From NCBI RefSeq assembly GCF_000024845.1, contig NC_013501.1, positions 2,336,874 through 2,400,873 of the forward strand: DNA of 64,000 nt. Direction: 5' to 3'. Each line of letters begins with the position of its first letter. The first letter of the stretch is position 1. Source of the stretch: Rhodothermus marinus DSM 4252 (lineage in GTDB: Bacteria > Bacteroidota > Rhodothermia > Rhodothermales > Rhodothermaceae). This document shows, piece by piece, positions 1 to 64,000 of the stretch. A program made the position numbers and the translations under genes. Below the pieces are notes generated by a model, which was not told the DNA's origin, searched no databases, and saw only the letters and a list, made by a program, of their open reading frames with translations.

Positions 1-281
1 TCCGCTTCGTGGAGCCCGAATACACGCGCGAGGCGCGACGCGCCCGCATCCGGGCCGAGATCGTCGTCGAAGTGCAGGTGAGCCCGACCGGCCAGGTACT
101 TTCGGCAACGGTCGTAGAGCGCTACCTGCTGACGCCGCACCGCCAGCGCGTCGACACGCTGGGCTACGGCCTGGAAGAAGCGGCGCTGGCGGCCGCCCGG
201 CGCTGGCGATTTCGCCCGGCCCGTGTGAATGATGAGCCCGTTCCCAGCTTCACGCGCATCACCTTCAGCTTCGGCCAGTAG
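1..281 (+). CDS. TonB C-terminal domain protein (3' part only)
   Basis: The reading frame is open from the window edge (first full codon at base 3), so the true start lies upstream. The visible part ends in a TonB C-terminal fold: VEPEYTREARRARIRAEIVV, then a glycine turn in VSPTGQV, then ALAAARRWRFRPARVNDEPV and a closing beta strand. In TonB this domain contacts the TonB box of outer-membrane receptors. Many Bacteroidota proteins with this domain are energy transducers or secreted proteins of other role, and the missing N-terminus prevents a choice. Family assignment is secure; function is not. Confidence 0.8.
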   Translation, partial: RFVEPEYTREARRARIRAEIVVEVQVSPTGQVLSATVVERYLLTPHRQRVDTLGYGLEEAALAAARRWRFRPARVNDEPVPSFTRITFSFGQ

Positions 282-282
282 G

Positions 283-453
283 CTACTCCAGATCGACCCA
301 GCGGGCGTCTTCGATCTCTTCCCAGGGACGACGGATCTGCCGACGCTCCGGCTCGTAGGGCCTGCCCGGATCCTCCAGCATGGCCCGCACCAGATTGCGA
401 CCACTTCGCCAGATCAGATACAGCAACACGATCCACAGAATGAGCTTCAACAT
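283..453 (-). CDS. Small membrane protein, 56 aa
   Basis: A short frame starting MLKLILWIVLLYLIWR has one N-terminal membrane segment (residues about 2-16). A charged tail follows, rich in Arg, Pro and Glu, ending EEIEDARWVDLE. The layout resembles the small DUF4834-type proteins of Bacteroidota, but that link is from memory and weak. It lies one base after the TonB-domain gene on the opposite strand, and four bases downstream of the deoxynucleoside kinase stop, so it is probably the last gene of the folK-kinase transcript. Function unknown. Confidence 0.6.
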   Translation of the reverse strand: MLKLILWIVLLYLIWRSGRNLVRAMLEDPGRPYEPERRQIRRPWEEIEDARWVDLE

Positions 454-456
454 CGT

Positions 457-1140
457 CTACTTCACCGTTCGGGCCGGTCGCGGATTGAAGTACGTGATGC
501 CGCCGTAACGGCGTCGCTCCAGAATCTGTCGGATCAACTCCTCCAGATCCTCCGGATTCTTGACAAAATCGATCTGGACGGCGTTTACGATCAGTAGTGG
601 GCCTTTCGTGTAATGGAAAAAGTAGTGATCGTACGCCTCGCAGAGCGCCTCCAGGTAGCTCCGCTCGATGCGCTGCTCGTAGGGGCGTCCTCGCTTGCGG
701 ATGTTTTCCAGCAGCCGGTCCGGTGTGGACTGCAGATAAACAATCAGGTCGGGCGTGGGGACGTTGGGCTCCATGAGCGTGTAGAGCGTCTCGTAGAGCT
801 GGAGTTCGTCCCCTTTCAGGTTGATGCGGGCGAAGATGCGGTCTTTGTCGAAGGCGTAGTCGCTCACCACGAACGGGTGAAACAGATCACGAAGCAGGAG
901 CTGCTTCTGCTGGCGAAAGCGGCTGGCCAGGAAGCTGAGCTGCGTGTGGAAGGCCCAGCGCTCGGGGTCCTCGTAGAAGCGGGGCAGGAAAGGGTTTTCT
1001 TCGAATTCCTCCAGGATCAGCCGCCCGCCAAAGCGCTCGGCGATCAAGCGGGCCAGCGTGGTCTTGCCCACGCCGATGACGCCCTCGATCACCAGGTAGC
1101 GCAGGTCGTCGGGAGGCTGGATCGGAGTCGTGGCCGCCAT
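457..1140 (-). CDS. Deoxynucleoside kinase (dGK/dAK type)
   Basis: This 227-residue protein belongs to the deoxynucleoside kinase family, which phosphorylates deoxyadenosine or deoxyguanosine for salvage of dNTP precursors in the cytoplasm. The P-loop GVIGVGKTT is at residues 20-28. The DYAFDKDRIFA segment matches the substrate-site region, and the arginine-rich LID is seen in RKRGRPYEQRI. Length is normal for the family. It follows folK by 15 bases, an order often seen in Bacteroidota. The exact nucleoside preference cannot be read from the sequence. Confidence 0.88.
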   Translation of the reverse strand: MAATTPIQPPDDLRYLVIEGVIGVGKTTLARLIAERFGGRLILEEFEENPFLPRFYEDPERWAFHTQLSFLASRFRQQKQLLLRDLFHPFVVSDYAFDKDRIFARINLKGDELQLYETLYTLMEPNVPTPDLIVYLQSTPDRLLENIRKRGRPYEQRIERSYLEALCEAYDHYFFHYTKGPLLIVNAVQIDFVKNPEDLEELIRQILERRRYGGITYFNPRPARTVK

Positions 1141-1155
1141 GCGTCGGACGGTCTG

Positions 1156-1692
1156 TCAGCAGGTTTCCAGCGATACGCCTGTACGGCGCAGGGGTGCCCG
1201 GTCCGGACACCGTTGCAGCAACTCGGCCACCGTCGCACAGAACGGCGCCGGCACGTAGAAGTCGGGGGCCAGGTCGGCCCAGGGGCGGAGCACGAAGCGG
1301 CGTTCGGCCAGCCGCGGATGCGGGAGCGTCAGCCGCTCGTCGCAGCGCACCAGATCGTCCCAGGCCAGCAGGTCCAAGTCCAGCGTCCGGGGCGCCCAGC
1401 GCGCGGTGCGCACCCGTCCGGCCGCCGCCTCCAGCTGCAGACAGAAGTCCAGCAGCGCCTCGGGCGCGAGCGTCGTGCGCAGCCACACCACCGCGTTCAG
1501 ATAGTCCGGCTGCGTCTGGCCGGGCAATACGTGCGCCGTGCTTTCGTAGACCGGCGAGACGACCACTACCTGCACGGCCGGATGCCGCCGAAGCGTCGCC
1601 ACCGCCCCGCGCAGATAGGCCGCGCGATCGCCCAGATTCGAACCCAGTGCCAGAAAAACCGACGCAGGCAGACGGCCGGGTACCCGCGACAT
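1156..1692 (-). CDS. folK: Hydroxymethyldihydropterin pyrophosphokinase (HPPK)
   Basis: FolK transfers pyrophosphate from ATP to 6-hydroxymethyl-7,8-dihydropterin, a step of folate synthesis. The hallmark FLALGSNLGDR lies near the N-terminus and the metal-binding HPPK signature APRTLDLDLLAWDD in the middle. I chose the ATG at 1692 (MSRVPGR), giving 178 residues. A frame-compatible start 33 bases upstream would add a charged stretch not expected in the family. It is the first gene of a minus-strand unit with the deoxynucleoside kinase and the 56-residue membrane protein. Confidence 0.92.
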   Translation of the reverse strand: MSRVPGRLPASVFLALGSNLGDRAAYLRGAVATLRRHPAVQVVVVSPVYESTAHVLPGQTQPDYLNAVVWLRTTLAPEALLDFCLQLEAAAGRVRTARWAPRTLDLDLLAWDDLVRCDERLTLPHPRLAERRFVLRPWADLAPDFYVPAPFCATVAELLQRCPDRAPLRRTGVSLETC

Positions 1693-1996
1693 AGACAACG
1701 CGAACTTTTTTCGGAAAGAAACCATCCCCGTCGGGGAGTTTCAACGAAAAAAAGCCCGGGACCTTACGGGGCCCCGGGCTTTTCCCACCCATCCTGCGAG
1801 CACGGTACTGCGATGCGCGTCACCCTTGTTGCAAAAACCCGATACGCAGACGACGATGGGCAGGCGCACCCGAAGTATCGGTCCGCGTCCCGACTTCTTA
1901 AGCGCGAACTTTTCACAGCGATCGCCCTTTCACGGCTACCGGTTATGATCCCGGCGTCATAAATTAATCCACCGTTTTGAACATTAGAACTCCACG
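1693..1996. other. Intergenic region of 304 bases, folK / SemiSWEET
   Basis: Divergent intergenic region without a convincing gene. It holds a terminator-like hairpin at 1747-1783, listed separately. A more AT-rich stretch at about 1950-1990 directly before the SemiSWEET gene probably contains its promoter. Frames crossing this region are arginine-rich and lack family features. No tRNA or known riboswitch was seen. Confidence 0.6.
1747..1783. terminator. Terminator-like GC hairpin upstream of folK
   Basis: The arms AAAGCCCGGG (1751-1760) and CCCGGGCTTT (1774-1783) are perfectly complementary around a 13-base loop. A seven-A run on the left reads as seven T on the minus strand, so the structure would stop leftward transcription best. 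It stands 55 bases before the folK start with no minus-strand gene recognised to its right, so it could attenuate folK or end an unseen transcript. Confidence 0.6.
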
Positions 1997-2302
1997 ATGG
2001 ACCTTGCTTTCGGCATCGGCCTGATCGCCGCCACGCTGACCACGCTGGCATTCCTGCCACAGGTCGTACGCACCTGGCGCCGCCGTTCGGCCGACGACCT
2101 GTCGGCCGGCACCTTTCTGCTGTTGTTTACCGGAATTGTGCTCTGGCTGCTCTACGGCATCCTGCGCCGGGATCCGATCATCATCCTGGCCAACGCGGTC
2201 GGCGTGACGCTGGTGGGCAGCCTGCTGCTGATGATCTGGCGCTTCCGGCTGCGCACCCGCACGCCTGCCTCGGAGCGCCAGCTCAGCGAGCCCCTCCGAT
2301 GA
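1997..2302 (+). CDS. SemiSWEET / PQ-loop family sugar transporter
   Basis: The 101-residue protein has three membrane segments (about residues 5-25, 40-57 and 62-84) and the PQ-loop signature TTLAFLPQVVRTW at the end of the first helix, as in bacterial SemiSWEETs. Two copies assemble into a facilitative sugar transporter in the inner membrane. SADDLSAGTF between helices 1 and 2 is also typical. Its last 20 bases overlap the 3' end of the converging aldehyde dehydrogenase gene. The transported sugar is unknown. Confidence 0.88.
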   Translation: MDLAFGIGLIAATLTTLAFLPQVVRTWRRRSADDLSAGTFLLLFTGIVLWLLYGILRRDPIIILANAVGVTLVGSLLLMIWRFRLRTRTPASERQLSEPLR

Positions 2303-3680
2303 AGACGGTCTTGATGTTGACGAACTCCCGGATGCCGAAGATCGACAGCTCCCGGCCGTAGCCACTTTCTTTGACGCCGCCGAAGGGCAGGCGCGGGTCG
2401 CTGCGCACGAAGTCGTTCACGAAGCAGCAGCCGGCCTCCAGCTCCTCACGGGCGATGCGCTCGCCGCGGGCTTCGTCGCGCGTGAACACGGCCGCGCCCA
2501 GGCCAAACACCGTGTCGTTCGCCACCCGGATGGCCTCGGCCTCATCGCGCACGGGGATGATGGCCGCCACCGGTCCGAACAATTCCTCTTCGTAGGCCGG
2601 CGAGCCTTTCGGTACATCCGTCAGCACCGTGGGCGGGTAGTAGGCGCCGGATCCCTCCGGGATCTCGCCGCCCAGCAGCAGACGCGCTCCTTTGCGCAGG
2701 CTCTCCTGCACCTGGCGGTGCAGTTCGTCGCGCAGGTCGTGACGGGCCAGCGGTCCCACCTCGGTCGCCTCGTCCATCGGATCACCCACACGGGCCGCCT
2801 GCATGTGCTGCACCAGCAACTGCTCGAACGGCTCACGCACCGCTTCCACCACGATGAAGCGCTTGGCCGCAATGCAGCTCTGGCCCGAATTGATCAGCCG
2901 ACTCTTTGCGCAGATGGCCGCGGCCTGCTCGATGTCGGCGTCCTCCAGAATCACGTACGGGTCGCTTCCGCCCAGCTCCAGCACCGTCTTTTTGAGTACG
3001 GAGCCGGCCTTGGCGGCCACGGCGCGACCGGCCGGCGTGCTGCCGGTCAGCGTCACCGCCCGGATGAGCGGATGCTCGATCACCGGATCCACCTGGTCGC
3101 TGCCGATCAGCAGCGTGCGGAACAGGTGCTCCGGAAAGCCGGCCTCCCGCAGCAATTCCTCGATGGCCAGCGCACAGCCGGGCACGTTCGACGCATGCTT
3201 GAGCACGGCCGCGTTGCCGGCCATCAGCGTCGGCGCCGCAAAGCGAAAGACCTGCCAGAACGGGAAATTCCAGGGCATGATGGCCAGAATCACGCCCAGC
3301 GGCTCGAAGGCCACATAGCTTTTGCGGGCGTCGGTCTCGACCGGCTCCGGGGCCAGAAAGCGCTCGGCATGTTCGGCGTAGTACTCGCACACCCAGGCGC
3401 ACTTCTGCGCTTCGGCCCGACCGTCCCGGATGGGTTTGCCCATCTCCTCGGCCATCAGCCGGGCATAGCGATCGGCCCGTTCCCGCAAGAGCTCGGCGGC
3501 CCGCCGCATCCGGGCGGCCCGCTCGGCAAACGGCACGCGTCGCCAGGCCAGAAACGCCTCGTGCGCCTGCTCGATGGCCTGCGTCACTTCCTCCCAGGTC
3601 ATGCCTTCGTAGACGCGAAGCTGTGCGCCGGTAGCCGGGTTGATCACGGGAAACGATTTGCGAACGGCAATCTCCTGCAT
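2283..3680 (-). CDS. gabD: NAD(P)-dependent aldehyde dehydrogenase, succinate-semialdehyde type
   Basis: This is an aldehyde dehydrogenase of about 465 residues from the ATG at 3680 (MQEIAVRKSFPVINP). The catalytic Cys is in NSGQSCIAAKRF and the general-base Glu in VLELGGSDPYV. The Rossmann-binding segment MPWNFPFWQ is present, and PFGGVKESGYGREL is near the end. The overall pattern, with short N-terminus and EEMGKPI, resembles the bacterial succinate-semialdehyde dehydrogenase group that feeds succinate to the TCA cycle. Substrate is inferred by family only. A frame-compatible start 33 bases upstream is less likely. Confidence 0.82.
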   Translation of the reverse strand: MQEIAVRKSFPVINPATGAQLRVYEGMTWEEVTQAIEQAHEAFLAWRRVPFAERAARMRRAAELLRERADRYARLMAEEMGKPIRDGRAEAQKCAWVCEYYAEHAERFLAPEPVETDARKSYVAFEPLGVILAIMPWNFPFWQVFRFAAPTLMAGNAAVLKHASNVPGCALAIEELLREAGFPEHLFRTLLIGSDQVDPVIEHPLIRAVTLTGSTPAGRAVAAKAGSVLKKTVLELGGSDPYVILEDADIEQAAAICAKSRLINSGQSCIAAKRFIVVEAVREPFEQLLVQHMQAARVGDPMDEATEVGPLARHDLRDELHRQVQESLRKGARLLLGGEIPEGSGAYYPPTVLTDVPKGSPAYEEELFGPVAAIIPVRDEAEAIRVANDTVFGLGAAVFTRDEARGERIAREELEAGCCFVNDFVRSDPRLPFGGVKESGYGRELSIFGIREFVNIKTVFIGGAR

Positions 3681-3770
3681 GGCGCTCTGTGGTCTGGTTG
3701 GACGGGTGAACACTTTTTATATGGCCAAAGCGTCGAAATCGATTCCGACGGGAACCTGAAGACGCGTTCA

Positions 3771-3823
3771 TTGATTTTGTGCGCGTTCCGTTTTTAGGAC
3801 AAATGTATCCCTAAGCCTAAAAA
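3771..3823 (+). promoter_or_regulatory. Putative promoter and operator before the first Rrf2 gene
   Basis: Arms TTAGG (3794-3798) and CCTAA (3810-3814) form an inverted repeat. A wider pair TTTTTAGG (3791-3798) and CCTAAAAA (3816-3823) overlaps it. A weak TTGATT at 3771-3776 sits 17 bases before TTAGGA at 3794. The site lies 14 bases before the ATG, where autoregulation by an Rrf2 protein would act. This role is inference. Confidence 0.4.
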
Positions 3824-3836
3824 ACCCGACCGGCCC

Positions 3837-4265
3837 ATGTTTTCCCGTGCCTGCGAATACGGTCTGCGTGCCGTGCTGTACCTGGCGTCGCTGAACCACG
3901 ACGGCTACGTATCGATCCGGGAAATCGGCGAGCGACTGAACATTTCCGTACCCTTTCTGACCAAGATCTTTCAGAAGCTGACGCAGGCCGGGCTGATGCA
4001 GTCGCTGCGCGGTCCCAGCGGCGGGGTCATGTTCGCCCGCTCTCCGGAAGAAATTACGCTCTTCGACGTGATCGTGGCCATCGACGGTCCTGATCTGTTT
4101 ACCGAATGCGTGCTGGGCCTGCCGGGCTGCGGCGAAGCCACCCCCTGCCCCCTGCACGACCACTGGAAAGAAGTGCGCAATCCGATCCGCAACCTCTTCG
4201 CCTCCACCACACTGGCCGACATGGCCCGTCGCATGCAGGAAGCCCGCCTTCGCCTGACTGCCTGA
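3837..4265 (+). CDS. Rrf2 family transcriptional regulator with cysteine triad
   Basis: A 142-residue Rrf2 protein with an N-terminal winged helix (YVSIREIGERLNISVPFLTKI, residues 24-44) and the wing RGPSGGVMFAR. Cys91, Cys98 and Cys104 (ECVLGLPGCGEATPCPLH) match the iron-sulfur ligand region of NsrR/IscR-type members. Such proteins sense NO, redox state or cluster supply and usually repress. Its place directly before a second Rrf2 gene, a cytochrome c and nosZ suggests control of N2O respiration. Which signal it senses cannot be read from sequence. It likely controls its own promoter. Confidence 0.9.
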   Translation: MFSRACEYGLRAVLYLASLNHDGYVSIREIGERLNISVPFLTKIFQKLTQAGLMQSLRGPSGGVMFARSPEEITLFDVIVAIDGPDLFTECVLGLPGCGEATPCPLHDHWKEVRNPIRNLFASTTLADMARRMQEARLRLTA

Positions 4266-4319
4266 ACACTACCTCTGTGCACATCTCGCTAAATCCATGC
4301 AAAAGTTTGTTCAAGCACA

Positions 4320-4397
4320 TCTTTAAAGACAAAATTCTACTATATTCTTTTACGTTCGCATTTTCTCCTTTGTAGGGTTTTCCCCTACAGGAGAAAA
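4320..4397 (+). promoter_or_regulatory. AT-rich control region before the second Rrf2 gene, with long inverted repeat
   Basis: A palindrome TCTTTAAAGA lies at 4320-4329 and a possible -10 TATATT at 4341-4346. A stem-loop follows: TTTTCTCC (4361-4368) plus TGTAGGG (4371-4377), a TTTT turn, then CCCCTACA (4382-4389) plus GGAGAAAA (4390-4397), giving 15 pairs with a two-base bulge. It may end the first rrf2 transcript or be an operator or leader structure for the rrf2-cytochrome-nosZ unit. Confidence 0.5.
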
Positions 4398-4482
4398 CAG
4401 GATTTGCGGCACCCTGTTGCCGGATTGGCCCGACAGCCTGCCGACCATGCAGGGCGTACTTTACCGGCCAGAAAAAGGATAA

Positions 4483-4935
4483 ATGAATCCACAAACAACA
4501 ATGATCAGCCTGAGCGGTCGGCAGGCGCTGGCGGCCATGCAGGTGCTGGCGCAGCAGAATCACGGGCGCTTCGTGCCGGTGCGTCGGCTCAGCCGCATGA
4601 TCGGAGCCTCGCCCCACACGCTGGCCCGCATCATGCTCCGGCTGACGGCGGCTGGCCTGACCGACGCACTGCGCGGCCCGGGCGGCGGGGTGCGCCTGGC
4701 ACGTCCGGCCCATGAAATCACGCTGTTCGAGATTCTGCAGGAGATCGACGGGCCGGAGGTGCTCAACCGGTGCATTCTGGGGCTGGGCGTCTGCAACGAA
4801 GCAAGGCCCTGTCCCCTGCACGCGATCTGGTTTCCCTGTCGCCAGCAGCTTCGGCAAATGCTGGCGGAAACCACCCTGGCCGACCTGATCCATCCGTCCA
4901 ATAACCCCAACCAACCCGAAGTGCCATGCGCATGA
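4483..4935 (+). CDS. Second Rrf2 family regulator with cysteine triad
   Basis: A 150-residue paralogue of the preceding regulator. The winged helix spans FVPVRRLSRMIGASPHTLAR (residues 30-49) and the wing is RGPGGGVRLAR. Cys97, Cys104 and Cys110 (RCILGLGVCNEARPCPLH) match the triad of the first copy, with an additional Cys119. Its last ten bases overlap the start of the cytochrome c gene, so the two are translationally coupled and regulator and cytochrome are made from one message. This supports a role in nos control, for example as an NO- or redox-responsive switch. Sensor chemistry is inference from the family. Confidence 0.9.
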   Translation: MNPQTTMISLSGRQALAAMQVLAQQNHGRFVPVRRLSRMIGASPHTLARIMLRLTAAGLTDALRGPGGGVRLARPAHEITLFEILQEIDGPEVLNRCILGLGVCNEARPCPLHAIWFPCRQQLRQMLAETTLADLIHPSNNPNQPEVPCA

Positions 4936-5417
4936 ATCGTCTGACTGCATGGAGCACCATGCTCCTCCTGAGCCTGACGCTGGCCGCCTGTGGCGGCGGA
5001 AGTTCCAGTTCGACCCCGCAGCCGTCCGGATCGGCGGCGCAGACGGAAAGCGGTACCGCTGCGCAGGATCCGGAAGCGCTGGCCGCCGAGATCGGCCCCG
5101 TCAAGCAGGTGTCGCTGGGCGAACAGATCGACGCCGCCCTGGCTCAGCAGGGCGAGCAGCTCTTCAACACTTACTGCACCGCCTGCCACCGCCTCGACGA
5201 ACGCTTCATCGGACCGGCGCTGCGCGACGTGACCAAGCGGCGGGGTCCGGTCTACATCATGAACGTGATGCTCAATCCGAACGGGATGATTCAGCGCCAT
5301 CCCGTCATGAAGCAGCTCGTGCAGGAATACGGCACGATGATGACCGACATGGCCCTGAGCGAGGAGCAGGCGCGGGCCATTCTTGAGTATCTGCGACAGG
5401 TGGCTGAAAACCAGTGA
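4926..5417 (+). CDS. Lipoprotein c-type cytochrome, nos-associated
   Basis: A 163-residue protein with a lipoprotein signal (LTLAAC, Cys22), a Ser/Thr/Pro/Gly-rich linker to about residue 55 and one haem c site CTACH at residues 84-88. Several Met residues follow (for example GMIQRHPVM) that could supply the sixth haem ligand. It would sit on the periplasmic face of a membrane and pass electrons. Its gene overlaps the second rrf2 and is followed 37 bases later by nosZ, so it is a plausible direct electron donor to NosZ. Clade II nos clusters commonly contain such cytochromes. Confidence 0.88.
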   Translation: MRMNRLTAWSTMLLLSLTLAACGGGSSSSTPQPSGSAAQTESGTAAQDPEALAAEIGPVKQVSLGEQIDAALAQQGEQLFNTYCTACHRLDERFIGPALRDVTKRRGPVYIMNVMLNPNGMIQRHPVMKQLVQEYGTMMTDMALSEEQARAILEYLRQVAENQ

Positions 5418-5454
5418 CTTCCGCCATAGACCAACAAACCCAGGAGGTACCGCC

Positions 5455-7446
<1,992 letters not shown>

Positions 7447-7455
7447 CGGCAACGG

Positions 7456-7494
7456 CGGGTCAGGGCGGCCTTCGGGTCGCCCTGACCCGTCTTT
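7456..7494 (+). terminator. Strong hairpin after nosZ, likely attenuator
   Basis: Twelve-base perfect arms, CGGGTCAGGGCG (7456-7467) and CGCCCTGACCCG (7478-7489), enclose a short TTCG-containing loop, followed by TCTTTT. This is an intrinsic terminator shape ten bases after the nosZ stop. Since the accessory genes follow in the same direction, it probably lets only part of the transcripts continue. Confidence 0.75.
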
Positions 7495-7519
7495 TGCCTT
7501 TAAAATCAGGAGGTGGGTC

Positions 7520-8182
7520 ATGACGTGGCTGGACAAAATCATCGGACCGCGCATTCCGGATTCGGTCCTGCATCGCGAGCGGCGCCGCTTCCGCCGCCCG
7601 ACCCTGCTGCTGGGCACGGCGGCGCTGCTCCTGCTGATTTCGATCTTCTTTCCCTACTGGCGCATCCGGCTCTTTGCCCCGCAATATCCGGGCGGCCTGG
7701 TGGCCAAGGTGTACGTAAATCGCGTCGAGGGGGACGTGCGCGAGATCGATGGCCTGAACCACTACATCGGCATGCGCCCGCTCGAAGAAGCCGCCCAGCT
7801 CGAGCGCTCGCTGAGCATCATCCTGATCGTCGCCATGGCATTGCTGGTGGCCGGGGCCATCTACGTACACTCGCCCTGGGCGGCCGTGCTGAGCCTGCCG
7901 GCGCTGCTCTATCCTCTGATCTTTCTGGCCGACCTGTACTACTGGCTCTGGAATTTCGGCACCCACCTCGACCCCCGGGCCCCGCTGAGCAGCTCGGTCA
8001 AGCCGTTCGTGCCGCCGCTGCTCGGCGAAGGGCGCGTGGGCCAGTTTCGCGTAGTGGCCATCTGGGACATCGGACTCTGGCTGGCCATCCTGGCCTCTAT
8101 CCTGATCATTGTCGGCCTCTACTACCACCGCAAGGCATACAAGCCGTTCTACGAAGCCTATGTCCGTGGGGAGCTGGCATAG
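7520..8182 (+). CDS. NosB-like membrane protein of the nos cluster
   Basis: A 220-residue protein with about four membrane segments (near residues 28-46, 92-112, 115-142 and 178-202). A periplasmic loop follows the first segment and contains the striking GLNHYIGM motif, whose His and Met could bind copper (inference). A Shine-Dalgarno AGGAGG precedes the start. In clade II clusters, a membrane protein gene called nosB often lies between nosZ and nosD; position, length and topology fit that gene, but I cannot confirm homology. The next gene overlaps its end by 23 bases. Function likely in maturation of, or electron supply to, NosZ. Confidence 0.6.
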   Translation: MTWLDKIIGPRIPDSVLHRERRRFRRPTLLLGTAALLLLISIFFPYWRIRLFAPQYPGGLVAKVYVNRVEGDVREIDGLNHYIGMRPLEEAAQLERSLSIILIVAMALLVAGAIYVHSPWAAVLSLPALLYPLIFLADLYYWLWNFGTHLDPRAPLSSSVKPFVPPLLGEGRVGQFRVVAIWDIGLWLAILASILIIVGLYYHRKAYKPFYEAYVRGELA

Positions 8183-9524
8183 CATCGCGCCGGTGCTGCT
8201 GCTCATGGTGAGCCTGACCGCGCAGGCCCAGCCGGCCCCTTCGCTACAGGAACGGCTGGCCGCCACCGCGCCCGGCGATACGCTGCGCGTGGTGGGCGGC
8301 GTCCATCCCGGTCCGCTGCGGATCACGAAGCCGGTGGTGCTGCTGGGCGTCGACGCCCCGGTGATTGACGGACGGGGCCGGGGCACCGTCGTCACCATCG
8401 AGGCACCCGATGTGGTACTCCGGGGTTTCGTGATCCGCAACTCGGGCCGCTCGCTCGACCGCGAGGATGCCGGCATCGCCGTCTATGCCGACCGGGTGAC
8501 GATCGCCGAAAATCGCCTGGAAAACGTCCTGTTCGGCATTTACCTGCGTCAGGCCGACTCCTGCCACATCCTGCGTAACACGATCGAAGGCGACCCGTCG
8601 CTCGACACACCCCGCCGGGGCGACCTGATCCGCCTCTGGTACAGCAACGATGTGTTGATCGAAGGCAACACCACCCGCCACGGCCGCGACGTAGTGATCT
8701 GGTTTGCCCGCGGCGTCGTGCTCCGCGACAACACCATGCAGTTCGGGCGCTACGGATTGCACTTCATGTACAGCGACAGCGCGCTCGTCGAACGCAACCG
8801 CATGTTGCGCAACTCGGTGGGCGCCTACCTGATGTACAGCACGCGGCTGACATTCCGACGCAACCTGCTGGCCTACAACCGGCACGCCTCGGCCATCGGC
8901 GTCGGGCTCAAGGACATGGACGAGGTGACCGTCGAAGAAAACGTGCTCGTGGACAACGAGATCGGGATTTTCATCGACAACAGTCCACGGGCCATCGACG
9001 CGCAGATCCGCTACCGGGGCAACGTGGTGGCCTACAACGACATCGGCGTGCAGGCGCTGCAGGATGCGCCGCGCAGCACGTTCGAAGACAACAGCTTTCT
9101 GGAAAATTACGAGCAGATAGACCTGGTCGGCGGCGGACGCTTTTCGGAGGCCAACGGCACCTTCTGGCGGCGTAACTACTGGAGTGACTACCGGGGGTAC
9201 GACGCGGATCGCGATGGCTACGGCGACGTTCCCTACCGGGCGGTGGCGCTCTTTGACGCGCTGACCGACCGGACGCCCGCCTTCCGGCTGTTTGCGTTCA
9301 GTCCGGCCGTGCAGGCGCTGGAACTGGCGGCCCGTGCGTTTCCGGTGATCCGTCCGGAGCCCAAGCTGACGGATCCGACACCGCGCATGCGTCCCCGCCT
9401 GCCCGAAGGACTCCCTGCCGTGCACCAGCCGATGCGTCCGACGCTGGCGCTGGCCGGACTGACGCTGTTGCTGATGGGTCTGTGGACGATGGGACGCGCC
9501 CACCTGCGTCGCCTGCACGGATGA
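8160..9524 (+). CDS. nosD: Periplasmic copper-processing protein NosD
   Basis: NosD is a parallel beta-helix protein needed for assembly of the NosZ copper centres, working with NosFY. From the ATG at 8160 the protein has 454 residues, starting with a signal peptide ending near LTAQAQ. Many right-handed beta-helix (CASH/NosD) turns follow, for example VIRNSGRS, NRLENVLFGIYLRQADSC, GNTTRHGRDVVIWFARGVV and YGLHFMYSDSALVERNRM. A C-terminal segment (LALAGLTLLLMGLWTMG) probably anchors it in the inner membrane. The start overlaps the preceding gene, indicating coupling. A later start at 8205 would shorten the signal region and is less likely. Confidence 0.93.
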   Translation: MSVGSWHSIAPVLLLMVSLTAQAQPAPSLQERLAATAPGDTLRVVGGVHPGPLRITKPVVLLGVDAPVIDGRGRGTVVTIEAPDVVLRGFVIRNSGRSLDREDAGIAVYADRVTIAENRLENVLFGIYLRQADSCHILRNTIEGDPSLDTPRRGDLIRLWYSNDVLIEGNTTRHGRDVVIWFARGVVLRDNTMQFGRYGLHFMYSDSALVERNRMLRNSVGAYLMYSTRLTFRRNLLAYNRHASAIGVGLKDMDEVTVEENVLVDNEIGIFIDNSPRAIDAQIRYRGNVVAYNDIGVQALQDAPRSTFEDNSFLENYEQIDLVGGGRFSEANGTFWRRNYWSDYRGYDADRDGYGDVPYRAVALFDALTDRTPAFRLFAFSPAVQALELAARAFPVIRPEPKLTDPTPRMRPRLPEGLPAVHQPMRPTLALAGLTLLLMGLWTMGRAHLRRLHG

Positions 9525-9537
9525 GCTGGATCGAACC

Positions 9538-10407
9538 ATGGCGCTGCTGACGATCGAACACCTGACGAAACGCTTCGGCACGGTCACCGTGCTACAGGAT
9601 ATTTCCTGCACGGTGGCCCCGGGCGAAAGCGTGGCCCTGTGGGGGCCGAACGGGGCCGGCAAGACCACGCTGCTCCGCTGCGTGCTGGGCGTGCTGCCGT
9701 TCGAGGGCACGATCCGGATCGACGGCCTTGACGTGCGGCGTCAGGGCAAGCAGGCCCGACGGCTGGTGGGCTTCGTGCCGCAGGAGGTAACCTTCTATCC
9801 CACGCTGACCGTGGGTGAGACGGCCGCCTTCTTTGCGCGGCTGCGCGGCCTCGAGCCGGATGAAGCGCGGCGGCGACTGGCACAGGTGGCCCTCGAAGAT
9901 CGTCTGGATCAACCTGTGCGCACGCTCTCGGGCGGTCAGCGTCAGCGGCTGGCCCTGGCCCTGGCGCTGCTGGGCGATCCGCCGTTGCTGCTGCTGGACG
10001 AGCCGACGGCCAGTCTGGATGTCCGCAGCCGCGCCGAGTTCATGACCCACCTGCAGACGCTGCTGGAGCAAGGCAAGACGCTGCTGTTCTCGACGCACCG
10101 CTTCGAGGAGGTGGAACATCTGGCCCGCCGCGTGCTCCTGCTCGAAAACGGCCGCCTGGAGGCCGACACCACACCGGGCGAACTGGCCCGCCGGCTGTTT
10201 CCCGAAACCACCCACTACCGCCTGCGCCTGCACCTGCCCGAGCCCCAACGCCCCGGGGCGCTACAGGAACTGCGGGCGCACGGCTTCGAGGTGTGGATGA
10301 ACGGCCACGGCCTGGAAGTGCGCGTGCCCGCCGACGAAAAAGCCGCGCCGCTGCTGCTGCTGAGCCGCGCCGGCTTCGAGGTGACCGACTTTGAACTGCA
10401 TGCCTGA
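9538..10407 (+). CDS. nosF: ABC transporter ATPase NosF
   Basis: An ABC ATPase of 289 residues. Walker A GPNGAGKTT is at residues 36-44, the Q-loop in GFVPQEVTF, the signature LSGGQRQR near residue 130, Walker B LLLLDEPTASLD near 150 and the switch His in LLFSTHRFEE. A C-terminal extension after about residue 220 is typical of NosF. It energises the NosDFY complex that serves copper-site maturation of NosZ. It starts 13 bases after nosD and is followed three bases later by the permease gene. Confidence 0.94.
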   Translation: MALLTIEHLTKRFGTVTVLQDISCTVAPGESVALWGPNGAGKTTLLRCVLGVLPFEGTIRIDGLDVRRQGKQARRLVGFVPQEVTFYPTLTVGETAAFFARLRGLEPDEARRRLAQVALEDRLDQPVRTLSGGQRQRLALALALLGDPPLLLLDEPTASLDVRSRAEFMTHLQTLLEQGKTLLFSTHRFEEVEHLARRVLLLENGRLEADTTPGELARRLFPETTHYRLRLHLPEPQRPGALQELRAHGFEVWMNGHGLEVRVPADEKAAPLLLLSRAGFEVTDFELHA

Positions 10408-10410
10408 GCC

Positions 10411-11253
10411 ATGACGACCACCACCGCCCGCGCGACCATCGGCCTGCTGGCCCGCAAAGAACTGCACGACGCGCTGCGCAATCGCTGGTTCGTGCTCTAC
10501 ACGGTGATTTTTGCCGTACTGTCGCTGGCGCTGTCGTGGATCGGTCTGGCGGGGGGCCAGCTCTACGGACTGGCCGGTTTCGGCCGCACCACGGCCAGCC
10601 TGATCAACCTGATCATGCTGATCGTCCCCCTGATGGGCCTCACGCTCGGCGCGCTCAGCCTGGCTCTGGAGCGCGAGCAGGGTACGCTCCTCTACGTGCT
10701 GGCGCAGCCGGTCGTGCCGGCCGAAGTGCTGCTGGGCAAACTGCTCGGATTGGCCACGGCGCTGACGGCCGCTCTGAGCATCGGCTTCGGCCTGAGCGGC
10801 CTGCTCCTGGCCTGGCGGGGAAGCACCATGGGGCTGGGCGCCTACCTGGGACTCTTCGGCCTGACCATCCTACTGGCCCTGCTGAGTCTGAGTCTGGGCT
10901 TGCTCTTTTCAAGTGCACTGCCCCGGACGGCCACTGCGCTGGGAAGCGCCCTGTTCGCCTGGCTGCTGCTGGTCTTTCTGGGCGACCTGGGGCTGCTGGG
11001 CTCGGCGCTCGTGCTGCGCATCCCGGTCGAGCAGCTCTTCACGCTCTCGCTGCTCAACCCGCTGCAGGTATTCAAGATCGCCGCCATCCTGCTGCTGCGC
11101 AGCGACCTGCAGGTGCTGGGACCGGCCGGCCAGTATGCCATGCACACCTACGGCATGCGCCTGCTGCCGCTCTCGGTGGGCGTGCTTCTGCTCTGGTCCC
11201 TGCTTCCCCTGCTTCCCGCCTACCTGTTTTTCCGCCGCCGCGGTGCGCTATGA
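10411..11253 (+). CDS. nosY: ABC transporter permease NosY
   Basis: A 280-residue ABC-2 type permease with six predicted membrane segments. It begins with a cytoplasmic stretch LLARKELHDALRNRWFVLYT, a motif found in NosY and related permeases. Conserved features include LEREQGTLLYVLAQPVVPAE on the cytoplasmic side and a hydrophobic C-terminal pair of helices. It forms the membrane part of the NosDFY complex. The nos run is interrupted after this gene: nosL follows only after 496 bases that hold an opposite-strand MNT gene and a relic. Confidence 0.93.
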   Translation: MTTTTARATIGLLARKELHDALRNRWFVLYTVIFAVLSLALSWIGLAGGQLYGLAGFGRTTASLINLIMLIVPLMGLTLGALSLALEREQGTLLYVLAQPVVPAEVLLGKLLGLATALTAALSIGFGLSGLLLAWRGSTMGLGAYLGLFGLTILLALLSLSLGLLFSSALPRTATALGSALFAWLLLVFLGDLGLLGSALVLRIPVEQLFTLSLLNPLQVFKIAAILLLRSDLQVLGPAGQYAMHTYGMRLLPLSVGVLLLWSLLPLLPAYLFFRRRGAL

Positions 11254-11431
11254 AGTCGATTTGAGCTCTGCCAACATACGCAGGAGATGCTGTTCCAACA
11301 CGGGAAGCTGCGTCAACGACCAGGTCGTTTTCCTGAAAAGTTTCCTGAGAAAGGCCCTACGTGTAACGACGAATCTTATGAATCGAATCCAGCATATCCT
11401 GAACAAGCAGCCATGCCGAGCGCTTAGACAT
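11254..11431 (-). pseudogene. Broken HEPN (DUF86) toxin gene
   Basis: Reading left from the ATG at 11431, the translation MSKRSAWLLVQDMLDSIHKI runs on to RRYT and closely resembles the start of HEPN/DUF86 toxins. It hits an in-frame TAG at 11357-11359 (codon 25). Beyond it, similarity continues (GLSQETFQENDLVVDA) to about 11309, after which the expected NLEIIGEA-type segment and the catalytic RxxxxH motif are absent. The start overlaps the end of the MNT gene by eight bases, the usual antitoxin-toxin arrangement. The gene is therefore inactivated by a stop and a 3' deletion. Confidence 0.75.
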
Positions 11432-11735
11432 AAACGAGTTCCTGCTGAATCGAATCCCAGAGCAGTGGTCGTCGCCGAACGGCATTTTCCGTTACGAGAT
11501 CAACCGGCTCCCTCAGTAGATCCTCCAGGTAGGTTTTCAGATCAACAATCTCCCAGCCCGGCGATTGTTCGAAAACAACCAGAATATCAATATCACTATC
11601 TTCTCGAAAATCATTCCGCACACGCGAACCAAACAGACCCAGGCGCCGAACACCGAACTGTTGCTGCAGCGCTTCGCGATGACAGGCCAGCCGAGCAAGA
11701 ATGTCCTGCAGCGATTTGCGCACAACTGGGTGCAA
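11424..11735 (-). CDS. MNT-type minimal nucleotidyltransferase (antitoxin-like)
   Basis: A 103-residue protein of the MNT family, whose members act as antitoxins to HEPN toxins by adding AMP to them. It shows the nucleotidyltransferase core GLFGSRVR (residues 33-40) and the metal-binding pair in DSDIDILV (Asp48, Asp50), with a third acidic site in EPVDLV. The best start is TTG at 11735, or GTG at 11723. The gene reads against the nos genes, begins 14 bases from the nosL start, and its downstream HEPN partner is broken. The catalytic residues look intact despite loss of the toxin. Confidence 0.85.
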   Translation of the reverse strand: MHPVVRKSLQDILARLACHREALQQQFGVRRLGLFGSRVRNDFREDSDIDILVVFEQSPGWEIVDLKTYLEDLLREPVDLVTENAVRRRPLLWDSIQQELVYV

Positions 11736-11749
11736 ACTTTTCAGACAAA

Positions 11750-12235
11750 ATGGCTACAGTTTTATACAGCTTCAGACCGTCGTGGTTCTATCTCCTGAGC
11801 CTGCTGCTCCTGCTGGGAGCCTGTCGGTCGGCGCCGGAGCCGGACCGGCCGCCGAACATTCGATTCGGGCACGACGCCTGTGACTACTGCCGCATGCTCA
11901 TCGGCGAGCCACGCTATGCGGCCGCGCTGCGCACGGCGGACGGTCAGGAGCGGCGCTTCGACGACATCGGCTGCCTGCTGCACTACCTGCACGAACACCC
12001 CGAAGCCGCCGATGCCCGCATCTGGGTCCACGACTACCTGCAGGAGCGGTGGCTGCAAGCCTCGCAGGCGTTCTTCGTGCGCAGCGACCGGCTGATCACC
12101 CCGATGGGTTATGGCATCGTGGCGGTTGCCGACACCCTGACGGCCGACAGCCTGGCCCAGGCGCTCGGCGGTACGCTCACCCGCTTCGATACCCTTCGGG
12201 CGAACCCACCGCCTGAACCCGTTCAATTGCGCTGA
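11750..12235 (+). CDS. nosL: Copper-binding lipoprotein NosL
   Basis: NosL is an outer- or inner-membrane-anchored copper chaperone for NosZ. The ATG at 11750 gives 161 residues with a lipoprotein signal (LLLLLGAC, Cys25). The NosL metal motif HDACDYCRMLI follows (Cys44, Cys47, Met49). Later features such as RRFDDIGCLLHYL and ITPMGYGIVAV are typical of the family. It is separated from nosY by the MNT/HEPN insertion, so it may need its own promoter or rely on read-through. No clear Shine-Dalgarno was seen. A convergent CBS gene follows one base after the stop. Confidence 0.93.
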   Translation: MATVLYSFRPSWFYLLSLLLLLGACRSAPEPDRPPNIRFGHDACDYCRMLIGEPRYAAALRTADGQERRFDDIGCLLHYLHEHPEAADARIWVHDYLQERWLQASQAFFVRSDRLITPMGYGIVAVADTLTADSLAQALGGTLTRFDTLRANPPPEPVQLR

Positions 12236-12236
12236 C

Positions 12237-12671
12237 CTACCGGCCGGCCACTACGATGTCACGCAACACGCGCGCCTCTTCTTCGAGTTCTTCAAGGCGC
12301 GACTTGACCACGTCGCCGATACTGATCATACCGATAAGCCGTCCGTCTTCGACGACGGGAAGATGGCGAATGCGGCGATAGGTCATCTGCCACATCACGT
12401 CGCGGATCGAATCGTCCGGCTTGCAGAAGTGTACGGGACTGGTCATGCAGTAACGCACCGGCTCCTCCAGAATGGCCGCTCCCTTTTCGGCCAGTCGCCA
12501 CACCACGTCGCGTTCCGTGAACAGGCCGATCATCCGGGCCCGATCGTCCACGACCGGCATGGCGCCGATCTGATGTTCCCGGAGCCGCTTCACCGCCTCC
12601 AGAACCGGCGTGTCTGCCGCCACCGTGATCACACGCGCGGGCTTGCCGCGCAGCACATCGCGTACCGTCAT
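12237..12671 (-). CDS. CBS-domain pair protein
   Basis: A 144-residue protein from the ATG at 12671 (MTVRDVLRGK) made of two CBS domains and nothing else. The first is around residues 8-62 (AVKRLREHQIGAMPVVDD, GLFTERDVV) and the second around 75-130 (IRHLPVVEDGRLIGMISIGD). Such stand-alone pairs usually bind adenine nucleotides and regulate partner proteins. A TTG start four codons upstream is possible but less likely. It converges on nosL with one base between the genes. No partner is evident. Confidence 0.85.
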   Translation of the reverse strand: MTVRDVLRGKPARVITVAADTPVLEAVKRLREHQIGAMPVVDDRARMIGLFTERDVVWRLAEKGAAILEEPVRYCMTSPVHFCKPDDSIRDVMWQMTYRRIRHLPVVEDGRLIGMISIGDVVKSRLEELEEEARVLRDIVVAGR

Positions 12672-12743
12672 AGCCGCTGGCAATTATTTCACGTTGCCTT
12701 TATATTACGACACAAATTCACTGAATCCAAACAACTTCCCTCA

Positions 12744-12767
12744 CCGAAGAGCGCCTTCGGCTTTTTT
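12744..12767 (+). terminator. Small terminator-like hairpin before the YjbQ-like gene
   Basis: Arms CCGAAG (12744-12749) and CTTCGG (12755-12760) enclose a five-base loop and are followed by C and six T. It is 37 bases before the next plus-strand start. It may stop antisense read-through from nosL across the CBS gene, or act as a leader attenuator. The stem is short. Confidence 0.4.
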
Positions 12768-12804
12768 GTTACAATCTGTTGTCCCGCCTTCCTCGATCGA
12801 CGTC

Positions 12805-13863
12805 ATGCCTACCGAGTTGACGCTGGCGCTCCGGCCGCAGGCGCGGCTGGACCTGATCGACGTCACGGCCCACATTCGGGAAATCGAGCCTGACTTTCTC
12901 CGTCGCCATCGTCAGGCGCTTTACTATTCCTACCACACCACGGCCGGTTACCCGGAGCAGCGCCTCTGCGAGCGCCTCGGATACCGGCGCGACGCCCTGG
13001 AAGCCTTCTTCCGTAGCTTTCAGCGACTGTTTCCGCCGGAGGCCGGCTACCGTCACGATCGACTGGAGCTGCGCACGGAACTGAGCGAAACCGAACGCCA
13101 GCACGAGCCCCGCAATGCCGACGCGCATCTGACCTACATCGGGGCCGGGCTGCTTCCGGCCGCCTGCTACCGCCACCTGCCCGACCGCCCTGTCTACTTT
13201 GTGGACCTCGACGGCGTCTACGACGGGCACGTGCGCACCCGACAGACCACCGTCGTGGGTTTCGAGCGCACGGAGCGCCTGGCCATTCGCCGCTTTGCCA
13301 TCCCGATGCCCGCCCACCGCATCGCCTCCGTCAACCTGCGCGACCACGCGCTGGGCTTCTTTGAACAGCTACAGGCATGGTTGACCGGATTCGATCTGCG
13401 GCACGGACGGCTCGATCTGCTGCTTCCGGCCGAAGAGCAACACGCTGCGCTGACCGTCAACGAATACGAGACGCTGCTCATGCGGCATGATCTGGCCGAA
13501 GTGCTGCGCAATCCGTTCCGCTTCATGGCCGAAACCGGCCGCCACGCGCTGCAGAACCCGCGGGCCGTGCCGGGCAAAGCGCTTAACTATGCCAAGTACG
13601 ACCTGGTGCGCCTGGCCAACGAGTTCATCGACCGGCTCCGGCTGCACGAGTCGCTCGTCGAGCGCGTGCTGAACAAGTTTCTGGCCCTGCCGGCCGCCCG
13701 CTTTCTGCGCATGAAACGCGGTCTGCACCTGCTCGTGGCGCCGGACGCCATGGGCCGGCCGACCATCCGCCAGGGCCGCTACCAGAGCCCCATTCTGATC
13801 CAGTGGGAACGTCCATCCCGGGACGTGCGGGAAATCGAAGTGCGGCTGTATCGCTTCGAATGA
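12805..13863 (+). CDS. Uncharacterised protein with YjbQ/UPF0047-like N-terminal half
   Basis: A 352-residue protein from the ATG at 12805. The first 160 residues follow the layout of the YjbQ/UPF0047 family: LTLALRPQARLDLIDVTAHI, then YYSYHTTAGYPE where YjbQ has HTSA, then YRHDRLELR, RNADAHLTYIGAG and PVYFVDLDGVYDGHVRTR. YjbQ proteins have reported thiamine-phosphate-synthase side activity. The second half, about 190 residues with NEYETLLMRHDLAEVLRNP and RLANEFIDRLRL, is unknown to me. Family link is judged by eye only. It converges on the iron-sulfur carrier gene nine bases away. Confidence 0.5.
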   Translation: MPTELTLALRPQARLDLIDVTAHIREIEPDFLRRHRQALYYSYHTTAGYPEQRLCERLGYRRDALEAFFRSFQRLFPPEAGYRHDRLELRTELSETERQHEPRNADAHLTYIGAGLLPAACYRHLPDRPVYFVDLDGVYDGHVRTRQTTVVGFERTERLAIRRFAIPMPAHRIASVNLRDHALGFFEQLQAWLTGFDLRHGRLDLLLPAEEQHAALTVNEYETLLMRHDLAEVLRNPFRFMAETGRHALQNPRAVPGKALNYAKYDLVRLANEFIDRLRLHESLVERVLNKFLALPAARFLRMKRGLHLLVAPDAMGRPTIRQGRYQSPILIQWERPSRDVREIEVRLYRFE

Positions 13864-13872
13864 AACGCCGCT

Positions 13873-14205
13873 TCAGAGTCCGAACGACTCGCCACAGGCA
13901 CAGGTACGCGCAGCCTGTGGGTTGACAAAGTGAAAGCCCCGGCCTTCCAGCCCGTCGGTGAAGTCCAGCGTCGTGCCCTTCAGGTACAGATAGCTCCGTC
14001 GGTCGATGACCACCTGCACGCCATCGAACTGCGCGGTCAGGTCCTGCTCCTGCAGCGTGGTGTCCCAGCCCAGCTCGTAGGTTAGCCCCGAGCACCCGCC
14101 GGGCACCACGGCAATGCGCAACATGGTCTGGCCGAGGTCCACCCCTTCGTTGGCGGCAATTTCCCGAATGCGCGCCAGGGCCCGTTCGGTTATCTGCAAT
14201 TCCAT
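13873..14205 (-). CDS. Iron-sulfur cluster carrier, SufA/IscA/ErpA family
   Basis: A 110-residue A-type carrier from the ATG at 14205 (MELQITERALARI). The three conserved cysteines are in PGGCSGLTY and in RTCACGESF near the C-terminus. Such proteins receive clusters from SufBCD and hand them to target enzymes. It is transcribed away from sufB, and the shared 267-base region carries the suf promoter. Whether it acts as SufA or ErpA cannot be decided. The upstream in-frame extension to 14265 has no family similarity, so the shorter start was chosen. Confidence 0.92.
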   Translation of the reverse strand: MELQITERALARIREIAANEGVDLGQTMLRIAVVPGGCSGLTYELGWDTTLQEQDLTAQFDGVQVVIDRRSYLYLKGTTLDFTDGLEGRGFHFVNPQAARTCACGESFGL

Positions 14206-14333
14206 GGCGTTTTCAAAAAAGTAATAGCTGCTTTCAAACCCGTCGTTTACGACACGCCAGCACAACCGGCGCCTGCCCCGACAGGTTCCGGACGTTGGAA
14301 CGTTCTGTCAACCAGATGGTTCGTAATCAAGCG

Positions 14334-14365
14334 TTGACAAAACAAGCTGTAAACTTTAGTTTACA
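14334..14365 (+). promoter_or_regulatory. suf promoter with overlapping perfect palindrome
   Basis: TTGACA at 14334-14339 is followed after 17 bases by TAGTTT at 14357-14362. The 18-base inverted repeat TGTAAAC-TTTA-GTTTACA (14348-14365) covers the spacer and the -10, so a bound repressor would block initiation. The sufB start lies 107 bases downstream. A half-like TGTAAAT occurs at 14417-14423. The binding protein is not known; iron or redox control is inference. Confidence 0.6.
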
Positions 14366-14472
14366 AAAGGTCATTCTGAGGCCATTTTTCGGCCGATTTC
14401 ATCCCGGCACCGGCCTTGTAAATAACCATAGCGCGACAACAACCCTGAACCCTCTAAAACCCGTTACGCCTT

Positions 14473-15933
<1,461 letters not shown>

Positions 15934-15977
15934 AATCCGTTGTTTTTCCCCGTAAACCCCAAACCTGAGATAAACCT

Positions 15978-16742
15978 ATGGCACTGCTGGAAATCCGTAA
16001 TCTACACGCACGCGTCGAGGAAAAGGAAATTCTCAAGGGCGTCAACCTGACGGTCAACGCCGGTGAAGTGCACGCCATCATGGGCCCGAACGGGTCGGGC
16101 AAGAGCACACTGGCCTCGGTCCTGGCCGGTCGCGAGGACTACGAGGTCACCGAGGGCGAGGTGCTCTACGACGGCAAGAACCTGCTGGAGATGGAACCCG
16201 ACGAGCGGGCCCGGGAGGGCGTGTTTCTGGCCTTCCAGTACCCGGTTGAGCTGCCGGGCGTCAACATGGCCACGTTCCTGCGCGAGGCGCTCAAGGCCGT
16301 CCGGGAGCACCGGGGCCTGCCCCCGCTCAGCCCGGCCGAGTTCATGCAGCTGCTGAAGGAAAAGGCCGAGCTGGTGGGCCTCGATCCCAGCCTGAAGCAG
16401 CGCTCGGTCAACGAAGGCTTCTCGGGCGGTGAAAAGAAGCGCAGCGAGATCTTCCAGCTCGCCCTGCTGGAGCCCCGTCTGGCCATCCTGGACGAAACGG
16501 ACTCGGGGCTCGACATCGACGCGCTGCGCGCGGTGGCCGACGGGGTCAACAAGCTGCGTGCTCCCGACCGGGCCTTCGTCATCATCACGCACTACCAGCG
16601 CCTGCTCAACTACATCGTGCCGGACTATGTGCACGTGATGGTCGACGGTCGGATCGTCCGCTCGGGCGACAAGAACCTGGCCCTGGAGCTCGAGGAGAAG
16701 GGCTACGACTGGATCAAGGAGGAAGTCGGACTGGTCGCCTGA
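15978..16742 (+). CDS. sufC: Suf complex ATPase SufC
   Basis: SufC is the ABC-type ATPase that drives SufBCD. Walker A is GPNGSGKST (near residues 36-44). The SufC-specific signature [12 protein letters not shown] is followed by Walker [15 protein letters not shown] and the switch His in [10 protein letters not shown]. The length of 254 residues is typical. It lies 44 bases after sufB and 57 before sufD. Confidence 0.98.
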
Positions 16743-16799
16743 GTCGCTTTTTGTAGCCGGACCAACCAACCCCCAGAGCCAAACCTTTAGCGATAGACG

Positions 16800-18134
16800 A
16801 TGACCACCACACTGACCGCCACAACGACGCGCCCGGAAGACCGCTTCCTGCACGCGTTTGAGGCCTACGCGGGCGAAGTGCTCAACGGCACGAGCGAGCA
16901 CCTGGCCGCCCTGCGCCGGAAAGCCATCGAACGCTTCGGCGTGCTGGGCTTTCCGGGCCGCAAGTCGGAGGCCTGGAAATACACTCCCATTGCGAAGGCG
17001 CTCCAGCATCCGTACCGGATCGATCCCGTGCCGGCGGTGCCGGCGCTGAACGAACAGGCGCTGGCCGATTATGCGATCCCGGAGCTGGACGCCTACCGCG
17101 TCGTGCTCGTCAACGGCCGCTTCGTGCCGGAGCTTTCGACAACTTCGGACCTGCCCGAGGGCGTTGTGCTGACCGGCCTGGAAGAGGCCGCCCGTCGGCA
17201 TGCCGACCTGTTCGAAAAGTACTTCGCGCACTACCTCGACTTCGAAAACGAACCGTTCCTGGCACTCAACACCGCTTTTGCCCGGGACGGCTTCTTCCTG
17301 TACGTGCCCGAGGGGACCGCGCTCGAGCGTCCGGTGCATGTGCTCAACCTGATCGACACGGACGAGGAGCTGTTCCTGCAGCCCCGCAACGTGGTAGTGG
17401 CCGCACCGGGCGCCTCGCTCAAGCTGGTGACCAGCGGTCACAGCCGGGCCGCACAGCGTACGTTCACCAACGGCGTCACCGAGGTGTTCGTCGGTCAGGG
17501 CGCCGAAGTGCATCAGTACGACCTGCGCCTTGAGGGCGAAGCCGCCTCGGGCATCTTCAGCACGCAGGCCTACCTGGAAGGCGGCGCCCGCTACACGAAC
17601 GGCACGCTCACGCTGGGCGGCGCGCTGGTTCGCAACAACGTTTATGTGCGCTTCGACGACCAGGAAGGGGAGGCGAACCTGTACGGCCTCTTTCTGGGAC
17701 GCGGGTCGATGCACATCGACAACCACACGATGATCGACCACGCCGTCCCCCACTGCGTCAGCAACGAGCTCTACAAAGGCATTCTGGACGACGAGGCGAC
17801 GGGCGTCTTCAACGGGAAGGTGCTCGTACGGCCGCACGCCCAGAAGACGAACGCCTATCAGTCGAACAAGAGCATCGTGCTGACGCGCGAGGCGCGCATG
17901 TACTCGAAGCCCGAGCTGGAGATCTACGCCGACGATGTGCGCTGCACGCACGGCGCCGCCATCGGCCAGCTCGACGAAGACGGCATCTTCTACCTGCGGG
18001 CCCGTGGCCTGACGCTCCAGAAAGCCCGGGCCATGATGTTGCTGGCCTTCGCCCGTGACGTGCTCGACCAGATCGCCGTCGCGCCAGTCCGCGCCTACCT
18101 CGACGAACTGGTGGCCGGACGCTTCGGCGCCTGA
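16800..18134 (+). CDS. sufD: Fe-S assembly protein SufD
   Basis: SufD pairs with SufB in the SufBC2D scaffold. The 444-residue protein begins with the helical N-terminal region (FGVLGFPGRKSEAWKYTPIA, matching SufD's GxP-R-x-EEWK-type motif). It continues into a beta-helix core with EVHQYDLRLEGEA, and closes with CTHGAAIGQLDEDGIFYLRA, which carries the His/Cys region facing SufB. A conserved RARGLTLQKARAMMLLAFA helix ends the protein. Operon position between sufC and sufS supports the call. Confidence 0.97.
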   Translation: MTTTLTATTTRPEDRFLHAFEAYAGEVLNGTSEHLAALRRKAIERFGVLGFPGRKSEAWKYTPIAKALQHPYRIDPVPAVPALNEQALADYAIPELDAYRVVLVNGRFVPELSTTSDLPEGVVLTGLEEAARRHADLFEKYFAHYLDFENEPFLALNTAFARDGFFLYVPEGTALERPVHVLNLIDTDEELFLQPRNVVVAAPGASLKLVTSGHSRAAQRTFTNGVTEVFVGQGAEVHQYDLRLEGEAASGIFSTQAYLEGGARYTNGTLTLGGALVRNNVYVRFDDQEGEANLYGLFLGRGSMHIDNHTMIDHAVPHCVSNELYKGILDDEATGVFNGKVLVRPHAQKTNAYQSNKSIVLTREARMYSKPELEIYADDVRCTHGAAIGQLDEDGIFYLRARGLTLQKARAMMLLAFARDVLDQIAVAPVRAYLDELVAGRFGA

Positions 18135-18162
18135 ATCCAACGCTCACAACCCTGCCTGCATC

Positions 18163-19419
18163 ATGCCTGCCTCCGTCGACAGCACCGGACTCCAGACCAC
18201 GTTCGACGTGGCGCGCGTGCGGGCCGACTTTCCGGCCCTGCACCAGCGTATCTACGACGGCCGGCCGCTCGTGTACCTCGACAACGCGGCCACTACGCAG
18301 AAGCCGCAGGTGGTGATCGAGCGCATCCGCGACTTCTACATGCGCGAGAATGCCAACATCCACCGCGGCGTGCACTACCTGAGCCAGCTTGCCTCCGACG
18401 CCTACGACGAGGCGCGGCGCCTGGTGGCCGACTTCATCGGCGCGCCGGATCCCTCACAGGTGATCTTCACGCGCGGCACCACCGAGAGCATTAACCTGGT
18501 GGCCGCTACCTACGGCCGCCGGCACGTCGGCGAAGGGGACGAGATCGTGCTCTCGGCCATGGAGCACCACTCGAACATCGTCCCCTGGCAACTGCTCTGC
18601 GAGGAGAAAGGCGCCCGGCTGCGGGTGGTGCCGGTGGATGAGCGGGGCGTGCTCGATCTGGAGGCGCTGGAACGGTCGCTGACCGAGCGCACGCGCCTGG
18701 TGGCCATTGCCCATGTGTCGAACGCACTGGGCACGGTCAATCCGGTCCGGGAAATCATCCGGATGGCGCATGCCCGTGGGATTCCGGTGCTTGTCGACGG
18801 AGCGCAGGCCATCCAGCACCTGGAAGTGAACGTGGCCGAGCTGGACTGCGACTTCTACTGCTTCTCCGGCCACAAGATGTACGGTCCCACGGGCATCGGC
18901 ATCCTCTACGGGAAGGCCGAGCTGCTCGAAGCCATGCCCCCCTATCAGGGCGGCGGCGACATGATCGAGCGCGTCACCTTCGAGCGCACCACGTTCAACC
19001 GTCTGCCCTACAAGTTCGAGGCGGGCACCCCGCATATCGCGGGGGCCATCGGGCTGGGCGCGGCCGTCGCCTACCTGAACGGACTGGGACGTGCGGCCGT
19101 GGCCCACTACGAGGACGAACTGCTTCGCTACGCCACCGAGCGCCTGCAGGATGTGCCGGGTCTCCGGCTGATCGGGACGGCTCCCCATAAAGTCAGCGTG
19201 CTTTCGTTCGTCATCGACGGGGTACACCCCTACGACGCCGGCACGCTGCTCGACCAGATGGGCATTGCCGTACGCACGGGCCACCACTGCGCCCAGCCGC
19301 TCATGGATCGACTGGGTCTGCCCGGCACGATCCGCGCCTCGCTGGCGCTCTACAACACGCGCGAAGAAATCGACGCGCTCGTCGAGGCCCTGCACCGCGT
19401 TGTTCGCATGCTACGTTGA
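18163..19419 (+). CDS. sufS: Cysteine desulfurase SufS
   Basis: SufS is a PLP enzyme that takes sulfur from L-cysteine for cluster assembly. The ATG at 18163 gives 418 residues. The family marks are YLDNAATTQKP, the EHHSNIVPWQ segment, the PLP Lys238 in SGHKMYGPTG and the catalytic Cys376 in TGHHCAQPLM within the short type II loop. It works with SufE, encoded three bases downstream. An open extension upstream overlaps sufD and is not needed. Confidence 0.98.
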   Translation: MPASVDSTGLQTTFDVARVRADFPALHQRIYDGRPLVYLDNAATTQKPQVVIERIRDFYMRENANIHRGVHYLSQLASDAYDEARRLVADFIGAPDPSQVIFTRGTTESINLVAATYGRRHVGEGDEIVLSAMEHHSNIVPWQLLCEEKGARLRVVPVDERGVLDLEALERSLTERTRLVAIAHVSNALGTVNPVREIIRMAHARGIPVLVDGAQAIQHLEVNVAELDCDFYCFSGHKMYGPTGIGILYGKAELLEAMPPYQGGGDMIERVTFERTTFNRLPYKFEAGTPHIAGAIGLGAAVAYLNGLGRAAVAHYEDELLRYATERLQDVPGLRLIGTAPHKVSVLSFVIDGVHPYDAGTLLDQMGIAVRTGHHCAQPLMDRLGLPGTIRASLALYNTREEIDALVEALHRVVRMLR

Positions 19420-19422
19420 GCG

Positions 19423-19866
19423 ATGGCGGAACTGCACAACGACACGATCGAAGCACGGGCGCGCCAGCTCGTCGAAGAGTTTGCGCTCTTTGACGACTGG
19501 ATGGAGAAGTACGAGTACCTGATCGAACTGGGAAAGTCGCTCCCGCCGCTCGAGCCGGAGTACAAAACCGAAGCGTTCCGGATTCACGGCTGCCAGTCGC
19601 AGGTGTGGATCCGGCCCGAGTTTCGGGACGGGCGCGTCTATTTCAAAGGCGACAGCGACGCGCTGATCACGAAAGGGCTGGTGGCCCTGCTGATCCGTGT
19701 GCTTTCGGGCCAGCCACCGGAAGCCATTGTCAACGCGCGGCTGGACTTTCTGGACGAGATCGGTCTGAAGGCGCACCTGTCGCCCACGCGCAAAAACGGC
19801 CTGGCGGCCATGATCGAACAGATACGCCGCTACGCACAGGCCTACCTGCAGGCATCCCGCAACTAA
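19423..19866 (+). CDS. sufE: Sulfur acceptor SufE
   Basis: SufE accepts persulfide sulfur from SufS and passes it to SufB. The 147-residue protein shows the start MAELHNDTIEARARQLVEEF, EKYEYLIELGKSLPPL and the active-site Cys57 in HGCQSQVWIRPE, then DSDALITKGLVALLIRVLSG. All are typical of SufE. It starts three bases after the sufS stop, so the pair is probably co-translated. Confidence 0.97.
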   Translation: MAELHNDTIEARARQLVEEFALFDDWMEKYEYLIELGKSLPPLEPEYKTEAFRIHGCQSQVWIRPEFRDGRVYFKGDSDALITKGLVALLIRVLSGQPPEAIVNARLDFLDEIGLKAHLSPTRKNGLAAMIEQIRRYAQAYLQASRN

Positions 19867-19880
19867 ACCGACCGCTGGCT

Positions 19881-20222
19881 ATGTCCGCCTACGTTGCCAT
19901 CGACAACCAGCTCGGCGACAAAGAGCTGGAGCAGGCCATCATCGAAGCGCTCAAGAGCGTCTACGACCCGGAAATTCCGGTCAACATTTACGATCTGGGC
20001 CTGATCTACGAAATCCGCATTTTCGAGGACCGGACGGTCTACGTCAAGATGACGCTGACGGCGCCGGGCTGCCCGGTGGCCGGCACGCTACCGGGCCAGG
20101 TGGAAATGCGCCTGCAGGAGGTGCCCGGCGTCAAAGACGCGCGGGTCGAGCTGACCTTCGACCCGCCCTATACGATCGAGCGCATGTCGGACGAGGCCCG
20201 GCTGGCGCTCGGCTGGATGTAA
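19881..20222 (+). CDS. sufT: SufT-like MIP18/DUF59 family Fe-S assembly factor
   Basis: A 113-residue DUF59/MIP18 protein. It has the family segments YDPEIPVNIYDLGLIYEI, VYVKMTLTAPGCPVAGTLPG with the conserved Cys, and the closing VELTFDPPYTIERMSDEAR. SufT-like proteins at the end of suf operons help insert clusters into targets. It starts 14 bases after sufE. The symbol is used in the broad sense since the family also includes other maturation factors. Confidence 0.85.
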   Translation: MSAYVAIDNQLGDKELEQAIIEALKSVYDPEIPVNIYDLGLIYEIRIFEDRTVYVKMTLTAPGCPVAGTLPGQVEMRLQEVPGVKDARVELTFDPPYTIERMSDEARLALGWM

Positions 20223-20243
20223 CCGAACGCAACGGAATACTCC

Positions 20244-23216
20244 GTGCGACACTCGCAGACCATAGCACTGGCGCGTAGCCTGCTGGCCGAAGGGCGCAGC
20301 GGCGAGGTGGCCCGTATGCTCGAGCCGCTGATCGAGCCGTTGCCGCCCGATCCGGCCTCGGCCGACGCCTCGCAGCACCTGCTGCGGGCATTGCTGGCCC
20401 GCGTGCGGCTGCTGCGCCAGGACGACGTGTCCGGCACGCACCGACTGCTGCAGCCGCTCGACACGCCAGCCCTGCGCGAGCGCCTGGCGCCTGCCGTCCG
20501 GGCCGAGGTGGCGCTCTGGCTGGGCTGGCTTCATGCCTGGCCCGAAAACCGTGAAGCCGACCGCGCCCGTGCCTTCAACCTGCTGGCCGAAGCCGAACGC
20601 TTCTTCCAGCAGGAGCTGAACACGGCCGGGCGTTGCTGGGTCCGCATCGGGCGTGCCCTGGCCTATCTGACCATCGACGAATACGCGCTGGCGCTGCAGG
20701 CGCTCGACGAGGCGGCTTCGCTGAAGGAACGGTTACCGGACGTGCAGGCCGACGCCTGGATTCAGGACCTGCGCGTCTGGATCGCCCTGCTGACCGGCCG
20801 CTACCGGCGGGCCGAGCATGAACTGGAACGCCTGCAGGTGCTGGCCGAACAGGCCGCCGACACCCTGCTGCAGGGCCGTACCGCCGCCTACCGGGCGTTG
20901 CTCGAACAGGCGCAGGGCGGCGCGCCTTCTGCCATTCTGGAGGCCGCCGATACGGCCGAGGCATTGCTGTCGGGGCTGATGTCGCCACCCTATCTGCTGG
21001 CATGGGTGCGCGCGGCGCGTCTGGCCGCGCTGCGGCGTCAGGGCGCCTGGGGTGAAATCGACCGTCTGCTGCAGCGCTGGCAATCGGGTACATCGCGCGA
21101 AACGCCGCATCCGGTGTTGCTCGAAGCGGCCGAACTGGCGCTGCTCCGGGAAGATTTCGACACCTGCGCGCAGCTGCTCGAACAGGCGCTGACCTCGCCC
21201 GCTCCTGTTCAGCCCCGCCTGCTGGCAACCCGGGCGGCCCTGCTGCAGGCCCGGCATTTTCTGGCGCGGAACTTGCCTGTCCGCGCCCGTGAGTGGGCCG
21301 AACGGGCCTATCGCACCGCGCAGGAGCTCGGACTGGAACCGCTGGTGCTCGAAGCCCTCCTTGTGCAGACCCGAATTGCGCTGGCTGAGAAGGCATTGCC
21401 ACAGGCCCGCTCCTTCCTGCAACAGGCCGAAGCTTTCGGCAACTACTTCAGTCTGCTCCCCTGGGCGGCCCGGCGCTTCTGGCTGCTCGGCGAGCGTCTG
21501 GAGGCCGAAGGCCAGCCCGACGAAGCGCGGGCGCACTACGTGCAGGCCCTTTCGGCCTACTCGCTGCTGGGCGACCGTTACCACACGGCCCGGCTACAAC
21601 TGGCCGTGGCGCGGCTGGTCCGCACGAACGATCCTTCCCAGGCGCGGGCACTGCTGGAAGCAGCTGCGCAGACGTTCGACGCACTGGGCGTCGCCACGCA
21701 GCGCCAGGAAGCCCGTCGTCTGCTCCAGCAACTGCCCCACCGGGTGGTGCCCGTCGAATCGGCTCCGGAGGCGCAACTGGGTCATGCACTGGCCCGGGCG
21801 GCCCTTTCGGTGGAGCTGGTGGCCGAAGCCTGGTTGCAGGTGCTCCGCCAGCTCTGGCCCGACCGCTGGCTGGCCGTCTTCCAGCACACGCCGGAAGGCG
21901 CATGGCGCACCGTGCGCAGCTACGGTACGGCTCCGGAACCGATCGCATTCCCGCCGCTCGACCGGCCCGAAGCCTTCCAGAACGGCATCGCCTGGCTGCG
22001 GCTGCGCCCGATGCCCGGCCCGGTTTTCTTCATGGCGACCCGGGTGTCCGAAACCGCACGCGCCGACTGGGAGGCCGTTGTGGCGCGGCTGCGCCCGTGG
22101 CTGCCGGTGGTCGCGCTGGCACTGGACCACGCGCTGCTGCGGGCCCGTCAGTTCGGCGAGCTGGCCAACGGGCACACGCCGGACGAACCCCTGCCCTCCC
22201 CGCTGGAAGACTTCGTCTACGCCAGCCCCGCCATGCGGGCGCTGGTGCACCAGATCTACCGGGTACGGAGCAGCCACAGCCCGGTGCTCATTACCGGTGA
22301 AAGCGGCACAGGCAAGGAGCTGATCGCCCGGGCCGTGCACGCGACCAGCGACCGCCGAGACGCACCGTTCGTAGCCTTCAACTGCGCCAACGTGCCGCCC
22401 GAGTTGATCGACAGCCATCTGTTCGGGCACGAAAAAGGTGCCTTCACGGGCGCCACGCAGGCCAACCCCGGCGTCATCCGGGCGGCCGACGGCGGCACGC
22501 TCTTCCTGGACGAGATCGGCGATCTGCCACTTGAAGTGCAACCCAAGCTGCTGCGCTTTCTGCAGGAAGGTGAAATCTTTCCGCTGGGAGCCCGCCGTCC
22601 CGTGCGCGTCAACGTCCGGGTCGTCGCCGCCACGCACCGCGACCTGGAGGCGCTCGTACGCGAGGGAAAATTCCGCGAAGACCTCTACTACCGGCTCAAC
22701 GTCATTCCGCTGCACGTGCCGCCCCTGCGCGAGCGCCGCGAAGACATTCCGGTGCTCGTGCGGCACTTTCTGAACACGCTGCGGCCGCCGGGCGCTCCGG
22801 CCGTTTCCATCACGAGCCGCGCCATGGAGGCGCTCATGCGCTACGACTGGCCCGGCAACGTGCGCCAGCTTCGCAACGAGATCGAGCGGGCACTGGTGTT
22901 CGTGGCAAGCGAGCCGGTCCCCACCATCGACCTGAAAGACCTCTCGCCTGCCGTGCAGCGCGCGCTGCGCGACGAGCCCGCGCGTCCGGTCCGGACCGCC
23001 CTCGACAGCAACCAGCCGCTGGACGCCGTACTGGCCGACACCGAAAAAGCGCTGATCGAGCAGGTTCTCGCCGAAAACCGCGGCCGCATCAGTGCCGCCG
23101 CGCGCGCGCTGGGTCTGACCCGCCAGGGGCTCTACAAGAAAATGAAGCGGCTGGGCATCGATCCGGCCCGCTTTCAACGCCGCCATACCGACGTGAACCC
23201 GACCGCAACCTCATAG
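20244..23216 (+). CDS. Large sigma54-type activator with TPR-like N-terminal half
   Basis: A 990-residue protein from a GTG at 20244. Residues 1-500 are Ala/Leu/Arg-rich helical repeats of TPR type (for example LLAEAERFFQQELNTAGRCW). Residues about 510-640 look like a degenerate GAF-type domain. From about 660 it is an AAA+ domain with Walker A GESGTGKE (near 684), the sigma54-contact loop GAFTGA (near 732) and Walker B LFLDEIGD (near 753). The C-terminus has a Fis-type helix-turn-helix (ISAAARALGLTRQGLYKKMK). It follows sufT by 21 bases and may be co-transcribed. Targets and signal are unknown. Confidence 0.88.
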   Translation: MRHSQTIALARSLLAEGRSGEVARMLEPLIEPLPPDPASADASQHLLRALLARVRLLRQDDVSGTHRLLQPLDTPALRERLAPAVRAEVALWLGWLHAWPENREADRARAFNLLAEAERFFQQELNTAGRCWVRIGRALAYLTIDEYALALQALDEAASLKERLPDVQADAWIQDLRVWIALLTGRYRRAEHELERLQVLAEQAADTLLQGRTAAYRALLEQAQGGAPSAILEAADTAEALLSGLMSPPYLLAWVRAARLAALRRQGAWGEIDRLLQRWQSGTSRETPHPVLLEAAELALLREDFDTCAQLLEQALTSPAPVQPRLLATRAALLQARHFLARNLPVRAREWAERAYRTAQELGLEPLVLEALLVQTRIALAEKALPQARSFLQQAEAFGNYFSLLPWAARRFWLLGERLEAEGQPDEARAHYVQALSAYSLLGDRYHTARLQLAVARLVRTNDPSQARALLEAAAQTFDALGVATQRQEARRLLQQLPHRVVPVESAPEAQLGHALARAALSVELVAEAWLQVLRQLWPDRWLAVFQHTPEGAWRTVRSYGTAPEPIAFPPLDRPEAFQNGIAWLRLRPMPGPVFFMATRVSETARADWEAVVARLRPWLPVVALALDHALLRARQFGELANGHTPDEPLPSPLEDFVYASPAMRALVHQIYRVRSSHSPVLITGESGTGKELIARAVHATSDRRDAPFVAFNCANVPPELIDSHLFGHEKGAFTGATQANPGVIRAADGGTLFLDEIGDLPLEVQPKLLRFLQEGEIFPLGARRPVRVNVRVVAATHRDLEALVREGKFREDLYYRLNVIPLHVPPLRERREDIPVLVRHFLNTLRPPGAPAVSITSRAMEALMRYDWPGNVRQLRNEIERALVFVASEPVPTIDLKDLSPAVQRALRDEPARPVRTALDSNQPLDAVLADTEKALIEQVLAENRGRISAAARALGLTRQGLYKKMKRLGIDPARFQRRHTDVNPTATS

Positions 23217-23235
23217 ATCATCCAACTGGAACGTC

Positions 23236-23658
23236 ATGCAACCGACCCGTAGTCCCGACATGCAGCCGATTGCCGACGAGGCGCTGGCCATCCAGCTCGA
23301 CCATGCGGCGATCATGACCACGCAACTGGACGCCGCCGTGGACTTTTACACGCGCCTCATCGGCCTGCACCTGCGCATCATCGAAGAAGATCCCATCCGG
23401 AAAGGTCGGCGTCGGGCCCTGTTGACCGACGCCAACGGCCGCGACGTGCTGGAACTCATCGAAATGCCCGAGCTGAGCCATCCAACCATTCCCGGCCGGG
23501 GCGGCCTTCATCATCTGGGATTCCGGGTGCCTGCGACCGACTGGCACGCGCTGCGGGCCCGTCTCGACGCAGCCGGCTATCCCTACCAGGAAGTGCATCA
23601 GCGCCTGTTCGTGCGCGACGCCGACGGCCTCGTGCTGGAGATCGAGCCGCTCCGCTGA
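23236..23658 (+). CDS. VOC (glyoxalase-like) family protein
   Basis: A 140-residue vicinal-oxygen-chelate protein with two beta-alpha-beta-beta-beta modules. A metal-ligand His is in IQLDHAAIMTTQLDAAVDFY, a second candidate in GGLHHLGFRV, and acidic positions in VLELIEMPE and the final LVLEIEPLR. The pattern fits methylmalonyl-CoA epimerase or glyoxalase relatives, but the substrate cannot be chosen. It starts 19 bases after the sigma54-type activator and may be read from the same message. Confidence 0.8.
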   Translation: MQPTRSPDMQPIADEALAIQLDHAAIMTTQLDAAVDFYTRLIGLHLRIIEEDPIRKGRRRALLTDANGRDVLELIEMPELSHPTIPGRGGLHHLGFRVPATDWHALRARLDAAGYPYQEVHQRLFVRDADGLVLEIEPLR

Positions 23659-23660
23659 GC

Positions 23661-24356
23661 CTATCGCTTCCGCCGACCTCCCCGTCGTTTTTTCGACGGC
23701 GCTCCGCGCACGCGAAGCGTGTCGGCCAGTTCGTTCGTGTCGTCCGGGCGCAGCGCGACCCCGTGTGTGGCCAGTAGCTGTCCGCACTGCTCGATCGCGG
23801 CCACCAGGCCATCCACCGGCCGTCCCTCGCGGATTCCCTTCCGAATGCGATCGACCACTTCGGCCCAGGCTTCAGGTCCCACCCGTTGATTGATACCCGC
23901 GTCGCCGATCACCTCCACCCAGTGCTCGAAGAGCGACACGAAGATCAGAATGCCGGTGCGATCCCGCGTGTTGAACACCTCCTCTTCAAGGAACGCCTGC
24001 AGCGCCCGCAGATGCACCTGCTCGGCCATGCGGGCTTCGCCCACCAGCCAGCGCTGCACCGGCGCCACGTAAGCGCCCAGCAGGCCGCCCACCAGACCGG
24101 CCAGCGCCGTCAGCAAGGCCACACCCCAGCCGGTGTGCAGCAGCGTCAGGCCCCACCCCTGGTAGATGTAGTCGAACAGCAGCGCCACGGCAAGTACCGG
24201 GAGCATCAGCAGCACGGCCCCCTTCCACACGGCCTCGGGGTAAGCGCCGCTGCGCGGAACGATCACCGGGACGATCTCCCCGGCCGTCCGCTGCTCGGCG
24301 GCGGCGACCGCTTCGCGCACGCGCGTCAGTTCCTCTTCGGTGAACAGCAGGCTCAT
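23661..24356 (-). CDS. TPM-domain membrane protein
   Basis: A 231-residue protein with a TPM domain (PF04536-like): an N-terminal helix LLFTEEELTRVREAVAAAEQ, then AGEIVPVIVPRSGAYPEA. Two membrane segments follow at about residues 45-65 and 75-97. The second TPM part contains FNTRDRTGILIFVSLFEHWVEVIGD and closes with a basic Lys/Arg-rich tail. The family contains membrane proteins with proposed phosphatase or chaperone roles. It overlaps the zinc-ribbon/TPR gene by four bases (ATGA), so the two are translationally coupled and likely work together. Confidence 0.8.
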   Translation of the reverse strand: MSLLFTEEELTRVREAVAAAEQRTAGEIVPVIVPRSGAYPEAVWKGAVLLMLPVLAVALLFDYIYQGWGLTLLHTGWGVALLTALAGLVGGLLGAYVAPVQRWLVGEARMAEQVHLRALQAFLEEEVFNTRDRTGILIFVSLFEHWVEVIGDAGINQRVGPEAWAEVVDRIRKGIREGRPVDGLVAAIEQCGQLLATHGVALRPDDTNELADTLRVRGAPSKKRRGGRRKR

Positions 24357-25357
24357 TGCGTCGATCCGGTGGTCTGCAGGCGACGAATCAGCTGTAGAAT
24401 CGTGTCGGCCTGAGCATACAGCGGCGAGCGCGGCCCGACCAGCCGCTGTACCTTCTCGAACTGAGCGCGGGCTTCGTCGAGCCGGTTGATCTGCAACAGC
24501 ATGATGCCCAGGTTGAAGTTGGCCTGGATGTGCGTGGAGTCTTTTTCCAGCACGAGTTGCGTCTGGCGCACGGCCTCCATGGGGTTGTCCGGATCGTACA
24601 GATAGGCAATGGCCATGTCGGCCCGCACGTCCAGATTGTCCGGTTCTTTTTCGAGCACGCGCTGATAGGCCGCGATGACCCGGCGGGCCAGCGCTGTTTT
24701 GGCCGGGCCATCGACCATCTCCATCCAGTCGTAGAACAGGTTTCCGGCCCGTCGCCAGGCCTCCGGGCTGTCGAGCTGGCGGGCAATTTCCTCCTGCACA
24801 AGCGCGGCCCGGTCGGGCCGTCCGATACCGATCAGCAGGTTCACCAGCGCCTGCTGCTTTTCCAGCCGGGCCGATCCCTCCAGCCGGGCGATTTCGGCCT
24901 CCAACGCCGCTACCTGATCGGCTACGGCGGCCGGGATCGGTCCGGGCTCCGGGAGCGGCAACTCCACCGGTTGCGGAGCGGCCCCGGCCGGCGGCAACCC
25001 GCCCCGTCCGCCGCTGACCAGCGTGATCAGGTAGAGCGCCCCCACCAGCAACAGCCCGCCCACCACGATAAAGGCCACGTGCACCGGGCGCAGCGCCGAA
25101 GCCGCACCGGTTTTCTGCGCTTTGGGAGTCTCGGTAGCCACGGAGGGCTGTTCGTGCGGAGCCAACGGCCGCACGCCCGGAAGCGCCGCGCCACACTGGT
25201 TGCAATAACGGGCCCCCACCGGGTTCGCGTGACCGCACGCGTCACAGATCAGCACCCGCGGACTTTTCCGCACCGGCATGCCGCACAGATCGCATACCAC
25301 CGCCTCCGGCTTCAACCGGGCGCCACAGGCCGGACAGACGGACGTTGCCTCGGACAT
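24353..25357 (-). CDS. Zinc-ribbon, single-membrane-span, TPR protein
   Basis: A 334-residue protein from the ATG at 25357 (MSEATSVCPACG). Two zinc ribbons open it (CPACGARLKPEAVVCDLCG, then CDACGHANPVGARYCNQCG), followed by a linker and one membrane segment (VHVAFIVVGGLLLVGALYLI, near residues 102-121). An acidic Pro-rich stretch precedes TPR repeats (YQRVLEKEPDNLDVRADMAI, NFNLGIMLLQINRLDEARAQ). It probably scaffolds a complex at the inner membrane, with the coupled TPM protein as the obvious partner. Role unknown. Confidence 0.78.
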   Translation of the reverse strand: MSEATSVCPACGARLKPEAVVCDLCGMPVRKSPRVLICDACGHANPVGARYCNQCGAALPGVRPLAPHEQPSVATETPKAQKTGAASALRPVHVAFIVVGGLLLVGALYLITLVSGGRGGLPPAGAAPQPVELPLPEPGPIPAAVADQVAALEAEIARLEGSARLEKQQALVNLLIGIGRPDRAALVQEEIARQLDSPEAWRRAGNLFYDWMEMVDGPAKTALARRVIAAYQRVLEKEPDNLDVRADMAIAYLYDPDNPMEAVRQTQLVLEKDSTHIQANFNLGIMLLQINRLDEARAQFEKVQRLVGPRSPLYAQADTILQLIRRLQTTGSTQ

Positions 25358-25490
25358 CAATCCTGTTCGCTTTTCCTGAAAACGACGGTCCACGCCTTTC
25401 TGAACGCGACCCCGCCCTCGGAGTTCGGGCAAAAATGCAGGAGGCACCGTATCTTTTCCCACCAGTCCAGCAAACCTGATCCGCAAAGCC

Positions 25491-28400
25491 ATGCCACCCG
25501 CCGTACGGATCGCATCGGTGCTCCTGCTCTGGCTGCTTTCTGCCGCTTTCGCCGCGGCCCAGACCTCGCCTGACTGGCAACAGCGCGTGCGCTACGAAAT
25601 GGACATTCGCCTCGACGCCGCGCAGCATCGCATGCGCGGCCGTTCGCGCATCGTCTACTACAACCATTCGCCCGACACGCTCCGTCACGTCTTTTTTCAC
25701 CTGTACTTCAACGCCTTTCACCCGCAGTCCATGATGGCCGAGCGCAACCGGCATCTGCCCGACCCCGACCGGCGGGTGGTTCCGAAAATCTGGCGACTCG
25801 GTCCCGACGAACAGGGCTTTCACCGCATCACCTACCTGGCGCAGGAAGGCAAGCCGCTCACGTTTCGCATCACCGACACGGTGCTGAAGGCCGAGCTGGT
25901 CCGTCCGCTGGCACCGGGCGACTCGACCGTCTTCGAGATCCGCTTTCACTCGCAGGTGCCGCTCCAGACACGTCGAAGCGGCCGCGACAATGCCGAAGGG
26001 ATCGACTTTTCGATGAGCCAGTGGTATCCGAAGATCGCCGCCTACGACGGCCGCGGCTGGCATCCCGATCCGTACATCGGCCGGGAGTTCTACGGCGTCT
26101 TCGGCACGTTCGACGTACGCATCACGCTGCCCGCCTGCTACACGATCGGGGCCACGGGTGTATTGCTCAATGCGGACGAAGTCGGGCATGGCTACGACCG
26201 CATCAGTAGCCGGGGATGGACCCGCTTCGATCCACGCGAAGCGGGCCTGCACTGCACACCCGGCGACTCGCTCACCTGGCACTTCCGCGCCGAGCACGTG
26301 CACGACTTCGCCTGGGCGGCCGATCCGGACTACATCCACGAAGCCTGGCACGACGACAGCCTGGGCGTCACCTATCACCTGCTCTTTCAGCCCGACGTAG
26401 CCGAACGCTGGCAACCCATGCGCCAATGGGTGCCCTGGCTCATTCGCTACTTCAGCCGACGCATCGGGCGCTACCCCTACCCGCAGTTCACCGTCGCGCA
26501 GGCGGGCGACGGCGGCATGGAATACCCGATGATCAACTTCATCACGGGACGTCGCAGTCCGTTTTCGCTGCTGGGCGTGACGGCCCACGAAGCGGCGCAC
26601 GAGTGGTTCTACGGCGTGCTGGCCTCCAACGAGAACGCCTACGCCTGGATGGACGAAGGCTTCACGAGCTGGGCCACCACCGAGGCCGTCGCGCACCTGC
26701 TGGGTCAGGCGCCCGACCATCGGGACGCCGCGCTCAGCGTCGTGCGCCTGCAACAGATGGGCCTGTTCGAGCGCCTGAACACGCCCGCCGACTGGTTCGC
26801 TTCCAACGTGGCCTACAGCGTGGCCGCCTACCCCGGCGGCGAAATGCTGCTCGATCTGCTGGGCTATGTGATCTCCGATTCGCTGCGCGACGTCTTCCTG
26901 CAGGTCTACTTCCGCACTTACGGCCTGCGCCATCCCAATCCTTACGACGTCGAAAAAGTCGCCGAGCAGGTCAGCGGCCTGCGCCTGGACTGGTTCTTCG
27001 AGCAGCTGACCAACAGCACCTACACCTGCGACGACGCGCTGGAAGTCGCCTCACAGGAGCGCACGCCGGAAGGCTGGCGCGTAACGATCCGGCTTCATCG
27101 CCGGGGATCCATGTTTCTGCCCGTCGATCTCCGGCTGACGCTGGCCGACGGGAGCACGCAGTGGGTGCATGTGCCGCTCGGCCTGGCCCAGGGGCACAAG
27201 CCGGTACCGCCCGACTGGATCGTGGCCGAGCCGTGGCTGTGGACGTTCCCCCGCTACACGCTAACGCTCACGCTACCGGCCCGCGTCGTGCGGGCCGAGC
27301 TGGACCCGCTTCAGCGTACGCCCGATCACAACCGCCTGAACAACACCTGGCCGTTTCCGCTGCAGCTTTCCTTCCTGCAGCCGCTTTCGTTCGATCCGGC
27401 CGCCTACCGGGCCACGTGGCGCCCGCTGGCCGCTTACGCCTACGACTTCGGTCCCGGCATCGGACTGCAACTGCGCGGCCGCTACTTCTTCGACCGCCAC
27501 GAAATGCTGCTGACGCTGAAGCTCTGGCCCGAAGTGCTGCTGAGCAACGGCCGACGACCGGAGCGCCCCTGGGTGCGCGACCGCAACGCCTGGTGGGCGG
27601 GCATCGACTACACGCTGCGCTACAGCGATCGGCTGGCCCCCCGCACCCGCTGGCACCTGCAGCTCGAAAAGCACCTCGGCGTACTGGAAAACCGCATCGG
27701 CCTCACGCACACGCTGGGCCGCTGGGCGGCTCTGGGCCACGACTACGGAACGGTCACGCTGGAGCTGACCCACCAGTACACGCCGGGCTTTCGCACTTTC
27801 TCATTCGAAAACGTCCCGGTGTGGACACCGGGCATGCATCTGGTGTGGACCGGGCTGCGTTATCGCATCGAACGTCCCTTCGGCCAGCTGCATGCGCTGC
27901 TGGAAACCGGTGAAGGTGAAAACGGCAAAGGAGCAACCCGAGGAGTGCTCGACCTGCGCTGGCATTTCCTGCGCCGTCCCACCTTGCGGGCGACACTGCA
28001 TGGCCAGGTAGGCTGGGGCGATGGCCAGCTTCCCTTCAGCCGCGTCTTCCGGCTGGGAAGTGCCCCGGTCGAAGCGGCCTGGCGCCATGCGGGCTTCCGG
28101 AGCGTGGCCGCGCTGTTTGCCGACGCCCGCAAGTCGCTCCACCTGATCCCGCTTGACGCTCCAGGTCCCGTGGCCTACTGGAACCCTGATGGGCGCGACC
28201 CGCTGCGCGTGCAGGGCAATGTGCTGGTAGCCGCCAGTCTGCAACTGCAATGGACGCCTTTCCGGGCGCGTCTGCTGCGCCCGCTCCAGATGGAAGGCTT
28301 CTTCGGAATCGGCCAGACCTGGTTCACCGAGCCCACACTGGCCAGCCGCTACACGTTCGGCTGGGATCGTTTTCTGGCCGACGCAGGCGTGGGCCTCGGC

Positions 28401-28571
28401 TATAACGTAAGCGACCTGCCCGGCCTGCGGCGCTGGACGGCCCTGTCGGAACTGTTGCAGGACCTGCGGCTGCGCCTGCGGGTGCCGCTGTGGGTCAGCG
28501 ATCCGGACCTGATCGGCGAACGCGACGCGCTGCGGTTCCGCTGGATGCTGGGGATTGTGGTCGGGCCTTGA
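25491..28571 (+). CDS. M1-family metallopeptidase with long C-terminal region
   Basis: A secreted 1026-residue protein with a signal peptide ending near AAFAAAQ. The gluzincin core is clear: HEAAH at 366-370 and the third zinc ligand Glu389 in WMDEGFTSW, giving the M1 spacing HExxH-18-E. The exopeptidase motif is GGMEY (341-345) instead of GAMEN. From about residue 610 the last 400 residues are rich in aromatic, alternating strands (for example LQLRGRYFFDRHEMLLTLKL) and end without a sorting domain, suggesting a beta-barrel or beta-rich module. It converges with pilB, three bases apart. Confidence 0.87.
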   Translation: MPPAVRIASVLLLWLLSAAFAAAQTSPDWQQRVRYEMDIRLDAAQHRMRGRSRIVYYNHSPDTLRHVFFHLYFNAFHPQSMMAERNRHLPDPDRRVVPKIWRLGPDEQGFHRITYLAQEGKPLTFRITDTVLKAELVRPLAPGDSTVFEIRFHSQVPLQTRRSGRDNAEGIDFSMSQWYPKIAAYDGRGWHPDPYIGREFYGVFGTFDVRITLPACYTIGATGVLLNADEVGHGYDRISSRGWTRFDPREAGLHCTPGDSLTWHFRAEHVHDFAWAADPDYIHEAWHDDSLGVTYHLLFQPDVAERWQPMRQWVPWLIRYFSRRIGRYPYPQFTVAQAGDGGMEYPMINFITGRRSPFSLLGVTAHEAAHEWFYGVLASNENAYAWMDEGFTSWATTEAVAHLLGQAPDHRDAALSVVRLQQMGLFERLNTPADWFASNVAYSVAAYPGGEMLLDLLGYVISDSLRDVFLQVYFRTYGLRHPNPYDVEKVAEQVSGLRLDWFFEQLTNSTYTCDDALEVASQERTPEGWRVTIRLHRRGSMFLPVDLRLTLADGSTQWVHVPLGLAQGHKPVPPDWIVAEPWLWTFPRYTLTLTLPARVVRAELDPLQRTPDHNRLNNTWPFPLQLSFLQPLSFDPAAYRATWRPLAAYAYDFGPGIGLQLRGRYFFDRHEMLLTLKLWPEVLLSNGRRPERPWVRDRNAWWAGIDYTLRYSDRLAPRTRWHLQLEKHLGVLENRIGLTHTLGRWAALGHDYGTVTLELTHQYTPGFRTFSFENVPVWTPGMHLVWTGLRYRIERPFGQLHALLETGEGENGKGATRGVLDLRWHFLRRPTLRATLHGQVGWGDGQLPFSRVFRLGSAPVEAAWRHAGFRSVAALFADARKSLHLIPLDAPGPVAYWNPDGRDPLRVQGNVLVAASLQLQWTPFRARLLRPLQMEGFFGIGQTWFTEPTLASRYTFGWDRFLADAGVGLGYNVSDLPGLRRWTALSELLQDLRLRLRVPLWVSDPDLIGERDALRFRWMLGIVVGP

Positions 28572-28574
28572 CCC

Positions 28575-30461
28575 TCAACCCTCGAAGGCCACGGTGGCCA
28601 GCATTTCTTCGATGGTGGTTTCGCCGGCCAGCACGACCTCGCGGGCGGCTTCCTGCAGCGTCTGCATGCCTTCTTTAATCGCCTGCGCGCGTAGCGCGTC
28701 TTCGTCGATCGCGTCGCGGGCGGCCACGATCATGTGGCGAATGGCGCGGGAGAACCAGAGCGTCTCGGTGATCGCCCGCCGCCCCTTGTAGCCGACCCCC
28801 TTGCAGACCGGACAGCGCGGATTCTGGCCGGCTCTGTAGAACGTGGTGCGGGCGATCTGTTCTTCCGTAAAGCCGAGCCGCATCAGCAGCACCGGATCGG
28901 GATCCGGGTCCGGCACCCGGCACTTCGGACAGAGCTTCCGGATCAGGCGCTGGGCCACGACCAGGTTGATCGCGTAGGCGATCAGAAACGGCTCGATCCC
29001 CATCTTGTAGAGCCGGCTCACCGCACTGGGTGCGTCGTTCGTGTGCAGCGTCGAAAACGTCAGGTGCCCCGTGTTGGCCAGCTTGATGGCCAGCTCGGCC
29101 GTCTGGCGGTCGCGCATCTCGCCCACCATCACGATGTCGGGGTCGTGTCGCAGGATGGCCCGCAGCGCGTCCTCCAGCCCCAGCTTGTGGCTGAGCTTGA
29201 TCTGGCGCACGCCGGGGATGATGTACTCGACCGGATCTTCGACGGTCAGCACGTTTTTGCGCGGGCTGACGACCTGGTGGAGGGCGGCGTAGAGCGTGGT
29301 GCTTTTACCGCTTCCGGTGGGACCGGTGACGATCACCATGCCGTAGGGCTGGCGGATCGCCCACTCGAAGCGCTCCAGCGCCCGCTCGGAAAGCCCCAGC
29401 AGCCGCAGGTCTTTGATGACCTTGCGGTCGTCGAGCACGCGGATGACGATCGACTCGGCGCGCACATCGAAGCTGGCCGTGGCGATCGGGAGCACGGAGA
29501 CGCGGAAGCGGATGAGGTGGTCGTCGATCCAGCGCTGGATGAAACCGTCCTGCGCTTTTTCCCGCTCGAAGCGGTCCACCCCACCCGCCTGGTCCTTCAC
29601 CACGGCCAGAAACGCTTCGGGATGCACCTTGTCCTCCAGGTGCCAGCGGTGCAGTTCGCCGTCGATCCGGAAGTGAATTTCGACCTTGCGGTCGTGGTTC
29701 GGGAAGATGTGGATGTCGGAGGCGCCCTGGCGGACGGCTTCGACGAGCGTCGCTTCGAAAAGGTTGATCAGCTTGGAGCGGTTAATTTCAGCCTCCAGCG
29801 ACTCCTCGTCGATCAGCTCGGTATTTTCCTCATAGCTCATTCCGAGATCGACCGCCCCGTCTTCCTGCTGCACACGCTCCAGGTATTCATTGCGGCGGGG
29901 GAACGCCTCCTGAAAGATCTGCTCAATCGTCGAAGCCGGCGCATAGCGCAACTCGAAGCGATCGATCCCGAGCCGGGCGATCTGACGGTGCAGGTTGGGA
30001 CGGGTCGGATCGTGCGTGGCCAGCAGCCAGCGCATCACGTCGCGCTCGGCATCCACCTCCTGCCCGATCGGCAACACCCGCTCCCGCTGCATCCAGCTCC
30101 ATTGTTCCTGCGTGAAGCGCTGGCGCTGATCCCGGAGGAAACGCAACACCTGAGCCCGATCGATACGGGCCGTCTTGAAGCCGTACACTTCGGCGGCCGT
30201 CGCATAGACGACCTCGGGATTGATGCCGTCGATCTCGGTAAGGACGCGCCAGAGCGGCCGCCGCCGGTCTCTGTCGAGCTGACGCCACTTTTCCCAGGCC
30301 TTCCGCACCTGCTCTTCACGGACCAGCTCCTGAAACAGGAGCATGATAATGACCGGATCGCTCAGATCGGTCAGCGAAAATTCTGCTTCGTTGACGTCAT
30401 CGCCCGCGGCTGACGGCTCCACGAAAGGCAACGGTTCGGAATGGGGCCGATTCTCGGACAT
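28575..30461 (-). CDS. GspE/PilB-type secretion or pilus assembly ATPase
   Basis: A 628-residue hexameric ATPase of the GspE/PilB family, which powers type IV pilus extension or type II secretion. It shows an N-terminal MshEN-like region, Walker A GPTGSGKSTT, the Asp box MVGEMRDRQTAELAIKLA, the His box GHLTFSTLHTNDAPSA and a four-cysteine zinc site (CPKC near GFTEEQIARTTFYRAG, then CPVCKG). No other pilus genes lie in the window, so the system cannot be specified. An acidic N-terminal segment precedes the first domain. Confidence 0.9.
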   Translation of the reverse strand: MSENRPHSEPLPFVEPSAAGDDVNEAEFSLTDLSDPVIIMLLFQELVREEQVRKAWEKWRQLDRDRRRPLWRVLTEIDGINPEVVYATAAEVYGFKTARIDRAQVLRFLRDQRQRFTQEQWSWMQRERVLPIGQEVDAERDVMRWLLATHDPTRPNLHRQIARLGIDRFELRYAPASTIEQIFQEAFPRRNEYLERVQQEDGAVDLGMSYEENTELIDEESLEAEINRSKLINLFEATLVEAVRQGASDIHIFPNHDRKVEIHFRIDGELHRWHLEDKVHPEAFLAVVKDQAGGVDRFEREKAQDGFIQRWIDDHLIRFRVSVLPIATASFDVRAESIVIRVLDDRKVIKDLRLLGLSERALERFEWAIRQPYGMVIVTGPTGSGKSTTLYAALHQVVSPRKNVLTVEDPVEYIIPGVRQIKLSHKLGLEDALRAILRHDPDIVMVGEMRDRQTAELAIKLANTGHLTFSTLHTNDAPSAVSRLYKMGIEPFLIAYAINLVVAQRLIRKLCPKCRVPDPDPDPVLLMRLGFTEEQIARTTFYRAGQNPRCPVCKGVGYKGRRAITETLWFSRAIRHMIVAARDAIDEDALRAQAIKEGMQTLQEAAREVVLAGETTIEEMLATVAFEG

Positions 30462-30538
30462 GTTTTTCCCGGATACGAGTTCATACGGATCGATCCTGTT
30501 CAGAGAATCGGCCGATCGCGCTTTTTCTAAAGTGACAT

Positions 30539-31309
30539 TTATTCGACGTAGATCATTTTGCGCGTCATGCCGCCGTCCACGATGAACGTCTGTCCCGTGA
30601 TGAAGCCGGCCTCCTCGGACAACAGAAAGACCACCAGGGCGGCCACGTCTTCGGGGCGACCCACGCGCCCTACCGGGTGCTGCGCGTGATCGATGGGTCG
30701 CAGCTCAGGCGTCCGTCGTCGGCTTCGCTTCTGCCAGTCGCTCACCTCGATCCATCCCGGGGCCACCGCGTTGACGCGTACGTCCGGTCCCAGGCTGATA
30801 GCCAGCGCGTGCGTCAACGCCACCACCCCGCCTTTGGAAGCGGCATAAGCCTCGGTGTTTGGCTCCGACTGAAAAGCCCGCGTGGAAGCGATATTGACGA
30901 TGGCGCCTCGCTGCTGCCGCAGATAGGGCACCGCGGCACGCGCGCACAGAAAACACCCCGTCAGGTTGACGCTCAGCACTCGGTTCCAGACTTCGAGCGA
31001 CAGGCGCTCCACCGGCTCGTGGTAGGGCTGCGCGATGCCGGCGTTGTTGACCAACCCGTCGAGCCGTCCCCAGGCCCGGATCGTCTCCGCCACCGCCCGC
31101 TGCACGTCGTCCTCCCGGCTTACATCGCCCGCCACGAAGCGGAGCACGTCGGCCTCGGCGCGAAAGTCTTCCAGCAGTTCGACGCCAGCCTCCGCGTCGA
31201 TGTCCAGACAGGTCACCCGCCATCCCTCACGCAACAGCCGCGCGACGATCGCGCGTCCGATGCCCTGTGCTCCGCCGGTTACCAGCGCGACTTTTTCCTG
31301 AACAGCCAT
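30539..31309 (-). CDS. Short-chain dehydrogenase/reductase
   Basis: A classical SDR of 256 residues from the ATG at 31309. The nucleotide-binding glycine motif is in [19 protein letters not shown] in [14 protein letters not shown], the catalytic Ser in [10 protein letters not shown], and Tyr/Lys in [12 protein letters not shown]. The Asp in CLDIDAEAG after the second strand suggests NAD preference. Ending [18 protein letters not shown] is typical. Substrate unknown; sugar or alcohol dehydrogenase and 3-oxoacyl reductase roles are both possible. Confidence 0.88.
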
Positions 31310-31381
31310 GGGTTCACCGGTTTTTTGCGTTGCAGATGATCCCGAAGTCCTACCTTTCTTGCAAAGCAGGGTGCCGATTTC

Positions 31382-32128
31382 ATGACGACTTCGCTTCGCT
31401 GGACCGAAACGCTGCGCGTGCGCTCGTTCGACGTGGCTTCGGACGGGCTGCTTTCGCTGCCGGCCCTGGCCGGCTATCTGCAGGAAGCGGCCAGTCGCCA
31501 CGCGACAGCGCTGGAGGTGGCTTTTCTACAGGTGGAAGGCCGCCCGGTCTTCTGGGTCCTGCACCAACTCCGGCTGCAACTCCACAGGCGGCCGGCGTGG
31601 GCCGAGACCGTCCATGTCGATACCTGGCCGTGCGGTCACCGGGGCCTTCGGGCACTTCGCGCTTACGCCGTGCGTGACGAAAACGGTTGCCTGCTGGCCG
31701 AAGGGCTCTCGGCCTGGCTGCTTGTCGATCCGGTGCGCCGACGGCCGGTCCGACTCCCGCCCGAAGTGTTGCGCCTGCGCGGTGAGGCCACTTCACCGGT
31801 CCCTCCAGAAACCGCCCTGCCTGCCGTGCCCGAGATACCGCCGCGCTGGAGCGACACCGTACGCGTTCGCTTCAGCGACCTGGATCGCAACGGCCACGCC
31901 AACAATACCCGCTATCTGGCCTGGCTGCTCGACGCCCTGCCCGATACGCAGCGCGCTTGTTCGCTGCAGACGCTGGTCATCACCTTCCGAAGCGAAGCCC
32001 GGTTGAACGATCCTGTCGTCGTAGAAAGCTGGCCGCTGGAACCCAATCGCCTGCGCCACCGCTTCACGCACAGCACGGATCGCCAGCTCCTGGCCGAAGC
32101 CCTGACCGTCTGGGCGGCTTCAAATTAA
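31382..32128 (+). CDS. Acyl-ACP thioesterase family protein
   Basis: A 248-residue double hotdog protein. The first half has [34 protein letters not shown] and [16 protein letters not shown]. The second starts at [20 protein letters not shown], where Asp, Asn and His fit the catalytic set of acyl-ACP thioesterases (PF01643). It releases fatty acids from acyl carrier protein in the cytoplasm. It is convergent with the next SDR gene, overlapping by nine bases. Confidence 0.85.
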
Positions 32129-32896
32129 CGAACGTGACTGGCCGCCGTCCACGTTGATACAGGCCCCGGTCACCCAGCGGGCCCGCTCCGACACCAGAAA
32201 CGTCACCACGTCGGCCACCTCTTCCACCGTGCCGAAGCGCCCCATCGGAATGTTCTGCGCAATGAACTGGCGGGTGCCCTCCGGGTCCTCGCGCATCCGC
32301 CGGTCCCAGCTCCCGCCCGGAAAGCGGATCGAGCCCGGCGCCACCGTGTTGACGCGGATATTGTGGGGTGCCAGCTCCAGCGCCAGGATCTTGGCCGCGC
32401 TGATAAGCGCCGACTTGGTGCTGTTGTAAATGGAAAGCCCCGGTCCGCCTGCCTCACGCCCGAAGATCGAAGCAATGAACACGATGGCCCCGCCGCCCTG
32501 CTGCTTCATGACCGGAATCACGGCCCGGGCGCAGCGCAGATGCGCCCGCAGGTTGAGCTCGATCAACGCCGACCAGTCGTCCTCGGAAGTCTCCTCGAAG
32601 TATCCCCGGCGGTTGCCTCCGGCATTGCCCACCAGAATGTCCACCCGACCGAAGTGCTCAAGAGCGGTCTGTACCAGTTGCGTGCCGGCTTCCGGCTGCG
32701 TCACGTCCAGCGTGATCGCCACGACTTCGCCCCCCTGCTCCCGGAGCATGTCGGCGGTGGCCTCCAGCGCTTCGGCACCCCGCGCACAGATGACCAGCCG
32801 GCATCCTTCGGCGGCCAGACTCCGGGCGATCCCCTGACCGATTCCCCGGCTGGCGCCCGTCACGATCGCTACTTTTCCGTGTAAACCCAGGTCCAT
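32120..32896 (-). CDS. Short-chain dehydrogenase, 3-oxoacyl-ACP-reductase-like
   Basis: A 258-residue SDR from the ATG at 32896 (MDLGLHGKVAIVTGAS). The motifs are GASRGIGQGIA, CARGAEALEATADML with basic residues after the second strand (suggesting NADP), NAGGNRRGYFEETSED, FIASIFGREAGG (Ser) and YNSTKSALISA (Tyr, Lys). The end [18 protein letters not shown] is typical. FabG-like reductases of this group occur in fatty-acid and secondary pathways. It converges with the thioesterase gene, and xseB starts 79 bases upstream on the other strand. Confidence 0.86.
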   Translation of the reverse strand: MDLGLHGKVAIVTGASRGIGQGIARSLAAEGCRLVICARGAEALEATADMLREQGGEVVAITLDVTQPEAGTQLVQTALEHFGRVDILVGNAGGNRRGYFEETSEDDWSALIELNLRAHLRCARAVIPVMKQQGGGAIVFIASIFGREAGGPGLSIYNSTKSALISAAKILALELAPHNIRVNTVAPGSIRFPGGSWDRRMREDPEGTRQFIAQNIPMGRFGTVEEVADVVTFLVSERARWVTGACINVDGGQSRSLI

Positions 32897-32975
32897 TGTC
32901 TCATCGACTTGCTTTCCTGCGGAAGCTACTGCATATTTTCTGCGATGCGCAAGTAAACGAGAAACGCCGGGCGTC

Positions 32976-33212
32976 ATGGATTACACCCCGATCCCTTCCG
33001 ACGATCACCTCTCGTTCGAAGCGGCGCTGACGCGTCTGCAGGAGATCGTGCAACATCTGGAAGATGACCGGCTGGATCTGGAGGCTTCCATTCTGGCCTA
33101 CGAGGAAGGGCTCAAACTGGCCCGGTACTGTCTGGAGCAACTCCGCACGGCCGAACTGCGCATTCAGCAACTCTCGCTGGACGGTGAGGGCAATCCGGAA
33201 AGCCCGGATTGA
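32976..33212 (+). CDS. xseB: Exodeoxyribonuclease VII small subunit
   Basis: A 78-residue helical protein with the XseB pattern FEAALTRLQEIVQHLEDDRL, DLEASILAYEEGLKLARYC and LRTAELRIQQL. It joins XseA to form exonuclease VII, which degrades single-stranded DNA. The partner xseA is not in this window. Length and composition are typical. Confidence 0.92.
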   Translation: MDYTPIPSDDHLSFEAALTRLQEIVQHLEDDRLDLEASILAYEEGLKLARYCLEQLRTAELRIQQLSLDGEGNPESPD

Positions 33213-33225
33213 TCCCCCGGCCCTT

Positions 33226-33244
33226 CCGGGCGTTTAAAGCCCGG
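33226..33244. terminator. Hairpin after xseB
   Basis: CCGGGC (33226-33231) and GCCCGG (33239-33244) flank GTTTAAA, 13 bases past the xseB stop. There is no T-run, so it may be a weak terminator or an RNA-end structure. Confidence 0.3.
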
Positions 33245-33267
33245 CGTTACACCAGTCCAGACCGATT

Positions 33268-33771
33268 ATGACGTTATTCACAGAACTTCCCGACGAGGCC
33301 CGGCTGTGGATCTTCGCGGCCGATCGGCCGCTTTCGGACGCCGAAAGCCAGACGCTACTGGAGACCCTTGCGCCTTTCCTGAACGAATGGACGGCGCACG
33401 GCCTGCCGGTCCGGGGACAGGCTGCCGTGCTGCATCATCGCTTCCTGCTGCTGGCCGGGTACGTGCCGGGCGGCGAGATCTCCGGCTGCAGCATCGACGC
33501 CGCCACGCGCGCCGTAAATGCAGCCGCCCGAAAGCTGGGCATCAGCTGGGTCTCGCCGCTGGTGATTTTCTACCGAGATGCTGAAGGCACCGTGCAGCAC
33601 GCCACCCGCGGCCAATTTCGTCGCCTGATCGCCGAGGGTAAGGTGACCGCCGAAACGCCCGTCTTCGATCTGTCGCTGACCACCGTCGGCGCGCTGCGCA
33701 GCGGCGCCTTCGAAAAACCGGCCGGCCGGAGCTGGCACGCCCGCGTCTTTGCCCTGGCGCCGCAGACCTGA
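33268..33771 (+). CDS. Conserved Bacteroidota-type protein, often mislabelled ABC ATPase
   Basis: A 167-residue protein beginning TELPDEARLWIFAADRPLSD. Further segments are FLNEWTAHGLPVRGQAAVLH, LLAGYVPGGEISGCSIDAAT and LGISWVSPLVIFYRD. I recall this layout from a widespread Bacteroidota family that databases often name ABC transporter ATPase, but no Walker motif exists here. The GCSID segment with a Cys is its most conserved point. Function unknown. It lies five bases before the potassium channel gene and may be co-transcribed. Confidence 0.65.
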   Translation: MTLFTELPDEARLWIFAADRPLSDAESQTLLETLAPFLNEWTAHGLPVRGQAAVLHHRFLLLAGYVPGGEISGCSIDAATRAVNAAARKLGISWVSPLVIFYRDAEGTVQHATRGQFRRLIAEGKVTAETPVFDLSLTTVGALRSGAFEKPAGRSWHARVFALAPQT

Positions 33772-33776
33772 CCGCC

Positions 33777-34829
33777 ATGGCGCTGCTCAACGGCTTTTTC
33801 GATCGGCTTCTGCACTGGTTCGTCCACGCCGAAGCCGAACGGCGCGAGATCCTTCTGGGCTCGCTGTTGCTCCTTTTTATCATGCTGGGCGGCACGATTG
33901 GTTATCGCATCATCGAGGGGTGGACGTGGATCGAAGCCTTCTACATGACCTTCATCACGCTTACCACCATCGGCTTTTCGGAAGTGCGTCCCCTCTCGGA
34001 AGCCGGTCGGCTCTTCACGGTGTTTGTCGCACTGGCCGGGATCGGCACCGTGGCCTTCATCGCCACCCGCATGGTGCAGTTCATTCTGAGCAACACTGCC
34101 CTTCGTGATCGTTATCTTCGTCGAAAACTCAGGGCCATGCAGGATCACTTCATCGTCTGCGGCTACGGCCGCGTGGGCAGGCGCATCGTGGAAGATCTGA
34201 TTCAGGCCGGGCGGCCGGTCGTCGTCATCGAACGGGCCGAGGAGGAGCTGGAAGAGCTGCGCGCCGCCCATCTGGTCTTCGTGGCGGGCGACGCCGAGGA
34301 GGAGGAAACGCTGCGCAGGGCCGGGATCGACCGGGCACGGGCGCTCATTCTGGCGCTGGCCGACGACAGCGCGAACGTATTCGTCACGCTGCTGGCACGC
34401 GAGCTGAACCCGAACGTGTTCATTCTGGCCCGTACCAACGACCACAAAAACATGCGCAAGCTGCTGCGGGCCGGCGCCAACAAGGTGATTGCGCCCAGCG
34501 AGGTCGGCGCCGACCGTATGGCGCAGGTCGTGCTCCGTCCCCATGTGGATGCCTTCATGGAGCGGGTGCTGGGCACCGGTGCTCTGGGATTGCAGATGGA
34601 AGAAATCCGGGTCGAGCCCGGCGCCCCGCTGGCCGGTAAGACGCTGGCCGAAAGCAACTTCCGCCGGCACTACAATGCCATCGTGGTCGCTATCGTGAAC
34701 GGCCAAACCGGCGAAATCCGCTACAATCCCGGCGCCGACGCTCGCCTGCAGGCCGGCGACATCCTGATCGTGCTGGGCATTCCCGAAGCCATCGAAAAGC
34801 TCCAGCGGGAAGGGTGCCGGGCCCCTTGA
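33777..34829 (+). CDS. Two-helix potassium channel with RCK (TrkA-N/TrkA-C) domains
   Basis: A 350-residue protein with two membrane helices (about 27-43 and 79-97) around a pore loop holding the filter TTIGF (63-67). The canonical filter is TVGYG; the TIGFSEV variant occurs in related bacterial channels. The cytoplasmic part has a TrkA-N Rossmann fold (FIVCGYGRVGRRIVEDLI) with a nucleotide site, and a TrkA-C domain near residues 265-345 (VEPGAPLAGKTLAESNFRRH). Four copies would form a ligand-gated K+ channel similar to MthK or GsuK. Confidence 0.88.
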   Translation: MALLNGFFDRLLHWFVHAEAERREILLGSLLLLFIMLGGTIGYRIIEGWTWIEAFYMTFITLTTIGFSEVRPLSEAGRLFTVFVALAGIGTVAFIATRMVQFILSNTALRDRYLRRKLRAMQDHFIVCGYGRVGRRIVEDLIQAGRPVVVIERAEEELEELRAAHLVFVAGDAEEEETLRRAGIDRARALILALADDSANVFVTLLARELNPNVFILARTNDHKNMRKLLRAGANKVIAPSEVGADRMAQVVLRPHVDAFMERVLGTGALGLQMEEIRVEPGAPLAGKTLAESNFRRHYNAIVVAIVNGQTGEIRYNPGADARLQAGDILIVLGIPEAIEKLQREGCRAP

Positions 34830-34900
34830 ACCGGGAACAGCGACCGAGCCATCGGCTTTGTCAGAAAACCTGAACCCATGCATTCATCCCGGGAATCGCT

Positions 34901-35866
34901 ATGCGTCGCGGTGTCTTCGCATTGTTCCTGCTTTGCCTGCTGCCCTCGGCATTGCAGGCCCAGGACTATATCAACCAGACGGCGCTGGAAGACATCCTGG
35001 AGCATCAGTACGAGGACCTCGACGCTATTCCCGAAGTCCAGTACCACTACTACATCCTCCACCACAGCTCGGGCAACAATGTGCTGGCCCGCAACACGCT
35101 CTACAAGGAGCTGGGCGATGGTGATCTGGAGCTGGGGAAAAAGCGGGCCCGGCTGGTGGAATTGCTCAACCGCGTGCTCATCCGCAACCTGGAAATCGGC
35201 GACACGCTGGTCATCCCCAATCGGTTCGATCTGGACTTTCGCGCCTACTCGCCGTTTCCCCGTTACTATCCGGGCGGCCGGGACTTCGACAAGCTCTTCA
35301 TCATGGACAAATCCATCCAGGCCTTCGGGGCCTACGAATACGGCAAGCTGGTGCGCTGGGGCGTGATCAATACGGGCGCACCCGACAACCCGACGCCCAA
35401 CGGCCGCTTCAACTTCAACTGGAAGGAAGAATACCGCGTCTCTTCACTCAGTCCGCCCGGTGAACCCTGGGAGATGTACTGGGTCTTCAACTTCCACGAT
35501 GCACGGGGCATTCACGTGCATCAATACCCGATGCCGACCGGTGGACCCGACAGTCATGGCTGCGTGCGCCTGATCGACGCCGATGCGAAGTGGGTCTTTC
35601 ACTGGGCCGATCCCTGGCAGACGACGGCGGGCGGCACCGGCATCGCATCGCGCAGGGGGAAGATCATCAAGCAGGGCACGACCGTGCTGGTGATCGGCGA
35701 AGATCCGGTGGGGCGGCCCCGCCCGTTCATTTTCAAGAAGCAGTACCCGGTGCTGAAGCGGGTGGAGTTGCCCAATCATCCTTACGACGTGCCGCCGGGC
35801 ACGCCGCAGCAGGAGTACTTCGACAAATTGAGGAAGGCGCGGGAGGGGGCCGGCACCTCGCGCTGA
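34901..35866 (+). CDS. L,D-transpeptidase (YkuD family), exported
   Basis: A 321-residue exported protein with a signal peptide ending near PSALQAQ. After an N-terminal region of about 120 residues the YkuD catalytic domain follows: VNIxTG-like WGVINTGAPDNPTPNGRF, the His in HVHQYPMPTGGPDSHG and the catalytic Cys221 in SHGCVRL. Such enzymes make 3-3 peptidoglycan links or attach proteins to the wall. The SGNNVLARNTLYKELGDGDL segment before it may be a LysM-like module. The 3' end shares a palindrome with the opposite-strand small gene. Confidence 0.87.
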   Translation: MRRGVFALFLLCLLPSALQAQDYINQTALEDILEHQYEDLDAIPEVQYHYYILHHSSGNNVLARNTLYKELGDGDLELGKKRARLVELLNRVLIRNLEIGDTLVIPNRFDLDFRAYSPFPRYYPGGRDFDKLFIMDKSIQAFGAYEYGKLVRWGVINTGAPDNPTPNGRFNFNWKEEYRVSSLSPPGEPWEMYWVFNFHDARGIHVHQYPMPTGGPDSHGCVRLIDADAKWVFHWADPWQTTAGGTGIASRRGKIIKQGTTVLVIGEDPVGRPRPFIFKKQYPVLKRVELPNHPYDVPPGTPQQEYFDKLRKAREGAGTSR

Positions 35867-35870
35867 CGCG

Positions 35871-36002
35871 TCAGAAGTAATGGCCGACGGCCCAGATCAC
35901 CCCGATCAGCAGCAGATACCAGCCGGCCAGGAGCAGGTAAAAACGTAACCGCCCCCATCGTATCCGTGCCGACGGCCACCAGTGCAAATGTAACGCCCGC
36001 AT
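35871..36002 (-). CDS. Small membrane protein, 43 aa
   Basis: From the ATG at 36002 (MRALHLHWWPSARIRWGRLR) the frame codes for 43 residues. A basic, Trp-rich start is followed by one strong membrane segment (FYLLLAGWYLLLIGVIWAVG) and the end HYF. The positive-inside pattern and unbroken hydrophobic helix support a real protein, although no ribosome site is clear. It lies 124 bases downstream of the signal peptidase pair on the same strand. Function unknown. Confidence 0.5.
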   Translation of the reverse strand: MRALHLHWWPSARIRWGRLRFYLLLAGWYLLLIGVIWAVGHYF

Positions 36003-36006
36003 CGGT

Positions 36007-36040
36007 CTGTCCGGTTGAAAGGTTCTTCGGAACCGGACAG
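36007..36040. repeat. Nested inverted repeats after the lepB genes
   Basis: CTGTCCGGTT (36007-36016) and AACCGGACAG (36031-36040) are perfect arms. A smaller stem GGTTC-TTCG-GAACC (36021-36034) competes with them and has a stable UUCG loop. It may stabilise or end the lepB transcript; there is no T-run. Confidence 0.4.
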
Positions 36041-36126
36041 CGAAAACCGTTCCCGATGCCTCAGCAGGCCCTGAAGCCTTCAGAAGAGCGCGCCGGCGTC
36101 TTCAGTCTGTGCACCTTTTGCCCACC

Positions 36127-37200
36127 TCAGCGTACAGGACGAAACAGCCGATTCCACCGGATGCGGTGCTGCTCGGGATCCCAGGACAGATACACCAGCA
36201 GGGCCTTGCCTACCACGTGATCGGCCGGCACGAGGCCCCAGGCCCGGCTGTCGAGTGAATTGTCCCGGTTGTCGCCCATGACGTAGTAGTAGTCCTGGCG
36301 GATCACGCAGAAACGGCCGGGACGTCCGTCGATCAGGAACGTGCCATCGGGCCGGGGATAGATCTGGTGCCCTTCGAAGCGTATCAGCAGTTCGCGATAG
36401 AACGGCCAGGTGCGGGGCGTCAGGTAGAGCGTATCACCACGTCCGGGAATGTAGATCGGTCCTCGGTCTTCTTCCCGGCGGGCTTTGCGGGCGGCCGCTC
36501 CCTGGAGCAAGGCCGCGGCCGAATACGGCCGCAACGTATCGACCGCGCTCAGGTGGGCAATGTGGCGGGCCACTGCCACCGTGGCATCGAAAAATAACAG
36601 ACCGGCACGGTAGGCCGAGCGCGAAACGTTACGGGCGCCGAGAGCCCGCAGTGAATCCGGCGAAAGCCGCGCGCCCGGCCGCAGTTGAAGCATCCAGCGT
36701 TGCTGTACCAGGTCGGGATCGGGAAATGGTCGGCCGTTGACGTAAACCACTTTGTCCCGAATCCAGAGCGTATCGCCCGGGAGCCCCACCACCCGCTTGA
36801 TGTAATGCGTTTTGCGATCGATCGGACCGGTCTCGACGGGATAGTTGAACACGATCACATCGCCCCGCCGGATCTCTGTAAAGCCCGGAAGCCGCAGGTA
36901 GGGCAACGCGACGCCCGGCACGTACCACGCCGTGAACGGCAACCCCAGCGACATGGGCATCCGGGGTCCGTAGTGCAGCTTGGAAACCAGCACGAAGTCG
37001 CCCACCAGCAGCGTCTGCTCCATCGAAGGGGACGGGATGCGATAGGCTTCCAGCGCAAAAATCCGGATGAGCAACGCCAGCGCTACGGCCAGTCCCAGGG
37101 CCGTCAGCCAGTCGCGCATGCGCTGCCGCCACCGGCCCGACTGCACAGGCACGTCTCCGGCCTGCTCCGCCAGCTCCTTACGTTCCCGCCCCACCATCAC
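36127..37200 (-). CDS. lepB: Signal peptidase I, second of a tandem pair
   Basis: A 357-residue S26A signal peptidase. One N-terminal membrane helix (about 31-50) is followed by the catalytic Ser59 in IPSPSMEQTLL and the Lys135 in THYIKRVVGLPGD. The box E motif MGDNRDNSLDSR is present. Between them lies a long insertion of about 130 residues, larger than in Escherichia coli LepB. It cleaves Sec and Tat signal peptides at the outer face of the inner membrane. It follows a paralogous gene by six bases, so both are expressed together. Confidence 0.94.
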   Translation of the reverse strand: MMVGRERKELAEQAGDVPVQSGRWRQRMRDWLTALGLAVALALLIRIFALEAYRIPSPSMEQTLLVGDFVLVSKLHYGPRMPMSLGLPFTAWYVPGVALPYLRLPGFTEIRRGDVIVFNYPVETGPIDRKTHYIKRVVGLPGDTLWIRDKVVYVNGRPFPDPDLVQQRWMLQLRPGARLSPDSLRALGARNVSRSAYRAGLLFFDATVAVARHIAHLSAVDTLRPYSAAALLQGAAARKARREEDRGPIYIPGRGDTLYLTPRTWPFYRELLIRFEGHQIYPRPDGTFLIDGRPGRFCVIRQDYYYVMGDNRDNSLDSRAWGLVPADHVVGKALLVYLSWDPEQHRIRWNRLFRPVR

Positions 37201-37206
37201 GACACG

Positions 37207-38325
37207 TCAGCGGATCGGTTTGAAAAGCCGGTTCAGACGCGGTAGATGATGCCGACCGTCCCAGGAGAAGTAAATGAACAGCGCTTTTCCTACCACGTGG
37301 TCCATCGGGACGAATCCCCAGAAGCGGCTGTCTTCGGAATTGTCCCGGTTGTCGCCCATGACAAAGTAGTAATCCTGCCGGAACGTGTAGGTGGTGGCCG
37401 GGCGGCCGTCGATCAGGAACGTGCCGTCCTGCTGGCGGCCGGTCGTGTGCCCCTCGTAGCGCCGGATCACGGGCTCCAGATAGGGCCAGTTTTCCTCCGT
37501 CAGCGTGACGTTCAATCCCTGCGCCGGAATGACCACCGGCCCGTAGTTATCCGGCGAGTAGCCCATCCCCGGTGGATACATCAGGTCGCTGTAGGTGCCG
37601 CCGCGCGGAATCACCAGCGGCTCCACGCGCTCCACGTAGGGCCACTGGGCGATGGCCTCGGCCGCTTCGGGCGTGGCCATGATGAGCACCTGGCGGGGGT
37701 CCGGCGTCGGCTGCACTTCCTCGATGCCCAGCTCGGCCAGGCGCACTTCCGGCAGCATGATACGCGGATCGCTTTTGATGATCCGCCAGTACTGCTGCAT
37801 GGTGGGCCGCAGCGACTGCGGCTCGCCGTTGACGTAGACCACCTTGTTCTGAATCCAGAGCGTATCGCCTGGCAATCCCACCACGCGCTTGATGTAGTGC
37901 GTCTTGCGATCGATCGGCAGGTCCTCCGGTGGATAGTTGAACACGATCACATCGCCCCGCTCGATCTCGGTAAAACCTGGAAGCCGCGTGTGCGGCAGCG
38001 TGAGGCCCGGCACGTAGATTTTGGTAAACGGGATGCCCAGCGAGATGGGCGTGCGCACGCCGTAGTGCAGCTTGGAGACGAACAGGTAGTCGCCCACCAG
38101 GAGGGTTTTCTCCATGGAAGGCGTGGGAATGCGGAAGAGATCGAACAGAAACGTGCGCACCACCAGCATGACCACCAGGGCAAAGACCAGCGCCTCGACC
38201 CACTCGCGGAGCTTGCTTTTGGGAGGACGGGCCTGCCCATCGGCCGAAGGCGCGCTCGGCGTATCGACGCGGCCCCGACGCTTCCGGGTGCGCTGCGTGG
38301 TCGATTCGGGATGCGTGGCTGCCAA
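37207..38325 (-). CDS. lepB: Signal peptidase I, first of a tandem pair
   Basis: A 372-residue paralogue of the downstream signal peptidase. A basic N-terminal tail (TQRTRKRRGRV) precedes the membrane helix (about 43-60), then catalytic Ser70 in IPTPSMEKTLL and Lys146 in THYIKRVVGLPGD, with MGDNRDNSEDSRFWGFVPMD near the end. It also has a long insertion between the Lys box and the GDNRD box, which differs strongly from that of its neighbour. Two complete enzymes suggest division of labour between substrates. Confidence 0.94.
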   Translation of the reverse strand: MAATHPESTTQRTRKRRGRVDTPSAPSADGQARPPKSKLREWVEALVFALVVMLVVRTFLFDLFRIPTPSMEKTLLVGDYLFVSKLHYGVRTPISLGIPFTKIYVPGLTLPHTRLPGFTEIERGDVIVFNYPPEDLPIDRKTHYIKRVVGLPGDTLWIQNKVVYVNGEPQSLRPTMQQYWRIIKSDPRIMLPEVRLAELGIEEVQPTPDPRQVLIMATPEAAEAIAQWPYVERVEPLVIPRGGTYSDLMYPPGMGYSPDNYGPVVIPAQGLNVTLTEENWPYLEPVIRRYEGHTTGRQQDGTFLIDGRPATTYTFRQDYYFVMGDNRDNSEDSRFWGFVPMDHVVGKALFIYFSWDGRHHLPRLNRLFKPIR

Positions 38326-38382
38326 GGCTCGGGAGGGTCTGGTCAGAACAACGTCGGGAAAACGCTACAAACCGTTTCCGGT

Positions 38383-39213
38383 TCAATCGATGTCCGAGAG
38401 CCGCGGCCGCCCCGGAATCATCAGGGGCCGCCGGATGGGCTCTAGGAAAAACGTTCGGCCGTCGAAGCCGGTCAGGTACCAGGTATCGGTCTCGCGCTGG
38501 TAGTAGTAGTCCACAAACGGTGCGCGACGGGGCTCGGCAATCAGGCGTCCCAGCAGGGCCTGCCGGATCGCCCAGAGCTGGTTCCGGTAGCGCGGGGCAC
38601 TGGCCACGACGATCCCGCGCTCGAAAGGCCCGTTCACGTCCATGATCCGGAACGGAATCGAATCGTTGAGCACCAGCCAATACTCGAACTGGATGTACTC
38701 GTCGCGCGGTCGTCGTTGCTCAAGGTCCACTTCGGCCAGGGTGCGCGTCGGATCGCCGAAGTGCGCCTGCAGGCGGGCGCGTAGCTCCGGTGTGCGCAGC
38801 GTATCCAGCGGCGTCCAGCTGTTGCTGCCCAGATAGGCCCAGCCGTCCCGCCCGAAGCGCCGCTGGAACCAGCGCTGCTCGAAGCGCCGCACCACACGCC
38901 AGCTTTCCAGTACAAAAGCCGGGGCCGGTTCTTCCCGAGGCATTGCCTGGGCCACCAGACGGCCCAGGGCCGGATACCGCTCATAGAGCGCCAGCGGAAG
39001 CAGCTCGGGAGGACGCGGCGGCAGCATGGTGGCCCATTCGGCGGCCTGCTGCTGCAGCCAGGCGGTGCGGTAGCTCCACACCAGCGCCCGCTGCGCCTGA
39101 ATGCGGTGCAGCAGGTGTTCGAGGACGCCGTCCTGAGCCACGGCCGGTCCGACCAGCAGCAGGCCGAGCAGCCAGCCCCACCACCTGCCGTAGCCTGTCG
39201 GGCTTCGGGTCAT
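38383..39213 (-). CDS. Exported protein of unknown function
   Basis: A 276-residue protein with a signal peptide ending near GPAVAQD. The mature part is rich in Arg, Trp and Glu, with segments such as ESWRVVRRFEQRWFQRRFGR, DEYIQFEYWLVLNDSIPFRI and VDYYYQRETDTWYLTGFDGR. The latter part looks like beta strands of a small domain. I do not recognise a family. It starts four bases after lepA ends and precedes the lepB pair on the same strand, so it may belong to a lepA-unknown-lepB transcript. Confidence 0.65.
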   Translation of the reverse strand: MTRSPTGYGRWWGWLLGLLLVGPAVAQDGVLEHLLHRIQAQRALVWSYRTAWLQQQAAEWATMLPPRPPELLPLALYERYPALGRLVAQAMPREEPAPAFVLESWRVVRRFEQRWFQRRFGRDGWAYLGSNSWTPLDTLRTPELRARLQAHFGDPTRTLAEVDLEQRRPRDEYIQFEYWLVLNDSIPFRIMDVNGPFERGIVVASAPRYRNQLWAIRQALLGRLIAEPRRAPFVDYYYQRETDTWYLTGFDGRTFFLEPIRRPLMIPGRPRLSDID

Positions 39214-39217
39214 CGCG

Positions 39218-41023
39218 TCAGTCTCCCACCGAAAGTACGGCCAGAAAGGCCTCCTGGGGCACCTCGACGCGCCCCACTTGCTTCATGCGCTTCTTGCCTT
39301 CCTTCTGGCGCTCCAGCAGCTTGCGCTTCCGGGTGACGTCGCCGCCGTAGCATTTGGCCGTCACGTCTTTGCGGAGTGCCTTGATCGTCTCTCGGGCGAT
39401 CACGCGGGAACCGATGGCCGCCTGGATCGCCACGTCGAAAAGCTGCCGCGGAATCAGCTCGCGCAGCTTCTGCGTCAGCTTCCGCCCCACCTCGTAGGCC
39501 TTGCTCCGGTGCACGATCGTCGAAAGCGCATCGACCGGCTCGCCGTTGATCAGAATGTCCAGCCGCACCAGATCGCTGGGCCGGTAGTCCAGGATCTCGT
39601 AGTCGAACGACGCGTAGCCGCGGCTGACGCTTTTGAGCTTGTCGTAAAAGTCGAAGATGATCTCGGCCAGCGGTAGCTCGTACTGCAGGTTGACGCGCGT
39701 GCGATCCAGATACACCTGGTTGCGATAGACGCCGCGCCGATCCTGACAGAGCTGCATCAGCGGGCCGATGTACTCGGTGGGTGTGATGATGTCGGCCCGC
39801 ACGTAAGGCTCCCGGATCTCGGCGATTTTGCCGGCGTCGGGCATCTCGCTGGGGTTGTCCACCGTGATCACCTCGCCGGAGCGCAGCACCACTTGATATT
39901 CGACGTTCGGCACGGTGGTGATGATGTCCAGGCCGAACTCGCGCTCGAGGCGCTCCTGGACGATCTCCATGTGCAGCAGCCCCAGAAAGCCGATGCGGAA
40001 GCCGAAGCCCAGCGCAGCCGACGTCTCGGGCGTAAAGGTCAGCGAGGCGTCGTTCAGCTGAAGTTTTTCCAGCGATGCCCGCAGCTCCTCGTACTGCTCC
40101 GGATTGGTTGGAAAGACGCCGCTGAAGACCATGGGCTTGACCTGTCGGAAGCCCGGAATCGGCTCGCTGGCCGGACGGTGCGCGTGCGTGATCGTATCGC
40201 CCACGCGGGCCGAACGAATATCTTTGATTGAGCCGATCACGTAGCCCACCTCGCCGGCCCGGAGCATTTCCACCGGCTGCCGCTCCAGCCGCAGAATGCC
40301 GATCTCTTCGGCCACGTACTCGCGGCCGTTCGACATGAAGCGGATGCGCTCGCCGGTCTTCAGCGTGCCTTCGAAGACGCGCACGTAGACGACGGCCCCG
40401 CGGTAGGTGTCGAAAACCGAGTCGAACACGAGCGCCCGCAGCGGCGCCTCCGGGTCGCCCTTGGGCGGCGGAATGCGCTGCACGATGCGCTCCAGCAGCT
40501 CGGGCACGCCCTCGCCCGTCTTCGCGCTGATGCGCAGAATGTCCTCGGCCGGCTCGCCGATCAGCTCTTCGATCGACTGCGCCACCTCGTCGGGTCGGGC
40601 GTTGGGGAGATCGACCTTATTCAGTACCGGAATGATCTCCAGGTCGTGCCCGAGCGCCAGGTACAGGTTCGAGATGGTCTGAGCTTCGATGCCCTGGGAG
40701 GCATCGACCACCAGGATGGCCCCTTCACAGGCCTTGAGCGCCCGCGACACCTCGTAGGTGAAATCGACGTGTCCGGGCGTATCGATCAGGTTCAGGATGT
40801 ACTCCTCCCCGTCGCGCGCGCGGTACTTCATGCGGATCGCATGGCTTTTGATCGTGATCCCGCGCTCGCGCTCCAGATCCATGCTGTCGAGCACCTGGTC
40901 CTTCAGCTCCCGCTCCGAGAGCGTTCCGGTCAGTTCCAGGAGCCGATCGGCCAGCGTGCTCTTGCCGTGGTCGATATGGGCAATGATGCAGAAATTTCGA
41001 ATCCGGTCGCGATACGAAGCCAT
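39218..41023 (-). CDS. lepA: Elongation factor 4 (LepA)
   Basis: LepA/EF4 is a translational GTPase that back-translocates or remodels stalled ribosomes. The 601-residue protein starts [21 protein letters not shown] motifs [17 protein letters not shown] and LNKVDLPNA are intact, and the C-terminal LepA-specific region contains [24 protein letters not shown] three codons upstream is possible. Length and all domains are normal. Confidence 0.97.
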
Positions 41024-41098
41024 AGCCTGCACGTCACCACACAGAGCTTTCGGAATGCAGCGTTGATATACCGCCCGGAATCTCCGGGTTCCGCCCGC

Positions 41099-41698
41099 TC
41101 AGGATTGCTCGACGGGCTGCCCCGGAGCGGAGGCCGCCGCAACGGCCGCCTGCTGGCGGCGATGGAACTCTTTCTGGAAGAGCAGCAGGCCCACCACGCC
41201 GATCACGATGGCCATGTCGGCCACGTTCCAGATGGGGAAAAGGGCCACGTAGGCCCCGCCGATGAAAGGGATGAACTCGGGCAGGTAGCCACGCCAGAGA
41301 TCCACGTGGATGAAATCGACCACGCGCCCGTGGAAAAACCCGGCGTAGCCGTACAGCAAGCCATAAAAGAGGCGATCGATGATGTTGCCCAGCGCCCCGC
41401 CCAGGATCACGGCCAGACTGGCCCGGTACGGGGCGTAGCCGTCTCGAATGCGGTAAAGGTACCAGGCGATCAGCACCGTGGCCACGATGGCCAGCACCGC
41501 CACGGTCCCCGGCGGTCCGAACGACAGCCCGAAGGCCATGCCGGGATTCTCCGTGTAGGTGAGCTTGAGCCAGTCGTCGATCAAAGGAATGGACTGTCCG
41601 GGGTACATGGTCTGGACCACCAGCACCTTCGTGAGCTGGTCCACCAGTACCACCAGCAGCGTGACCCAGAGCATGCGCATGAGATCGACCCGGCGCAC
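41099..41698 (-). CDS. lspA: Lipoprotein signal peptidase (signal peptidase II)
   Basis: LspA removes signal peptides from lipoproteins. The 199-residue protein has four membrane helices and both catalytic aspartates, in GGALGNIIDRLFYG and in IWNVADMAIVIGV. The conserved N-terminal DQLTKVLV is also present. A C-terminal tail of about 25 residues, rich in Gln and Ala, is longer than usual. Several lipoproteins in this window (NosZ, NosL, LptE, cytochrome c) are likely substrates. It lies ten bases after the DksA-like gene. Confidence 0.95.
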   Translation of the reverse strand: MRRVDLMRMLWVTLLVVLVDQLTKVLVVQTMYPGQSIPLIDDWLKLTYTENPGMAFGLSFGPPGTVAVLAIVATVLIAWYLYRIRDGYAPYRASLAVILGGALGNIIDRLFYGLLYGYAGFFHGRVVDFIHVDLWRGYLPEFIPFIGGAYVALFPIWNVADMAIVIGVVGLLLFQKEFHRRQQAAVAAASAPGQPVEQS

Positions 41699-41708
41699 CG
41701 GAAGCGGT

Positions 41709-42158
41709 TTATTTCTTTTTCAGCTTGGCCTCGATCGAGACCTCCGTGTGCGGCACCGCCTCCAGGCGCTCACGGGGGATGGGCTTGCCGGTCACCTTGC
41801 AGATGCCATAGGTCTTGTTCTTGATGCGCTCGAGCGCCCGGTCCAGATGGCTGATGTATTTCTGCTGGCGGGCAATCATCAGGAAGAGTTTTTCGCGCTC
41901 CATGGCATCGGTGCCGGCGTCGGCCATGTGGAAGCTATAGGCGGTGTCGGTGCCGCCCTGCTCGCGCGCATCTTCCAGTTGCGCCTTCATGCGCTCGATG
42001 TCCTCCACCGCCTGCCGGCGCTTCTCCAGAATCAACTGCCGGAAGTATTCCAGCTCTTCGTCCGTAAACGGAGTCCGACGCACAGGCTCCGCGGCTTCCT
42101 GCGCCGACGCCTCCGGATTCGGCGTGGCGTTGTGCTCCTGCTCGTGCTTCTCGGCCAT
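41709..42158 (-). CDS. DksA/TraR-family protein with degenerate zinc finger
   Basis: A 149-residue protein from the ATG at 42158 (MAEKHEQEH). An acidic, disordered N-terminus leads to a coiled coil (ELEYFRQLILEKRRQAVEDI, about residues 37-105) and a C-terminal zinc-finger remnant, YGICKVTGKPIPRERLEAVP, that keeps only one of four cysteines. This form is common in Bacteroidota. The family binds the RNA polymerase secondary channel and modulates transcription. It sits between ileS and lspA on the same strand and is probably co-transcribed with them. Confidence 0.85.
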   Translation of the reverse strand: MAEKHEQEHNATPNPEASAQEAAEPVRRTPFTDEELEYFRQLILEKRRQAVEDIERMKAQLEDAREQGGTDTAYSFHMADAGTDAMEREKLFLMIARQQKYISHLDRALERIKNKTYGICKVTGKPIPRERLEAVPHTEVSIEAKLKKK

Positions 42159-42234
42159 AGTACCTGCAGAACTTGATGTTACCACCCCACAAAAACTCGA
42201 AAAACAAAAGGGCAGCAGACCGACAGCTTCAAAA

Positions 42235-45200
42235 TCAGGCCTGCCGTCCCGTGGTGGTCGCTACCGGCACGCGTTGTACGCCTACCGTGAAGGTCTCCCC
42301 ATCGATGTCGAACGTCTCTACGTGGGTGCCCGTAGGCTGCTCGGACGGTTGCAACGCTACGGCCAGCGTCTCGTTCCGGACCCAGTCGGCGTGCCGCTCC
42401 AGCGCACGCGCCAGTTGTCCTTCGGCCCGGTAGCTGACCACGATGCGGTCGGTCACCTCGAATCCGGCCTTTTTGCGCAGGTTCTGGATGCGGTTGATGG
42501 CCTCGCGGGCCAGCCCTTCCAGAATCAGCTCCTCGGTCCGGTTCGTGTCGAGCGCCACGGTCACGCCGTCCTCCTGCCCCACGAGCCAGCCTTCGATCCC
42601 TTCGCTCTTGATCTCCAGATCTTCGGGACCCAGTTCCACCTGCTGGCCGTCCACCTCCAGCACCAGCTTCCCTTCCCGAAGGTACCGATCGATCTCCTCC
42701 TCCGTGAGCTGGGCCACGCGGGCGGCCACCCCCTTCATAAGCTTGCCCAGCCGCTTGCCCAGCCGGGGATAGTTCGGTTTGGCCGTGCGGCGCACCACGC
42801 GACTGGTGCCCTCGACGTATTCGATGTCCTTGACGTTGACCTCTTCGAGGATGAGCGGCCGCACCGACTCGACCACCTCGCGATCGACGCCGGTGCCCGT
42901 CACCACCAGAATGCGTGGGAGCGGCTGCCGGACGTTGATCCGGGCCTGGTTACGCAACGCAAGCACGATCGAGACGATCGTCCGCGCCAACGCCATGCGC
43001 TGTTCCAGCACCGAATCGATCACCGACTGGTCCACCTTCGGGAAATCGGCCAGATGCACCGACTCAGGCCCCTTCACCTCGCTGCCTTCCTGAAGCGCCC
43101 GGTAGAGCCACTCGCTGAAGAACGGCGCGATGGGCGCCATCATCAGCGCCGTGGTCTCCAGGCATTCGTAGACGGTCTGGTAGGCGGCCTGCTTGTCGCG
43201 CTCGTTCTCCTGCTCGCCCGTACGGGCGCTCCAGAAGCGCCGGCGCGAACGCCGGATGTACCAGTTCGACAGCTCGTCCACGAAGCGTTCGATGGCCCGC
43301 GCCGCCCGCGTCGGGTGATAGTCCTCGTAGGCCGCATCCACCTCGGCCAGCGTGCTGTTGAGCCGGCTGATGATCCAGCGGTCCAGCTCGGTGCGTTCGC
43401 CGACGGGCATGCGCTCGGCGGGATAGACGAAGCCGTCCACGTTCGCATACGTGGCGAAGAAGGCGTAGACGTTCTCCAGCGTGTTGAAGAAGCGGCGCCG
43501 CGTGGCCTCCAGCTCGCGCTCCGAAAAGCGGATGTTCTCCCACGGCGGCGCGTTGCTGATCATGTACCAGCGCACCGGATCGGCCCCGTAGCGCTCGACC
43601 ACGTCGAAGGGATCGACCACGTTGCCCTTCGACTTGGACATCTTCTCGCCTTTCTCGTCGAGCACCAGGCCGTTGACCACCACGTGCCGGAAGGCCACGC
43701 TGTCCATCACCATCGTGGCGATGGCGTGCAGCGTGTAGAACCAGCCGCGCGTCTGATCGACGCCTTCCGCGATGAAATCGGCCGGGAAGGTGCGCCGGAA
43801 GGCTTCCTGGTTCTCAAACGGGTAGTGCCACTGGGCGAAGGGCATGGCCCCCGAGTCGAACCAGACGTCGATCAGGTCAGGTACGCGGCGCATCGTGCCG
43901 CCGTCCGGCGCCGGCCAGGTGAGCCGGTCCACAAAAGGCCGGTGCAGGTCCAGCTCGCCGGTCTCCGGGTTGTAGGCCTCGGGCGGAAACGTGCCGCCCA
44001 GCTTCTGCCGGAGTTCTTCAATCGAACCGATGACTTCGATGTAGTCCGGATTGCGGTCGCTCTGCCAGATAGGGAGCGGTGTGCCCCAGTAACGCTGGCG
44101 GCTCAGCGCCCAGTCCACGTTGTTACGCAGCCACTCGCCGAAACGCCCCTCTCCGATCGACGGCGGGTGCCAGTGAATCGTCTGGTTCAGCTCGATCATC
44201 CGGTCCTTGACGGCCGTGGTCCGTATGAACCAGCTCTCGACCGGATAATTCATGAGCGGCGTGCCCTTGCGCCAGTCGTGCGGGTAGTTGTGCCGGTAGG
44301 TTTCCTGGCGAAAGAGCAGCCCGCGCTGTCGCAGATCACGCAGAATGACCTTGTCGGCGTCCTTGAACCACAGACCGGCCACCAACGGCGCCTCGTCGGT
44401 GAAGGTGCCCTCGGGTGTGATCGGATTGATCATGGGCAACCCTTCCTTCTGGGCGGCCTCGTAGTCCTCGGCACCGAAGGCCGGCGCCAGGTGCACGATG
44501 CCCGTCCCTTCCTCGGTCGAGACAAAGTCAGCCGTAATGACCCGCCAGGCTTCCCCTTCCTTGAAGCGATCCTTGAAGTACGGAAACAGCGGCTCATAGC
44601 GCGTGCCGACCAGCGCCCGTCCCGGGAAGGTCTCGACCACCTCGACCGACTCGTCCTGCAGCACGTCCAGCCGATCCTGCGCCAGGATCAGGTACTCGGT
44701 GCCCCGTTCCGGGTCTTCACGGCGCACCTTGACGTAGGTGATGTCGGCCCCGACGGCCAGTGCCACGTTCGAGATGAGCGTCCAGGGTGTCGTCGTCCAG
44801 GCCAGCAGGTAGGTACGTTCGGCCCCCAGCACCGGGAAGCGCACGTACGCGCTGGGATCGTCCACTTCCCTGTAGCCAAGGCTCACCTCGTGCGAGGAGA
44901 GCACCGTGCCGGAGCCCGGGCTGTACCACTGGATCTTGTAGCCCTTGTAGAGCAGCCCTTTCTCGTAGATCTGCTTGATCAGCCACCAGACGGTTTCGAT
45001 ATAGGTGTTTTCGAACGTGATGTACGGGTGTTCGAGATCCACCCAGTAGCCGATCCGCTCCGTAAGCTGGTCCCAGAGTTCCTTGTAGCGCAGCACGCTC
45101 CGGCGGCAGGCCGCATTGTACTTTTCGATACCAAACGCTTCCACCTGCGCCCGTCCTTCCAGGCCCAGTTCCTTTTCGACCTCGATCTCCACGGGCAGCC

Positions 45201-45468
45201 CGTGCGTGTCCCAGCCCGCCTTCCGCTCCACGCGGAAGCCCTTCATGGTCTTGTAGCGACAGAAGATGTCCTTGATCGTCCGGGCCAGGACGTGATGGAT
45301 GCCGGGCTTGCCGTTGGCCGTGGGCGGCCCTTCGTAGAAAGAGAAGGTAGGTCCGTTTTCCCGCTGCGCAATGCTCCGCGGAAAGATCTGGCGCTCTTTC
45401 CACCAGCACAGGACTTCGTGCTCGATCTCCGGATGCCGAAACTGCTCAACCTGCTTAAAGCGCTTCAT
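42235..45468 (-). CDS. ileS: Isoleucyl-tRNA synthetase, long Bacteroidota type
   Basis: IleS charges tRNA-Ile. From the ATG at 45468 (MKRFKQVEQFRHPEIEHEVL) it has 1077 residues. The class I HIGH motif appears as PTANGKPGIHHVLA, the KMSKS loop as KGEKMSKSKGNVVDPFD, and an editing domain lies between them. The extended C-terminal region and overall length fit the type II (eukaryote-like) IleS, a group known for natural mupirocin tolerance. An open frame continues 53 codons upstream but is not family-like. No T-box leader was seen. Confidence 0.97.
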   Translation of the reverse strand: MKRFKQVEQFRHPEIEHEVLCWWKERQIFPRSIAQRENGPTFSFYEGPPTANGKPGIHHVLARTIKDIFCRYKTMKGFRVERKAGWDTHGLPVEIEVEKELGLEGRAQVEAFGIEKYNAACRRSVLRYKELWDQLTERIGYWVDLEHPYITFENTYIETVWWLIKQIYEKGLLYKGYKIQWYSPGSGTVLSSHEVSLGYREVDDPSAYVRFPVLGAERTYLLAWTTTPWTLISNVALAVGADITYVKVRREDPERGTEYLILAQDRLDVLQDESVEVVETFPGRALVGTRYEPLFPYFKDRFKEGEAWRVITADFVSTEEGTGIVHLAPAFGAEDYEAAQKEGLPMINPITPEGTFTDEAPLVAGLWFKDADKVILRDLRQRGLLFRQETYRHNYPHDWRKGTPLMNYPVESWFIRTTAVKDRMIELNQTIHWHPPSIGEGRFGEWLRNNVDWALSRQRYWGTPLPIWQSDRNPDYIEVIGSIEELRQKLGGTFPPEAYNPETGELDLHRPFVDRLTWPAPDGGTMRRVPDLIDVWFDSGAMPFAQWHYPFENQEAFRRTFPADFIAEGVDQTRGWFYTLHAIATMVMDSVAFRHVVVNGLVLDEKGEKMSKSKGNVVDPFDVVERYGADPVRWYMISNAPPWENIRFSERELEATRRRFFNTLENVYAFFATYANVDGFVYPAERMPVGERTELDRWIISRLNSTLAEVDAAYEDYHPTRAARAIERFVDELSNWYIRRSRRRFWSARTGEQENERDKQAAYQTVYECLETTALMMAPIAPFFSEWLYRALQEGSEVKGPESVHLADFPKVDQSVIDSVLEQRMALARTIVSIVLALRNQARINVRQPLPRILVVTGTGVDREVVESVRPLILEEVNVKDIEYVEGTSRVVRRTAKPNYPRLGKRLGKLMKGVAARVAQLTEEEIDRYLREGKLVLEVDGQQVELGPEDLEIKSEGIEGWLVGQEDGVTVALDTNRTEELILEGLAREAINRIQNLRKKAGFEVTDRIVVSYRAEGQLARALERHADWVRNETLAVALQPSEQPTGTHVETFDIDGETFTVGVQRVPVATTTGRQA

Positions 45469-45621
45469 GCCTATCGGTACCGACGTTGACTGCTTGGTCT
45501 GCGCGTTCAGGAATCCCTGAAAAATACGCAATTCCGTCGCCGCGCGTGCCCCCGGCCCGTTAAGAATGCAGGAGAAACACAACCCTGCGCGGCCACTCAC
45601 GCTGTTTGACGGGGACCTCCC

Positions 45622-45660
45622 CGACAAAAAAGGGCGACCGGTGGTCGCCCTTTTTTGTCG
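45622..45660. terminator. Bidirectional intrinsic terminator
   Basis: An 18-base perfect stem, CGACAAAAAAGGGCGACC (45622-45639) and its complement (45643-45660), surrounds a three-base loop. A and T runs on both sides make it work in either direction. It lies 14 bases after the minus-strand S9 peptidase stop and is the clearest terminator of the window. Confidence 0.93.
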
Positions 45661-45674
45661 GGATCGACATGGCG

Positions 45675-48398
45675 CTACTGTTCCAGCGCAACCAGCCGGG
45701 TGACGGCCGTACCGCCGCCCATCTGGGCCGGAAGCTGCTGCTCGGTCAGTACGCTGAAGTGCGGCGCCTCGCGGAGTACGTGCATCGTGCCGCTGCCGGG
45801 CCCGCCATCGAGCATTTCCAGCCGGACGACATAGACTTCGAACGTACCGGCCGGCGTCTCGACCGTCTGCGTGCCGGTCACCTGCAGCTTCACGGGCCGC
45901 ACCTCCTGCTGCTGCGGATTGAACAGGCGAAGCGTCGCCTCGTAGCCTTCCGCAAGCGGAAGCCCGGCCACGTACAGATCGAACGCCCCGCCGTCTCCTA
46001 CGACCGGTGCGTCCAGTTCCTTATCGATCGCCATCGCTCCCATCGGCGACTGCAGGCGGCCGGTGATCCGGTCGTCCGCATAGTTCAGCACCAGCGTACC
46101 CATACCCCGCGCCGCGCGGCGAATGGGCCGGAGCGTGCGCCGATCCACCCACGACGTGTCGGCGGTCTCGCCCATGGGCATGCGCACGTGATCGACGATC
46201 ATCCACGCCGGGCGTCCTTCCAGCTCCACCGCCTGCACGGTACGCTCCGAGCCGATCGTGAAGGTCTGGCCCTGCACCTGAATGGTGGTCTCGTAGCGTA
46301 GCTTGAGGGGACGAATCCGGTCGCCGTCTGCTTCCGGAAGGGCCCCGCGCTGCGCCTGTGCCAGGGCCAGCGTATCGGGAAGCGTAACCGTGGCCGGATC
46401 CACCATGAGCGAGGCCAGGTGCGCCGCCAACTCCGGACTCATCTCTTCCTGGTAGCGCCCGCCCAGGTGCCGCGCCAGAAAGCGCTCGATCTCGGCGATC
46501 ATGGCCAGCCGGTTCATCTCGCCCCGGAAGCCGTGCCCTTCGTCGGGCGCCACCATGTAGGCCACTTCCACGCCGTTGTCGCGGGCGGCCACCACGATCT
46601 GATCGCTTTCGGTCTTCTTGACGCGGGGATCGTTGGCCCCCTGGATGACCAGCAGCGGCGCCCGAATGCGGTCGGCATGGTAGAACGGCGACTGGGCTTT
46701 GAGCCGCTCCCGATCGGCCGGATCGTCCGGGTTGCCCACGCGCGTGTCGAAAATCCGCCGTACGGCCGCCCAGTAAGGGGGGATCGTCTTGAGCAGCGTG
46801 AGCAGATTCGAGGGCCCCACGATCGAGACCCCGGCCGCGTACAGCTCGGGCGTGAAGGTCAGCCCGGCCAGCGTGGCGTACCCGCCGTAGGAGCCGCCCA
46901 TGATGGCGATGTAGTTCGGATCGGCAATGCCGCTTTCGATCAGGTAGCGCACGCCGTCCGTGATGTCGTGCTGCATCACGCCCGTGCCCCACTGCTTGTT
47001 ACCCGCGTTGAGAAAAGCCTTGCCGTAGCCGGCCGACCCCCGGAAGTTGGGTTGCAACACGGCATAGCCCCGGTTGGCCAGAAACTGCGCGAAGGCATCG
47101 TACCCCCACATGTCGCGCGACCAGGGCCCCCCGTGCACCAGCACCACGGCCGACAGGCCCCGCGGCTCGACGCCCTTCGGCAATGTCAGATAGGCCGGAA
47201 TCTCGACGCCGTCGCGCGCCCGGTAGCGAATGGCTTTCATGGGCGCCAGGTGCTCGCTCGGAAGCTCCGGCCGACTCCGATAGAGCAGCGCCACCCGACG
47301 CTGCCGACGGTCGTACAGGTACACGGCCCCCGGATCCACGTCGCGCTGCACCGTCACCAGCATCAACCGCTCGTCTTCGGTGGTCGAGCCCGGATACAGC
47401 TCGCCTTCCGGAAGCTGCGACCGGAGAAATTCCAGATCCTGCGCCAGTTCTTCGGTTTTCGGATAGATCCGGAGCCGGTCGCCCACATAGTAGGTGGCGA
47501 TCAGTTCTTCCGTCCGGTCCGAAAACGCCGCCCCGCCGAAGTCCACCTCGCCTTCCGGATCGCGCTCCACGAACGTCTCCTCGCCGGTTTCCGGATCGAA
47601 CAGCACCAGTTCGATCAGGTCCCGGTCGCCCCGGTTCGTCGTCAGATAGACGCGGCGGCCGTCCTTATGGAAGCGCAACGGACTGCAGGACTCCTCCACC
47701 GAGCAGGTATAGACCGGGATCAGCGTATCGCCGTCCACCCGGAGAATCTCCGTGCTGCCGTCCTCGGCAATGCGCGTGGCCAGCCGGAGGCGGCCCTCCA
47801 GGTCGAACGTGAAGCCGGCCAGTTCCTGCTCGTTTCTGAGCACAAGCGTGCGCGCGCCGGTGGCCAGGTCGATCCGGTACACGTCGTGCCAGCGCGGATC
47901 TCGGTCGTTCAGTCCCACCAGAATCTGGCCCGGTGTGGCCTCGGGCACCGCATAGATGACGGCCCGCGTGTTCTCGTAGGGCGTCAGGTCGCGCGCCGGC
48001 GGCACGCCCGTTTCGGGATCGGGTGGTTGCGTGGGATCGACGGCGTAGACGTGAAAATCTTCATTACCGCCCTTGTCCTGCACGTAGAGCACATAGCGGC
48101 TGTCTTCGCTCCAGAAGTAGCCGGGCACGGGCCGCTCGTCGGCCGTCAGCGGCCGGGCGGCCTCGAAGGGCTCGTCGATCCCCTTGATCCAGATGTTGCG
48201 GACGCCGTTGTAGGGCTTGATGAAGGTCAACCAGCGGCCGTCCGGCGAGAGCTGCGCGCCGGAGATTTCCGGATCGCCGAAGAACAGTTCGCGGTCCAGC
48301 AGCGGCGGCAACTGGTCCAGATACGGCCGTGGGGGCACCTGCGCCTGCAGCGTTGCGGCGAGCCCCAGCATGACGATCAAAAACAACCAGCGAGACAT
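45675..48398 (-). CDS. Secreted S9 prolyl oligopeptidase-family peptidase
   Basis: A 907-residue exported peptidase with a signal peptide ending LAATLQAQ. A beta-propeller (residues about 40-390) is followed by an alpha/beta-hydrolase domain with triad Ser503 in [12 protein letters not shown], Asp590 in QGANDPRV and His622 in DEGHGFRG. After residue 650 a separate region of about 220 residues ([36 protein letters not shown]) resembles DUF3108-like lipid-carrier folds and is not usual in S9 enzymes. Its role is peptide degradation outside the cytoplasm. A strong terminator follows. Confidence 0.92.
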
Positions 48399-48603
48399 GA
48401 GCCTATCGGGTCTGGTGAAACAGGTCGCGAGTGTCTACGGAAGCAAGCAGGCCGGGTTACACCCTTGAATTCTCGCTCAAAACCTCCGCCGGAGCCACGC
48501 GAAATGCGTCGACAGTTGCACAACTGGGCTTCGGCGGTGTACTTTCTGACGTTACGGTTTTCCCGAGCCGAAAGCAACAGGCAAACAACCCGCCGTCAAT
48601 ACA

Positions 48604-49629
48604 ATGGACCTGCCGCTGTACTGGACCGCGCTGATCGCTTTCCTGATCATCAACGCCATGCTGCTGACGGCGTCGGTGCTGGTGTACGCCGAGCGAAAGA
48701 TCTCCGGCTTCATCCAGCACCGGCCGGGTCCCAACCGCGTCGGTCCCGCCGGTTTCCTGCAGCCGTTCGCCGACGTGGTCAAGCTGCTTTTCAAGGAAGA
48801 CATCATTCCGGCCCAGGCCAACCGGTTCATCCATGCGCTGGCGCCCACCATCATGGTGACGATCGCGATGACGGTGCCGGCGCTCATTCCGTTTGCGCGG
48901 GGTGTGGTGATCGCCGACATCGACGTGGGCGTGCTGGCCATCCTGGCGCTCACTTCGATCAGCGTCTACGGGATCACGCTGGCGGGCTGGAGTTCGAACA
49001 GCAAGTACTCGCTGCTGGGCGGGCTGCGCTCTTCGGCCCAGATGATCTCCTACGAGCTGGCCATGGGCACGGCCGTGCTCTCGGTGATCCTGCAGGCCGG
49101 CTCGCTGAACGTGAGCGCCATCGTCGAGGCCCAGCGCGACGGATGGGCCATCCTCGGCTGGCACGTGTTCACGAACCCGATCGGCGCGCTGATCTTCATC
49201 GTCACGGCCTTTGCCGAGACGAACCGGCTGCCGTTCGACCTGCCCGAGGCCGAGCAGGAGCTGGTCGGTGGCTACCACACCGAATACAGCGGCATGAAGT
49301 TCGGCATGTTCTTCCTGGCCGAATATGTGAACCTGTTCGTCGCCTCGTTCGTGATCGCGACGCTCTTTTTCGGCGGGTATCTGGTGCCGTTCGAACCGCT
49401 GCTGCTCAAAGCCTTCCCGGCGCTGGAAGGAAGCGTGCTGCTGGGTCTGCTGCAGTTCCTGTCGCTGCTGGCCAAGACCTGCTTCTTCGCCTTCCTGTAC
49501 ATCTGGGTGCGCTGGACCTTCCCGCGCTTCAAGTACAACCAGCTCATGACGCTGGGCTGGAAGTACCTGCTGCCCATCGGGCTGGCGAACGTGATCCTGA
49601 TTGCCCTCGGCGTGGCCCTGTTTTCGTGA
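48604..49629 (+). CDS. nuoH: NADH-quinone oxidoreductase subunit H
   Basis: NuoH is the membrane subunit of complex I that forms the quinone-binding chamber next to the peripheral arm. The 341-residue protein has about eight membrane helices and conserved loops RPGPNRVGPAGFLQPFADVV, AETNRLPFDLPEAEQELVGG and YHTEYSGMKFGMFFLAEY with the functional Glu residues. No other complex I genes lie nearby, so the gene is apart from the main nuo operon. It is followed three bases later by rpe. Confidence 0.97.
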   Translation: MDLPLYWTALIAFLIINAMLLTASVLVYAERKISGFIQHRPGPNRVGPAGFLQPFADVVKLLFKEDIIPAQANRFIHALAPTIMVTIAMTVPALIPFARGVVIADIDVGVLAILALTSISVYGITLAGWSSNSKYSLLGGLRSSAQMISYELAMGTAVLSVILQAGSLNVSAIVEAQRDGWAILGWHVFTNPIGALIFIVTAFAETNRLPFDLPEAEQELVGGYHTEYSGMKFGMFFLAEYVNLFVASFVIATLFFGGYLVPFEPLLLKAFPALEGSVLLGLLQFLSLLAKTCFFAFLYIWVRWTFPRFKYNQLMTLGWKYLLPIGLANVILIALGVALFS

Positions 49630-49632
49630 TCC

Positions 49633-50307
49633 ATGGTGATCCTGGCGCCCTCCATCCTGTCGGCCGATTTTGCCCGGCTGGGCGAGCAATGCCGGGAAGC
49701 GCTGGAGGCCGGCGCCGACTGGATCCATATCGACGTGATGGACGGCCACTTCGTGCCGAACATCACGATGGGGCCGCTGGTGGTCGAGGCGCTCCGCCCG
49801 CTGGCCGATGAGCTGGGTGCCGTGCTCGACGTGCACCTGATGGTGGAGCGGCCCGAGCGCTTTCTGGAAGACTTCGCCCGCGCCGGGGCCGACAACCTGA
49901 CCGTCCACGTGGAGGCCACGCCACATCTGCACCGGGCGCTGGACGAGATCCGCCGCCTCGGCAAAAAAGTCGGCGTGGCGCTCAATCCGGCCACGCCCCT
50001 TTCGGCCCTGGAAGAAGTGCTGCCGCTGGTCGATCTGATTCTGGTGATGACCGTCGATCCGGGCTTCGGCGGTCAGGACTACATTCCCTCCAGCACGCTG
50101 AAGGTGCAGCGCCTGCGCCGGCTGCTGAACGCCATCGGCTCGCATGCCTATATCGAAGTGGACGGCGGGATCTATCCGCACAACGTGGCCGAAGTGGTGC
50201 GGGCCGGCGCCACGGTGATCGTGGCCGGAAGCGCCATCTTCAACCGCCACGCGCCCGTCGCCCAGAACGTGGCGGCCTTCCGCCAGGCGTTGCTGCTGGA
50301 GGCCTGA
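49633..50307 (+). CDS. rpe: Ribulose-phosphate 3-epimerase
   Basis: Rpe interconverts ribulose 5-phosphate and xylulose 5-phosphate in the pentose phosphate pathway. The 224-residue TIM barrel shows APSILSADFARLGEQ, the metal-site HIDVMDGHFVPNITMGP, VHLMVERPERF, VMTVDPGFGGQ and VDGGIYPHN. All family residues are present. It sits between nuoH and priA in a tight operon. Confidence 0.96.
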   Translation: MVILAPSILSADFARLGEQCREALEAGADWIHIDVMDGHFVPNITMGPLVVEALRPLADELGAVLDVHLMVERPERFLEDFARAGADNLTVHVEATPHLHRALDEIRRLGKKVGVALNPATPLSALEEVLPLVDLILVMTVDPGFGGQDYIPSSTLKVQRLRRLLNAIGSHAYIEVDGGIYPHNVAEVVRAGATVIVAGSAIFNRHAPVAQNVAAFRQALLLEA

Positions 50308-50324
50308 GGCCTACGCCGACGGCC

Positions 50325-52811
50325 ATGACGGCTCCGCCCGACATCGTGCAGGTCGCGCTGCCCCTGCCATTGCTGCAGGTCTTTTCCTACCGGGTTCCCC
50401 CGGAATGGCGGGAAGCCGTGCGACCGGGCTGCCGGGTGCTGGTCCCTTTCGGCCGACGACACCTGACCGGCGTGGTGGTGCCCGAACTGCCGCCCGATCC
50501 GCTCCCTTCGCCGCTCAAGCCCATCCTGGACGTCCTCGACGACACCCCGGCGCTGACCGACGAGCTGCTCCGGCTGACGCGCTGGATGGCCGACTACTAC
50601 GTGTGCGGCTGGGGCGAGGTCATCCGCGCCGCGCTGCCTCCCGGGCTCGAAATCGAAAGCCGCCGCCGCCTGTATCCCGGCCATCCGCCGGCGGAGCCGC
50701 CCGGCGAGCGCGCGGCGGCCGTGCTCCGCTTCGTGGCCGAACACCCGGGCACCACGATCCGCCGCCTGCGCCAGGAGCTGCGCTTCGCTTCCTACGCCCT
50801 GCTGCACCGGCTGGTCGCCAGAGGCTGGCTCCAGCTCGAAGAATCGCTCGAAGCCCCGCGCGTCCAGATCAAAAAGGAACAGCACGTACGCTTTGCGCCG
50901 GCCTACCGGACGCCCGCCGCCCAGGAAGCGGTGCTGGAGAAGCTACGGGGTGCCCGTCAGCGGGCGCTCGTCACGGCCCTGCAGGCGCTGCGGCTGGAGG
51001 GCGTCGCCGAGCCCACCCGGGCCGAACTGCTTGCCCGCGCCGACGCTTCGCCGGCCACGTTGCGCCGGCTGGTCGAACTGGGCGTGCTGGAACTGGTCGA
51101 AAAAGAAGTGATCCGCTCGCCGCTGGAGGCCGAACCGGTACCCAAGGCCGCCCCGGTCACGTTCCACCCGGAGCAGCAGGCGGCGCTGGACCGCATTACC
51201 GAGGCGATCGAGGCGCGGCGTTTCGAGACGTTCCTGCTGCACGGAGTTACCGGGAGCGGCAAGACCGAAGTGTACATCGCCGCACTGAAGCGCGTGCGCG
51301 CTCAGGGACGGACGGGCATCATCCTGGTGCCCGAGATCGCCCTGACGCCCCAGACAGTGCGGCGCTTCCGCGCCCATTTCGGCGACGAGGTGGCCGTGCT
51401 GCACTCGCGCATGAGCGACGGCGAGCGCTACGACACCTGGCGTCAGCTTCGTGCCGGCCGCTACCCCATCGTGATCGGTCCGCGCTCGGCCGTGCTGGCT
51501 CCGCTGGAAAACCTGGGGCTGATCGTGGTCGACGAAGAGCACGAGCGTTCCTACAAGCAGTTCGATCCGGCCCCGCGCTACCATGCCCGCGACGTGGCCG
51601 TCTACCGCGCCTACCTGAACGGGGCCGTCTGCGTGCTCGGCTCGGCCACGCCCAGCCTCGAAAGCTACCTGAACGCCCGAAGCGGCAAGTACACGCTACT
51701 GGAAATGCGCCGGCGGGCACCGGCCGTCGGGCACACGCCGGCCCGACTGCCGAGCGTCCGCCTCGTCGATCTGCGCCACACGCGCCTGGTCAACGGCAAC
51801 CCGCTGGCGCCGCCGCTGGCGCGGGCCATTGCGCAACGCTTAGAACGTGGCGAGCAGGTCATCCTGCTACAGAACCGCCGGGGCTTTGCGCCCGTGCTGG
51901 AATGCGCCGAATGCGGCTGGTCGCCCCACTGCCCGCACTGCTCCGTCACGCTCACCTACCACAAGGTGCAGCACCAGCTGCGCTGCCACTACTGCGGCTA
52001 CGCCACGCGACACCCCGGCACCTGCCGGCAATGCGGTGCGGCGGCGCTCGAGCCGCTGGGCATCGGCACGCAACGCGTCGAAGAAGCGCTGCGGGCGCTG
52101 TTTCCGGAAGCCCGCGTGCTCCGCATGGACCTCGACACCACGCGCGGCCGCCGTGCCCACCACCGGCTGCTCGACCGCTTCGCCCGGGGCGAGGCCGACA
52201 TCCTGCTCGGCACCCAGATGGTCGCCAAGGGGCTCGACTTTCCGCGTGTGACGCTCGTGGGCGTGGTCAACGCCGACACGGGCCTGCTGCTGCCCGACTT
52301 TCGCGCCGACGAACACACCTTTCAGCTCCTGATGCAGGTGGCCGGACGCGCCGGCCGCGCCGATCGCCCCGGCGAGGTGCTGCTCCAGACACGCAACCCC
52401 GACCACCGCGTCTTCCGCTACCTGCTCCGGCACGACTACGCCGGGCTGGCGCGCGAGCTGCTGGCCGAACGGCACCAGCTCGGCTATCCGCCCTATGCCC
52501 GGCTGGCCGTGCTCGAATGCAGCGGCCCCGACGAAGCGCGCGTGGCCGAGCTGGCCCGGAGCTGGACCGAACACTTTCAGCAGGTGTGCCACCAGCACGC
52601 CGGCGGCCATCTGATCGACACGCTGGGCCCCACCCCGGCGCTGCACGAACGCCTCAAAGGGCGCTACCGCTACCACGTGCTCGTCAAGGTGCCCCGCCGC
52701 ACCGGGGCGCCCCCGCTTCAGCCGCTGCTCCGCCAGGCGCTGGAGACCTTCCCGCCCCTGCCCCGCGCCTATCGCCTCACGCTCGACATCGACCCGGCCG
52801 GACTGAGCTGA
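50325..52811 (+). CDS. priA: Primosomal protein N' (replication restart helicase PriA)
   Basis: PriA restarts collapsed replication forks. The 828-residue protein has the 3'-end binding domain first, then a superfamily 2 helicase with Walker A HGVTGSGKTEVY, the DEEH box VVDEEHERSYKQ and GSATPSLES. The eight-cysteine zinc region (CAECGWSPHCPHC, CHYCGYATRHPGTCRQCG) is followed by the motif IGTQRVEEAL and VAGRAGRADRPG. Length and order are normal. It begins 17 bases after rpe. Confidence 0.97.
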   Translation: MTAPPDIVQVALPLPLLQVFSYRVPPEWREAVRPGCRVLVPFGRRHLTGVVVPELPPDPLPSPLKPILDVLDDTPALTDELLRLTRWMADYYVCGWGEVIRAALPPGLEIESRRRLYPGHPPAEPPGERAAAVLRFVAEHPGTTIRRLRQELRFASYALLHRLVARGWLQLEESLEAPRVQIKKEQHVRFAPAYRTPAAQEAVLEKLRGARQRALVTALQALRLEGVAEPTRAELLARADASPATLRRLVELGVLELVEKEVIRSPLEAEPVPKAAPVTFHPEQQAALDRITEAIEARRFETFLLHGVTGSGKTEVYIAALKRVRAQGRTGIILVPEIALTPQTVRRFRAHFGDEVAVLHSRMSDGERYDTWRQLRAGRYPIVIGPRSAVLAPLENLGLIVVDEEHERSYKQFDPAPRYHARDVAVYRAYLNGAVCVLGSATPSLESYLNARSGKYTLLEMRRRAPAVGHTPARLPSVRLVDLRHTRLVNGNPLAPPLARAIAQRLERGEQVILLQNRRGFAPVLECAECGWSPHCPHCSVTLTYHKVQHQLRCHYCGYATRHPGTCRQCGAAALEPLGIGTQRVEEALRALFPEARVLRMDLDTTRGRRAHHRLLDRFARGEADILLGTQMVAKGLDFPRVTLVGVVNADTGLLLPDFRADEHTFQLLMQVAGRAGRADRPGEVLLQTRNPDHRVFRYLLRHDYAGLARELLAERHQLGYPPYARLAVLECSGPDEARVAELARSWTEHFQQVCHQHAGGHLIDTLGPTPALHERLKGRYRYHVLVKVPRRTGAPPLQPLLRQALETFPPLPRAYRLTLDIDPAGLS

Positions 52812-53022
52812 GACCAGAAAGAATCTGAAGCTGTTTTTTACCAGACAGACGACACGCGAAGCTATCGCCATCCTCTTTTTTCTGAGGGGACGCATTTTCC
52901 CCTTGACAAGCGCCCCCGGTTGTTATTTCTTTCCCATCGTCCACGGCGACGTGGTGGCTTCTCCGTCACCTGCCGTTCTCGGTTGACCGGAATCCTTTCA
53001 CCAACCGAAAACGGAGGACGCC
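52812..53022 (+). promoter_or_regulatory. AT-richer intergenic region with candidate promoter
   Basis: After priA comes a 211-base stretch without a gene. TTGACA at 52903-52908 and TATTTC at 52924-52929 (15 apart) could drive the protease gene. A clear Shine-Dalgarno GGAGG at 53013-53017 lies five bases before an ATG at 53023. Base composition here is lower in GC than in the surrounding genes. Confidence 0.4.
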
Positions 53023-55106
53023 ATGCAAGCGACACGTCTTACCCCCCCATGCTCCTACTGGGGCTCTGGCTGGCACTGAGCACGACGCTGCAGGCCCAAC
53101 CGGTGCCACTCTTTGAAGCCGTTTCAGCCTCGCTGCAGGCGCTCGGACCGCAGGCGCAGCAGCGGCAACAGGTATTGCAAAAGCTTCCGATGGTACAGCA
53201 GCTTCAGGTGGTGCGGCTTCCGGCGCAGCTCTGGCGCTATCGTTCGTTTGAGCTGGCGGTGAACGCGGCGGGTCGGCTGGTGCCGGGCCATGGCAAAGGG
53301 CTCGGCACGTTGACGGTGCGGCGTGGAGAACTTTCGGTACTTTCGGAGGAGGCGGTGGCCTGGAACGGACGGATTTACGTGGGTTCGGACACGTCGGAGG
53401 CGGTGGGCGAGGTGTCTTTGGTGGTGTTGCGGACGGGTGCGGTGACGGGCCAGGTGCTGCTGGGCGATGCGGAGTACTGGGTGCGGCCGCTGGGTGGTGG
53501 GCTGCACGCACTGGTGACGATCGACCCGTCGAAGTATCCGAAGGAGCGGCCGACGAGTCCGTACCATGACGGTGGTGGCCCAGGCGAGGCGGGGTTGAAC
53601 GATGCGGCGGAGTCGGTACAGCCCGAGAAAGCCGTAGAGCATGAGACACAGGCGACCTCGATGGGAAGCTGCGCGCAGGAGGAAGCGGCGGCTGCAGGTG
53701 CGGTGGTGCAGAGTCGTTGTAGTCCGGAGGTGGTGCGGGTATTGGTGTTGTACACGCCGGCGGCGGCGCAGGGTCGGGACATTGACGGGATCATTTATGC
53801 GGCCCTGAACGACGCGAACCAGGCCTATCGCAACAGCCAGATCAATAACCTGGAGCTCCGCCTCGTCCACAAACGGTCGTTTAGTTTTACAGTTCAAAGT
53901 ATTCCTGAAGATGACGTTGAGCAATTAGCGAGCGATGCGCAGGCGCAGGCGTTGCGGGACCAGTATCAGGCGGACGTGGTGGTGCTGCTGATCGACTCGA
54001 ATGTAGGACGGTGGGACAGCACATATGGAGTGGCCGGAGTGATCCTGTCCGGCACGACTGGAGAGCAATTGCGCAATATTGGAGAGGCCAATCAGAAGGC
54101 CTATGCAATCGTGCAGGTCGATTACGCCAGTGCGGGACAATACACGCTGGCACACGAGATCGGGCACATTCAGGGAGCGCGGCATGATCCGGAAGACGAC
54201 AACTACTGCTGCCCGGAGGTAGGCGTTCCGTATGGTCGCGGCAATCGCTTTTCCGTGTACAGTTGTGATCCGTTCTGGCCTTTTAAGTGCGGTCGCGATT
54301 ACTATGCCACCATCATGGCCTATACGTGGCGGTGGATGTATCCAGACAGGTATTACCAGCGCATTCGATATTTTTCCAGCCCGAACGTAACCTACCGCGG
54401 CGTAACGATCGGGAGTTCGGATCGGAACAACGCGCGCGTGTTGCGGGAGACGGCCGATGTGGTGGCCGACTTCCGGGATCCGAACGAGCTGCGGGCCACG
54501 TTTTTCTACACGTCAGACAACTTCCCCTACGAGGGCACCTACACGTTCACGGCGCAGCCCTGCGGCGGGCGGGGCACGCTGAGCTACCAGTGGCGCAAGT
54601 GTGCCGATCCGTTCACCTGTGGGCCGGTGCTGGGCACCGGGGCGACGTTCACGACCTATCTGGCGCCGGGGTCGAACTACATTCAGCTAACGGTGCAGAG
54701 CAGCGCGGGGCAGGCGTACACCGCGTTGCGGGAGGTGTACGTGCTGGATTCGAGCTGTGGAGAAGAGATTTTCTGTGCGCAGGCGGTGGGTGGTGATACG
54801 CTGCAGGTGGTGCAGGAGCGGTTGTCGGCGGAGCGATTGCCGGCGGCGCCGGAGCTTGAGGGGTTGTATCCGAACCCGGCGGGTGATCGGGTGGTGGTAC
54901 GGTTCGGGTTGCCGGAGGCGTCGGAGGTGGAGCTTATGGTTTACGACGTGCTGGGTCGGGCGGTGGTGCGTCGGCGGCCGGGTCGCATGGAGGCGGGCTG
55001 GCATCGGGAGGTGCTGATGACAGACGGATGGCCGGCGGGGCGCTACGTGGTGGTGCTGCGGGTTGGCGAACGGACGCTGAGCAAGACGCTGATGCGGATT
55101 CGGTAA
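53023..55106 (+). CDS. Secreted metzincin-like metalloprotease with T9SS sorting domain; start split by a C7 tract
   Basis: The main frame gives 685 residues from the ATG at 53049 (MLLLGLWLALSTTLQAQ signal). The best-supported start, ATG 53023 with GGAGG, is in another frame and would stop after 18 codons. One more C in the C7 tract at 53042-53048 would join them and add MQATRLTPP before the signal. The mature part has a propeptide-like region and the zinc site HEIGHIQGARHD (HExxHxxxxxH, metzincin type). It ends in a T9SS type A domain (LYPNPAGDRVVVRFGLPEAS ... VVVLRVGERTLSKTLMRI). Codon use is rich in GCG, GTG and CGG, unlike its neighbours. Frame status is uncertain: sequencing error, phase variation or decay. 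Confidence 0.83.
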
Positions 55107-55115
55107 GCCGCGGGG

Positions 55116-55137
55116 CCGGGGTCAGACTTGGCCCCGG
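55116..55137 (+). terminator. GC hairpin after the protease gene
   Basis: CCGGGG (55116-55121) and CCCCGG (55132-55137) form a stem ten bases after the stop. No T-run follows, so termination is possible but not certain. Confidence 0.3.
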
Positions 55138-55187
55138 GCCCTGTCGGTTCGGAGCAGGAAAACCGGAACTGAAAGCTGGAGGGCGCG

Positions 55188-55886
55188 ATGCGGTGCTACT
55201 GGTTGGGCTTGCTGGCGCTGGTGGGCTGTGGATTGCTGGGGGCGAAGGAGGAGCGGCGTGAGGCGCCGCTGGAGGTGGAGGCCTACGCCGAGATTACGCT
55301 CAACGGTCAGCCCTGGCGGCCGGACTCGGCCCTTGGCGCTTTGGACTTAATCTTTGACAGTGGCCCCCTTGTTGGCGAACGCTACGAATACCTGGGGCTA
55401 TCCTTTATTTTGCGTGATCCCACGCCAGAGCTTCCGTTCTATGAAGCTGTATTATGGCTCAGCCTTTATGAAAAACCATTAAAGTCTGACACCACTTATT
55501 ACCTGTTCAACTCCAATCCTCACGAACGAGAGCGCGTTGCTAATGGGTATCCGGAAAACTTCTTAGGACGAATGGGAATGTTAAGCGAGAGTGAGGGGGA
55601 TGCCTATTTAGGTGCATTTTGGATTGCGCGGGAGGATTCGTTGCGGAGCTGGGTGCGCTTCAGTCAGATCGACACGGTGCAGACCGAGCCGTTTCTGCTG
55701 GTGTTTTATGAAGGAAGCTTTGAGGTGGTGCTTTCGCCTTTCAGTCGGGATCCGGCCTGGAGTCGGTATCCGAACGAGAAGTTGCATTTTGCGGGGCGGT
55801 TTCGGGTGCCGGCTGTGACGTGGGAGTACCTGCATCAATGCGGAAAAGCACGTAACTGCCTGCGCGTGCGGCTGCGGACGCTGTGA
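55188..55886 (+). CDS. Lipoprotein of unknown function
   Basis: A 232-residue protein with a lipoprotein signal (LLALVGCGLLG, Cys14) and a GGAGG ribosome site a few bases upstream. The mature part is rich in Tyr, Glu, Leu and Trp, likely beta strands (YYLFNSNPHERERV, EPFLLVFYEGSFEVVLSP), with one cysteine pair near the end (HQCGKARNC). I recognise no family. Bases about 55340-55620 are clearly more AT-rich than the rest of the window. It follows the secreted protease in the same direction and shares its odd codon use, so both may have arrived together. Confidence 0.65.
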   Translation: MRCYWLGLLALVGCGLLGAKEERREAPLEVEAYAEITLNGQPWRPDSALGALDLIFDSGPLVGERYEYLGLSFILRDPTPELPFYEAVLWLSLYEKPLKSDTTYYLFNSNPHERERVANGYPENFLGRMGMLSESEGDAYLGAFWIAREDSLRSWVRFSQIDTVQTEPFLLVFYEGSFEVVLSPFSRDPAWSRYPNEKLHFAGRFRVPAVTWEYLHQCGKARNCLRVRLRTL

Positions 55887-56086
55887 CCGATGGCAGAAGC
55901 GGGGTAGCGTGGACCTGGTGTCACGGCGTTATGTTGCCACCGCAGCGCCGCTTTCCGCAGGAAGGCGCTGCAAAACAAGGTGAAAATACTCAATCTCGAT
56001 TGAGGTGCTTTGCAAGGTTGTCGCCCCATCCATTGAGAGTGAATAAAACGGAACCCACCCCCGCCTCGCTTCGTTGAGAAGCGCTC
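55887..56086 (+). other. Intergenic region with hairpins before the SRP RNA
   Basis: No gene is seen. A strong imperfect stem lies at 55942-55971 (GCAGCGCC, later GGCGCTGC), a likely end signal for the lipoprotein gene. A second inverted repeat CTCAAT-CTCG-ATTGAG lies at 55989-56004. The promoter of the SRP RNA should be in the last 50 bases, but no -10/-35 pair stands out. Confidence 0.45.
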
Positions 56087-56191
56087 GGAAGGGCAAGTCC
56101 CGTACGGCCAGCTCCCTCTGAACCCCGCCAGGGCCGGAAGGCAGCAACGGTAGGAGGTTGTAGCGGCGCGATACGGGGTGCTTGCCCTTCC
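56087..56191 (+). ncRNA. ffs: 4.5S signal recognition particle RNA
   Basis: The core CCGGAAGGCAGCAACGGTAG, the Ffh-binding domain of bacterial SRP RNA, lies at about 56134-56153. The ends GGAAGGGCAAG (56087-56097) and CTTGCCCTTCC (56181-56191) pair perfectly, giving a hairpin-shaped RNA of about 105 bases, followed at once by six T as terminator (56192-56197). It targets membrane proteins to the Sec translocon. It lies directly before yajC, another Sec factor. Confidence 0.95.
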
Positions 56192-56255
56192 TTTTTTAAT
56201 GCACTTCACCAAGCCCTGTTGTATTTTATCGACGGTTGTTTTTCACCCACCAAGC

Positions 56256-56576
56256 ATGCCAACCTCTATGTGGTACAACATCCTGCTGGCCGGCCAGCCT
56301 GCCGAAGGTGCTCCCAACCCGCTGGTCACCTTCCTGCCGCTGATTCTGATTTTCGTGGTGTTCTATTTCTTTCTGATTCGTCCTCAGAAGAAGAAAGAAG
56401 AGCAGCGCCAGAAGATGATCGCGGCGCTCAAGAAGGGCGACAAGGTGGTGACCATCGGCGGCATTCACGGGACGGTTACCCAGGTAGACGATACCAGCAT
56501 CCTGCTGCAGGTCGATAGCAACACGAAGCTGCGCGTCGAGAAGTCGGCCGTGGCTACCGTGCTCTCCAAAGACTGA
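56256..56576 (+). CDS. yajC: Sec translocon accessory protein YajC
   Basis: YajC is a small inner-membrane partner of SecDF-YidC. From the ATG at 56256 it has 106 residues with one membrane segment (LVTFLPLILIFVVFYFFLI), the family RPQKKKEEQRQKMIAALKKG motif and the soluble end GGIHGTVTQVDDTSILLQV. A start at 56268 is also possible. It follows the SRP RNA and precedes ribBA. Confidence 0.95.
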   Translation: MPTSMWYNILLAGQPAEGAPNPLVTFLPLILIFVVFYFFLIRPQKKKEEQRQKMIAALKKGDKVVTIGGIHGTVTQVDDTSILLQVDSNTKLRVEKSAVATVLSKD

Positions 56577-56642
56577 GGCGAGAACCCGAAACGCCTCGGT
56601 CGGTTCAAACCGCACCAGCCGACCAATTTTCAGGCGTTTGCC

Positions 56643-57983
56643 ATGGCCGAAAAGCCGATGAACCCGCATCCCGAGCAGGCTACCTGCCCCTGCTGCAACG
56701 GCGCGACGTCGGAAGCGCCGGAGGCGTCGTCCGAGTCGTTTCGTTTCGACACGATCGAAGATGCCATTGCCGACATCCGGGCGGGCAAGCTGGTCATCGT
56801 CGTAGACGACGAGGACCGGGAAAACGAAGGGGACTTCATCGGCGCGGCCGAAAAGATCACGCCCGAGCTGGTCAACTTCATGACCAAGTACGGGCGCGGA
56901 CTCATCTGCGTGGCGCTCACGCCCGAGCGGACGGTCGAGCTGGACCTCGACCTGATGACGCCCACCAATACGGCGCTGCACGAAACGGCCTTCACCGTGT
57001 CGGTCGATTACCGACACGGCACCACGACGGGCATCTCGGCCGCCGACCGGGCCGCCACGATCCGGGCGCTGGCCGACCCGTCGGCGCGTCCGGAGGACTT
57101 CGCGCGGCCGGGACACGTCTTCCCGCTGCGGGCACGTCCGGGCGGCGTGCTGCGCCGGGCCGGCCACACGGAAGCCGCCGTCGATCTGGCGCGGCTGGCC
57201 GGACTGTATCCGGCGGGCGTGCTCGTCGAGATCCTGAACGACGACGGCACGATGGCCCGCGTGCCCGAACTCATGGAGATCGCCCGGCGCTTCGGGCTGC
57301 GCATCATCACGATCAAGGACCTGATCGCCTACCGGATGCGCACCGAGCGCCTGATCAATCGACTGGTGGAAGTCGATCTCCCCACTAAATACGGCCACTT
57401 CCGCCTGATCGCCTACGAGGAGCGCTACACGGGCGATGTGCACCTGGCGCTCGTCAAGGGCTCCTGGACCGAAGACGAGCCGGTGCTCGTGCGCGTCCAC
57501 TCGCAATGCGTCACGGGCGACATCTTCGGCTCGCTGCGCTGCGACTGCGGCGAGCAGCTGGCGGCGGCCATGCGGCGCGTCGAAGAAGAAGGCCGGGGCG
57601 TCGTGCTCTACATGAAGCAGGAAGGGCGCGGCATCGGACTCGTCAACAAGCTGCGGGCCTACAAGCTCCAGGATGAACAGGGCCTCGACACGGTCGAGGC
57701 CAACCTGGCGCTGGGCTTTCAGATGGACCACCGCGACTACGGGATCGGATGCCAGATCCTGCGCGACCTCGGCATCCGCAAGCTCCGGCTGATGACGAAC
57801 AACCCGCGCAAGCGCGTCGGTCTGGCCGGCTACGGCCTGGAGATCGTCGAGCGCGTACCCATCGAGATCCCCCCCAACGAGGTCAACCGCCGCTACCTGC
57901 TCACCAAGCGCGACCGCATGGGCCACCTGATCCTGAACCACCTGGACGCGCACGATCAGGAAGCCCTGGGCAAGTTGCTCTAA
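56643..57983 (+). CDS. ribBA: Bifunctional DHBP synthase / GTP cyclohydrolase II
   Basis: RibBA makes the two precursors of riboflavin. The N-terminal half (residues about 35-235) is 3,4-dihydroxy-2-butanone-4-phosphate synthase with [20 protein letters not shown] and [15 protein letters not shown]. The C-terminal half is GTP cyclohydrolase II with the zinc cysteines in [15 protein letters not shown] and [19 protein letters not shown] short Cys-containing N-terminal tail ([12 protein letters not shown]) is unusual and could bind metal. No FMN riboswitch is visible upstream; the gap to yajC is only 66 bases. Confidence 0.96.
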
Positions 57984-58069
57984 CACAACATGGCCTGCGG
58001 GCCGGATTTAGCCGATCGCAACCCATCTGCATCGGGCCGTCACACAATTCCAGGGTACCCCAACTGCTC

Positions 58070-58165
58070 GTAGTCAGGCACGAAGTCAGGGAAAAAGCTC
58101 TACTCTGGCTAACGTCTTCGTGGCTTACTACAAACGGGTCTGGACCTGTACTCAGGCACGAAGTA
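58070..58165. repeat. Three copies of an 18-mer in alternating orientation
   Basis: Between ribBA and thiL, GTAGTCAGGCACGAAGTC (58070-58087), the complement of GTAGTAAGCCACGAAGAC (58114-58131) and GTACTCAGGCACGAAGTA (58148-58165) form a plus-minus-plus set, 15 or more of 18 positions matching in each pair. The remainder of the 223-base gap (57984-58206) holds no gene. It may be a degraded mobile sequence or a protein-binding array. Confidence 0.55.
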
Positions 58166-58206
58166 AAGTGCCGTCAGAAAAGACGCCAACAAATTCACCC
58201 GACGCT

Positions 58207-59283
58207 TCAGGAGTCAGCCGACGCCTCGCCTTCGGTCCCGTCGCCGGAGCGGAAATGCTGGTAGCCAGCGGGCTCCAGCGGAATGATGGCCCCTTCAGGC
58301 GTCTGGACCTGAACGCCCTGGTCGGCCGGTAGAAACTCGCCGATCACGTTGAACGAAGTCGGGTCGAGCAGTTCGAGCTGTTCGGGTGGAAGCGCAAACA
58401 GCAGCTCGTAGTCCTCGCCGCCAAACAGCGCGTAGGTATCCACGTCTTCGGCGAAATGGTCGGCCACCTCGCGCGTTTCGAGCGCCACCGGGATGGCCGA
58501 GGCATAGACGATGGCGCCACAGTTACTGTGGCGGCACAGATGGTGCACTTCGGAGGCGAGTCCGTCCGATACGTCGATCAATGCCCGGGGGCGCACCCCG
58601 CGATCACGCCAGTCGCGGATCACGTCGAGCCGCGCTTCGGGCAGCAGCTGGCGCTGGATCACGTAGCGGTACGGCTCCAGATCGGGCTGGTAGTCCGCGC
58701 CTTTTTCCTTCAGAGCGCGGCGCTGCTCCAGGAGAATCTTCAGTCCGGCGTACGCGGCGCCCAGATCGCCCGAGACGCACAGCAGATCGCCGGGACGGGC
58801 CCCGCGGCGGAAGATGACGTCTTCCATCCGGGCCTCGCCCACCACGGTCACCGAGATGCACAGCGTGTGGGCGGCCGTCGTGTCGCCGCCCACCAGCACC
58901 AGCCCGTACTTTTCACAGGCGCGGCGGACGCCCCGGTAGAACGCCTCCATCATCTCGACGGAGATTTTCGCGGGAATGCCCACCGCAATCGTCGCATACC
59001 GGGGCTCGGCGTTCATCGCCACCACGTCGCTCACGTTGACCGCGATGGCCTTGTAGCCCAGATGCTCCATGGGTGTCATCAGGCGGTCGAAGTGCACGCC
59101 TTCGAGCAGCGCGTCGGTCGTGATGACGTGCACGGTCTCCTCGTCGGGTAGGCGATAGACGGCCGCATCGTCGCCGATGCCCATGATCAGATCGGGATCC
59201 GACAGATCCGCGACGATCGTCTGCAGACGGTCGATCAGACCGAATTCGCCGACTTCGTTGATCGGTGTAAAGGTTTCGCTCAT
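58207..59283 (-). CDS. thiL: Thiamine-monophosphate kinase
   Basis: ThiL phosphorylates thiamine phosphate to the active cofactor thiamine diphosphate. The 358-residue protein of the PurM/ThiL fold starts with GEFGLIDRLQ, then GIGDDAAVY, VHFDRLMTPMEHLGYKAIAV, NVSDVVAMNAEPRYATIAVG, GGDTTAAHTLCISVTVVGEA and DVSDGLASEVHHLCRHSNCG. All the metal-binding aspartates are seen. It ends with an acidic tail. It follows anmK by 12 bases on the same strand. No TPP riboswitch is present. Confidence 0.95.
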   Translation of the reverse strand: MSETFTPINEVGEFGLIDRLQTIVADLSDPDLIMGIGDDAAVYRLPDEETVHVITTDALLEGVHFDRLMTPMEHLGYKAIAVNVSDVVAMNAEPRYATIAVGIPAKISVEMMEAFYRGVRRACEKYGLVLVGGDTTAAHTLCISVTVVGEARMEDVIFRRGARPGDLLCVSGDLGAAYAGLKILLEQRRALKEKGADYQPDLEPYRYVIQRQLLPEARLDVIRDWRDRGVRPRALIDVSDGLASEVHHLCRHSNCGAIVYASAIPVALETREVADHFAEDVDTYALFGGEDYELLFALPPEQLELLDPTSFNVIGEFLPADQGVQVQTPEGAIIPLEPAGYQHFRSGDGTEGEASADS

Positions 59284-59295
59284 GGTCGTTTCGGG

Positions 59296-60498
59296 TCAGG
59301 CGGGAAGGCAGAGCTTGCCGAGCAGGGTCGGTCGGCGTGCCCCGGTCACGCTCGGAAGGTTCGTGGGCACGCCGTTCAGCAGCTCATGCGCCAGAACGGC
59401 AAAACAACACGCTTCCTTGGCGTCGGGATCCAGGCCGTAGTCGGACACCGAGCGTACCGGGATCGGCGAAAAGTACCGTTCGAGCAGCGCCATCAGCGTG
59501 CGGTTGTGCACGCCCCCGCCCGAGACGATCAGCACGTCGAAGGGATGAATTTCCCGCACATAGCGGGCATAGGCCTGATAGACCGAGGCGGCCGTCAGCG
59601 CCGTCAGCGTGGCGATCTGGTCGTGCGGGTCGGTCACGCCCAGCGCCTCGGCCTTCTCTAAAAAAGCCGCGAGAAATGCCTCGCCGAAGTATTCGCGGCC
59701 GGTGGACTTCGGCGGGGGCTTGAGAAAGTAGGGATCGTAGAGCAGTTCGGCGAGCAGGCTTTCGTCGGGGCGTCCCTGCGCGGCATAGCGGCCGTCCGGG
59801 TCGTAGGGCGCGCCGAAGTGTCGCTGCGCAAGCGCATCGATGAGCATGTTGCCCGGACCGGTATCGAAGGCGCGGACGTCTTCGGGGCGGGCATCGGCCG
59901 GCAGGACGGTCAGGTTGGCGATCCCGCCGATGTTGAGCAGGCCGCGCGTCTCCGTCGGGTGCGTGAAGTACACGTAGTCGAAGTAAGGTACGAGCGGGGC
60001 CCCCTGCCCGCCCAGCGCCATGTCGGCCTGACGGAAGTCGCCCACCACGGGCACGCCCAGCAGGTTGGCCAGCACCGACGGATCGCCGATCTGCAACGTG
60101 GTCGTCACGGCCGCGCCGGCACACTCGGTGGGCTCCGGAATGTGGTGAACGGTCTGGCCGTGCACCCCGACGAGGTCGAGCATCTCCCGAGATCGTCCGG
60201 CCTGCTCCAGCACGGCTTCGACGGCTTCGGCGTAGAGCTGCGCCAGCCGGGCGTTCAGCAGCGCCAGCTCCCGCACCGACGACGTTTCGGGCAGGCTGTT
60301 ACGCAAAAGCAGCGTGCGGAGCGCTTCGGGAAACGGGCGGTGGATGAACGCTTCCAGCGAAAGGTGCAGGTTACGGCCGCTCCCTTCCAGATATACCAGC
60401 GCCGCATCGATACCGTCCAGCGAAGTGCCGCTCATCAGACCCACGACACGGCGGCCGGTGCTCCGCCAGAGCCGTTGCCAGCGTTCCGGGATGCTCAT
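59296..60498 (-). CDS. anmK: Anhydro-N-acetylmuramic acid kinase
   Basis: AnmK converts recycled 1,6-anhydro-MurNAc to MurNAc-6-phosphate. The 400-residue protein shows VGLMSGTSLDGIDAALV near the N-terminus, GVHGQTVHHIPEP, VVGDFRQADMALGGQGAPLV, LNIGGIANLTVLP and FDTGPGNMLIDAL, all family hallmarks. It overlaps the upstream TPR gene by four bases, indicating coupled translation in a TPR-anmK-thiL transcript. Confidence 0.96.
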   Translation of the reverse strand: MSIPERWQRLWRSTGRRVVGLMSGTSLDGIDAALVYLEGSGRNLHLSLEAFIHRPFPEALRTLLLRNSLPETSSVRELALLNARLAQLYAEAVEAVLEQAGRSREMLDLVGVHGQTVHHIPEPTECAGAAVTTTLQIGDPSVLANLLGVPVVGDFRQADMALGGQGAPLVPYFDYVYFTHPTETRGLLNIGGIANLTVLPADARPEDVRAFDTGPGNMLIDALAQRHFGAPYDPDGRYAAQGRPDESLLAELLYDPYFLKPPPKSTGREYFGEAFLAAFLEKAEALGVTDPHDQIATLTALTAASVYQAYARYVREIHPFDVLIVSGGGVHNRTLMALLERYFSPIPVRSVSDYGLDPDAKEACCFAVLAHELLNGVPTNLPSVTGARRPTLLGKLCLPA

Positions 60499-61169
60499 GG
60501 GCTGGCCTGCCCGGCTGCTTTTTCGCGCATTTTCGCGGCCTGTTCGCGGTAGTGGGCCGCCTTTTCGGGATGCTGCAGCGCCAGTTTTTCGTAGACGCGG
60601 GCCGCTTCTTCGAACTGTTGCTGCGCGGCGTAGATGAGCGCCAGCGTCTCCGAAACCAGGTCGTCCACGTCGTCCTCCAGCTCCGGCGGCGGGATGTCGT
60701 CCAGGTCGGGCCGTGGTTCGATGCGGGCCGACTCCAGTTCGGCGATCAGCCGATCCAGGTCCAGATCGTCCGGAGCGGGCCGGGCTGGTTCGGCCGAAGA
60801 CGCAGCGGCGGGGTCATCGTCCGGCTGCGAGGCGCGACCGGCCGCACGGGCCAGTTCCTGCAGCGGATCCGGCAACGAGACCGACGGATCGGCCGCTTCT
60901 GCCGTCGTAACGGACTGCACCACCCGGCGAAGCGCCGCCCGGATTCCATCCTGCACAACGGGACTATCGGGCAGCCAGAACGCCGCGCGTTGCCACACGG
61001 TCAGCGCCTCGTCCCAGCGGTCCACGGTCTGCAGCGCACGGGCCAGCAATACCTGCACGGCGCCCCAGGCCGGAAATTGCTCGGCCAGCTGGTAGAGCGT
61101 GGGGAGCACCTCGCGCGCCTCTCCGGCGTCGATCCGTCGGGCAATGTCCCTCAGTTCGGGAAGCGGCAT
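60495..61169 (-). CDS. TPR-repeat protein
   Basis: A 224-residue protein from the ATG at 61169 (MPLPELRDIARRIDAGEARE). TPR-like pairs of helices occupy residues about 1-85 (LYQLAEQFPAWGAVQVLLAR, RWDEALTVWQRAAFWLPD), then an acidic Pro/Asp-rich stretch (PEPDDLDLDRL-like, about 130-165) and a last TPR (FEEAARVYEKLALQHPEKAA). It would be a cytoplasmic adaptor. In Bacteroidota a TPR gene commonly stands next to lptE, as here. No signal peptide was seen at this start. Confidence 0.75.
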   Translation of the reverse strand: MPLPELRDIARRIDAGEAREVLPTLYQLAEQFPAWGAVQVLLARALQTVDRWDEALTVWQRAAFWLPDSPVVQDGIRAALRRVVQSVTTAEAADPSVSLPDPLQELARAAGRASQPDDDPAAASSAEPARPAPDDLDLDRLIAELESARIEPRPDLDDIPPPELEDDVDDLVSETLALIYAAQQQFEEAARVYEKLALQHPEKAAHYREQAAKMREKAAGQASP

Positions 61170-61249
61170 GGTTTCGGTGGTCAGGATGGCGGACGCAATC
61201 GCTTCGATACCCGCAGGCAACCCTGAAAGATACAATGATTTTCTGTCGG

Positions 61250-61774
61250 TTACCAGTTAGAGGTAGCCGCCGTGAAGATGTCGTCGGCCAGATTGCGAAG
61301 CACCAGCCGGGCCGTTTCTTCCTCACCGGCCAGTCCCTGCGCTATCGGATCGTACTCCTCGAAGGCCGAAAAACTCCGCGCCAGCAACACCTGATCGTTA
61401 ACCTGATCCACGTAGCGCACCGTGACGGTGATGGTCACCCGGTTACGCTCGGCACGCTCGGCCCCGCCGACGGCCGTGGGCTCGTTCGTATAGCGATCGA
61501 TGCGTACTTCCAGCAGCGCATCGGCCGCCTCCGGATCGGGCTCGAGCGTCAGCCGCGTCTGGTTCACGAAGCGCTCGATGAGCAGTTCGGTGAGTTGCTG
61601 GTCCAGGTTGGTGAACGGGCTGTTGCTCCGATCTTCGACCAGCGGGATGGCGATGGTCTGCAAATGGGATGGAATGGCGGCGCCGGTGAAGCTGTAGTAG
61701 GCACACCCGCCGAGCGCCAGCCACCCGATCCACCACAGCCATACCCACCGCTTATACGATTTCTTGGATATCAT
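61250..61774 (-). CDS. lptE: LPS assembly lipoprotein LptE
   Basis: LptE is an outer-membrane lipoprotein that plugs LptD during LPS export. From the ATG at 61774 it has 174 residues with the signal LGGC (Cys27) and the Bacteroidota LptE start CAYYSFTGAAIPSHLQTIAI. The LTELLIERFVNQTRLTL helix and alternating strands follow. A longer open frame runs to 62032, but that part encodes repeat DNA. The order sigma54 activator, lptE, TPR gene supports the call. Confidence 0.88.
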   Translation of the reverse strand: MISKKSYKRWVWLWWIGWLALGGCAYYSFTGAAIPSHLQTIAIPLVEDRSNSPFTNLDQQLTELLIERFVNQTRLTLEPDPEAADALLEVRIDRYTNEPTAVGGAERAERNRVTITVTVRYVDQVNDQVLLARSFSAFEEYDPIAQGLAGEEETARLVLRNLADDIFTAATSNW

Positions 61775-61802
61775 GGTGCAGCGGGTTCTCATGACCCCCT
61801 CC

Positions 61803-62020
61803 GTCGCTTCGCGACAGCTCCCCCTGACAGGGGGGCTGTGTTTACGGGCTACGGCTGGCGGTGGAGCCAGGCGCTTGCGCGTGTTGCAGCGTCGAGGCGT
61901 TCTCTCTTGTGCTTCCCCCTCCCTGCCAGGGAGGGGGCCGGGGGGAGGGTGGCTCTGATGGTTCCGAGCGTCGCTCATTCTGGGCTTGTGCTGGAAGCAC
62001 GTTGCGGTACGCCCGTGCTT
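61803..62020. repeat. Cluster of short palindromes between lptE and the sigma54 activator gene
   Basis: Four hairpins occur in 280 bases. They are GTCGC-TTC-GCGAC (61803-61815), CCCCCT-GAC-AGGGGG (61820-61834), a perfect 11-base-arm palindrome CCCCCTCCCTG/CAGGGAGGGGG (61915-61937), and AAGCACG/CGTGCTT (61995-62001, 62014-62020). The C-rich parts look like dispersed intergenic repeats known in many GC-rich genomes. They may modulate read-through from the activator gene into lptE. Confidence 0.7.
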
Positions 62021-62053
62021 TCTCACATGCACGATGATTTCTCAGAAATCGTA

Positions 62054-63382
<1,329 letters not shown>

Positions 63383-63543
63383 GGCTTAAAAGGGCACGCC
63401 GCAGGCTTGTTCGGTTACGTTTCCGGGAAAGCGTCGACATTTATCTCCAGACTGGCCGTCCGGGCCAACCGTTCCCGTGTCCGGATAATACAAAACGATG
63501 TCGCCGGAAATGGTTACAGCCCGGTAAAAGACCGACATGCCGC

Positions 63544-64000
63544 TCAGATCAGGGCCGGTTCTGTGTGGGCCGATTCGGCCAGCGTCGTGCGTCCCAGCGG
63601 CTCGCCGAAGAGCGTGGCCGACGTGCAGTCGGTGATGCGCACGCGCACATAGTCGCCGGGACGGAAGTCATGGCGGTCGAAGACCACCATTTTGTTCGTA
63701 TCGGTACGCCCGCAGAGCTGCTCCGGGCTTCGCTTGCTGGGGCCTTCCACCAGCACCGTGTGCACGCGGCCGATCTCCTTGCGGTTGTTCTCCAGCGAGA
63801 TGCGCGTCTGCAGTTCGATAATCTCCTGCAGCCGCCGCTTTTTCACCTCCAGCGGCACGTCGTCTTTGTACTTGCGGGCGGCATAGGTGCCGGGCCGCTC
63901 CGAGTACATGAACATGTAAGCGTGGTCGAAGCGGACTTCTTCCAGGAGCGAGAGCGTATCCCGGTGTTCCTCTTCGGTCTCCCCGCAGAAGCCTGCGATG
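63544..64000 (-). CDS. miaB: tRNA-2-methylthio-N6-dimethylallyladenosine synthase MiaB (C-terminal part)
   Basis: The frame is open to the window edge, so only the last 150 residues or so are seen. These include the end of the radical-SAM domain ([40 protein letters not shown]), the helix [20 protein letters not shown] and the TRAM domain ([40 protein letters not shown]). MiaB adds the methylthio group at A37 of tRNAs. Its stop is 161 bases upstream of the sigma54 activator start. Confidence 0.93.

Follow-up and report, generated by a model that had tools for sequence, protein, structure and literature searches.

In Rhodothermus marinus DSM 4252, a run of seven cytosines separates the start codon of a metzincin protease gene from its long open reading frame (ORF), and the best explanation of this run is probably that it acts as a slipped-strand phase-variation switch. 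Tract-length variation among homologous copies, the out-of-frame state of the gene, its homologous start codon, selection on the ORF and the pairing of the protease with a lipoprotein gene are all directly supported.

The cytosine tract at the start of the protease gene

The gene lies in a stretch of 64,000 nucleotides (the window), in which the start region and the protease ORF comprise the following features:

53013-53017, + strand: Shine-Dalgarno sequence GGAGG
53023..53079, + strand: out-of-frame start codon and 18-codon ORF, the C7 (proposed OFF) state; homologous ATG in tract-less copies
53042..53048, + strand: C7 tract, the proposed slippage site; C6-C9 across eight homologous copies
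53049..55106, + strand: metzincin protease ORF of 685 codons, with signal peptide, N-terminal domain, catalytic domain and type IX secretion (T9SS) tail
54153..54185, + strand: zinc-binding motif HEIGHIQGARH (HExxHxxGxxH), from sequence and alignment, with the Met-turn IMAY after it
54864..55094, + strand: T9SS type A sorting domain (TIGR04183, 29.7 bits, cut-off 23)

The ATG at 53023-53025 sits 5 nt past GGAGG and opens a short ORF, MQATRLTPPCSYWGSGWH, which terminates at TGA 53077-53079 and overlaps the long protease ORF by 31 nt. The original prediction had placed the GGAGG, the ATG, the 18 codons, the stop and the tract exactly where we find them. Its claim that one extra C would join the leader ATG to the protease signal peptide also holds, since insertion of 1 C into C7 yields the fused N-terminus MQATRLTPPMLLLGLWLALSTTLQAQPVPLFE. 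A larger ORF from TTG 52920 is a mechanical extension through the leader and was rejected as a start.

The window contains far fewer C7 runs than expected (2 observed versus about 20 from dinucleotide shuffles), and across the whole 3.39-Mb genome there are 55 tracts of exactly C7 and six longer ones, so that the chance of such a tract in a given one-strand 30-nt stretch is ~3e-4. The C7 at the protease start is therefore not due to chance. The sole other family gene of this genome (L039), whose protein is 88% identical to that of the window, has a C9 at the homologous position, genome 110881-110889, and the genome has just two C9 runs. The two flanks of all 61 tracts were scored for coding frame as a control. 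The majority lie inside one continuous coding frame, and the other tracts that scored as a frame change had one side intergenic or a weak call; among eight frame-change tracts inspected, only one (genome ~1203727) was at all like a frame junction. This G7 run (L142, around position 1501; genome C1:1203727) may join the two frames of a protein with a hydrophobic stretch and is a second candidate switch; the nearest relative, G002, yielded no match to it.

Family comparison across Rhodothermus

The conserved leader upstream of the start codon occurs in 16 copies in six of seven Rhodothermus genomes. A protein scan of GTDB contigs returned zero relatives, and therefore the leader pattern was used as the query instead. 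Among 84,980 species genomes it was found only in four stretches of two Rhodothermus metagenome-assembled genomes (MAGs), apparently two of the Rhodothermus genomes already covered. The protease gene is a member of a small family, specific to the genus, in which leader, start codon, N-terminus and C-run are conserved. The detailed comparison comprised 11 copies, among them L054, an additional paralogue whose leader has diverged. Each species is represented by one genome, and several of the sequences stem from draft or metagenome assemblies.

The tract is present in eight copies, drawn from six genomes. Its length is C7 in the window, C9 in L039, C9 in L040 (from another genome, and the closest 5' relative of the window copy), C8 in L043, C7 in L044, L046 and L049, and C6 in L053. 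None of the eight has the leader ATG in frame with its long ORF, and the frame would be repaired by one more C in four copies and by one less in the other four. The window and L040 differ at 0/60 positions before the tract and at 2/60 after it, yet have C7 and C9, respectively. Thus, among homologous alleles from the species and paralogues compared, tract length varies faster than its flanks. A comparison of several strains had been proposed as a check of the original prediction; run across species and paralogues, it revealed lengths from C6 to C9, including at orthologous positions. The tract-less copies L047, L052 and L054 read in frame from the homologous ATG straight into the signal peptide, which identifies ATG 53023 as the homologous and ancestral start.

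The long ORFs are under purifying selection, with dN/dS values of 0.17-0.41 for all pairs from five genomes (full-length or contig-limited ORFs), even though none of the tract-bearing ones is in frame with the leader ATG. Genes that are never translated drift towards a dN/dS of 1. Selection on the long ORFs is the main argument that the OFF state would be temporary.

Two homologues, L047 and L052, from two genomes, are only 272 residues long: they have lost the whole catalytic domain and kept the N-terminal domain, the T9SS tail and the in-frame start, and are possibly decoys or inhibitors. At the contig end of a MAG (L048, 5784-6262), the end of the leader and the start are tandemly duplicated, with ATGAGACGCACACGTCTTA present twice.

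Upstream of the start codon, and around the module as a whole, the following elements were annotated:

52812..56049, + strand: protease-lipoprotein module between priA and the signal recognition particle (SRP) RNA gene; in three other Rhodothermus genomes the site is empty
52903..52908, + strand: TTGACA, conserved -35-like element of an inferred promoter; CTTGACA in nearly all aligned copies
52941..52954, + strand: inverted repeat CCACG-GCGA-CGTGG, near-invariant in 15 aligned copies
52965..53014, + strand: conserved leader with pairing arms, a family-specific pattern within the genus

A consensus scan found no full sigma-70 promoter. Two arms of the leader, CCGTTCTCGGTTG at 52973-52985 and CAACCGAAAACGG at 53002-53014, can base-pair immediately 5' of the Shine-Dalgarno sequence, the leader fold has a z of -2.5, and a search of the leader against Rfam matched no family. 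The region 52941-53022 is nearly invariant between diverged copies, and its predicted fold pairs the Shine-Dalgarno region in part. The leader may be a regulatory RNA or a protein-binding site new to Rfam.

In G002, only 'CGT' stands between the priA stop and a shared GGAACCC, and in G001 and G003 the SRP RNA follows closely behind priA. In G004 and G005, the downstream, lipoprotein end of the module adjoins the SRP RNA. Because the module is absent in three relatives and present, at least with its end, in two, its distribution indicates gain or loss as a unit.

Proposed phase variation and competing explanations

The arrangement is as expected for a phase-variable gene: the ORF is otherwise intact, and its frame is set by a homopolymer within the 5' coding region. 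In the proposed mechanism, translation would start at ATG 53023 behind GGAGG, and the protease with its full signal peptide (MQATRLTPPMLLLGLWLALSTTLQAQ) would be made only at the right tract length modulo 3, that is, C8 or C5. In the sequenced genome, the C7 of the window and the C9 of the paralogue would place both genes in the OFF state. In the ON state, the protein would pass through Sec and then the T9SS to be released as a metzincin protease, and the lipoprotein encoded downstream probably shields the producing cell from its own protease by binding it. Tract lengths would switch within a population or clone, although possibly slowly, because C6-C7 runs are short. None of the eight tract-bearing copies, a small sample with one genome per species, is in frame; were one third of alleles ON, this would occur by chance in about 4% of cases, and the copies are not fully independent. 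The family may therefore stay OFF most of the time, unless this is an effect of the small sample.

The original prediction had also considered a true but poorly translated start at ATG 53049, which would render the upstream ATG and the tract irrelevant or turn them into an attenuating short ORF. We regard this as unlikely. An ATG does follow the tract directly in five of the eight tract-bearing copies, and the ORF from there still opens with a hydrophobic stretch. However, TTC or ATT replaces this ATG in L043, L044 and L046, so that a start at this position is not a family feature, and L044 nonetheless retains an intact ORF of about 680 codons. The sequence just before 53049, GCGACACGTCTTACCCCCCC, contains nothing like a Shine-Dalgarno sequence, and the tract-less homologues begin at the upstream ATG. 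Moreover, a signal peptide read from 53049 would lack the basic residues (R, RR or K) found at the N-terminus of the others, and the 31-nt overlap is too long for the usual coupling with the short ORF. Programmed ribosomal frameshifting or transcriptional slippage on the C-run, giving a steady low level of protein, could account for out-of-frame ORFs under purifying selection, and CCC-C runs are shift-prone. A programmed site, however, keeps one direction, whereas a -1 shift would be needed in four copies and a +1 shift in the other four, with no single direction fixed at the conserved site; furthermore, tract length varies at the DNA level. Such decoding is accordingly improbable.

It is also improbable that the gene is a pseudogene which an ordinary indel has permanently disrupted. 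Such decay would agree with the out-of-frame state of all eight copies, and the family does contain real pseudogenes, namely L043 with a second frameshift and the clear remnants L041, L042 and L045. The full-length copies, however, are broken only at the tract and in both directions, the catalytic motif is intact, and the dN/dS values speak against decay. A homopolymer sequencing error, likewise raised by the original prediction, is very improbable. C-runs are error-prone on some platforms, but errors in both directions would have had to hit this one site in eight copies, spread over six genomes, and the tract-less copies are in frame. Phase variation, as the original prediction proposed, is instead supported by the C6-C9 lengths at conserved flanks, the homology of the upstream ATG and the purifying selection on the ORF.

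The protease, its partner lipoprotein and related systems

The prediction of a metzincin-like T9SS protease agrees with the domain matches. The ORF matches Reprolysin_5 (E 8e-17, 62.5 bits, cut-off 27), which together with the HExxHxxGxxH motif and the Met-turn assigns it to the metzincin, M12B-like proteases. The C-terminal type A sorting domain, above the TIGR04183 cut-off and just under that of Pfam PF18962 (25.8 versus 27), marks it as putative T9SS cargo; many other proteins of the same genome have similar C-terminal tails. The nearest named catalytic domain is that of Mep72 (NF052434, E 1.5e-32, residues 228-476), but equivalence to Mep72 was rejected, as the 112.9 bits obtained compare with a curated cut-off of 645. 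PDB sequence searches gave no convincing relative of the protease, and structure predictions for the lipoprotein and the protease were poor models (mean pLDDT 44 and 49). Compared with L039, the protease (region 53720-54500) is a mosaic, with 96% identity in the N-terminal domain, 99% in the tail and 40% in the block after the zinc motif; this block is 78% identical to that of L049 from another species. The pattern suggests that the ends underwent gene conversion or that the catalytic block was exchanged.

The partner gene lies directly downstream:

55188..55886, + strand: lipoprotein with lipobox-like LVGC, the proposed cognate inhibitor; adjoins the protease in L039, L040, L044 and L049

The lipoprotein gene is thus found beside the protease in at least four other modules. 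Of 245 genomes of the class, six carry it, each of them Rhodothermus; it has zero Pfam or NCBIfam matches and gave no convincing PDB relative. Intact orphan lipoprotein genes stand beside a leader and protease remnant in L041 and L042, and a partial one in L045, a pattern as expected for orphan immunity genes, if the lipoprotein has such a role. The middle of the lipoprotein is 43 and 53% identical to L039 and 63 and 75% to L049, which is the pattern of the protease. Across five pairs only, protease and lipoprotein co-vary with r = 0.78 (permutation p = 0.033 for one block pair out of 12 tested), which is no more than suggestive of a variable lipoprotein part that changes together with the catalytic domain. 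Because of this co-variation, and because Mep72 is encoded beside BamI, we give about even chances to the lipoprotein being the cognate inhibitor of the protease.

BamI, encoded beside Mep72 of Pseudomonas aeruginosa, binds Mep72 and relieves its toxicity in E. coli (PMC4334185). The Rhodothermus module resembles this pair in that a metzincin is encoded beside a partner, which in the case of BamI is an inhibitor (PMC4334185). Mep72, however, has CBM domains and uses type II secretion, and no tract is described for it (PMC4334185), whereas the Rhodothermus protease bears a T9SS tail. Pairs of the AprA-AprI type likewise combine a secreted metzincin with a co-expressed inhibitor, as in the pair proposed here (PMC4334185); the Rhodothermus lipoprotein, for its part, has no detectable sequence similarity to any solved structure.

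The closest functional parallel to the poly-C protease is NalP, a secreted protease of Neisseria meningitidis with a poly-C of 6-15 that is ON at 7, 10 and 13, as checked by immunoblot (PMC3723659). NalP (and MspA) share with the present case a secreted protease, a frame-setting coding C-run and alleles that differ, in their case between strains (PMC3723659). They differ in that NalP / MspA is an autotransporter of a host-associated pathogen and the Rhodothermus protein a T9SS metzincin of a thermophile. No linked cognate lipoprotein is described for NalP / MspA (PMC3723659), whereas the Rhodothermus protease has a lipoprotein neighbour; and switching is verified for NalP / MspA (PMC3723659), whereas in Rhodothermus it is proposed from sequence comparison. 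The Rhodothermus case would thus join the NalP-type switches, not as a proven member, and would differ from them in phylum, protease, route of secretion and way of life. Our literature search found no paper on phase variation in Rhodothermus and none combining homopolymer phase variation with T9SS.

Speculatively, T9SS proteases of several catalytic specificities that are kept mostly OFF by C-tracts, together with matched lipoprotein inhibitors and orphan inhibitors, could form a phase-variable effector-immunity system acting between neighbouring bacteria, a proposal that we consider possible but doubtful. The switch would explain the misplaced start in annotations that begin such proteins at the post-tract ATG, and the poly-C protease offers a simple system for measuring slippage at high temperature. 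Most work on homopolymer switches at start sites concerns pathogens, in which they are usually explained by immune evasion. For a conserved switch in a free-living thermophile of another phylum, some other reason would be needed, such as competition or the price of secreting a dangerous protease.
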